The notes beneath the pieces are model-generated. The model ran no database searches and was not told where the DNA came from. It saw only the letters and a list, made by a program, of their open reading frames with translations. Below, in pieces: positions 1 through 35,336 of a stretch of 35,336 bases of DNA (positions within the stretch are counted from its first letter, which is position 1; each line of letters begins with the position of its first letter). Origin of the DNA: Chloroflexota bacterium (lineage in GTDB: Bacteria > Chloroflexota > Anaerolineae > B4-G1 > SLSP01). Position numbers and translations under genes: made by a program. The stretch is taken from the NCBI GenBank assembly GCA_019873725.1, contig JAIOAS010000013.1, positions 1 through 35,336 of the forward strand. Reading direction: 5' to 3'.

Positions 1-1
1 C

Positions 2-325
2 GACTACCACAACCTCGGCGTGCGCCGCATCCAGGCGCGCCTGCCGCGCGTTGATGCACCCCTGCGCCGCGCGCTGCGCGCTGATGAGTACGTGAACGTG
101 ACGTGGACCGTCGCCGCGCCGGAAGATGACGCCGTCGCCGGCAAAGGCGCGCGCCGTCAGCACCGCTTGCGCCGGCTGCTCGAAGAAGCCGCCGCGCAGG
201 GCGCCGCCCCCACTGTGGATGACCTGGCCGCCGCGCTTGAAGTCAGCCTGGCGACTCTCAAACGCGACCTCGACGCCTTGCGTCGCGCGGGAACGCCGGT
301 CAAAACGCGGGGCAGCCCAAAATGA
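2..325 (+). CDS. C-terminal end of an unidentified protein with a winged-helix/DeoR-like HTH (partial)
   Basis: The reading frame is open from the left edge of the window to a TGA at 323-325, so the gene starts outside. The visible 107 residues begin DYHNLGVRRIQ and contain an Arg-rich middle part. The last ~45 residues read like a helix-turn-helix of the DeoR/ArsR kind: PTVDDLAAALEVSLATLKRD followed by LDALRRAG. That suggests DNA or partner binding, but the family and the N-terminal function cannot be named from this fragment. A strong terminator follows 60 bases later, so this gene probably ends its transcription unit. Confidence 0.6.
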   Translation, partial: DYHNLGVRRIQARLPRVDAPLRRALRADEYVNVTWTVAAPEDDAVAGKGARRQHRLRRLLEEAAAQGAAPTVDDLAAALEVSLATLKRDLDALRRAGTPVKTRGSPK

Positions 326-386
326 GCTGATAAATGCGCTGCCTGTTTGCCGCATAAAGACAGCGGCGAGATACCCTTATGTTACA

Positions 387-416
387 CTGCCACTCAGATC
401 AGAGTGGCAGTTTTTT
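387..416 (+). terminator. Rho-independent terminator
   Basis: A perfect 9-bp stem CTGCCACTC (387-395) pairs with GAGTGGCAG (402-410) across a 6-base loop and is followed directly by six T residues (411-416). It separates the HTH gene from the exoprotein block. The 435 gene's Shine-Dalgarno starts only 6 bases later, so the promoter of that gene must overlap or precede the terminator, or readthrough feeds it. Confidence 0.9.
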
Positions 417-434
417 ATGATAAGGAGGGAAGCC

Positions 435-3400
435 ATGCTTGCTCGCTATTTGAACCACAACCGATGGGTGCTTGCCGGGACTTTGACCTGCGGTATCGTG
501 GCGCTGCTCGTAGCGTTGCTCCCCGGCGTTACGCCGCCGGGCGCAACTCTCGCCTATGCCGCGCTGCGACCGGCTGACACACCGCCGCCTTGCAGCGACC
601 TGATCGTCAACGGCAGCTTCGAGCAGACACCTGACTTCGCCGCCTGGAACACCATCGGCGGACCCTGGATCGCCACCTACATGGGGCACAACAGCGCGCA
701 AAGCGCGGTGGTGGGCGGCGGCAACAACCGGGACGATGCGTTCTGGCAACAAGTGACGATCTCGGAGGATGCCACAGAGGTCACGCTTTCCTTTTTCTGG
801 TACATCTACTCGCAAGAAAGCGAGGGCGGCGCGCCGGGGGATTATTTCTACGTGCAGGCGCTCGATACGTCCGATTCACCCATCGCCACGTTATATACAT
901 TGAATAGCGCAGCCGCGCATGATACCTGGGTGCTGACGACACTATCCCTTGCGCTTGACCCCGATCTGCGCGGACAAACCATTCGACTGCGCTTTTTTGG
1001 CACGACCGACGCCGAACTCTTCACTAGTTTCTATGTGGACGAGGTGCGCCTGGATGTGTGCGGGGCCGATATACCGACACCCACCCCTACCGCGACCCCG
1101 GCCTGCTCCGACCCCTTTGAGCCAAATGAGAGCTTTGAAGAAGCCATCCTCATCGGCGCGGCGGCCGTGTACCACCCGGTCATCTGCAACTCGGATGATA
1201 TTGATTACTTCAAATTCACCGTTGTTGCCGGACAGCGCATCGAGGCGCGTATCTACGGCCTCAGTTACAACGCCGACTTGCGGCTGTACGATCCGGAGCA
1301 GATCGAAGTCGGCGCGTCAAGCAATCCGGGCACAGAAGAAGAACTGATTGTCCACATGGCAGCAGCTTCTGGCGACTACTATGTCTTGATCTTCGGGACC
1401 GAGGGAGAGGCGCTAAACTATTACTCGCTGCGGGTGGACCTCTTCGACCCCGCCACCGACACCCCTACGCCGACCCCGACGCCCACCGCGACTGCAACCC
1501 CAACATCTACCCCCACCCCCACGCCGACTGCGACGCCCACACCGACCGCCACATCCACGCCGACTGCAACGCCGACGCCTACCGTTGTTTGTTCACTCGA
1601 CGAGAATGAGCCGAACAATTTTCAGGAAACCGCCACGTCCATCGTGCGCTTCCGCAGCGTGCGCATCTGCCCCTCGGCCGACGTGGATTGGTTCCGTTTC
1701 CTGGCGACCGCCGGTCAGAGCTTCGAGATCGAGCTATACAACATGCCGATCGAACTGGATATGGAGCTATACGACGCCAAGGGCAACTTGCTAAATGCCT
1801 CGCGCAACGCCGGATACGAGTTTGAAAGATTCACCTTTGTGCCCGACGAGTCGGGGGTGTACAGCCTGCGCATCTACTCGCCGGCATTTCGTTATAGTGA
1901 ATACTCCGCCGCGCTGCGCATCCTGATGACCTCACCCACCCCGCAACTCCTCAGCCGGGCCGGGCAAAGCCAACCCTTCGCGCTCACCGTCGGCCCCGGC
2001 AACCGCGTCTGGTGGACCGAGATGTCCGGCGGTGGCAAGCCGGGCGGTATCTACACCGCGCGTTACGGCGACGATCCGCAATCGCCGCAAGCCATTTACA
2101 CCGCCGCCGACTTCCAGCCGGCCGACATTGCCGCCGCATCCTCGGTCTTCGTGCGCGACTGGCGCACCGACCGCATCCTGCACGCGGCGCTGACCCCGCA
2201 GACGCCGCCGGCGATCACGCCCCTGGCGACCGGTAATCGGTTTGCTGCCTCTTATGGCCTCGTGGCCGACGCCAGTTACGTCTATTGGGGCGACATGGAC
2301 GGCATTTACCGTTACCGGCTGAGCGACCGCGCCAAAACCCTGCTCTACTCGCTGCCGAGTGGACACCTCGGCCCGGACGACATGACCGCCGACGCCGGCT
2401 TCCTCTATTGGACCGATACCGATCCGGCTAATAACCGCGCCCGGCTGTGGCGTACCGGGCGGCTGGGTGGCACACTGATCCTGGGATGGGCGACCGACGC
2501 TACCCCGGTTTTCAATTTTGTGGCAGTGCGCTATCCGAACGGCAGCGGCAAGACCAGCATCGTTGCCGCCGCCGACACGGCGCTCTGGCGCTTCGAGCAA
2601 AGCGGAACGGTTGGCGCGCAGAAGCTGTATCACCTGGAGTCGAACGCCTATGTCGTTGGATTGGCTGCCGACGAAGACTTCATCTATTGGCTACAACAGG
2701 ATAGCCTGGGTTACGCGCTGCTTTACATGCCGTGGGACAATACTGCCAGTCCGCGCGTGCTCGCCACGGGGCTAAACAATCCGCGTAGCCTGGTAGTCTA
2801 CGGCGACGGCATCTACTGGTCCGAGCCCGCTGGCATCAAGGTCCTGCCGTGGCCCGGCTATTGGGACAGCACGACACCGCATCTCACCGTGCGCCATAGC
2901 CCCCCCACGCTCTTGATCGGCGGTCAGTTCGCGATCCAGGCTGCGGCCGCGGATCCCGACGGGATCGCCGAAGTGTTGATTTACGTGAATCACCGCTTGA
3001 TGACCCGCTGTACGACTGCCGTCTGCACAGGCTACTTTCAGGCGCTGGGTTTCATGCCAGGGTGGGTATTTTATCAGGCCGTTGCCACCGACAACCAGGG
3101 AATGCGCGTCCATTCGCCCGTGCGCCTGATTCCTGTGGACAACATGAGTGCCGACAGCGACAACGATGGCCTGGGGGATACCATCGAGCGCGTCCTCTGC
3201 ACCTCGCCGACGGACCCCGACAGCGACCACGATTCGCTTAACGACGGCTGGGAAGTGCTGGGGCAATACTTTAGCGATGGCTACTATCTCGACCTACCCG
3301 GCATGGGCGCGCATCCCTGTCGCAAAGACATTTTCGTCGAGCTGGACTGGCAGAAAGGCGCCGAACCGCCAAAAAAGGACATCCAACAAGTGATCAATAT

Positions 3401-4922
3401 CTTCGCCGACCACGGCATCGCCCTGCACGTGGACACCGGGCAGTGGGGCGGCGGCAGTGACATCCCGCTTACGCCCGGCCCGGCCAACGCATGGGACAAC
3501 ACCGCCCACGCGGCTGCGGCGCGCGATCCCTACAGCGATCCGCATCGCATGTGGGCGTTCCACTATGCGCTCTCGACCCCCTACTGTCCCCTGGATGGGC
3601 AAGGTCATGAGGACTGCCGCAGCTTCGCCGACACCGGCAGCAACTTGACCGTCCGCCGCAGCGGGCCGGGGAATTGGGGCGCAGTCTTCATGCATGAGTT
3701 GGGTCACACCATCGGCCTGGGCCACGGCGGCGTCAGCGGTCCCCTCACCCAACGGCGCGCCGGTCCCTACGTGTATTACGTTTACGATTGGGACAACTGG
3801 AATGAAAAGCCGAACTATCTGAGCAACATGAACTATCACGGCCTGTGGGTGCGCTATTGGACCGGCAACAATTACGTCTTTGTCTTGGACTATGCAGCGC
3901 GCGCCCTGCCCAACCTGGACGAGAACCAGTTGGACGAACGGCCCAACAGCGCGTTCTTGCAAACATTCGGCAATTACCCCGGCCTGGTCAATCCGTCGGC
4001 CAGTCCGGTCTTCATCCGCCGGTGCGGACGCTCGCCCAACCTGGTCTCCGTGTTGAGCACGCGCGCACAGGTGATTGACCGGCTCGACCATGCCACCGGC
4101 GTGTGGACGCATCTGCTGACCCCGCTGAACGGCGTGGATTGGAGCTGCGACGGCGTCAACGCCACAACTCCCGTCCAGGCGGATGTCACCAACGATGGCG
4201 TGCGGACAACGCTGGTGGGGCGGGCGGACTGGCCCTATCTGCCGTTGAAGACCAAATGCCTGAATCCCGCCGGCTACTACTCGGCGGACTATGCGCGCCG
4301 TGCTGACAATCCACCGTGCGTCACCGCCGTGACGGCCAGCGCGGTAGAGGACGCCGAGATACATCCCGACCCGCTGCCGGAAGAGGACCCGACCTTGTTG
4401 CTGCCGCACGAAATGTGCGACGGGGACGATGACGACGGCGACGGCGTGGCCGATAACGGCTGCGCCGACCGCGACGCCGATGGCATCGCCGACGCTTTCG
4501 ACAACTGCCCGGCCATTTCTAACCCCGACCAGGCCGACGCTGACCGCGATGGCGCGGGAGACGCCTGTAGCGATCCGCCATCTGCCCCCGCCGCCCTGAC
4601 CGCCGAGCCGTGCGTCGGCGGCGCGCGGCTGCGTTGGAGCACGGACAACAGCGGTGGCGCAGTCGGCTACCTGGTATTCCGCGCAACAGAGGGCGAAGAA
4701 GAGGTCTGGCAACAACTAGGCGGCTACCCGGCCACTGCCGGCGACGTCACGGAGTATACCGATCTGTCGGTGGAGACGCCCGGCCACTACATCTACCGCG
4801 TTGTGGCGCTCAGCCGCGCCTGGCAGGAGAGCGCGCCGGCCGAGGCATCCCTGATTGTGAACAGCGCGCCGGCCTGGCGGTTATATCTGCCCTTAGTTTT
4901 GAGAAATAATACAGGACAATGA
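435..4922 (+). CDS. Large secreted multidomain metzincin-like metalloprotease
   Basis: This is a 1495-residue exported protein, probably an extracellular zinc peptidase. The start is ATG 435 behind AAGGAGG (422-428); an upstream in-frame ATG at 417 precedes that site and is rejected. Domain order: signal peptide (about 1-43); a jelly-roll-like domain opening CSDLIVNGSFE; two pre-peptidase C-terminal (PPC) domains (DDIDYFKF and SADVDWFRF) joined by Pro-Thr linkers; a propeller-like region with repeated YW motifs; an Ig-like part; a DxDxDG calcium segment (DSDNDGLGD); the catalytic region with HELGHTIGLGH (H1087, E1088, H1091, H1097) and a later Met-turn candidate SNMNY; more DxDxDG repeats; an Fn3-like domain; and the tail WRLYLPLVLRNN. 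The substrate is unknown. The full HExxHxxGxxH zinc motif supports activity. Its stop overlaps the next start (ATGA). Confidence 0.88.
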   Translation: MLARYLNHNRWVLAGTLTCGIVALLVALLPGVTPPGATLAYAALRPADTPPPCSDLIVNGSFEQTPDFAAWNTIGGPWIATYMGHNSAQSAVVGGGNNRDDAFWQQVTISEDATEVTLSFFWYIYSQESEGGAPGDYFYVQALDTSDSPIATLYTLNSAAAHDTWVLTTLSLALDPDLRGQTIRLRFFGTTDAELFTSFYVDEVRLDVCGADIPTPTPTATPACSDPFEPNESFEEAILIGAAAVYHPVICNSDDIDYFKFTVVAGQRIEARIYGLSYNADLRLYDPEQIEVGASSNPGTEEELIVHMAAASGDYYVLIFGTEGEALNYYSLRVDLFDPATDTPTPTPTPTATATPTSTPTPTPTATPTPTATSTPTATPTPTVVCSLDENEPNNFQETATSIVRFRSVRICPSADVDWFRFLATAGQSFEIELYNMPIELDMELYDAKGNLLNASRNAGYEFERFTFVPDESGVYSLRIYSPAFRYSEYSAALRILMTSPTPQLLSRAGQSQPFALTVGPGNRVWWTEMSGGGKPGGIYTARYGDDPQSPQAIYTAADFQPADIAAASSVFVRDWRTDRILHAALTPQTPPAITPLATGNRFAASYGLVADASYVYWGDMDGIYRYRLSDRAKTLLYSLPSGHLGPDDMTADAGFLYWTDTDPANNRARLWRTGRLGGTLILGWATDATPVFNFVAVRYPNGSGKTSIVAAADTALWRFEQSGTVGAQKLYHLESNAYVVGLAADEDFIYWLQQDSLGYALLYMPWDNTASPRVLATGLNNPRSLVVYGDGIYWSEPAGIKVLPWPGYWDSTTPHLTVRHSPPTLLIGGQFAIQAAAADPDGIAEVLIYVNHRLMTRCTTAVCTGYFQALGFMPGWVFYQAVATDNQGMRVHSPVRLIPVDNMSADSDNDGLGDTIERVLCTSPTDPDSDHDSLNDGWEVLGQYFSDGYYLDLPGMGAHPCRKDIFVELDWQKGAEPPKKDIQQVINIFADHGIALHVDTGQWGGGSDIPLTPGPANAWDNTAHAAAARDPYSDPHRMWAFHYALSTPYCPLDGQGHEDCRSFADTGSNLTVRRSGPGNWGAVFMHELGHTIGLGHGGVSGPLTQRRAGPYVYYVYDWDNWNEKPNYLSNMNYHGLWVRYWTGNNYVFVLDYAARALPNLDENQLDERPNSAFLQTFGNYPGLVNPSASPVFIRRCGRSPNLVSVLSTRAQVIDRLDHATGVWTHLLTPLNGVDWSCDGVNATTPVQADVTNDGVRTTLVGRADWPYLPLKTKCLNPAGYYSADYARRADNPPCVTAVTASAVEDAEIHPDPLPEEDPTLLLPHEMCDGDDDDGDGVADNGCADRDADGIADAFDNCPAISNPDQADADRDGAGDACSDPPSAPAALTAEPCVGGARLRWSTDNSGGAVGYLVFRATEGEEEVWQQLGGYPATAGDVTEYTDLSVETPGHYIYRVVALSRAWQESAPAEASLIVNSAPAWRLYLPLVLRNNTGQ
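1461..1583 (+). repeat. Low-complexity Pro-Thr linker coding tract
   Basis: This in-frame tract of CCNAC(N)-type codons encodes a Pro/Thr/Ala/Ser linker of about 41 residues between the two PPC domains of the metalloprotease. A shorter version (PTPTPTATP) precedes the first PPC domain near 1076-1100. The near-repetitive DNA is prone to slippage, so linker length may vary between strains. Such linkers are common and often glycosylated in secreted multidomain proteins. Confidence 0.85.
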
Positions 4923-5122
4923 CAAAGGCAACTGCGCAGCGAGAAGCGTTCATCGTTCGCATCTGGCGTGAAGCAGAAGCGCCAACCTGGCAAGGGTGGG
5001 TGCAGCACGTTCGCACGCAAGAAGCGCGTTGTGTGCGCAATCTCGATGAACTGGTGGCCTTCATCGAGGGGCGCATTGCCGCCTTGCCCCCCAGCCACAC
5101 AATACACTCACATTTGAAGTGA
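4919..5122 (+). CDS. Small conserved hypothetical protein coupled to the metalloprotease
   Basis: The gene encodes 67 residues beginning MTKATAQREAFIVRIWREA. Its ATG overlaps the stop of the metalloprotease (ATGA, 4919-4922), so translation is probably coupled. It is charged, has no signal peptide or membrane segment, and contains RIWREAEAPTWQGWVQHV and LDELVAFIEGRI stretches. I recognise this pattern as a small protein family often seen in Chloroflexota, but I know of no assigned function. Being cytoplasmic while its partner is exported, it could be regulatory; that is only a guess. Confidence 0.7.
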   Translation: MTKATAQREAFIVRIWREAEAPTWQGWVQHVRTQEARCVRNLDELVAFIEGRIAALPPSHTIHSHLK

Positions 5123-5157
5123 ATACAGACGATTGTTAACGACGGCCAGACTATTTG
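5109..5157 (+). promoter_or_regulatory. Shared leader motif upstream of the 5186 gene
   Basis: CACATTTG (5109) through GATT (5134) matches the leader of the 9628 gene at about 21 of 26 positions. It is followed by a CAGACTATTTG element shortly before the Shine-Dalgarno AAGGAG. It is the weakest member of a family of GACTA-rich leaders found before five genes in this window. No function is known. Confidence 0.5.
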
Positions 5158-5185
5158 TTTTATTCAAAGAAAGGAGTGAGTCACT

Positions 5186-6718
5186 ATGAGGCAAAAGAAT
5201 ATATTCAAACGCTGGTTAGTTTTCGTGGTCATCCTGGCGCTGATTGGTGGAAGCGAGATTACCCACCAGGCACGGGCGCAAGAGTGGGCTTCCCAAAGTG
5301 TACTTGCCCCACAGGCTGAGGTAAGCACTGTATTCACTTATCAGGGGCGGCTCACCGACGATAGCACCGGCGAGCCTATCACCGGGCCCTGCGACTTCCA
5401 GTTCAGCCTTTGGGACGCTGCCACTGACGGCACCCAGATCGGTAACAGTCCTCAGACCAGTACCAATGTGAGCCTGGATAATGGTTACTTTAGCGTGGCG
5501 TTGGACTTCGGCGATGGCGGGTTGGGTCCGGCAACTTTTGCCGGCGATGCGCGCTGGTTGGCGATCGCTGTGCGCTGTCCGACCGGCAGCGGCAGCTATA
5601 TCCCGTTGAACGGTCGCGTGGCGCTCAACGCGGCGCCGTACGCACTGAGCCTGCGGCCTGGGGCGATGGTCGCGGGTGACAGGTCTGGCGGTACCGTCCT
5701 GATTGCGCGTAATACGACGACCGGTAGCTTTGGGGCGGGGTTCAAAGCCGAGACAAACGCTACCCAGGGCACGGCCTTGATCGCCGAATCGAAGTCATCC
5801 AGCTTACAGCAAACCTACGGTATCTATGCCACTACTGCCTCGCGCGGTGGCACAGCCGTCTACGGTGAAAGCAAGTATGGCGGCTCTGCACAGGATAATG
5901 TCGCGTATGGCGGCTACTTCAAGGCCAATGCTTTTGGCGATGTGGGTGTCTATGGCGAGTCGGCCTGGGGACAAGGATATGGTGTCGGGGTCTGGGGCAA
6001 GACGGCCGCGCCCTATGGGGATGGCGTGCATGGTGTGGCTACTGCCACTTCCGGTGAAAATCACGGGGTCTATGGCGAGACCGATTCAACGGAAGGCAGT
6101 GGCGTCTATGGCAAGTCCGCTGCTGCCGGCGGCTTTGGCGTGTATGGCTATAGTCGTTATGGTGATGCCGTGCATGGCAAATCGCCCGACGGCTATGCCA
6201 TCTACGCCGAAGGTGATGCTCATGTGACCGGCGATTTGACCTGGACTGCCAAACAGGGCCATCTATCAATTCCTCCGGCAGCCTTTCAACCACAGACACA
6301 CAACATCGAATTCAACAATCTTGGGTATGCACTCATCCAGGGTGGAGGCGGTATCTGTAATGCCCAAAAGCTCTTCATGGCGCCGGTGGTGCTACCTCAC
6401 CATGCCACCGTTATCAAGCTGGAGTACCACGCGTGGACCCAGGGGCCTTTTGGTATATCCGATAAGTCCTGTGCCACTTTGACACTGCGTCTGCTGCGCC
6501 ACAATTTTACGACAGGGCTTGAAGAGATGGCCGCACTTGAACCCACAGCCGATTATTCGGCGGGTACGTACTTTAGCGAGGAAACGACGACGATCCAGTA
6601 TGGCGGGGTGAATAACGATGATTACCAGTACTATCTTGAACTCAGCGCTCCTGGCGGGGGTGTTTTGGTCTGGTTCTACGGCGCTCAGATTACTTATACC
6701 TTCTACGAGCCATACTAG
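5186..6718 (+). CDS. Secreted protein with FTYQGRL module and VYGES-type repeats
   Basis: This 510-residue exported protein starts at ATG 5186 behind AAGGAG. The signal peptide spans about residues 1-32, with a likely cleavage in ARAQ. A first domain (about 48-155) opens FTYQGRLTDDSTGEP and closes AAPYALSLRPGA. The middle (about 155-335) is a run of short Gly/Tyr repeats of the form GVYGES/GVYGKS, which suggests a beta-solenoid or tail-fibre-like stalk. A C-terminal beta-rich domain of about 150 residues follows (DAHVTGDLTW, then LSIPPAAF). No catalytic motif is visible and the YLPLVLR tail is absent. A surface adhesion or structural role is inferred. It is a paralogue of the gene at 8210 and lies 17 bases ahead of the next gene, probably in one operon. 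Confidence 0.8.
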   Translation: MRQKNIFKRWLVFVVILALIGGSEITHQARAQEWASQSVLAPQAEVSTVFTYQGRLTDDSTGEPITGPCDFQFSLWDAATDGTQIGNSPQTSTNVSLDNGYFSVALDFGDGGLGPATFAGDARWLAIAVRCPTGSGSYIPLNGRVALNAAPYALSLRPGAMVAGDRSGGTVLIARNTTTGSFGAGFKAETNATQGTALIAESKSSSLQQTYGIYATTASRGGTAVYGESKYGGSAQDNVAYGGYFKANAFGDVGVYGESAWGQGYGVGVWGKTAAPYGDGVHGVATATSGENHGVYGETDSTEGSGVYGKSAAAGGFGVYGYSRYGDAVHGKSPDGYAIYAEGDAHVTGDLTWTAKQGHLSIPPAAFQPQTHNIEFNNLGYALIQGGGGICNAQKLFMAPVVLPHHATVIKLEYHAWTQGPFGISDKSCATLTLRLLRHNFTTGLEEMAALEPTADYSAGTYFSEETTTIQYGGVNNDDYQYYLELSAPGGGVLVWFYGAQITYTFYEPY

Positions 6719-6735
6719 ATCAGGAGGAAACGGCT

Positions 6736-8103
6736 ATGAAACACTTTGCCCTTGTGTTAACTTTGATTTTCCTGTTCTGCGCTAGCAGTGTGGCATTGAC
6801 CCAGTCGGGCGGCGGCTATGATTTGACGTGGTGGACAGTCGATAACGGCGGCGGGGCACTCAGCGGCGGTGGCTACGCGCTGAATGGTACCATCGGCCAA
6901 TCGGAGGCGGGGCCGGCTCTTACCGGAAGCGGTTTTGTCCTTTACAGCGGGTTTTGGGTGGCCGGCGGTGCTGCTCCTTCCCTCTGTCCCGACCCCATCA
7001 CGGGGGGATGGATTGTGGGGCCGGATTCGGGCTACACCGGTATCAACTATGAGTTTACTGCCGGTCCCAACGTCACTGCCACATTGCCGCTTACCTATAC
7101 CTGGTCGAGCGAAGGGTTGGTGAGCGGACAGGGAACGGCCAACGCCACATACACTTGGGCCGTCGCCGGCACGCACGTGCTCAGCGTCACCATCGAAAAC
7201 TGCGGCGGCAGTGTGAGCATTACGCATACGCTTACCCTCGTCGAGTCGCCACCTGGTTGCGCTGTCCCATTGACCGGTGTGGGACTTAGTGGCCCGGCCT
7301 CAGGACAGACCGGCCAGGATTTGACCTATGCCGTTAGCCCGCAGCCGACCAATGCCACGACGCCCATCACCTACACCTGGTCCACCGATGGATTGGTCAG
7401 TGGGCAAGGGACAACGCAAGCCATCTACCACTGGAACAGCGCCGGCAATCATACAGTCCAGGTGACCGGGCGCAACTGCGGCAGTCAAGATTACAGTGAC
7501 AGTCAGGTGGTGAGCATCACCGCTGCGTGCGCCGCTCCGCTGGTGGGGGTCTCGATCACCGGTCAAAGCTCTGGTTACACCGGCCTGACTTACCAGTTCA
7601 CCGCCCTGCCCGAGCCCGGCAACGCCACGCCGCCGATCGGCTACACCTGGTCAAGCGATGGACTGATTGACGGTCAAGGTACAGCCCAGGCCAGCTATAC
7701 ATGGGCGCTCACCGGCAGCCACACCATTAGTTTGACGGCAGCCAACTGCGGCGGCACGGTCGGCGCCGAACACACCATCAATCTGACCGCTCCGCCCTCC
7801 GGCTGCGATTTTCCACTGACCGGCTTTGCGATCTACGGCCCAACCACCGGTCAGACCGGGCAGGACCTGACTTTTACCGGTCACATCACCCCCCTCAACG
7901 CCACCACGCCCATTACCTATACCTGGTCGAGTGCTGGCCTGGTCGGCGGTCAGGGAAGCGCCACGGCGGTCTATAACTGGGCCACGCCCGGCCAATATCA
8001 AATCAGTGCCAGCGCGTCCAACTGTGGTGGCGCGATAAACGATTCGCATCCTATTGTGATTACGTCCAAGTATTCTGTCTATCTGCCGCTAGTTGTCAGG
8101 TAA
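6736..8103 (+). CDS. Secreted PKD-like repeat protein with YLPLVVR tail
   Basis: This 455-residue protein starts at ATG 6736 behind AGGAGG (6722-6727). After a signal peptide (about 1-22) comes a Gly-rich module (SGGGYDLTWWTVDNGGG to SGFVLYSGFW), then four Ig/PKD-like repeats of about 88 residues. Each repeat carries YTWSSDGLVSGQGT, a Tyr/His-Trp strand and NCGG. The C-terminus YSVYLPLVVR fits the presumed Chloroflexota envelope-anchoring tail. No enzyme domain is seen, so a surface binding role is inferred. Repeats 2 and 3 are very similar, also in DNA, to repeats at the C-terminus of the 11644 protein, pointing to recent module duplication. Confidence 0.82.
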   Translation: MKHFALVLTLIFLFCASSVALTQSGGGYDLTWWTVDNGGGALSGGGYALNGTIGQSEAGPALTGSGFVLYSGFWVAGGAAPSLCPDPITGGWIVGPDSGYTGINYEFTAGPNVTATLPLTYTWSSEGLVSGQGTANATYTWAVAGTHVLSVTIENCGGSVSITHTLTLVESPPGCAVPLTGVGLSGPASGQTGQDLTYAVSPQPTNATTPITYTWSTDGLVSGQGTTQAIYHWNSAGNHTVQVTGRNCGSQDYSDSQVVSITAACAAPLVGVSITGQSSGYTGLTYQFTALPEPGNATPPIGYTWSSDGLIDGQGTAQASYTWALTGSHTISLTAANCGGTVGAEHTINLTAPPSGCDFPLTGFAIYGPTTGQTGQDLTFTGHITPLNATTPITYTWSSAGLVGGQGSATAVYNWATPGQYQISASASNCGGAINDSHPIVITSKYSVYLPLVVR

Positions 8104-8124
8104 TGTATAGCTTTAAGTCGCTTA

Positions 8125-8184
8125 CCCTTGCAAAGGTTGAGGTACCATGGGCCTTGTGCCTTTGCAAGGGTTTGACGACCTCAA
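8125..8184 (+). promoter_or_regulatory. Interleaved inverted repeats between the 6736 and 8210 genes
   Basis: CCCTTGCAAAGG (8125-8136) is perfectly complementary to CCTTTGCAAGGG (8159-8170). A second pair, TTGAGGT (8137-8143) and ACCTCAA (8178-8184), is interleaved with it in a-b-a'-b' order. The RNA could form a 12-bp hairpin, a pseudoknot or alternating structures. There is no clear T-run, so a simple terminator is less likely. It ends 25 bases before the start codon at 8210, close enough to affect initiation. Confidence 0.6.
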
Positions 8185-8209
8185 TTGTAATTTGACAAGG
8201 AGGGCTACT

Positions 8210-9412
8210 ATGAAATCCGGCTTTTTTAATCTGTTGAGTGTTGTGTTGATCGTGTTGGTGCTGTTCGATGCACCGGCAACTCGCTTAACCCATGCCCAGG
8301 AACTGAGGACTTTAGACAGCTACGTGGCACAAAGCGCAACCCTCGGTACCGCTTTCACCTACCAGGGACGGCTAACCGACACCGGCGGCAATCCTCTCCC
8401 CGGACCGTGCGACTTCCAATTCAGTCTCTGGGATGCCTCCAGTGGCGGTGTCCAGTTGGGGAGCTTGCAAACCAAGAGCAATATGCCCCTGGAGAATGGT
8501 TACTTTAGCACCGCGTTGGACTTTGACGCCGCAGTTTTCCAGGGTGATGCGCGCTACCTGCAGATCGCCGTGCGCTGTCCGGCGGGAAGTGGAGACTACA
8601 CCACGCTTAGCGGGCGGGTGGAATTGACCGCCGCGCCTTATGCACTCAGCCTGCGACCTGGGGCCACCATAAGTGGCAGTTCGACCGGGAACATTCTGAG
8701 CGTGCAAAATAGCAACAGCATCGGTGGTGGTGTGTATGGGCAGGTAGCCGAAGCGTCTGGACTAACGCCTTTAACCGGCGCGGCCGTTTGGGGGGATAGC
8801 AACGGTATTCCAGGGGTGGTTGGCAGTAGTCATAACGCGGTTGGGGTTTGGGGCTGGAGTGTTGATAATTATGGTGTAAGTGGCCTGAGCACAAATGGCT
8901 ATGGCGTGTACGGGTTCAGCAGCACCAATAAAGCTATCTACGCCGGGGGGGATGCCCATGTAGAAGGCAACCTGACCTGGCGGGCCAAGACCAGTTACCT
9001 TTCTGTTCCGGCTGCCGCTTTTACGGCGCGAACTGATCCTAACGGCCGTACTAATGATGGCTTTGCATTGAGTAATTCAGCAGGGGGTACATTTTATGCT
9101 CCGGTAGCATTGCCCCACGGAGCAACTGTGACCGACATGACTTTCTACTGGTGGGATAACGACTCATCCAGGGGCATCACATGTACATTGCGTCTGGATG
9201 CAATGGGGCAGGCTGGCTGGTTTGATACAGCGATGGCCGAAGTGGTCAGCGTGGGTAGCAACGGCAGCGGTTTTAGCTCAACAAGTTCAATAAGCGAGGC
9301 CATCATTGATAACCAGCACTACATTTACTATCTGAAATGGGAGATGCCGGCCAGTAGCAACCTCGCGGGGCGCAGTGTTGTTATTGGTTACACGACTACC
9401 GAACCACACTGA
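8210..9412 (+). CDS. Secreted FTYQGRL-module protein, paralogue of the 5186 gene
   Basis: The protein has 400 residues. ATG 8210 is chosen because AAGGAGGG lies just upstream and the protein then begins MKSGFFNLLSVVLIVLVLF, a good signal peptide; an earlier in-frame ATG at 8147 sits in the hairpin region and is rejected. The module FTYQGRLTDTGGNPLPGP to AAPYALSLRPGA (about residues 48-150) is closely related to that of the 5186 protein. It is followed by fewer Gly/Tyr repeats (GGGVYG, GVWGWS, GVYGFS), the DAHVEGNLTWRAK boundary and a beta-rich C-terminal domain. No YLPLVLR tail and no catalytic motif are visible. A surface fibre or adhesin role is inferred. Confidence 0.8.
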   Translation: MKSGFFNLLSVVLIVLVLFDAPATRLTHAQELRTLDSYVAQSATLGTAFTYQGRLTDTGGNPLPGPCDFQFSLWDASSGGVQLGSLQTKSNMPLENGYFSTALDFDAAVFQGDARYLQIAVRCPAGSGDYTTLSGRVELTAAPYALSLRPGATISGSSTGNILSVQNSNSIGGGVYGQVAEASGLTPLTGAAVWGDSNGIPGVVGSSHNAVGVWGWSVDNYGVSGLSTNGYGVYGFSSTNKAIYAGGDAHVEGNLTWRAKTSYLSVPAAAFTARTDPNGRTNDGFALSNSAGGTFYAPVALPHGATVTDMTFYWWDNDSSRGITCTLRLDAMGQAGWFDTAMAEVVSVGSNGSGFSSTSSISEAIIDNQHYIYYLKWEMPASSNLAGRSVVIGYTTTEPH

Positions 9413-9445
9413 GGGTCTGTCAATGAACTACTTCCCGCTTGGGCT

Positions 9446-9528
9446 GGTCTCTGACCGTGCCCGCCAATGCTATGGTGGCGCGGTCGGAGACCGGCCACGG
9501 CTTGGGAACGCGGTCGGAGACCGGCCAC
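9446..9528 (+). repeat. REP-like short repeats with CGGTCGGAGACCGG core
   Basis: Two identical 20-base copies of cgcggtcggagaccggccac occur at 9479-9498 and 9509-9528, a 30-base period. An inverted, nearly matching copy ggtctctgaccg lies upstream at about 9446-9457. The core is itself partly palindromic. This resembles dispersed REP-like intergenic repeats rather than CRISPR, as there are only two copies and the spacer is 10 bases. Confidence 0.65.
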
Positions 9529-9552
9529 AGCTTTCGCCAAACACGACGCATC

Positions 9553-9612
9553 CACATTTGCGATGAATATAGATGATTTCAGACGACTGGACTAAAGACT
9601 ACCAGACTAATT
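9553..9612 (+). promoter_or_regulatory. GACTA-repeat leader upstream of the 9628 gene
   Basis: The leader starts with CACATTTG and a GATGAATATAGATGATT stretch, homologous to the leader at 5109. It then runs into tandem GACTG/GACTA units (gactggactaaagactaccagactaa), ending just before AAGGAGG at 9616-9622. It is a clear member of the leader family also seen at 24939, 25539 and 26899. Confidence 0.6.
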
Positions 9613-9627
9613 TCTAAGGAGGACGCT

Positions 9628-11598
9628 ATGCAGTATCAAAAATTGTGGGGGGTGATGCTCGCTTTGCTGGTTATGGTGGCGTTGAGCGGTGGTCAACCTG
9701 GCGATACGGTGGCTTTCCCCGGCGCAGCAGCTTCCGACGCCGGCGGACGAGTCATCCGCTATAGCAGTACCGGGGAGTACCTGGGCGAGTGGGCGCTGCG
9801 CGGGCACCCGGCGGCTATTGCCGTAGGACCGGGCGGCGAGGTGTACGTCAACATCAACAACAACCATCGCGTGGTCAAGTATAGCGCCACGGGAGAATAT
9901 CTAACCGAATGGCATATCGAAGCCGGCGAACCGGGCGCGCTGGCGGTGGGGCCGGGCGGTGAGGTGTACGTTAACATCAACAACAACCATCGCGTGGTCA
10001 AATATAGCGCCAATGGCACATACTTGAGCGAGTGGGAAACACCGGGGCAGGCCGGCGGTATCGCCGTTGCGCCATCAACGTCGCCCACGTCGAACGGCGA
10101 TGTATACGTCAACATCAACCAGAATTATAGCGTCGTGCGCTATACCGCCGCCGGTGAATTTGTGAGTGAGTGGAGTGTGGACACCTACGGCCAACCGGGG
10201 AACATTGCCGTCGGCTATAGCGGCGAGGTGTTCGTCAATATTAACAACAACCATCGCGTGGTCATGTATAGCGCCACCGGAGAGTATGTGAGCAGTTGGG
10301 AACTGGCAGCCGGCCAACCCGACAGTATGGTAGCTTATCTTTACGGTCAATACATCACCATCAAAAATAGCCACCGTGTGGTAGAGTGCAGCCAGCCTCC
10401 CTCAGTGGGAGTTTGTACGTCTGGATGGGATGTAGCGGCAGGTGAGCCAATCGGTATTGCCAGAGGTCCTAATGGCGATGTATACGTGATAATTGATAAC
10501 GGCTACCAGGTTGAGCAATATAACGCCAACGGTGAGTTATCAGGCAGTTGGACGATCGAGGCCGGTCAGCCGCAGGGTATCGCCATTGGACCGGGCGGCG
10601 AGGTGTACGTCAATATCAACCAGAATCACCGCATCGTCAAATACAGCGCCAGTGGCGAATTTTTGACCGGTTGGGTGGTCGAACCGGGGCAGCCCAAGAG
10701 CATCGCCGTCGGGCCGGGCGGCGAGGTATACGTTAACATCAATGACACTCATCGCGTGGTGCAGTACAGCGCCATAGGCGCCTATATGAATGAGTGGGAG
10801 GCTCCTGGAGTCGTTGCGGGTATCGCGGTAGCGCCAGGCGGTGAGGTCTATGTCAATATCAACCAGAATCACCGTGTCGTGAAATATAGCGCCGCAGGTG
10901 TGTATATGAGCGAGTGGGAAGTTCCTGGCGTCATCGAGACCAATGGCATCGCGGTAGGGCCGGGTGGCGAGGTGTACGTCAACATCAACCAAAACTATCG
11001 CGTGGTCAAATATAGCGCCGACGGTGTGTATTTGACCGAATGGACCGTCCCCGGCATTATCGAGACGAACGGCATCGCCGTTGGGCCGAGCGGCAATGTC
11101 TACGTCAACATCAACCAGAACTACCGCGTGGTGCAGTACAGCGCCGGCGGGGAACAACTGGCCTCGTGGGTGACGGGCGGGCGACCGGGCGGCCTGGCCG
11201 TGGGGATAGCGATCACGCGGGTGGGGCGACAAACCCAAGCCGGCGACGTGTTGTATGTGAACGCCAGTCAAAATCAGCCCCCGAACATGCCACTCAATCC
11301 CACGCCGGCGCATCAGGCTACCGGCATCAACCTGCCGTTCACGTTGCGTTGGGACGGCGGCGATCCAGAAGGCGACGTTGTCGGCTACCAGGTCTACGGG
11401 CGGATGTCCACCGACATCACCGACACATTGTGGTACAGCGGCACGGCTGCGACCTTTACGACGCCGGCGTTGCGCACCGGCGTTACGTATCTCTGGCATG
11501 TCAGCGCGACCGATCCGTGGGGCGGGACGACGACGGGGCCGGCCTGGGAATTTACCACGGGCGTCTATCGCGTTTATCTGCCGTTTGTGATGCGCTGA
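9628..11598 (+). CDS. Secreted NHL/SBBP-like beta-propeller repeat protein
   Basis: This 656-residue exported protein starts at ATG 9628 behind AAGGAGG. After a signal peptide (about 1-23) it consists of some ten blades of about 40-45 residues. Most carry GGEVYVNINxNHRVVKYS followed by a G(E/V)YxxEW strand, typical of NHL/SBBP-like propellers. The middle blades (about residues 190-300) are diverged. An Fn3-like domain (about 545-645, PxNPTPAHQATGINLPF onward) and the tail VYRVYLPFVMR close the protein. No catalytic residues are evident; ligand or carbohydrate binding at the cell surface is inferred. The near-identical blades imply recent repeat expansion and may vary in number between strains. 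Confidence 0.83.
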   Translation: MQYQKLWGVMLALLVMVALSGGQPGDTVAFPGAAASDAGGRVIRYSSTGEYLGEWALRGHPAAIAVGPGGEVYVNINNNHRVVKYSATGEYLTEWHIEAGEPGALAVGPGGEVYVNINNNHRVVKYSANGTYLSEWETPGQAGGIAVAPSTSPTSNGDVYVNINQNYSVVRYTAAGEFVSEWSVDTYGQPGNIAVGYSGEVFVNINNNHRVVMYSATGEYVSSWELAAGQPDSMVAYLYGQYITIKNSHRVVECSQPPSVGVCTSGWDVAAGEPIGIARGPNGDVYVIIDNGYQVEQYNANGELSGSWTIEAGQPQGIAIGPGGEVYVNINQNHRIVKYSASGEFLTGWVVEPGQPKSIAVGPGGEVYVNINDTHRVVQYSAIGAYMNEWEAPGVVAGIAVAPGGEVYVNINQNHRVVKYSAAGVYMSEWEVPGVIETNGIAVGPGGEVYVNINQNYRVVKYSADGVYLTEWTVPGIIETNGIAVGPSGNVYVNINQNYRVVQYSAGGEQLASWVTGGRPGGLAVGIAITRVGRQTQAGDVLYVNASQNQPPNMPLNPTPAHQATGINLPFTLRWDGGDPEGDVVGYQVYGRMSTDITDTLWYSGTAATFTTPALRTGVTYLWHVSATDPWGGTTTGPAWEFTTGVYRVYLPFVMR

Positions 11599-11643
11599 AA
11601 CTGTGGATTTTTTGCCATTTACCATTTTCGAAGGAGGGATACA

Positions 11644-14600
11644 ATGAAAATGAAGTATGTCTATAACCTGCTCTTGATTTGCGCTCTGGCAATGGGTTCA
11701 CTGCTAGGCGCGGTTCCGGCGCGGCCCAGTTTGGCGGACGTGAGCAGTGTACAATCCATGCCCGGCGGTCCGCCGGCGGTTTTGCGCGCCGGTCAAAATG
11801 TCAACCTGCACCGCACGCCGCCGCCGGTTCAGGCGCTGGCGCAGCACCGTATCCAGACGGCGACCATCCAGGTGGTTTACCTGGCGGCCGGCGCGACGGA
11901 TTTTTTCGGGACGACGTGTCTGACCTGGCCGGCCGAAGCACAAGCGGCCTTCAGTTACGCGGCCAGTTTGTGGGAAACGTTAATCACATCCCCGGTGCCG
12001 ATTGTCATTCACGCCTGTTGGGCGAATCTGGCAGGTGGGATGCTCGGCTATGGCGGCGCCGATAATTACTATCAAGGGTTCAGCGGCGCGCCGACCACCA
12101 ATACATGGTACGCATCGGCCTTGGCGAATGCTTTGCACGGCAGCGACCTCAATCCATCCCGACCCGATATGCACCTGGGGTACAACCAGAATTTCCCCTG
12201 GTACTACGGCACCGATATGAACCCCTCGGGCGCGCAATACGATCTGGTCAGCGTCGTCCTGCACGAGATTGCCCACGGGCTGGGCTTTAGCGGCTCGATG
12301 CGCTGGGATGACGGGATATACAACCCGGCGCAGGGCAATCCGCAAGAGTGTGATGGTGTCGCCGGTCATGGCTGTTGGGGCGGGGGCACGGGTGTCCCCA
12401 TCGTCTATGACCGCTTCACCGAAGATGGTGGGGGCAATGCTCTGATCAATACGGCTGTTTATCCCAATCCCTCTGCGGCCCTGGGGACGGCGTTGACCGG
12501 TGACAATGTCTGGTTTGATGGCCCGCACGCCACCGCTGCCAACGGCGGCAACCGCGTCAAACTCTACGCCCCCGCGAGCTGGCAATCCGGCTCCAGCTAC
12601 GCGCATCTCGATGAAACCTTCAACGAGACGCAAAATGCGTTGATGACCTACTCGCTGGATTACGGTGAGGCGAATCACAACCCCGGCCCGGTGGCGATGG
12701 GCATCCTCGCAGATGTGGGATGGACGACAAGCGCCCCGCCGCAAACGGGTCAAGACATCATCCGCAACGGCGGTTTCGACTATGGCAACGCCGCATGGGT
12801 GACCAATACAGGCACTTATGTCGGCGACAGCTACGGCAAAAACGGCGTGGGCTACGGGATGCAAATCTGGCCTGAATATTCCAACAACTATTACGGTTAT
12901 ATGTGGCAGGAACTTTATCTGCCTACCCAAACGACTGCTGCGGCGCTCTCCTTCGATTACCAATTTGTGCCGCAATCCGGCGCTATGCTTGGGTATTTCA
13001 CCGCCAGAATCGTCACAGAGACTGCCACTATCGCTATACTGGTTAACATTACACCGGCAAACTACCCGGGTACGAGCTGGCAGTCCACAGGGGCGCTTGC
13101 GTTAGATGCCGGCCAATTGGCCGCCGTGAACGCGGCGCACGCCGCCGGCCAACGTGTCTATGTGCTGATAGATTTGTACGCCCAAAGCCTTTTCGTCAAT
13201 GTGGACAATGTCGCCTTCAATGTGACCGGCACCAAGGTCACGCCGGCCTGGAACGGCAGCATCGCCTACATCGGCCTGGATAGCGGCGGCTATGCCAAAA
13301 CCGTCAACACCATCAACCCGGACGGCAGCAGCCCGCAAACCGTGTGGACGCATCCCCAATCGGGCATCACCAACAGGATGCGCGATGTGGTCTGGAAGCC
13401 GGATGCTTCCGAGCTGGCCTTCGGCAGCAATCACGAGACGCTCTATTCTGCTTTTCAGTCCGATGTTTACGGCATCCTCCCCGACGGCAGCGGATTACGC
13501 CGCATCACCAATCCGCCTTCCCGCGCCGAACTTTTGGCCGGGACCTATCAATGGGGCACAGTCACCGGCAAGGTGCGGAATGACTACGGGAATCTTGTCA
13601 GCCTGCTGCTCTACGTCGAGGGCGCCCAAGATGCGGTTTCTGTGCCGGCCTACAGCCGCTACGATGAGGTCAGTTTCACCGTGCCGAACGTGGCGGTCCT
13701 GGGCGGTTTGCAGTACATCGTCTTTACCTGGGCGAGCGCGAGCTATGCCGATTGCAAGGAATACACCGCCGCCGTCGTGCCGATGGTGGCCGGGCAAACA
13801 GTAGATGTGGGCACCCTCAGCTTCAATCCGGCTACGTGCAGCACATACGAGAGTGAAGGCATCACCTGGAAGCGCGATGGTACGGAACTGGCTGTGGATG
13901 TCATCACGCCGCGCAAGTTTCTGGCGACAGGGCAGACCATCGGGACTGAGCTGTTCAGCGGGCCGTCCATGGCCAATTTGCCGGCCTGGTCCCCGGTGAA
14001 CGATCAGGTGCTTTACCATTACTTTTCGTTCGACGCCGGCACGCGCGGCATCTATCTGACGACGGTGGGTGGCGGAACGGGTACGCGCCTGGTGAACGAC
14101 GAAGGCGCGGTGTGGGTGGGGCTGGCCTGGCTGCCGGACGGCTCAGGCTTCGTGTACACGCTCGATCACAAAATGTACTATTACGATCTGGCGACCAGCA
14201 CCAGCACCCTTATCGCCGATTTCTACAACGAATTCATCTCCAATCCGAGTGTGTCGCCGGATGGCCGGTATGTCGTCTTTCAATGGCAAACCGGCACGGT
14301 CAACGTGCATGATTTGTGGATCCTGGATCGCCATAACCCAACGGAACGCTGGCGTTTGACGAACAACGGCAAGAGCATGAATCCAGACTGGAGCCGCCAG
14401 AACCCGTCAACGCCGCCGACCTGCGCCGTCCCGCTGACCGGCGTGAGCCTGAGCGGCCCGGCGGCGGGACAAACCGGCCAGGATTTAACCTACACCGTCA
14501 GCCCGCAACCGACCAGTGCCACGACGCCCATCACCTACACCTGGTCTACCGATGGATTGGTCAGCGGGCAGGGGACGACACAAGCCACCTACCGCTGGAA

Positions 14601-15273
14601 CAGCGCCGGCAGCAAAACCGTGCAGGTTTCGGGACGCAACTGCGGTGGTCAGGAGCGCAGCGCCAGCCAGACAGTGTCCGTTACGGCAGCTTGCGCGATT
14701 CCACTCATCGGCGTCACGATCTCCGGGCAGAACACCGGCTATACCAACGTCACCTATCAGTTTACGGCGCTGCCCAATCCCAACGACGCCACAACGCCTA
14801 TCGGCTACGTCTGGTCGAGCGACGGATTGGTCAGTGGGCAGGGGACCAACCAGGCTGGTTATCGCTGGACGGGCGTTGGCGCGCACACCATCAGCCTGAC
14901 GGCGACCAACTGCGGTGGCAGCTTCAGCGACGATCATACCATTACGCTGACGGAACAACCGGCCAATTGCGCCGTTCCGTTAACCGGCGTCGGCATCAGC
15001 GGGCCGGCGCAGGGGGACAAGAATGTCGATCAAACCTTCACGGCCACCATCCAACCGCTCAATGCCACCACGCCGATCACCTATATCTGGTCCGGCATGG
15101 GGCTGGTCAGTGGACAGGGGACACAGCAAGCAGTGTATCGGTGGAACCAGACGGGGACATATCTCGTGAATCTCAGCGTCAGCAACTGCGGCGGCTCGGC
15201 CAATGCTAACTGGACGATTGAAGTAGGCAAGACGTATATTTACCTCCCCCTCGTGTTACGTAATCAAAATTAA
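11644..15273 (+). CDS. Large secreted putative metalloprotease with TolB-like propeller and PKD repeats
   Basis: This 1209-residue exported protein starts at ATG 11644 behind AAGGAGGG. The signal peptide spans about 1-32. The peptidase-like domain (about 70-360) has HEIAHGLGFSG (H207, E208, H211) and a possible Met-turn ALMTYS. The position expected for the third zinc ligand of a classical metzincin (217) is Gly here, so zinc coordination differs or activity is in doubt. A jelly-roll-like domain (NGGFDYGNAAWV) follows, then a TolB/WD40-like propeller (INPDGSS, WKPDASELAF, SPDGRYVVF) interrupted by an Ig-like insert. Three PKD-like repeats and the tail TYIYLPLVLRNQN end it. Those repeats are shared with the 6736 gene product. 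The substrate is unknown. Confidence 0.83.
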   Translation: MKMKYVYNLLLICALAMGSLLGAVPARPSLADVSSVQSMPGGPPAVLRAGQNVNLHRTPPPVQALAQHRIQTATIQVVYLAAGATDFFGTTCLTWPAEAQAAFSYAASLWETLITSPVPIVIHACWANLAGGMLGYGGADNYYQGFSGAPTTNTWYASALANALHGSDLNPSRPDMHLGYNQNFPWYYGTDMNPSGAQYDLVSVVLHEIAHGLGFSGSMRWDDGIYNPAQGNPQECDGVAGHGCWGGGTGVPIVYDRFTEDGGGNALINTAVYPNPSAALGTALTGDNVWFDGPHATAANGGNRVKLYAPASWQSGSSYAHLDETFNETQNALMTYSLDYGEANHNPGPVAMGILADVGWTTSAPPQTGQDIIRNGGFDYGNAAWVTNTGTYVGDSYGKNGVGYGMQIWPEYSNNYYGYMWQELYLPTQTTAAALSFDYQFVPQSGAMLGYFTARIVTETATIAILVNITPANYPGTSWQSTGALALDAGQLAAVNAAHAAGQRVYVLIDLYAQSLFVNVDNVAFNVTGTKVTPAWNGSIAYIGLDSGGYAKTVNTINPDGSSPQTVWTHPQSGITNRMRDVVWKPDASELAFGSNHETLYSAFQSDVYGILPDGSGLRRITNPPSRAELLAGTYQWGTVTGKVRNDYGNLVSLLLYVEGAQDAVSVPAYSRYDEVSFTVPNVAVLGGLQYIVFTWASASYADCKEYTAAVVPMVAGQTVDVGTLSFNPATCSTYESEGITWKRDGTELAVDVITPRKFLATGQTIGTELFSGPSMANLPAWSPVNDQVLYHYFSFDAGTRGIYLTTVGGGTGTRLVNDEGAVWVGLAWLPDGSGFVYTLDHKMYYYDLATSTSTLIADFYNEFISNPSVSPDGRYVVFQWQTGTVNVHDLWILDRHNPTERWRLTNNGKSMNPDWSRQNPSTPPTCAVPLTGVSLSGPAAGQTGQDLTYTVSPQPTSATTPITYTWSTDGLVSGQGTTQATYRWNSAGSKTVQVSGRNCGGQERSASQTVSVTAACAIPLIGVTISGQNTGYTNVTYQFTALPNPNDATTPIGYVWSSDGLVSGQGTNQAGYRWTGVGAHTISLTATNCGGSFSDDHTITLTEQPANCAVPLTGVGISGPAQGDKNVDQTFTATIQPLNATTPITYIWSGMGLVSGQGTQQAVYRWNQTGTYLVNLSVSNCGGSANANWTIEVGKTYIYLPLVLRNQN

Positions 15274-15291
15274 CGTGTTGTTTCTATTCGC

Positions 15292-15321
15292 CCGTCCTCC
15301 CGCGTTGTCGCAGGAGGACGG
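15292..15321 (+). terminator. Hairpin after the exoprotein block
   Basis: CCGTCCTCC (15292-15300) and GGAGGACGG (15313-15321) form a perfect 9-bp stem with a 12-base loop, 19 bases after the 11644 gene stops. The bases downstream are not a strong T-run, so it is a candidate terminator or 3'-end stabilising hairpin. Confidence 0.55.
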
Positions 15322-15430
15322 CTTGCTGTGTCTCTGTTGCACAAATCTTCAAATGCTCCTATACTTGAGGATGTGGTGCGCGCGGCGCAGCGCCGCTTAG
15401 GCGCTGCGGTCCGAGGGGGTCATGATGTTA

Positions 15431-15487
15431 TGCGCGACGCTGGTGTTGTGTCTGTTCATCCTCATGTTGCTGCGCGACGCTGGTGTT
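15431..15487 (+). repeat. Direct repeat in decayed coding sequence
   Basis: tgcgcgacgctggtgtt occurs at 15431-15447 and again at 15471-15487 (period 40, not a multiple of three). In different frames both copies read CATLV followed by hydrophobic residues (LCLFILMLL; FYLALVFAAVFLE). This suggests remnants of a membrane-protein gene scrambled by an out-of-frame duplication. Confidence 0.4.
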
Positions 15488-15544
15488 TTACCTGGCGCTG
15501 GTGTTTGCGGCGGTGTTTTTGGAAACGGATCGGGAGAGTGTTGG

Positions 15545-15793
15545 GTTAAACGAAACCGTGATGCCCTGGAACAGTTTTTGATGCCGCTAGTGATTGCCGA
15601 TTTTGATACACAAGCGGCGATTATGTATGGCGAACTGCGCGCCGTGCTAGAAAAGGCCGGTACGCTTATCGGGGCATTGGATGTTCTAATTGCAGCCCAT
15701 GCGCTGAGTTTGAATGTGATATTGGTGACGAATAACACCCGAGAGTTTTCCAGGGTTCCGGGTCTACAGATTGCAAATTGGGCGACTGAATAA
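15545..15793 (+). pseudogene. C-terminal remnant of a VapC-type PIN-domain toxin
   Basis: The frame encodes a segment ending at TGA 15789 (in the adjacent frame the stop is at 15791-15793) that matches the second half of VapC ribonuclease toxins: AAIMYGELRAVLEKAGTLIG, then ALDVLIAAHALSL, VTNNTREF and RVPGLQIANW. The PIN acidic residue after IGAL (LD) and the TNNTREF motif are present. The N-terminal half with the first catalytic Asp is missing; upstream, the frame runs into unrelated hydrophobic sequence. No vapB antitoxin is seen. It is therefore a truncated, presumably inactive toxin gene. An open frame exists from 15422, but its first 40 residues do not belong to the PIN fold. Confidence 0.75.
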
Positions 15794-15795
15794 CC

Positions 15796-16668
15796 TTGTG
15801 GATTAATACTACTGCTTTTCTCCGCTGGCTTGATGCCCACAACGCCTTCGATCCGCACACCTATCTTGACTTCGTCATCGAAGACACCGTCGTCGGCGCG
15901 GTGCATCGCAGCCGGTTGCCGCTGTTGCAGGCGCATCCTGGCATCTTCCACGTTGATGATGCGCGTGTGACCCTTGATCCACGCCTGGACACGCCGGCCG
16001 CACGGACCGAGGCCGTCGCCGGTGTACTGCGCGAGTGGCGCAATGCGGGCCTCTTTCCTGCCTGGCGCGACGAGTTGTATCGCGTTTCGGCGGGCTTCGA
16101 TGCGCCGCCGTTGATGGCGCTCGAACGCGCTGCCGCCTCGACGTTCGGCATCCTGCGCTATGGCGCGCATCTCAACGGCGTCGTGCGCAAGAACGGGCAT
16201 CTGCATCTCTGGGTGGCGCGGCGCTCGCTCAATAAGCCGGAGTATCCGGGCAAGCTCGATCACCTCGTCGCGGGTGGGATTCCCGATGGATTGAGCGCGT
16301 GGGACGTGGTCATCAAGGAGTGCTACGAAGAGGCGAACATCCCGCCCGAGCTGGCGCAACGTGCGCGTCCGGTGAGTCTCATCAGCTATCTACTCGACGC
16401 AAATTACCGTCGCCACCGCGACCTGATCTTTATCTACGACCTGGAATTGCCGGAAACCTTCGTCCCGCAGAATACCGACGGGGAAGTGGCGGAGTTCTAC
16501 TTATGGCCGATTGAGCAGGTGATCGAGGTGATGGCGACCACCGAGGACTTCAAGATGAACAACAACCTGGTCATCATTGACTTCATGCTGCGCTACGGCT
16601 ACCTCGGCCCGGACGATCCACACTACGCCGTCATCGCGCAGCGGTTGCGTAGCCCGGTGATGTGGTGA
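15796..16668 (+). CDS. Nudix hydrolase with N-terminal DUF4743-like domain
   Basis: This 290-residue cytoplasmic protein resembles the Nudix proteins fused to a DUF4743 domain (the thiamine-pyrophosphokinase-associated type). The N-terminal half (about 1-120) carries FLRWLDAHNAFDP and LREWRNAGLFPAWRDELY. The Nudix fold follows (GVVRKNGHLHLWVARRS) with box GGIPDGLSAWDVVIKECYEE at residues 160-179, ending K174-E175 and E178-E179. These match the REuxEE core with Lys for Arg, and Asn181 replaces the usual Gly, so the box is divergent but keeps its metal-binding Glu residues. The start is TTG 15796, seven bases after a stop in the same frame, with no clear Shine-Dalgarno, so the N-terminus is uncertain. 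Substrate probably a nucleoside diphosphate derivative. Confidence 0.82.
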   Translation: MWINTTAFLRWLDAHNAFDPHTYLDFVIEDTVVGAVHRSRLPLLQAHPGIFHVDDARVTLDPRLDTPAARTEAVAGVLREWRNAGLFPAWRDELYRVSAGFDAPPLMALERAAASTFGILRYGAHLNGVVRKNGHLHLWVARRSLNKPEYPGKLDHLVAGGIPDGLSAWDVVIKECYEEANIPPELAQRARPVSLISYLLDANYRRHRDLIFIYDLELPETFVPQNTDGEVAEFYLWPIEQVIEVMATTEDFKMNNNLVIIDFMLRYGYLGPDDPHYAVIAQRLRSPVMW

Positions 16669-16681
16669 GAGTTGCGCCGAC

Positions 16682-16710
16682 TTGACGAATTTGCGTTAAC
16701 ATTGTATACC
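16682..16710 (+). promoter_or_regulatory. Sigma-70-like promoter for the 16741 gene pair
   Basis: TTGACG (16682-16687) and TATACC (16705-16710) are separated by 17 bases, 30 bases before the start codon at 16741. The -35 box has 5/6 matches and the -10 box 4/6. Confidence 0.5.
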
Positions 16711-16740
16711 TGAGAAATAATCTTTGCCCGCAGATCCGCT

Positions 16741-16977
16741 ATGACATACTTTGAAATCGTCGGTGAGATCACGGATGTTGAGATTATTGCGGTTGGCAAT
16801 GCTATCCGTGAATTAGCTCTCTTGCGCCGGGATTATGGGCCAGGACGGTGGCGCAAACTCAAAGGTATAGCTAGAGTCAGGCTTGTTGATGGTCGTATTT
16901 GCCGTGCAGAAATTCACTGGTACGAAGCTCATGGCATTGGCAAAAGACGAGTCAAAATAAAGCGATTCCTGGATTGA
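16741..16977 (+). CDS. Small conserved hypothetical protein (first of a pair)
   Basis: This 78-residue basic protein begins MTYFEIVGEITDVEIIAVG and contains LRRDYGPGRWRKLKGIARV and EIHWYEAHGIGKRRVKIKRF. It has no signal peptide or membrane segment. I recognise it as a family frequent in cyanobacteria and Chloroflexota, often next to a short acidic partner, as here. The basic plus acidic pairing recalls toxin-antitoxin pairs, but no toxin fold can be assigned. ATG 16741 lacks a strong Shine-Dalgarno (CAGATCCGCT precedes it), which fits a short or near-leaderless mRNA. Confidence 0.7.
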   Translation: MTYFEIVGEITDVEIIAVGNAIRELALLRRDYGPGRWRKLKGIARVRLVDGRICRAEIHWYEAHGIGKRRVKIKRFLD

Positions 16978-16984
16978 GGTGAGT

Positions 16985-17224
16985 ATGGAACAACAGTCTG
17001 CACGTTTTGCAATCTGTTTGAATAATCAGAACTGTGAGGACTTGGTTCTTTGCAAGATCTATCAGGTTTTGCCGGATGAGATGGCGGAAAAGAATCGTTA
17101 TCTACGTATCATTGATGAGTCGGGCGATGATTACCTCTATCCGGCCAACAATTTCTTTGTGATTGAACTCCCACATCATGTGACACAAATACTGCTCAAT
17201 CAAGTGCAATTAACGACGGTATGA
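16985..17224 (+). CDS. Small conserved hypothetical protein (second of a pair)
   Basis: This 79-residue protein contains FAICLNNQNCEDLVLCKIY, then YLRIIDESGDDYLYPANNFF. The IIDESGDDYLYP core is typical of a widespread short cyanobacterial/Chloroflexota family of unknown function. ATG 16985 is preferred to the GTG at 16979 because GAGGTGAG lies just upstream of it. It begins 7 bases after the previous gene ends, so the two are almost certainly co-transcribed. Confidence 0.7.
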   Translation: MEQQSARFAICLNNQNCEDLVLCKIYQVLPDEMAEKNRYLRIIDESGDDYLYPANNFFVIELPHHVTQILLNQVQLTTV

Positions 17225-17279
17225 TTCCCTATAAACGACAGTTTATCCCAAAATTCTATATGAAAGCGAGGTATACAGT

Positions 17280-18692
17280 ATGAAACAGCCCACATTAGGT
17301 ATCATTATCGGCAACCGGGGATTCTTCCCTACACAACTCTGCGAAGAGGGACGCGCGAAGATTCTGCGGATCTTTGAAGAAGAAGGCATCAAGCCGATCG
17401 TCCTTTCGCCGGAGGATTCACCTTACGGTTCGTTGGAGACGAACGAAGCAGCCCGCAAGTGCGCCGACCTCTTCCGCGCCAACCGCGACGACATCATCGG
17501 TGTAGTCATCACCCTGCCCAACTTCGGCGAGGAAGGCCCCATCGCCAACGCGCTGCGCTGGGCCGAGCTGAACGTGCCGGTGCTTGTCCAGGCGACGCCC
17601 GACGACGCGAACTTTATGACCATCGCTCACCGCCGCGACTCGTTCTGCGGCAAGATGTCCACCTGCAACAACCTCAAGCAGATGGGGATCAAGTACACGC
17701 TCACCACGCTGCACACGGTTGACCTGGATACCGACAGCTTCCGCCAGGACTTGCGTAACTTCGTGGCGACCTGCCGCGTCGTCCGGGGCCTCAAGCACGC
17801 GCGGGTCGGCATGATCGGCGCGCGCCCGGCGGCGTTCAACACCGTCCGCTTCAGTGAAAAGCTCCTGGAGCGTGCGGGCATCAGCGTGGACACGATCGAT
17901 CTCTCCGAGATCTTCGGGCGCATCGAGCGGCTCAAGGACGACGACCCCGCCCTGGTCGCCAAGCTGGACGCGCTGAAGGCATACCTCAAGATCAAGGGGG
18001 TGCCCAACGAGGCGCTGGTCAAGATGGCGAAGTTCGGTGTGGTCGTGGATCAGTGGATGGAAGCCGAGGGCCTCATCGCCAGCGCGGTGCAGTGTTGGAC
18101 GGCGATGGAGGAATACTACGGCGTCGTTCCCTGCGCGATGATGAGCATGATGAGCAACAACCTGATGCCCTCCGCGTGCGAGACCGACATCGCCGGCGTG
18201 GTCGGCATGATGGCCATGGCGTTCGCCTCCGGCAAGCCGAGCGCGCTGGCCGACTGGAACAACAACTACGGCGACGATCCCAACAAGGGCGTGCTTTTCC
18301 ACTGCTCCAACCTGCCCAAGGACTTCTTCGAGGAGACGCCCGACATGGACTACCAGGAGATCATCGCCGGGACGGTGGGCAAGGAAAACACCTTCGGCAC
18401 CGTCGTGGGCCGCGTCAAGGCCGCGCCGTTCACCTACACCCGCGTCGCTACCAACGACTGGGAAGGCAAAATCCAGGTCTACCTGGGCGAGGGTGTGCTC
18501 ACCAAAGACCCGCTCAAGACCTTCGGCGGCTACGGCGTCTTTGAGATTCCCAACCTGCAAGGACTATTGCACTACATCTGCGAGAACGGCTTCGAGCACC
18601 ACGTCGCCGTCAACATCTCGCGGACGGCGGATGCGGTGTATGAGGCGTTGAGCAAGTATCTGGGCTGGGACGTCTACTACCACAAAGGGTAA
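17280..18692 (+). CDS. L-fucose/L-arabinose isomerase family protein
   Basis: This 470-residue cytoplasmic protein of the FucI fold is expected to interconvert an aldose and a ketose with a divalent metal. The N-terminal Rossmann-like part has GIIIGNRGFFP and CADLFRANRDDIIGVV. The catalytic region carries SACETD with E301 and LADWNNN with D325; their 24-residue spacing equals that of the Mn-binding Glu337 and Asp361 of E. coli FucI. Candidate third ligands are H440/H441 in FEHHVAVN. The protein is shorter than FucI (591 residues), so substrate specificity cannot be assumed to be fucose; arabinose-like sugars or sulfosugars are alternatives. The AraD-type, UxaA-like and URO-D-like genes downstream suggest a sugar or sugar-acid route, now split by a toxin-antitoxin and an R-M insertion. 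Confidence 0.85.
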   Translation: MKQPTLGIIIGNRGFFPTQLCEEGRAKILRIFEEEGIKPIVLSPEDSPYGSLETNEAARKCADLFRANRDDIIGVVITLPNFGEEGPIANALRWAELNVPVLVQATPDDANFMTIAHRRDSFCGKMSTCNNLKQMGIKYTLTTLHTVDLDTDSFRQDLRNFVATCRVVRGLKHARVGMIGARPAAFNTVRFSEKLLERAGISVDTIDLSEIFGRIERLKDDDPALVAKLDALKAYLKIKGVPNEALVKMAKFGVVVDQWMEAEGLIASAVQCWTAMEEYYGVVPCAMMSMMSNNLMPSACETDIAGVVGMMAMAFASGKPSALADWNNNYGDDPNKGVLFHCSNLPKDFFEETPDMDYQEIIAGTVGKENTFGTVVGRVKAAPFTYTRVATNDWEGKIQVYLGEGVLTKDPLKTFGGYGVFEIPNLQGLLHYICENGFEHHVAVNISRTADAVYEALSKYLGWDVYYHKG

Positions 18693-18795
18693 ACTTTTCA
18701 ACCACGAATCTACATCGGCTATTTCAAGCATGGCGCGAACGACAGGATGAAGCGTTTGAGGGTGCTGCGGGTAAACGTGTTGAAGGGGTAATACA

Positions 18796-19113
18796 ATGAG
18801 TTCAGACACAATTATGAATCGAGAGTATGAACGAACGTTAATCAAGATTGCGCGCGTTTTGCCGTTTCCGCAAATGGCGCAACTGGTGGACTTCGCACGT
18901 TTCTTACAGGGCCAGATTTTAAGTCAACAGCTTATTCAAGGTGAAGAGCCAAGTGAAGTCGAAGCCGACAATGCCCGTTGGGATGCGTTGCTGGCTACAC
19001 CTCAAGCCCAAACAGTCTTGGAACAATTGGCCGGTGAAGCTTTGGCGGAACATCGCGCCGGCAGAACCAAACCTATGGAGTTCAATGCTGAGGGCCGGCT
19101 CGCGTCGCAATGA
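18796..19113 (+). CDS. Putative antitoxin of a RelE/ParE-type pair
   Basis: This 105-residue protein starts at ATG 18796 behind GAAGGGG. It has an N-terminal helical part (ERTLIKIARVLPFPQMAQLVDFARFLQ) that resembles the DUF2281-like antitoxin start, and an acidic, Ala/Glu-rich second half (EALAEHRAGRTKPMEF). It is followed with an ATGA overlap (19110-19113) by a disrupted RelE/ParE-like toxin gene. The antitoxin role is inferred from size, composition and position. It would repress its own operon if typical of the class. Confidence 0.65.
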   Translation: MSSDTIMNREYERTLIKIARVLPFPQMAQLVDFARFLQGQILSQQLIQGEEPSEVEADNARWDALLATPQAQTVLEQLAGEALAEHRAGRTKPMEFNAEGRLASQ

Positions 19114-19379
19114 AATCTCTCGCAACAGCACAGTTCTGAAAACTCTATGACGTTTTATCGGTGAGAGTACAACGTCGTGCAGATAAAGCTTATGAGTTGT
19201 GGCAAATCAACCCGCAAGCGCCAGCGCTTTATTTTAAGCGTGTTGGCAAACGCTTGCCGGTTTATTCGGTTCGGATTGACAAGGGGCATCGCGCACTAGG
19301 CATACTTGAGGGTGATAGTATGTTATGGTTTTGGATAGGGGCGCACGATGCGTATGAAGATTTGCTACAGCATCTTTAG
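19110..19379 (+). pseudogene. RelE/ParE-like toxin gene interrupted by an in-frame TGA
   Basis: From ATG 19110, overlapping the antitoxin stop, the frame reads MKSLATAQF, then TGA at 19137-19139, then KLYDVLSVRVQRRADKAY and the rest of a toxin with LYFKRVGKRLPVYSVRI, RALGILEG and FWIGAHDAYEDLL. In relatives the residue between F and K is, from memory, Trp, so the stop looks like a one-base TGG-to-TGA change. A shorter protein could start at GTG 19161 (72 residues), lacking the first strand and helix. Either the toxin is dead, or it is made in truncated or readthrough form. The upstream antitoxin frame is intact, as expected when toxin loss is selected. Confidence 0.72.
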
Positions 19380-19438
19380 CGAAAGGTCGTAGTCGTTTAA
19401 GTATATTGCGTATTGCGGATAGTTTTCTACACATTCGG

Positions 19439-19473
19439 CAACGGGAGATGCGCCTTGTGCGCGTCTCCCGTTG
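19439..19473 (+). terminator. Strong hairpin after the toxin-antitoxin pair
   Basis: CAACGGGAGATGCGC (19439-19453) pairs with GCGCGTCTCCCGTTG (19459-19473) over 15 positions, including one T-G wobble, with a 5-base loop. It is followed by TAGTTT rather than a full T-run. It probably isolates the R-M genes from upstream transcription. Confidence 0.6.
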
Positions 19474-19538
19474 TAGTTTGCATCCAGTGTACTTCGAGTA
19501 AAATAGCGTTACCCAGATCCGAAAATCAAGGAGATGTT

Positions 19539-20498
19539 ATGTCAGCAGCGCCTATGCCACAATCCTATCCGCGTATCAATGACCCAGACAACAAGATGTA
19601 TGGTTGTTTGGATACGGATACCCTGAAACCACATCACGACAAGATCCCCGTTGAAGTTCTGACACAAATGATTCGGGAAGCCATTGGCAAGGCCAACCAG
19701 AAATCGAGCCGCGAGAGCATCATTATTCCGCCAGACGCGACCGCCGCAGACCTGACCAAAGCCTACCGGCGCGCCGGAAAGGATTTGTTCCGGTACTTCA
19801 AGCGATACTACGAAGACCCGGCTTCGACGGCGCATCAGGTTTACAAAAAGCATTACCGCGATGTCGGCGCAGAACAGTTTCGCAGTCGTGTTATTCAAAA
19901 AGGGCGCATGAATTCTGGGTGGCGGTATCAGTTCTTATTGCTGGATTGTGCGGTGCACAGTCAACGCTTCAAAAATGTCTCGGATTTGGGATTGGCGGAG
20001 GCGGATTTCAATGCTGTGATTGAATTTACCAAGCCGGATGCACTGCCGTTAAGTTTGTACGTCTCCGTTAAGAACAGACGCAATACACTGGGTGGGCAAG
20101 ACTGGCCCAAAGCCATCCGGGCGTTGGAAACTGTAGCTGTGAATGATCGCAACCGTGTTGGGCCATATTGTTGTGTTTTTGGTATCGTGATGGACCGTGG
20201 ACAACGGCATATCAAGATTGAACAGAAAACAGGTCAGGCCTACTCGACCAATACGGAAGTCTGGTTATCTGATTTCCTGTGGCCTTTCTTTGCAAACTAC
20301 TCTTACGAAGAAATAATGCAGTTAGTATTAGATGTGTTGCTGAGTGTGCAGGAGTCCGAAGAACTTGCCACACAGATCCAAATACCGACCGAGGTATTAG
20401 AGTTCTTCGGTGAAGAATGTCGCAAGGCTGGATTGATTAACGCGGAAGGTTACTTCGACGATCCTTACAAATTACTTAAGTTTTTCTGTAAAATATAA
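19539..20498 (+). CDS. Putative type II restriction endonuclease
   Basis: This 319-residue protein starts at ATG 19539 behind AAGGAGA; an upstream in-frame start at 19413 lies in and before the hairpin and is rejected. Identification rests on its position directly before a DNA methyltransferase (20-base gap), its AT-rich base composition unlike the surrounding sugar genes, and a possible PD-(D/E)xK-type active site: D156 in AEADFNAVIEF followed by SVK (176-178) and E197. An Ser-x-Lys variant is known from the Cfr10I/Bse634I/BsaWI group that cuts around a CCGG core, so that group is a candidate. I cannot confirm the family or recognition site. The DNKMYGCLDTDTL start and YSTNTEVWLSDFLWPFF near the end are distinctive. 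Confidence 0.65.
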   Translation: MSAAPMPQSYPRINDPDNKMYGCLDTDTLKPHHDKIPVEVLTQMIREAIGKANQKSSRESIIIPPDATAADLTKAYRRAGKDLFRYFKRYYEDPASTAHQVYKKHYRDVGAEQFRSRVIQKGRMNSGWRYQFLLLDCAVHSQRFKNVSDLGLAEADFNAVIEFTKPDALPLSLYVSVKNRRNTLGGQDWPKAIRALETVAVNDRNRVGPYCCVFGIVMDRGQRHIKIEQKTGQAYSTNTEVWLSDFLWPFFANYSYEEIMQLVLDVLLSVQESEELATQIQIPTEVLEFFGEECRKAGLINAEGYFDDPYKLLKFFCKI

Positions 20499-20518
20499 AA
20501 TCTCTATTGAAAGGTGTT

Positions 20519-21511
20519 ATGGTACAACAGACTGTTTTATCGAAATCGAGCAATGGAAATCAACACAATTCCCGCTGTACTGTTATTTTGGGCGACAGCC
20601 GAGAAGAATTAAAACCTTTCACGGGAAAAGTTGATCTCATTGTTACTTCGCCACCCTATGCTGACGCACGGCGCAGACATTATGGTGGTGTTCATCCAGA
20701 TGATTTTGCTGATTGGTTTCTTACGTTTCATCAGGTTTTTTGGGATGTATTGAAACCAACAGGAAGTATGGTCATCAATATCAAAGATAAAGTGGTGGAT
20801 GGCGTTCGGCACCGTTATGTTTGGCACACGATTGAAGCGCTCTGTAAACAAGGTTGGTTGGCCATAGATGATTATATCTGGCATAAGCCTAATCCAATGC
20901 CAGGATATTGGCCCACGCGCTTGAGCGATGGATGGGAATACTGTTTCCATTTGGCGAAACAGAAAAAGCCATTCTTTAATCACGAGGGTGTCAAAAAACC
21001 GATTGGTGAATGGGCCGAAACCCGCTTGAGCAATTTGAGTGAAAGCGATCTTAGCCGTCATAATTCAGTCAATCGAAGTGGCTTTGGGCGCGACTTATCG
21101 CGTTGGGTAGGAAAAGACAAGGTTCTACCCAGCAATGTGTTTACTTATGCTGTGGTGGGAAAAAATAAAACACACCCTGCTGTCTATCCAACAGCTTTGC
21201 CTGAATTTTTTATCAAGTTGCTTTGTCCAGAGCATGGTATGGTTTTGGACCCTTTTGCTGGTAGTGGGACAACCGGCATCGCGGCATTATCCCTCGGCCG
21301 CGACTGTATTTTGGTTGATAACCAGGAAAAGTATTATCATATAGCTATAGAGCGACTCAAAGAAGAGGTTCCCGCACAAATAGTGAGCGATGCCGAGATT
21401 GCACGAGGTATTTTTGATGCTCCGTTAACGCTACAACTACGATTGCTTGAACAAAAAGAAAAGCTGGCTGAGATTTCAGGAGAACTGAAATACGAGAAAT
21501 CAGAAATATGA
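20519..21511 (+). CDS. Beta-class DNA methyltransferase (N4-cytosine or N6-adenine)
   Basis: This 330-residue modification enzyme has the catalytic TSPPY motif at 43-47, preceded by CTVILGDSREEL, and the AdoMet-binding DPFAGSGTTG at 244-253 near the C-terminus. That motif order (IV before I) defines the beta class. Ser-Pro-Pro-Tyr is usual in N4-cytosine enzymes but not exclusive. WHKPNPMPGYWPTRLSDGWEY between the motifs probably belongs to target recognition. ATG 20519 follows AAAGGTG closely. It should protect the host from the endonuclease encoded just upstream. Its stop overlaps an ATG (ATGA 21508-21511) in the frame of the next gene. The gene is clearly AT-rich. Confidence 0.9.
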   Translation: MVQQTVLSKSSNGNQHNSRCTVILGDSREELKPFTGKVDLIVTSPPYADARRRHYGGVHPDDFADWFLTFHQVFWDVLKPTGSMVINIKDKVVDGVRHRYVWHTIEALCKQGWLAIDDYIWHKPNPMPGYWPTRLSDGWEYCFHLAKQKKPFFNHEGVKKPIGEWAETRLSNLSESDLSRHNSVNRSGFGRDLSRWVGKDKVLPSNVFTYAVVGKNKTHPAVYPTALPEFFIKLLCPEHGMVLDPFAGSGTTGIAALSLGRDCILVDNQEKYYHIAIERLKEEVPAQIVSDAEIARGIFDAPLTLQLRLLEQKEKLAEISGELKYEKSEI

Positions 21512-21519
21512 GGACAACG

Positions 21520-22164
21520 ATGTTACTACAATCTTTACGCGAAGAACTTTATGAATTACACAAAGAACTCCCCAAAAACGACCTGGTGAAGTGGACGGGC
21601 GGGAACGTGAGCGCGCGCGACCCGGAAACGGGCTACGTGGTCATCAAACCCTCCGGCGTGCGCTACGAGGACCTGCGACCGGAGCACATGGTCATCGTCA
21701 ACCTTGATGGTACGATCATCGAAGGCGACCTGAAGCCGTCCTCCGACACGGCGAGTCACCTCTACATCTACCGCCACCGGCCCGACGTGGGGGGCATCGT
21801 CCACACGCACTCGCCGTATGCCACGGCCTTCGCCGCGGTGGGCAAGCCGATTCCCGTCGTTCTGACGGCGATGGCCGACGAGTTCGGCGGCCCGATTCCA
21901 TGCGGCGGATTCGCGTTGATCGGCAGCGAGGCCATCGGCAAGGTCGTGGTGGAGAGCATCGGTTCTTCGTGCGCCGTGCTGCTGAAGAACCACGGTGTCT
22001 TCACCATCGGCAAGGATGCGACTGCCGCCGTCAAGGCCGCCGTGATGACGGAGGACGTCGCCAAGACGGTGTGGCTGGCGCTCCAAATCGGCCAACCGGA
22101 AGAGATTGCGCCGGACGATGTTGCTAAGCTGCACCACCGGTATACGCACGTCTACGGGCAGTGA
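21520..22164 (+). CDS. araD: Class II aldolase/L-ribulose-5-phosphate 4-epimerase (AraD-like)
   Basis: This 214-residue metal-dependent aldolase/epimerase has WTGGNVSAR for phosphate binding, PSSDTASH, the zinc ligands H95 and H97 in HTHSPYATAFA, and H158 in LLKNHGVF. With the start at ATG 21520 (AGGA five bases upstream), D76, H95, H97 and D120 fall on the same residue numbers as in E. coli AraD. The SSD rather than SSE motif favours an epimerase-type over a fuculose-phosphate aldolase-type enzyme. The C-terminus KLHHRYTHVYGQ also fits AraD. ATG 21508, overlapping the methyltransferase stop, is an alternative start. It probably acts with the FucI-like isomerase and UxaA-like dehydratase; the first ~15 codons are AT-rich, the remainder GC-rich. 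Confidence 0.85.
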   Translation: MLLQSLREELYELHKELPKNDLVKWTGGNVSARDPETGYVVIKPSGVRYEDLRPEHMVIVNLDGTIIEGDLKPSSDTASHLYIYRHRPDVGGIVHTHSPYATAFAAVGKPIPVVLTAMADEFGGPIPCGGFALIGSEAIGKVVVESIGSSCAVLLKNHGVFTIGKDATAAVKAAVMTEDVAKTVWLALQIGQPEEIAPDDVAKLHHRYTHVYGQ

Positions 22165-22175
22165 GGAGATTGAAG

Positions 22176-22367
22176 ATGGATAGCGATGCCTATTCCCAAA
22201 CAACCTGCGTGCCGGACGACGATGTTGCGATGCAACTTGTCGGGCTACTTGGACAACAGACCGACAGCCCCGGCGATATGGCGCTTGAGCACGACCGTTA
22301 CATCGTTGAGGAAAGTCGGAATGTCCAGCCGTTGGATGCGATCTGCATCTCAGAAAGTATCACGTGA
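22176..22367 (+). CDS. Small hypothetical protein between araD-like and uxaA-like genes
   Basis: This 63-residue acidic protein begins MDSDAYSQTTCVPDDDVAMQ and ends PLDAICISESIT. It starts at ATG 22176 behind GAGGAG (the segment 22163-22168 region) and its stop overlaps the GTG start of the next gene (GTGA, 22364-22367). That arrangement argues for a real, translationally coupled gene. The HDRYIVEESRNVQPLDAICIS segment looks like a short helix plus strand; the function is unknown. An antitoxin-like or regulatory peptide is conceivable but unsupported. Confidence 0.6.
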   Translation: MDSDAYSQTTCVPDDDVAMQLVGLLGQQTDSPGDMALEHDRYIVEESRNVQPLDAICISESIT

Positions 22368-23947
22368 CAGATCTCTTCAAGCTTGCTATCGTCGTCGATC
22401 CCGAACGCGACAACGTCGCCGTCGCCAAGACGTTCATCCCGGCAGATACCACTGTCCTTTGGCAGGGGCAGGGGATGGCCGTGCGCACCGATATCCCGCC
22501 TGGACATCGTTTTGCGCTCTACCCTATTCCCGCCGGCGAGTGGGTGCGGCAGTACGGACAGCCATTCGCCCGCTCGAAGGGGCTGGCGCCGGGCGACCCG
22601 GTGAACGACGAGACGGTGGAAAGCGTCGTCCCGCAGGTGGATGCCGACAGCCTGGTGTTGCAAACGCCGCAGTTGCCCGCTTGGGAAGGTGCGCTGCCCA
22701 CGTTCCTCGGTTTTCATCGCTCTGACGGGCAGGTGGGCGTGCGCAACTGGGTGCTCATCGTCCCAACGAGCATGTGTTCCAGCCACGAGGCCGCACAGAT
22801 TGCGCTGCGCGCTGAGATGCAGGGTCTCTATACCCGCGAGCGTTACCCCAATGTGGATGGCGTCACCGCGATCCCGCACACGGGCGGTTGCGGCGCGCCG
22901 TATCCACAAGAAGGCGCGTGCCGGCGGGGAACGCACGAGAATACGTTACGGATCCTGGGGCAGCACATCGGGCATCCCAACGTCGGCGCGGCGCTGCTTA
23001 TCGAACTGGGATGCGAAAAGGCGAATCTAGCGGCGTTCGACGACTACTTTGGCGCTGATTTGGTAGCGCGTTACGGCAAGCCGGTGTTGCGCCTCAGCAT
23101 CCAGGAGGACGGCGGCTCGCAAGCCGTCATCGCGCGTGGATTGGCGCTTTTGCCGGAGCTGTTGGCTGCCGCGAACCAAACAGTCCGCCGACCGGCCCCA
23201 CTCAGCGCGCTGGCGCTTGGCCTGGAATGTGGCGGCAGCGACGCTTTCAGCGGGCTGTCGGCGAATCCTGCACTTGGACAGGCGAGCGATCTACTGGTGC
23301 GGGCCGGCGGGCGCAGCGTGATCTCGGAAGTGGCGGAGTTCTACGGCGCGGAGCATCTCTTCGCGCAGCGTGCGGTGAACCACAAGGTCGCCGCCGACGT
23401 CTTCGCGCTGCTCGACTGGTATCGTGCTTACGCCACGGCGCGCGGCGGGCACAGTATGACCGAGAATCCCAGTCCCGGCAACAAAGCCGGCGGCTTGCTC
23501 AACATCACGATCAAGTCGCTTGGCGCGCTCGCTAAAAGCGGCAGCGCGCCGGTGGTGGGCGTGCTCGATTATGGCGATTGGGTGTGGGAGCATAGGGACG
23601 GCGGCGTCTACATGCTCAACACGCCGGGCTACGATCCGCCGTCTGTGACCGGGTTGGTCGGCGCGGGTTGCCAGATGGTGTGCTTCACCACCGGGCGCGG
23701 CTCGGTGTTCGGCAACGCGATTGCGCCTGTCATCAAAATTGCCTCCAACGACGCGCTCTACGCGCGCATGTCCGGCGATATGGACGTCAATGCCGGGGCT
23801 GTCATCCGCGGCGCGAAGACCTTGCCGGAGATGGGGCGGGACATTTTCCATGAAATTCTTGCCGTCGCCTCCGGCAGATGGACAAAAGCGGAACAGAACG
23901 GCCACCGCGAGTTCAATTTGTGGGAGATTGAGGGGTTGTTGCTGTGA
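22364..23947 (+). CDS. UxaA-family sugar-acid dehydratase (altronate/galactarate dehydratase-like)
   Basis: This 527-residue protein joins an N-terminal SAF domain (about 1-100) to the UxaA catalytic domain. It expects an aldonate or aldarate substrate and a metal centre. Visible family motifs are FLGFHRSDGQVGVRNWVLIVP, PHTGGCG (about 171-177), LLIELGCEKANL, LGLECGGSDAFSG, SMTENPSPGNKAGG and GCQMVCFTTGRGSVFG. The conserved Cys residues in these match those of the Fe-dependent altronate/galactarate dehydratases. Domain order and length are those of a full-length single-chain enzyme. GTG 22364 is the start, coupled to the preceding small gene. The exact substrate is open; the neighbours suggest breakdown of a pentonate or hexonate. 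Confidence 0.87.
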   Translation: MTDLFKLAIVVDPERDNVAVAKTFIPADTTVLWQGQGMAVRTDIPPGHRFALYPIPAGEWVRQYGQPFARSKGLAPGDPVNDETVESVVPQVDADSLVLQTPQLPAWEGALPTFLGFHRSDGQVGVRNWVLIVPTSMCSSHEAAQIALRAEMQGLYTRERYPNVDGVTAIPHTGGCGAPYPQEGACRRGTHENTLRILGQHIGHPNVGAALLIELGCEKANLAAFDDYFGADLVARYGKPVLRLSIQEDGGSQAVIARGLALLPELLAAANQTVRRPAPLSALALGLECGGSDAFSGLSANPALGQASDLLVRAGGRSVISEVAEFYGAEHLFAQRAVNHKVAADVFALLDWYRAYATARGGHSMTENPSPGNKAGGLLNITIKSLGALAKSGSAPVVGVLDYGDWVWEHRDGGVYMLNTPGYDPPSVTGLVGAGCQMVCFTTGRGSVFGNAIAPVIKIASNDALYARMSGDMDVNAGAVIRGAKTLPEMGRDIFHEILAVASGRWTKAEQNGHREFNLWEIEGLLL

Positions 23948-23984
23948 AGAAGCTGTCAGCGGTCAGTTTTCAGCCGTCAGCCAG

Positions 23985-24012
23985 AACGCTGATGGCTGAA
24001 CGCTGATGGCTG
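23985..24012 (+). repeat. Short tandem repeat, 14-base unit x2
   Basis: AACGCTGATGGCTG occurs twice in tandem (23985-23998 and 23999-24012), preceded by a related TCAGCGGTCAG/TCAGCCGTCAG stretch (23955-23982). It lies just before the AadE-like gene. It resembles dispersed degenerate intergenic repeats; no coding potential. Confidence 0.6.
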
Positions 24013-24036
24013 ATTGCTATCCAGGAGCTTGTCTTG

Positions 24037-24921
24037 ATGAATACAGTCGCTATGGCTTACGAAGACTTAATTGCCCGGTTCGTGCGGTGGGCGCAGACCG
24101 AGGACAACATCCGTGCCGCGCTTGTCATCGGTTCGCGGGCGCGGACGGATCATCCAGCGGATGAATGGTCCGATCTCGACGTCATTATCCTGGCAAACGA
24201 TCCCGAACCCTATTGGGCGGCCGCCGATTGGCTGCCTCACATCGGCGTCCCCTGGCTGACCTTTATCGAGCCTTTACACGATGGACGCGGCTTCGAGCGG
24301 CGGGTGTTGTTCGAGGGGGGGCTGGATGTGGACTTCGTGCCTTCCCCTGTCGAGGTTTTTCGGCGGATGTTGGATACAGGGCTGCTGCCCGACGTCGCCG
24401 ATTTGCTTCACCGTGGCGTGCGTTTTTTGGTGGACAAGGAAGGCTTCGCCGCACGGCTTGCGGGTATTTCGGCAGCACGGCTCTCTTACCAACCGCCGAC
24501 GGAAGCTGAATTTCTGAACCTGGTGCATGACTTCTGGTATCACACCGTCTGGACGGCGAAAAAGCTGCGGCGGGGCGAACTATGGACCGCCAAGTTATGC
24601 TGCGATGGTTATCTCAAGCAGTTGCTCCGCCGGATGCTCGAATGGCATACCCGTGCGCGCCGGGGCGAGTCCACCGATACCTGGATGAACGGACGTTTTC
24701 TCGAAGAATGGGCCGATGCGCGCGCCGTCGCTGCTCTGCCGGCGATCTTCGCGCACTATGACGCGCCGGACGTGTGGCGCGCGCTTTTGGCGACGATGGA
24801 CTTGTTTCATTGGCTCGCGCTGGAGACCGCAGAAGCGCTTGCGTACATGTATCCTTCCATTGGCGAAATGCACGCCACTCAAACCGTAAGGAGTGTAACC
24901 GAACATGCGGTACAGCCCTGA
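24037..24921 (+). CDS. AadE-like aminoglycoside 6-adenylyltransferase family nucleotidyltransferase
   Basis: This 294-residue protein of the streptomycin adenylyltransferase family carries GSRART (32-37) and WSDLDV (44-49), where D46 and D48 are the expected Mg-binding pair. The basic helical half follows (DFWYHTVWTAKKLRRGELW, CDGYLKQLLRRMLEWHTR), with a typical C-terminal helix region. Known members transfer AMP to streptomycin, but chromosomal relatives often have no shown resistance role, so the substrate is uncertain. ATG 24037 is chosen over TTG 24034 because AGGAG (24023-24027) is well spaced for it. It has no obvious functional link to the sugar genes around it. Confidence 0.8.
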   Translation: MNTVAMAYEDLIARFVRWAQTEDNIRAALVIGSRARTDHPADEWSDLDVIILANDPEPYWAAADWLPHIGVPWLTFIEPLHDGRGFERRVLFEGGLDVDFVPSPVEVFRRMLDTGLLPDVADLLHRGVRFLVDKEGFAARLAGISAARLSYQPPTEAEFLNLVHDFWYHTVWTAKKLRRGELWTAKLCCDGYLKQLLRRMLEWHTRARRGESTDTWMNGRFLEEWADARAVAALPAIFAHYDAPDVWRALLATMDLFHWLALETAEALAYMYPSIGEMHATQTVRSVTEHAVQP

Positions 24922-24938
24922 TAATGATAATGGGCGTA

Positions 24939-24976
24939 GGACTATTCGACTAATGACTATCAGACAGACTATTTTT
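24939..24976 (+). promoter_or_regulatory. GACTA-repeat leader upstream of the SdpI-like gene
   Basis: GACTA units at 2- to 4-base spacing (gGACTAttcGACTAatGACTA, then tcaGACaGACTA) are followed by TTTTT and then GAGGAGAGGAGG. It is one of the clearest members of the leader family. Confidence 0.65.
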
Positions 24977-24996
24977 AGAGGAGAGGAGGTTGTTCG

Positions 24997-25347
24997 ATGA
25001 ATGAAGAAGTGCCTGTAGGATTTATGCTATTTTTCGTCTGCGCCGGATTGTTACTGGTGGGACTGTCCATTCCGCTATTGCTTCGGCGGATCAAACCCAA
25101 TTACTGGTATGGCTTTCGCGTGCGCAAAACTCTCAGCGATGAGCGCATTTGGTATGAGAGCAACGCGTATGCGGCGAAATGGCTGCTGGCCTTAGGTCTC
25201 CTGCATACCGTTGTCTCGCTTGCGCTCTACTTTATCCCCGCTTTCCGTGCGAATCTCAATGCTTATGCCATTACCTGCGGGATCGTTTTTATGCTTGCCT
25301 TCTCTCTTGTTATCATCATGAGCTTTCGCCATTTGCGCAGACTGTAA
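24997..25347 (+). CDS. SdpI-like family integral membrane protein
   Basis: This 116-residue protein starts at ATG 24997 behind GAGGAGG. It has three predicted membrane helices: FMLFFVCAGLLLVGLSIPLLL (about 9-29), WLLALGLLHTVVSLALYFI (about 62-80) and AYAITCGIVFMLAFSLVII (about 88-106). Between helices 1 and 2 lies IKPNYWYGFRVRKTLSDE, the hallmark of the SdpI/YhfL family; SdpI itself is the immunity protein against the SDP toxin of Bacillus. Most family members have no proven partner toxin, and none is seen next to this gene. An immunity or envelope stress role is possible. Confidence 0.8.
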   Translation: MNEEVPVGFMLFFVCAGLLLVGLSIPLLLRRIKPNYWYGFRVRKTLSDERIWYESNAYAAKWLLALGLLHTVVSLALYFIPAFRANLNAYAITCGIVFMLAFSLVIIMSFRHLRRL

Positions 25348-25370
25348 CGGCTTGCGTATCCTTTTTGAAT

Positions 25371-25530
25371 TGTAGGGCGAGTTGCCAACTCGCCCTACAG
25401 GATTGAGGAGACACCGGCGTTAACGCTCTCCATGCAGCACGAAAATGGCGTTGCGGTTGGGGCGAGTTGCCAACTCGCTCTACGAGATTGCGGAGACGCT
25501 GGCGTTAACGCCCTCCATACAGCACGAAAA
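25371..25530 (+). repeat. Two tandem 85-base repeats with a GGGCGAGTTG palindrome
   Basis: Two copies with an 85-base period (25375 and 25460 starts) share most positions. Each has the palindrome GGGCGAGTTG-C-CAACTCGCCC (second copy ends CTC instead of CCC), a GGCGTTAACGC core and CAGCACGAAAATGGCGTT. In the first copy the palindrome extends to a perfect 14-bp stem (25371-25399, TGTAGGG to CCCTACA). It resembles a dispersed REP/MITE-like element. No coding potential. Confidence 0.75.
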
Positions 25531-25538
25531 TGGCGTTC

Positions 25539-25580
25539 CGACTATGCGACTACCGGACTAACGACTATGCGACTATTTTT
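25539..25580 (+). promoter_or_regulatory. GACTA-repeat leader upstream of the URO-D-like gene
   Basis: Five GACTA units spaced by 2-3 bases (GACTAtgcGACTAccgGACTA, then acGACTAtgcGACTA) end in TTTTT and are followed by GGAGGAGG. This is the most regular member of the leader family. Confidence 0.7.
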
Positions 25581-25594
25581 GGAGGAGGTATAGG

Positions 25595-26872
25595 ATGTTG
25601 ACATCACGAGAACGAGTCACCCTGGCGTTCAATCACCAGGAGCCTGACCGCGTCCCGCTGGATTTGGGCGGCAGCGCGGTGACCGGCATGCATGTCAGCG
25701 TCGTCTACAAGCTGCGACAGGCATTGCGCCTCGACGCGCCCGGCACGCCGGTAAAAGTCGTGGAGCCATACCAAATGCTGGGTGAGATCGCGCCTGACCT
25801 GATCGCCGCCCTGGGCGTGGATGTCGTCCCACTTGGCGCGCCCACGACGATGTTCGGCTTTAAGAATGAGGGCTGGAAACCCTGGACGACGTTCGATGGC
25901 ACGCCGGTGCTTGTCCCTGAGGGCTTCAACACCACACCCGAACCCAATGGCGACCTGTTGATGTACCCCGAAGGCGACACGTCCGCGCCGCCGAGCGGGC
26001 GGATGCCGGCCGGCGGCTGGTACTTCGATGCTATCGTCCGCCAACCGCCCATCGACGAGGCGAATCTCAACGTCGAAGACAACCTGGAGGAGTTCACGCC
26101 CATTTCCGACGAAGTTTTAGCGCACTTCCAACGCGAGGCCGACCGTCTCTACACCCAGACCGACAAAGCCATCTTCGCTAATTTCGGCGGGACGGCCTTC
26201 GGTGACATCGCGCTCGTCCCCGCAACGCAGCTCAAGCACCCCAAAGGCATCCGCGACATCGAAGAGTGGTATGTCAGCACGGTGACCCGGCGGGATTACG
26301 TTCGGGCTATCTTCGAACGGCAGTGTGAAATTGCGTTGGCGAACCTGGAAAAGCTGTACGCCGTCGTGGGCGACCGCGTGGCCGTGGTAATGGTCACAGG
26401 GACGGATTTCGGCGCGCAAACCGGGCCGTTTATCTCCCCGAAAGCATACCGTTCGCTGTATCAACCGTTCCACATCCGCGTCAACACGTGGATTCACACG
26501 CATACGTCGTGGAAGACATTCATCCACTCGTGCGGCTCCGTCTACGCGCTCATCCCCGATTTCATCGACGCCGGCTTTGACATCTTGAATCCCGTGCAGT
26601 GCTCGGCGGCACACATGGACCCCCTCACGCTCAAGCAGTCGTTTGGCGACCGCATCACCTTCTGGGGTGGGGGCGTGGACACGCAGAAGACGTTGCCCTT
26701 CGGCACGCCTGACGACGTGCGCCGCGAAGTCTGTGAGCGGCTGCGCATTTTTGCGCCGGGCGGCGGCTTCGTCTTCAACACCACGCACAATGTCCAGCCG
26801 CTATCGCCGGTGGACAACGTCTTGGCACTCTACGAAACTGTGCGAGAATATGGGCAGTATCCAATCCTTTGA
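25595..26872 (+). CDS. Uroporphyrinogen decarboxylase (URO-D) superfamily protein, methyltransferase-like
   Basis: This 425-residue TIM-barrel protein of the URO-D superfamily begins MLTSRERVTLAFNHQEPDRVPLDLGG, the start typical of the MtaA/CmuA-like branch rather than true HemE. It has TGTDFGAQTGPFISP, then YRSLYQPFHIRVNTWIH and FIHSCGSVYALIPDFIDAG, where the HSCG Cys/His are candidate zinc ligands. HemE acts on porphyrins, whereas this branch moves methyl groups to or from corrinoid proteins, often from sugar- or aromatic-derived methyl ethers. No corrinoid protein gene is visible in the window, so the partner is unknown. It is preceded by a GACTA leader and GGAGGAGG, start ATG 25595. Confidence 0.8.
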   Translation: MLTSRERVTLAFNHQEPDRVPLDLGGSAVTGMHVSVVYKLRQALRLDAPGTPVKVVEPYQMLGEIAPDLIAALGVDVVPLGAPTTMFGFKNEGWKPWTTFDGTPVLVPEGFNTTPEPNGDLLMYPEGDTSAPPSGRMPAGGWYFDAIVRQPPIDEANLNVEDNLEEFTPISDEVLAHFQREADRLYTQTDKAIFANFGGTAFGDIALVPATQLKHPKGIRDIEEWYVSTVTRRDYVRAIFERQCEIALANLEKLYAVVGDRVAVVMVTGTDFGAQTGPFISPKAYRSLYQPFHIRVNTWIHTHTSWKTFIHSCGSVYALIPDFIDAGFDILNPVQCSAAHMDPLTLKQSFGDRITFWGGGVDTQKTLPFGTPDDVRREVCERLRIFAPGGGFVFNTTHNVQPLSPVDNVLALYETVREYGQYPIL

Positions 26873-26898
26873 AACGACCATCAAACAGGTGGCTATTG

Positions 26899-26932
26899 AT
26901 GACTACCAGACTCAGAACGACCAGACTGATTG
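26899..26932 (+). promoter_or_regulatory. GACTA-repeat leader upstream of the DUF5680-like gene
   Basis: A degenerate run (gatGACTAccaGACTcag, then GACcaGACTGattg) precedes GAGAGGAGG. It is a weaker member of the leader family. Confidence 0.55.
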
Positions 26933-26945
26933 AGAGGAGGTATTG

Positions 26946-27461
26946 ATGACAGGCTCAAGCTTTCCCGTCAACCGTGAGTTTTTCGTCACCTTTTTGATCG
27001 CTGCGAAACAACATACTTATGCCGCGCAGGGCGGTGCAGATGCGGTGGTAGCGTCATTGCTGCCCGGCTCGCGTCAACTGGAATACCACGCCGGGCAACT
27101 CTCGTATCGCGATGTCTACTTCGGCAACGAGTATTTTGCCGGACAAGAGGTCGTCTACTATGACGCAGCGCCCGTTTGGTCGATGGTGTATGCCGGCGGC
27201 GAACTGAAAAATATACCGCGCAGCATTCGTTCAGCGATGAAAACGAGCCAGTTGTACGCTTTCTTGCAGGCCGCGTTATTGCAGGCGCCGCTGGAACATC
27301 CTTATCGCGGTCCGGCCCTGTGGCAGGCAGCCGATTTCACCTACAACAACGAGATCCACGGAGACCTGGAACGCTTTTGGGGCATAGAAGCCATCAGCTA
27401 CCAGGATGTGGCGGTTTATCAGTTACATTATAGTGGGGGGGTGTTGCGGTATAGTGGGTGA
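26946..27461 (+). CDS. DUF5680 domain-containing protein
   Basis: This 171-residue cytoplasmic protein starts at ATG 26946 behind GAGAGGAGG (a TTG three bases upstream is less likely). It has FLIAAKQHTYA, then SRQLEYHAGQLSYRDVYFG, EYFAGQEVVYYDAAPVWSMVYAGG and YRGPALWQAADFTYNNEI. These fit the DUF5680 family, a small single-domain group of unknown function sometimes fused to HTH domains. It lies 73 bases after the URO-D-like gene and converges with the minus-strand nuclease-like gene that follows 41 bases later. Confidence 0.75.
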   Translation: MTGSSFPVNREFFVTFLIAAKQHTYAAQGGADAVVASLLPGSRQLEYHAGQLSYRDVYFGNEYFAGQEVVYYDAAPVWSMVYAGGELKNIPRSIRSAMKTSQLYAFLQAALLQAPLEHPYRGPALWQAADFTYNNEIHGDLERFWGIEAISYQDVAVYQLHYSGGVLRYSG

Positions 27462-27502
27462 TAAAGTGAGTTTCTATAGGGTGGGGGATTTCGAGGGTAG
27501 AG

Positions 27503-28108
27503 CTACCACGGTTTCTTATGCAGTTCTCGAAGGCGTGTTACACAGCGGTTGAGGCTGAGTGCGCTTTGCGCCGCCGCATCAATGTTCCAACATTGAAACA
27601 CGAACTCTTCGAGTGCAGCGTTATAGCCAGGCCCTACAGTTGCCGAGACATCAGGTTGCGGTAGAAGAGCGTGGCGCAGTGCTCTTCTTGGTGAACGACG
27701 TGCGAGATTGATCAACTCCTGTTTGGGGTTGTCCAGATTCTCAGGGCTTCTTGGGATAGAGTTCTCTGATATACCAAGAAAGTGCGCTATGCTTTGACGG
27801 TCAGCCAAAAGCCAGCTTTCTATTTCACGCACTACTGCACGTAACAGCAATTTAGGGCTCCGTTTGGGTAACCATACCGCCGGAACCTCCGGCGGACATT
27901 GCAATCCTGTATCCATAAAGTCTACCAGTACTAGAATCGGATTGCCGTACTGGGCAAGTACATTGAAGCCGGTTATTTTGTCACGCAAATATGTCCAGCC
28001 CCGTTTGCCATACGCTGTGCCGAATTGATGCTGGCAATGGTTAATTAAAATTAACCGTGCGGCGACAGCTTCGTCCAGGTTTCCCTCGATTAGTGCATCT
28101 ACAATCAT
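27503..28108 (-). CDS. TOPRIM/DUF4276-like putative nuclease partner of an ATPase
   Basis: This 201-residue minus-strand protein begins MIVDALIEGNLDEAVAARLI, where E8 after a strand is the expected first TOPRIM acid, and has ILVLVDFMD with D63 and D66 as the second acidic pair. Small alpha/beta proteins of this kind (DUF4276-like) are commonly encoded after OLD-type ATPases. Its ATG (28106-28108) overlaps the stop of the ATPase (ATGA), so the two are translated together and probably form a complex. The pair resembles PARIS (ATPase AriA plus TOPRIM protein AriB) in logic, though the nuclease families are not the same. Target and trigger are unknown. Confidence 0.7.
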   Translation of the reverse strand: MIVDALIEGNLDEAVAARLILINHCQHQFGTAYGKRGWTYLRDKITGFNVLAQYGNPILVLVDFMDTGLQCPPEVPAVWLPKRSPKLLLRAVVREIESWLLADRQSIAHFLGISENSIPRSPENLDNPKQELINLARRSPRRALRHALLPQPDVSATVGPGYNAALEEFVFQCWNIDAAAQSALSLNRCVTRLRELHKKPW

Positions 28109-29241
28109 AGTTCGAATTCGAGGGCTAATTGACGAATGTTTTCCGGGGCTGTCCGCGGCATCAACACATCGGCTGCCGTTAGTCCACTTGCCATGGCTTG
28201 CCGGTCGGCTTCATCAGGTGGAAGCAGCAGAGTTCCATCAGGGCTGGGTTCCAGCCGCAACACTTCTTCAGGCCCAATCCCCTCATCTTGGAGTATTTCT
28301 TCTGAGTGTGTTGAGATGATGAGTTGGCGTGGTTCTTTGCGACTGCGGTTGATGCGATAGAATATGGTCGGCAGACGACGCACAACCTCCGGATGTAGTG
28401 ATAGTTCTGGCTCTTCTAGCATAAGCGGTCCAGATCCTTCATATATTGTCCACAGTAGACCAAATAAGCGCAGCGTACCATCGGAGAACTGGTTTTCGCT
28501 CTGTCTGGCATCGTGTGGACGCCAATGGGAGTAGCGTCCGATGAGATGTGGTACCCCAGAACTATCCAAGACAGCTTCTAACTCGGTCAATTGGGGTACT
28601 GCGCTCTGTAGCGCCCGGGTGATTTTCTTTAGACGCGCATCACGTGTTTTAGGTGTGGTCTTCCATAGGCGCAACAGAAAATCTCGACCGTAAGGGTCGT
28701 TTTGTACTGGCAACGGAGAGAATCCGCGTGGGTCACGCACCACTTGAGGCAACAGGTGTTGGTAAGAGATCGACTTGAAAAAATCGGCTACGATACGGAA
28801 TTGACGATTCTCGGATACTTGTTCCAGTGCTGTCTGGGTTAAGCGTAGTTGATCTTGTTTGTCCTCTTCGTTGGGACGCTGCAACAATCTCTCGGTTTGT
28901 TTGTAAACGATTTCTTCGCGCACTATTGGCCGTTGAACATTGTCTTGGTTCAGTGACAAGCGATAACGCCATTCATCATGTTCATTTTCAGCTAACGTGA
29001 CCTCGATGTCAATATTACTGTAGCGCGTTGCCGCCAAACAGCGGATAGCGGAAATACCTCCACGAGTATTTACGGCTTTTTCTAATCCGTCATTGGCTAT
29101 ATCGCGCAAAAAGCGTAAGACGTCAAGCAGATTGGATTTTCCTGAAGCATTTGGGCCTATCAAGAACATCCGTAACCCCAAATCTGCTTCAATGTCTTTG
29201 AAGTTTTTCCAATTTCTGAGTTTGATATGACTGAAGTGCAT
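28105..29241 (-). CDS. OLD/RecF-like AAA ATPase of a two-gene ATPase-nuclease system
   Basis: This 378-residue protein on the minus strand has an N-terminal FSHIKLRNWKNFKD (OLD/RecF-type start), Walker A GPNASGKS at 29-36, Walker B LMLEEPELSLHP (E276, E277), and an H-loop STHSEE (H312). This is the AAA_21/SMC-like ABC-type ATPase fold without a long coiled coil. ATG at 29241 with GGAGA just upstream is chosen; the extra 31 residues upstream cover the promoter and do not look conserved. It overlaps the TOPRIM-like gene by four bases. By analogy with OLD and PARIS systems it should sense a phage protein or DNA end and activate the partner, but that is inference. Confidence 0.82.
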   Translation of the reverse strand: MHFSHIKLRNWKNFKDIEADLGLRMFLIGPNASGKSNLLDVLRFLRDIANDGLEKAVNTRGGISAIRCLAATRYSNIDIEVTLAENEHDEWRYRLSLNQDNVQRPIVREEIVYKQTERLLQRPNEEDKQDQLRLTQTALEQVSENRQFRIVADFFKSISYQHLLPQVVRDPRGFSPLPVQNDPYGRDFLLRLWKTTPKTRDARLKKITRALQSAVPQLTELEAVLDSSGVPHLIGRYSHWRPHDARQSENQFSDGTLRLFGLLWTIYEGSGPLMLEEPELSLHPEVVRRLPTIFYRINRSRKEPRQLIISTHSEEILQDEGIGPEEVLRLEPSPDGTLLLPPDEADRQAMASGLTAADVLMPRTAPENIRQLALEFEL

Positions 29242-29312
29242 GTTGTCTCCTAATCCGCTTACAGACTTTCGAGGCGATTTGCCACCATACTCGTTACCCT
29301 GTTTTGACACTA

Positions 29313-29341
29313 ACGATAACTTATCTATTCTCAAATGTCAA
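29313..29341 (-). promoter_or_regulatory. Sigma-70-like promoter for the ATPase-nuclease pair
   Basis: Reading the minus strand, TTGACA (29341-29336) and TATCGT (29318-29313) are separated by exactly 17 bases. The -35 box is perfect and the -10 box has 4/6 matches. Transcription would start near 29306, about 65 bases before the chosen start codon. Confidence 0.65.
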
Positions 29342-29692
29342 GGGCATTTTTATGTTGCGTAAGGGCTTCATCATTATCTTGTCACAGTTCCGTTATTTCG
29401 CTTGAAGCAGATCGGCAAAGCCGCGTTTTGTAACCCATTTCAGCCCAAAACGGGCGACTGGCGTTCCTCTTGGAGCAAGAATGATAAGCCCCCTTATGTT
29501 GCATTGCAAAGCCTTGATTTGGCAGTAGAATTACAACTGATGGAATGTTGATCATATCTTTGAGGATGTAAGTTCATACAACCTGAGCTATGTTTTTTCG
29601 TATTAACGTAAGTTACAGTTTTGATGCTGGGGGACGTTTGACCCTGTCTGAGAGAGAACCATCAAAAGCTGTACAGCGTAACACTTATGAGC
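29342..29692. other. Intergenic region between divergent defence units
   Basis: About 350 bases without a convincing gene lie between the ATPase promoter and the vWA gene. They are more AT-rich than the flanks. I see no repeat or RNA structure here beyond a weak forward promoter candidate at 29504-29531. Confidence 0.5.
29504..29531 (+). promoter_or_regulatory. Weak promoter candidate for the vWA-PP2C operon
   Basis: TTGCAA (29504-29509) and TAGAAT (29526-29531) are spaced by 16 bases. The -10 box has 5/6 matches and the -35 box 4/6. The distance to the vWA start (about 175 bases) leaves a long leader, so other promoters are possible. Confidence 0.3.
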
Positions 29693-29707
29693 AAAGGAGG
29701 CTGAATG

Positions 29708-30514
29708 ATGAGTAAGAGACCCGGTGGTCAATTAGCGACCCGCCCGTTGCACTTTATCTGGATAGCGGATGCGTCAGGTTCGATGCGGGACGATGGGAAA
29801 ATCCAGGCCCTCAACATGGCGATTCGTGAGGCGATCCCCCATATGCAGAAGGTCGCTTCGGAAAATCCTAATGCGCAAGTTCTGGTGCGCGCCATCAAAT
29901 TCTCCAGCGGCGCGCAGTGGCACATTTCCCAGCCTACGCCGGTGGAGGATTTCAAGTGGGTGGATCTCAAAGCTGATGGCGTCACCGATATGGGCAAAGC
30001 CCTCTCGATGGTCGCCGACCAGCTCAAAATCCCCCCAATGACCGACCGTGCCCTGCCGCCGGTGCTGGTGCTGATCTCCGACGGCCAGCCGACCGACAGC
30101 TTCGAGAAGGGCTTGCAGAAGTTGATGGACGAGCCGTGGGGCAAGAAGGCTGTGCGCATCGCCATCGCCATCGGCAAGGACGCCGATCATGCCGTGCTGC
30201 AAAAGTTCATCGGTCATAATGAGATCAAGCCTTTGCAAGCCAATAACCCCGAGGCGCTGGTCAACTATATCAAGTGGGTGTCCACAGCGGTGCTGAAGTC
30301 GGCTTCGTCGCCGGCCAGCCAGGCTGCCGCGGCTACACCCGCGGGCGCGACCACGCCGCCGCCGATTCCCGTCGCTGCTCCATCCGCAACGCCTGGAGCT
30401 GCCGCCACGCCGGCAGCCCAACCGGTGACGGTGCCGGCAGCTTCGAATATCCCGATTCCTGCCGTACCCCCGCCCCTTGACGATTCGAATATCACCGCTG
30501 ACGACGTCTGGTAA
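29708..30514 (+). CDS. TerY-like von Willebrand A domain protein
   Basis: This 268-residue cytoplasmic vWA protein starts at ATG 29708 with AAAGGAGG ending 7 bases upstream (ATG 29705 is also possible). The MIDAS metal site is visible: DASGS at 21-25, the Thr of DGVTDMGKAL and LISDGQPTD. The vWA fold covers about residues 12-200 and is followed by an Ala/Pro-rich tail of about 65 residues. TerY-type vWA proteins are found with a PP2C phosphatase and a Ser/Thr kinase (the TerY-P triad), and the next gene here is indeed PP2C, 29 bases downstream. It may act as a scaffold or substrate for phospho-signalling in a stress or phage response. No tellurite-resistance genes are seen. Confidence 0.85.
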   Translation: MSKRPGGQLATRPLHFIWIADASGSMRDDGKIQALNMAIREAIPHMQKVASENPNAQVLVRAIKFSSGAQWHISQPTPVEDFKWVDLKADGVTDMGKALSMVADQLKIPPMTDRALPPVLVLISDGQPTDSFEKGLQKLMDEPWGKKAVRIAIAIGKDADHAVLQKFIGHNEIKPLQANNPEALVNYIKWVSTAVLKSASSPASQAAAATPAGATTPPPIPVAAPSATPGAAATPAAQPVTVPAASNIPIPAVPPPLDDSNITADDVW

Positions 30515-30543
30515 GCCGGCCCGATCAACCATAAGGAGCTACT

Positions 30544-31854
30544 ATGGGAAAAACACCGCAGTGGCCCGCCGGTGCCTGGCGCGTTGTCGGGCGGTCGGTT
30601 CAGGGAGCTTCGCATGCGCGTGGGGGCGTGCCCAACCAGGACGCGATCCAGTGGTTCCCTGAGTCCGGCGTAGGTCCGCCGCTGATCCTTTCTGTGTCCG
30701 ACGGGCATGGCAGCCCCCGCAACTTTCGCAGCGATGTGGGCGCGCAATTCGCCGTCGCAGAAGTGACGAATTTGATGCGCGAGTTGTTGTTGGCAGGACA
30801 GCCCGATCCGGCTAAGCTGTCGACGATCAAACGTACTGCGGAAGAACGTCTGCCGCGTGAGATCGTCCGACGCTGGCGCGCGGCTGTAGACCGGCATCTC
30901 GCGGACAACCCGATCACCGAAGCGGAGCTGGAGATGCTGGAGAAGCGGCGTGACCCCAAAGCACGGCGGGCCATCGAAAAGGACCCCCATATTGCCTACG
31001 GCGCAACGCTCTTGAGTGTGTTGATCACCTCCGGCTTTATCCTGTACCTGCAACTGGGCGATGGCGATATCCTGACCGTGGCGGACAACGGCGAGGTCAC
31101 GCGCCCGATGACCCGCGATCCCCGTCTTATGGCGAATGAAACGACGTCGTTGTGTATGGACGAAGCCTGGCGTGAGGTGCAAATCAAGTTCCAGGCGCTC
31201 TATGGCCCGCATCCGGCGTTGGTTTTGCTTTCCACCGACGGGTATGCCAATTCGTTCGTCAACGATGCTGCTTTCCTCAAGGTTGGTTCCGACATCCTGG
31301 ACATTCTGCGCACCGATGGCCTTGAGAGCGTGGAACAAAACCTCAGCGGTTGGTTGCAAGATGCCTCGGCAGCCGGGAGCGGCGACGACATCACGATGGG
31401 CATTGTGTTCCCGGAGGCTATTCTGTCTGTGCCCGCGCCTGCACCGGCCCCTGTCGTGCAGCCGCCGAAACCACGCCGTAGCCGTTCGCGGACGACGACA
31501 CCATCGAGGCCGGCTGTGGCGCCAAAGACCGCATCTCAACCACTCCCTGAGAAACCACAACCCTCCGCTTCATCCGCAGAAGCTGCGCCACCGCAGGAAC
31601 CCGTGTCTGCCGAAAAGGCGTCTCAGGATGCGGTCACGGACAAAGCACCGGCTCAAGATCGGCCCGCTGTGCCGTCTGTGGCGGCGACGCCTGCAGAACC
31701 TGTCGTGGAGAAGCCCGAATCTGTACTGACAGCATCAACGTCGGATGTCCGGCCTGCCGAGTCGCCGGCCAGGCCCAGGATTGAACTCATCAAGAATGAG
31801 GATCGCCCGCGCGAACCGAGTAAAAAGCTACCGGACATCTTTTACGATGACTGA
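30544..31854 (+). CDS. PP2C-family Ser/Thr protein phosphatase with disordered tail
   Basis: This 436-residue protein starts at ATG 30544 behind AAGGAG. The phosphatase domain (about 12-290) has NQDA (31-34), VSDGHGS (51-57), GATLL (153-157), GDGD (172-175), STDGYAN (230-236) and GDDITM (280-285). All the acidic metal-binding positions of PP2C are present, so it should be active. Residues 295-436 are a Pro/Ala/Ser-rich, presumably unstructured tail ending KKLPDIFYDD, possibly a docking peptide. It dephosphorylates Ser/Thr residues in the TerY-P context. The kinase that would oppose it is not in the window. Confidence 0.88.
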   Translation: MGKTPQWPAGAWRVVGRSVQGASHARGGVPNQDAIQWFPESGVGPPLILSVSDGHGSPRNFRSDVGAQFAVAEVTNLMRELLLAGQPDPAKLSTIKRTAEERLPREIVRRWRAAVDRHLADNPITEAELEMLEKRRDPKARRAIEKDPHIAYGATLLSVLITSGFILYLQLGDGDILTVADNGEVTRPMTRDPRLMANETTSLCMDEAWREVQIKFQALYGPHPALVLLSTDGYANSFVNDAAFLKVGSDILDILRTDGLESVEQNLSGWLQDASAAGSGDDITMGIVFPEAILSVPAPAPAPVVQPPKPRRSRSRTTTPSRPAVAPKTASQPLPEKPQPSASSAEAAPPQEPVSAEKASQDAVTDKAPAQDRPAVPSVAATPAEPVVEKPESVLTASTSDVRPAESPARPRIELIKNEDRPREPSKKLPDIFYDD

Positions 31855-31950
31855 GGGGCCTGGTGCCCCTACCGTGCGTTGCCTGCTGGGTTGCGTGCTG
31901 TACATTGCGTGAACGTCGCTCACGTAGGATGCAGCACGCAACCTGTTTTA
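31854..31950 (+). terminator. Two hairpins after the PP2C gene
   Basis: A small hairpin AGGGGC-ctggt-GCCCCT (31854-31870) is followed by a large one. GGTTGCGTGCTG (31889-31900) pairs perfectly with CAGCACGCAACC (31932-31943) around an inner CGTGA/TCACG stem, and TGTTTTA follows. The large hairpin is a good terminator candidate, although its length and nested arms also resemble a dispersed palindromic element. Confidence 0.6.
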
Positions 31951-31985
31951 TGCGAATCGCGCACTATAATGAATATTTTCATCAT

Positions 31986-32049
31986 CAGATGAAGCAGATG
32001 GAGCAGATTACACTGCCGATAGAACACAAATCTGCTAAATCTGCTGACA
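31986..32049 (+). repeat. GCAGAT/ATCTGC inverted repeat cluster before the LRR gene
   Basis: AGCAGAT occurs at 31993-31999 and AGCAGATT at 32002-32009; the complements AATCTGCT occur at 32029-32036 and 32038-32045. The two halves can fold into alternative hairpins about 25-75 bases before the GTG start at 32069. Confidence 0.6.
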
Positions 32050-32068
32050 GGTTTGTGGCATAACGGTT

Positions 32069-33565
32069 GTGAATAACGAAGCCCGGCTCAAACTCCGCGA
32101 AATTGTGGATACTTATGGTCACAGCGTCGTGAATGATTCACGACGCTGTAAGGCGCTGCTTCTCGACTTGTGCGGGCAATATCGCCGCGAAATCTTCGTG
32201 CTCAACGCGGCGCAGGAAGAGCACGTGGCCAACGATTTGCAGGACATCAAAGGCGGCATACCCCTGCCGGTGCTGGTCGCGCAGCTTACCCGGCGGCTGG
32301 TGGACAATCGCGCGCTCGCCGAGGATGCTGCGCGTTGGGCCGTGGAAGCGTGGGCCTACGCGCTGCGCCTGACCGATGCAGAACCTGCGCCGGTCGGCGA
32401 ATCCACACCAGAGTCAGTGACCCCGCCGCCACTGCCTGTGACGCCTCCCCCGTTGCCCACCACACAGACCCAGCCGATTGTGGATCAAATCTCCCGCCCG
32501 GCGCCTCGTCCGGCGGATGCTGCGCCACCCAAGCCGGCGCAACAAACATTTGCTTCCACCCGCACCATCGAAGTGTATGGCCGTTCGCGCCGCGGGCCCA
32601 ATGCGAAATGGCAGAAGCTCGGTTCCACACCCGGCAGCGTGGCCCTGCCGCCCAATTACGTACTGGGATTGCGTTTCTTTCACTATAAGCTGGACGAACT
32701 GGGCACCTGGATCAAGGAAATTCTCCATCCCGATGATGTGGTCTCGTTGGACCTGAACGGCCCTATCGACGATGCGGGTATGGCTGCCCTGCGCGCTTTC
32801 CCCAACCTGACCTATCTTGAAGTGGACACCGCCGAGCGCGTGACCAATGCCGGGCTGGCGTTTTTGGTGAGCCTATCCAAACTGACCACGCTCCATTTCC
32901 CGTGGGCCACCGGGATCACCGATGAGGGGCTGGCCTACCTGCGTGCCTTGCCGGAACTGGCCGGGCTCTTACTGCACTGGGCGGGCGTCTCTGATGCGGC
33001 GTTGCGCTACCTCGAATCGCTGAATAAACTCGAAGTGCTGGAGCTGCGCGAGTGCAAGCACATCACCGGTTCCGGCCTGTTGCATCTGCGAGCTTCACCC
33101 AACCTTGTCACGCTCGATGTGGCCGGCGCATCCAGGTTCAACGACACGGGGGTGCAAGCCATCGGCCTGTGCACCGGTTTGAGTAAAGTCGATCTCTCGC
33201 GCTGTCCGCAAATCACGCGGCAAGGCCTCGTTTACCTGCGCAACCTGCTCAATCTGACCTACCTCGATCTTTCCGGTAATCCGCTGGTCGATGACAAAGG
33301 CATCGCGCCCCTGTGCGATTTGCCGCGCCTCTCCACGCTCAACCTTGCCCGCACGGCCATCACCGACATCGGCCTCAGCCACATCGGCGACATGCCTGCT
33401 CTGCTCTATCTTGATCTCTCGAACTGCGAGCGCATCACCGACCGGGGGCTGTCACACCTGCGCCGTCTCAAGAAGCTGGCTTACCTCAATGTCAGCGGAT
33501 GCAAACGCCTCACCCAGAATGGGATTAGCAGGCTTGTTCGGTCAGGATTGTTTATTATGCAGTGA
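32069..33565 (+). CDS. Leucine-rich repeat protein with an N-terminal adaptor-like domain
   Basis: This 498-residue protein has three parts. Residues 1-103 form a helical domain, LKLREIVDTYGHSVV, then RRCKALLLDLCGQYRREI and WAVEAWAYALRL. A Pro-rich linker (about 108-165) follows. From about 215 to the end come some eleven leucine-rich repeats of 24-26 residues of the LRR_CC/AMN1 type (ITDRGLSHLRRLKKLAYLNVSGC). The N-terminal domain recurs in the truncated gene at 35196 and resembles the adaptor or effector-associated domains that pair signalling proteins in conflict systems. LRRs usually recognise partners. The start is GTG 32069 without a clear Shine-Dalgarno, so it may be set by an unusual leader. 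Confidence 0.82.
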   Translation: MNNEARLKLREIVDTYGHSVVNDSRRCKALLLDLCGQYRREIFVLNAAQEEHVANDLQDIKGGIPLPVLVAQLTRRLVDNRALAEDAARWAVEAWAYALRLTDAEPAPVGESTPESVTPPPLPVTPPPLPTTQTQPIVDQISRPAPRPADAAPPKPAQQTFASTRTIEVYGRSRRGPNAKWQKLGSTPGSVALPPNYVLGLRFFHYKLDELGTWIKEILHPDDVVSLDLNGPIDDAGMAALRAFPNLTYLEVDTAERVTNAGLAFLVSLSKLTTLHFPWATGITDEGLAYLRALPELAGLLLHWAGVSDAALRYLESLNKLEVLELRECKHITGSGLLHLRASPNLVTLDVAGASRFNDTGVQAIGLCTGLSKVDLSRCPQITRQGLVYLRNLLNLTYLDLSGNPLVDDKGIAPLCDLPRLSTLNLARTAITDIGLSHIGDMPALLYLDLSNCERITDRGLSHLRRLKKLAYLNVSGCKRLTQNGISRLVRSGLFIMQ

Positions 33566-33613
33566 AAGCGTAATGAGCTTTCAAACCAAAAATTACAGGC
33601 TAAGGTGGATTAT

Positions 33614-34600
33614 ATGAGTTTGCCTATCTTTACTTCACCCAAAAAGATTCAGGATCACTTTGATCCCACAGCCGATATTGTGCTTTATCATGGCGATGTC
33701 AATGATTTTGTTACCACGGTTCCTGATAAATCAGTTGCTTTGATCATTACTTCCCCACCTTATAACTTGGGCAAAGAATATGAAAATCGCGTTTCCATTG
33801 AAGAATATCTGGGTATGCAAACACAAGTTATTGCTGAGTTATATCGAGTGCTGAGCGACAAAGGCAGTATCTGCTGGCAAGTGGGTAATTTTGTCGACGA
33901 AGGCGAAGTCTATCCATTGGATATTCTTTATTACGGCATTTTCAAGAAGCTTGGCCTGCGTTTGCGGAATCGCATCATTTGGCACTTTGATCACGGATTA
34001 CACGCATCCAAACGTTTTTCCGGTCGGTATGAAACGCTGTTGTGGTTTACCAAAACCGATGATTACCTCTTCAATCTGGATGCGGTTCGTGTGCCTTCCA
34101 AATATCCGGGCAAACGACACTATAAGGGTCCCAAAAAGGGCGAGCTATCTGGCAACCCATTGGGCAAAAACCCTTCCGACGTTTGGGAGTTTCTTGTCCA
34201 GGAGTGGGAAAGCGCTTTTTGGGATATTCCTAATGTGAAATCGAACCACCCAGAAAAGACGATTCATCCCTGTCAATATCCTATTGCTTTGATTGAGAGA
34301 TGTGTTCTGGCATTGACTGGTGAGGGAGATTGGGTGTTTGATCCTTATGCGGGCGTTGGGACATCCCTGGTTGCTGGAATCATGCATAATCGCCGTGTTA
34401 TGGGAAGTGAACAAGAGGAGAAATACGTAGACATTGCTCGTGAGCGTCTGCTTGCATACTTCAACGGTGTATTACCTTATCGCCCATTGACCAAGCCTGT
34501 CTACCGACCGACGGGCAGGGAGAAAGTTGCTCAGGTGCCAGAAGAGTGGCAAAGTTCTGCTCAACAACGATTGCTAGAAAAGCAGGAACAATATTCATGA
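33614..34600 (+). CDS. Beta-class DNA methyltransferase of a BglII-like R-M system
   Basis: This 328-residue modification enzyme has the catalytic TSPPYN motif (46-51) and the AdoMet-binding FDPYAGVGTS motif (about 242-251) near the end, the motif order of the beta class. IVLYHGDVNDF and WQVGNFVDEGEVYPLDILYYG lie in the usual places. TSPPY suits N4-cytosine modification, the type used by M.BglII, as I recall. ATG 33614 behind AAGGTGG is preferred to GTG 33605. It ends in an ATGA overlap with the endonuclease gene. The gene is AT-rich compared with the LRR gene before it. Confidence 0.9.
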   Translation: MSLPIFTSPKKIQDHFDPTADIVLYHGDVNDFVTTVPDKSVALIITSPPYNLGKEYENRVSIEEYLGMQTQVIAELYRVLSDKGSICWQVGNFVDEGEVYPLDILYYGIFKKLGLRLRNRIIWHFDHGLHASKRFSGRYETLLWFTKTDDYLFNLDAVRVPSKYPGKRHYKGPKKGELSGNPLGKNPSDVWEFLVQEWESAFWDIPNVKSNHPEKTIHPCQYPIALIERCVLALTGEGDWVFDPYAGVGTSLVAGIMHNRRVMGSEQEEKYVDIARERLLAYFNGVLPYRPLTKPVYRPTGREKVAQVPEEWQSSAQQRLLEKQEQYS

Positions 34601-35169
34601 AAATAGTAGGCGAATACTCATTTAACGGCGGTAGTACAGTCATTGGCACACAATTCCCGGCAGAGCTGGCTGAAGTGAAGCAGTTGATTGCCTCAATTGA
34701 CAGTGAACAATGCAAAACCAAGATCAGTCGGGAAAAAACCATGCCGGGCAAAAAGCTATACAGCCCAAGAGCACTTAACAAGGCTTTTAAGACGGCATTC
34801 GCGGGAAAAAATTGGGTGACATATAGGATTCCGTGTACATATCCTACGGCGTATTATTCCTCCGATTATCAACCCGATGCTTCAGTATCAGGAGCTTTCC
34901 GCGAGATAGATTTTGTCAAGAATCGCGTAGGTGTAGAAGTGCAGTTTGGAAAATATGCCTTTATGGTTTACAACGTTTGTGCCAAAATGACTATCTTTCA
35001 TAACTCTGATGTGATTGACGTTGGTATTGAGATTGTCCCCATCAAAGCTTTTGCGGATGAAATGTCTACCGGTGTGTCCTATTTCGAGCAGATCGTATGG
35101 GATTTGGAGAAACGTGGTGTCGCAGATATCGACATTCCTGTATTGATCCTGGGTATCAGTCATACATAA
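34597..35169 (+). CDS. BglII-family type II restriction endonuclease
   Basis: This 190-residue protein contains FREIDFVKNRVGVEVQFGKY. The spacing of D105, E114 and Q116 equals the Asp84, Glu93 and Gln95 active site of BglII, with the unusual Gln in place of the Lys of the PD-(D/E)xK motif. VGVEVQFGKYAFMVYNVCAKM and IVPIKAFADEMSTGVSYFEQ also fit the family. BglII cuts A^GATCT, so that or a related site is expected, but recognition residues cannot be read off here. ATG 34597 overlaps the methyltransferase stop; an upstream in-frame ATG (34546) is inside the methyltransferase and rejected. Catalytic residues are intact. Confidence 0.88.
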   Translation: MKIVGEYSFNGGSTVIGTQFPAELAEVKQLIASIDSEQCKTKISREKTMPGKKLYSPRALNKAFKTAFAGKNWVTYRIPCTYPTAYYSSDYQPDASVSGAFREIDFVKNRVGVEVQFGKYAFMVYNVCAKMTIFHNSDVIDVGIEIVPIKAFADEMSTGVSYFEQIVWDLEKRGVADIDIPVLILGISHT

Positions 35170-35195
35170 TCGAGATCGTTTGTTGAGGTCCTGTT

Positions 35196-35336
35196 ATGCA
35201 CCCCGTACCACGCCGTCAGCTCCGCGAGATTGTTGCGCAGTACGGGGAATCCGTTCTGGAAGACCCGCGTCGCTGCCGGGCGTTGCTGCTGGATTTCTGT
35301 GGCTCGTACAAGGGCGAGGTCAATCTGTTGGTGATG
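35196..35336 (+). CDS. Start of a gene with the same N-terminal domain as the LRR protein (partial)
   Basis: ATG 35196 follows GAGG by seven bases and the frame is open to the right edge (47 codons). It reads QLREIVAQYGESVLEDPRRC and then ALLLDFCGSYKGEVNLLVM, aligning with residues 8-48 of the LRR protein at 32069 (LREIVDTYGHSVV, RRCKALLLDLCGQYRREI). The C-terminal function lies outside the window. In view of the TerY-like and PP2C genes, a Ser/Thr kinase or another effector is the natural prediction. Confidence 0.75.
   Translation, partial: MHPVPRRQLREIVAQYGESVLEDPRRCRALLLDFCGSYKGEVNLLVM

Follow-up and report, generated by a model that had tools for sequence, protein, structure and literature searches.

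In OLD enzymes (Class 1 and Class 2/GajA), an OLD-type ATPase and a TOPRIM-helical nuclease are carried by one polypeptide. In the B. pseudomallei protein, residues E400, E404, D455, D457, T506 and E508 hold two metals and K562 is directed to the scissile phosphate; the invariant glycine of TOPRIM domains follows strand 2, and the position of E404 is occupied by an aspartate (D31) in RNase M5 (PMC6755086). In Gabija, a helicase, GajB, stands beside GajA. PARIS follows a two-gene logic, ABC ATPase plus TOPRIM protein (AriA/AriB), and AriB cuts tRNA-Lys once released from the AriA hexamer (PMC12409363). Septu (PtuAB) and the effectors of retrons Ec78 and Eco7 associate the ATPase PtuA with an HNH partner; during infection, tRNA-Tyr is cleaved by both Septu and retron-Eco7 (PMC13096335). 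The AbiL/RloB system (AbiLi and RloB) combines an AAA_21 ATPase with a small TOPRIM-like protein. PADLOC lists a further defence candidate, HEC-01, in which an ATPase gene adjoins the small HEC-01B gene. HEC stands for Hma-embedded candidate, and a 2026 paper attributes antiviral activity to several HECs; its passages on this point name HEC-06 but not HEC-01.

The window, a stretch of 35,336 nucleotides of Chloroflexota DNA, carries two minus-strand genes, A and B, whose products match the HEC-01 models full-length: A matches HEC-01A (PDLC04180) with an E-value of 2e-144 over residues 1-374 of 378, and B matches HEC-01B (PDLC04194) with an E-value of 3.6e-56 over residues 3-199 of 201. By these profile matches, the pair is a member of the HEC-01 candidate already catalogued in PADLOC, although it lies alone between DUF5680 and VWA genes and not within an Hma locus. 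The first-pass annotation had described it as a poorly characterised variant of PARIS/OLD defence. This holds insofar as no experimental work on DUF4276 or HEC-01 was found in the open literature searched, where HEC-01 was met only as genome annotation; the variant itself was already listed.

Gene arrangement and the OLD-type ATPase

Gene A (28105-29241, minus strand) encodes 378 residues and gene B (27503-28108, minus strand) 201. The four-base overlap claimed for them is indeed there: the stop codon of A and the start codon of B share ATGA at 28105-28108 (minus strand), an arrangement that suggests translational coupling. An overlap recurs in homologous loci, of four bases in L002 and L004 and of one base in L006, L008 and L011. 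A is best read from the ATG at 29241, since AGGAG stands five bases before it (29247-29251, minus strand) and the homologues begin at this ATG. The longer listed frame, with a TTG start at 29334, is unlikely, the more so because the promoter-like site upstream of A would start transcription below this codon. This site, TTGACA-17-TATCGT at 29341-29313 (minus strand), matches the consensus at 10 of 12 positions and explains why the feature was originally drawn out to 29341. The -35 box and 17-base spacing are as annotated; the -10 box is weak, eight such sites occur in 3 kb as compared to 3.1 +/- 1.5 in shuffles, and a site of equal score is present on the opposite strand. The match is thus not exceptional for the stretch, and the site is a plausible candidate promoter only.

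The product of A is an OLD/RecF-type ABC ATPase. The Walker A, Walker B and H-loop with which it had been credited were all located within conserved blocks: GPNASGKS at residues 29-36, LMLEEPE at 273-279 and H312, together with an ABC-signature-like SDGT at 253-256. Pfam AAA_21 matches with an E-value of 5.9e-34 (118.9 bits) and AAA_15 with 75.2 bits. The AlphaFold2 (AF2) model of A has a pLDDT of 80.6, less confident than that of B (94.6), with residues 163-185 and 369-378 below 50. Among PDB structures it comes closest to PtuA, of Septu and retrons Ec78 and Eco7, and then to Rad50/SMC proteins. Retron elements were not noted at the locus, and the partner is TOPRIM-like here in place of HNH.

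Fold and family of the small partner

Structure prediction yields for B a model of high confidence (pLDDT 94.6, pTM 0.90) with the strand and helix order of a TOPRIM fold. Strands and helices (E2-7, H10-20, E28-34, H38-54, E58-63, E87-92) form a four-stranded core in TOPRIM order, with the glutamate after strand 1, the glycine after strand 2 and the acids after strand 3, and are followed by a helical second half. The top PDB matches, among them 6NJX and 6NK8, come from the C-terminal regions of two OLD proteins, one from Xanthomonas (probability 0.94) and one from Burkholderia (0.99), but with weak E-values (1.8e-3 and 3.9e-3) and TM-scores of 0.33-0.46. Searches of PDB sequences returned no match with the B profile and only chance-level matches with the DUF4276 profile, and hhalign placed B against the OLD TOPRIM domain at 27.6% only. 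The model suggests a TOPRIM-plus-helical domain whose fold is predicted with confidence, its matches among solved structures being weak.

The acids E8, D63 and D66, pointed out in the first-pass annotation, are invariant in 13 of 13 aligned homologues of B, as are D12, G37, R94, E95, E97, W99, D103 and K129. The order of these residues and most of their spacings agree with those of the B. pseudomallei OLD protein. E8 and D12 are four residues apart, like E400 and E404; G37 follows strand 2; D63 and D66 follow strand 3 and would be the counterparts of D455 and D457. At the start of the helical part, E95-x-E97 resembles T506-x-E508, and K129 then follows as the putative counterpart of K562, these last equivalences being drawn by motif and order alone. 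The second acid motif is DxxD in B and DxD in OLD proteins; the canonical DxD is found only in the distant homologues L012, L013 and L024, and in the last of these, borne by a prophage, the D12 position appears by eye to be a serine. The invariant residues of B thus seem to correspond to the two-metal site described for OLD nucleases. From the fold, the OLD matches and these residues, the pair resembles an OLD enzyme divided between two genes, with two ORFs in the window and in its relatives in place of one polypeptide. GajB, which accompanies GajA in Gabija, does not adjoin the pair, the neighbours being DUF5680 and VWA genes.

The assignment of B to the surroundings of DUF4276 is borne out at the profile level, though Pfam DUF4276 (PF14103) scores 20.0 bits on B, below its gathering score of 30.2. 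A profile of B aligns to a profile of 18 Chloroflexota DUF4276 proteins with 99.1% probability (hhalign, E-value 5e-19, 183 columns), and this comparison supports B as a divergent relative of DUF4276. In a PADLOC scan of the same 18 proteins, the families matched are nearly all HEC-01B models, with one HEC-01A model. Counts of DUF4276–ATPase pairs, suggested earlier as a check, show that at least 23 of the 25 loci compared in Chloroflexota have the DUF4276 gene directly preceded by a P-loop ATPase gene; an ATPase–TOPRIM fusion was not noticed among the 25. In one DUF4276 locus, L091, B contains a stop and the ATPase is reduced to short frames, an apparent decay.

As for the pairing logic of PARIS and OLD invoked at the outset, the OLD-type ATPase, the TOPRIM partner and the conserved pair stand; membership in PARIS does not. 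The PARIS rule asks for AAA_15 at 32 bits or more, or AAA_21 at 27 bits or more, together with DUF4435 at 27 bits or more (PMC9122126). A passes both ATPase thresholds, whereas DUF4435 gave no match to B at E ≤ 1 in the Pfam search and was not found in the window's own genome at E ≤ 0.001; without DUF4435 in B, PARIS was rejected. A also matches HEC-01A far better than AriA (479 versus 117 bits), and B is about 200 residues long as compared to about 290 in the DUF4435 proteins found here. A likeness to AbiL/RloB is seen in the AAA_21 ATPase with its small TOPRIM-like partner and in the viral structure library, where the most probable match of B is a phage RloB-like protein (probability 0.89). 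RloB gave no Pfam match to B at E ≤ 1, and hhalign against a shallow RloB alignment was negative; the hhalign comparisons of B with AriB-type and RloB relatives, negative alike, used two to three sequences each and are without power.

The two genes evolve at different rates. In 55 of 55 pairs of homologues, similarity is higher for A than for B, with means of 57% and 45%; between Duganella and Rugamonas, the values are 92% and 62%. For the eight pairs in which it was calculated, dN is 1.4- to 4.8-fold higher in B than in A; dN alone is usable, as synonymous sites are saturated. B may be under changing selection, or merely under weaker constraint.

Distribution and genomic setting

Fifteen related loci from Chloroflexota, Acidobacteria, Bacteroidetes and Proteobacteria have the pair in common, as does one viral contig. 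It is rare in the genomes sampled. Besides the window's own genome, strong matches to B (E < 1e-19) occur in 3 of 400 Chloroflexota genomes, none of them in the window's class, while within its genus there is one further carrier, G749, which shares the contig of L002. Searches with A recovered 2 of 295 genomes in the Duganella family sample (E ≤ 1e-40) and 2 of 61 in the Rugamonas genus sample (E ≤ 1e-30), the query's own genome included in both counts. DUF4276 at large is more widespread, with a match in 21 of 121 sampled Chloroflexota genomes.

Two members of the window's genus, G750 and G748, lack the pair but share the order of the UroD, DUF5680, VWA, PP2C and leucine-rich-repeat (LRR) genes, DUF5680 being a remnant in G748. 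In the window and in G749 the pair adjoins DUF5680, and in the genome of L002 a second contig has the VWA and PP2C genes beside the other end of A. Alignment to the empty site of G750, where about 50 unrelated bases are found, delimits an insert of about 2.1 kb at 27451-29575; flanking repeats are not clear at its ends. A second empty site is seen in Oxalobacteraceae, where a homologous pair lies between aspS and nudB in three genomes (gap of 1.88-1.98 kb), as compared to 29 other relatives examined, without the pair, in which the two genes are 49-440 bases apart. Since empty sites exist both in the same genus and at aspS–nudB, and since the pair is rare in sampled genomes, it is accessory, horizontally moving DNA. 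The prophage-borne homologue L024, the only relative found among viral contigs, adjoins a CI repressor and a CP76/CII-like regulator; Rousset et al. named, as a candidate hotspot, a cI gene of Vibrionales that has DUF2290 or DUF4435 genes next to it (PMC9122126). The phage and plasmid collections searched with B returned no match. In L039 (6305-7270), a homologue of A is intact, the B frame is short, and a gene associated with transposases lies directly downstream. L041 (9432-10610) holds an A-like ATPase (33% identity), directly after which no B-like gene was noticed.

Most relatives stand alone among housekeeping genes: aspS/nudB, topA-like, carB-like, exopolysaccharide, cysteine-synthase-like and others, as named by reading of the sequences. 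In the window, the VWA, PP2C phosphatase and LRR genes lie in a row at 29705-33565 and are kept in the genus. A type II restriction-modification pair (methyltransferase and BglII-like nuclease, 33605-35169, at the contig end) is located 4.3 kb from A and B; it is independent of them because the same genes adjoin the empty site of G748.

Enrichment in defence islands, whose lack was named at the outset as speaking against the first-pass reading, was not found for this clade, which counts in part against that reading, within the small sample compared: a PADLOC scan, on greedy ORF calls, of 117 neighbouring proteins from 17 loci and, as controls, of 106 proteins from 12 stretches of these genomes. 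Among the top 25 families of each scan, type I/II methyltransferases are matched in about three neighbouring proteins and a restriction enzyme in one (the window's own), as compared to one methyltransferase and one MADS-type ATPase among the controls, so that no clear excess is seen. The lack of enrichment is not decisive, since for Class 1 OLD genes, too, positions outside defence islands are reported (PMC10568477). The window's own genome harbors a second, divergent pair in a defence-island-like setting (G000:C2, about 30.9-39.9 kb; L026:2875-11868), where an SLFN AlbA_2 domain is fused to a HEC-01A-type ATPase. Its partner, encoded after the fusion, is a small protein that DUF4276 matches weakly (hit at C2:34683-35153), and the pair adjoins a BrxHI/HmaA/DrmD-like helicase and a Ppl-like protein.

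Proposed function

The pair is probably an accessory anti-phage module of the abortive-infection type, split OLD- or PARIS-like, in which A gates B, a phage-triggered nuclease. A and B would be made together from one coupled message and would form a complex, A acting as an oligomerising OLD-type ABC ATPase, both sensor and scaffold, and B as a TOPRIM nuclease of the two-metal-ion kind on a chain of its own, the counterpart of the OLD C-terminal region. In the uninfected cell, B would be kept inactive by A. A phage trigger would change the ATP-dependent state of A, upon which B would cut nucleic acid, DNA or a tRNA, and phage growth would stop. The tRNA-cutting Septu/retron-Eco7 and PARIS systems serve as models for this mechanism.

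The nature of the target bears on the main alternative, an OLD- or Gabija-like standing AB complex that would attack phage DNA itself, in place of A holding back B and releasing it to arrest the cell; ATP would be an inhibitor or a processivity factor. The closest solved matches of B are OLD DNA nucleases, and OLD C-terminal regions on their own nick and degrade DNA (PMC6755086). However, the best matches of A are to PtuA of Septu and retrons, where another subunit carries the nuclease and tRNA is a reported target, and AriB, a TOPRIM protein paired with an OLD-type ATPase, cuts tRNA; direct cleavage of phage DNA is conceivable but rather unlikely. It is with about the same reserve that this clade of HEC-01 can be proposed to act abortively by cleaving tRNA, through a TOPRIM nuclease family, DUF4276, that differs from AriB.

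Readings without defence fare less well. Two coupled genes forming a compact, solitary insertion in housekeeping sites would suit a selfish toxin–antitoxin or addiction module, in which a toxic B is restrained by A and the segment is maintained while the cell is not defended, and Pfam names AAA_21 for AbiEii-type toxins. The plasmid collection searched with B held no homologue, though, and A, large, with a complete ATPase core and the more conserved partner in all 55 comparisons, is unlike usual antitoxins, which leaves such a module improbable. Least probable is a housekeeping role in DNA repair or the cell cycle, as proposed for the archaeal OLD-type ATPase Cran1, which is reported to play no part in defence (PMC12796447): homologues do lie mostly among housekeeping genes, but at each of two independent sites nearly all close relatives lack the pair, and its rarity in sampled genomes argues against a core function.

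With the anti-phage module as the preferred reading, A and B belong to a catalogued but uncharacterised candidate system, HEC-01, and are seen here on a mobile insert of 2.1 kb that is missing from close relatives. The empty sites delimit this module with its native boundaries, so that it is clonable as a unit, and the residue-by-residue parallel of B with the OLD two-metal nucleases provides a concrete catalytic hypothesis. DUF4276–ATPase pairs are common, judging by the share of Chloroflexota genomes with a DUF4276 match, yet no mention of DUF4276 was found in the open literature searched. Should the DUF4276 partners indeed cleave tRNA, OLD-type ATPase sensors would have recruited tRNA-cutting TOPRIM partners more than once.
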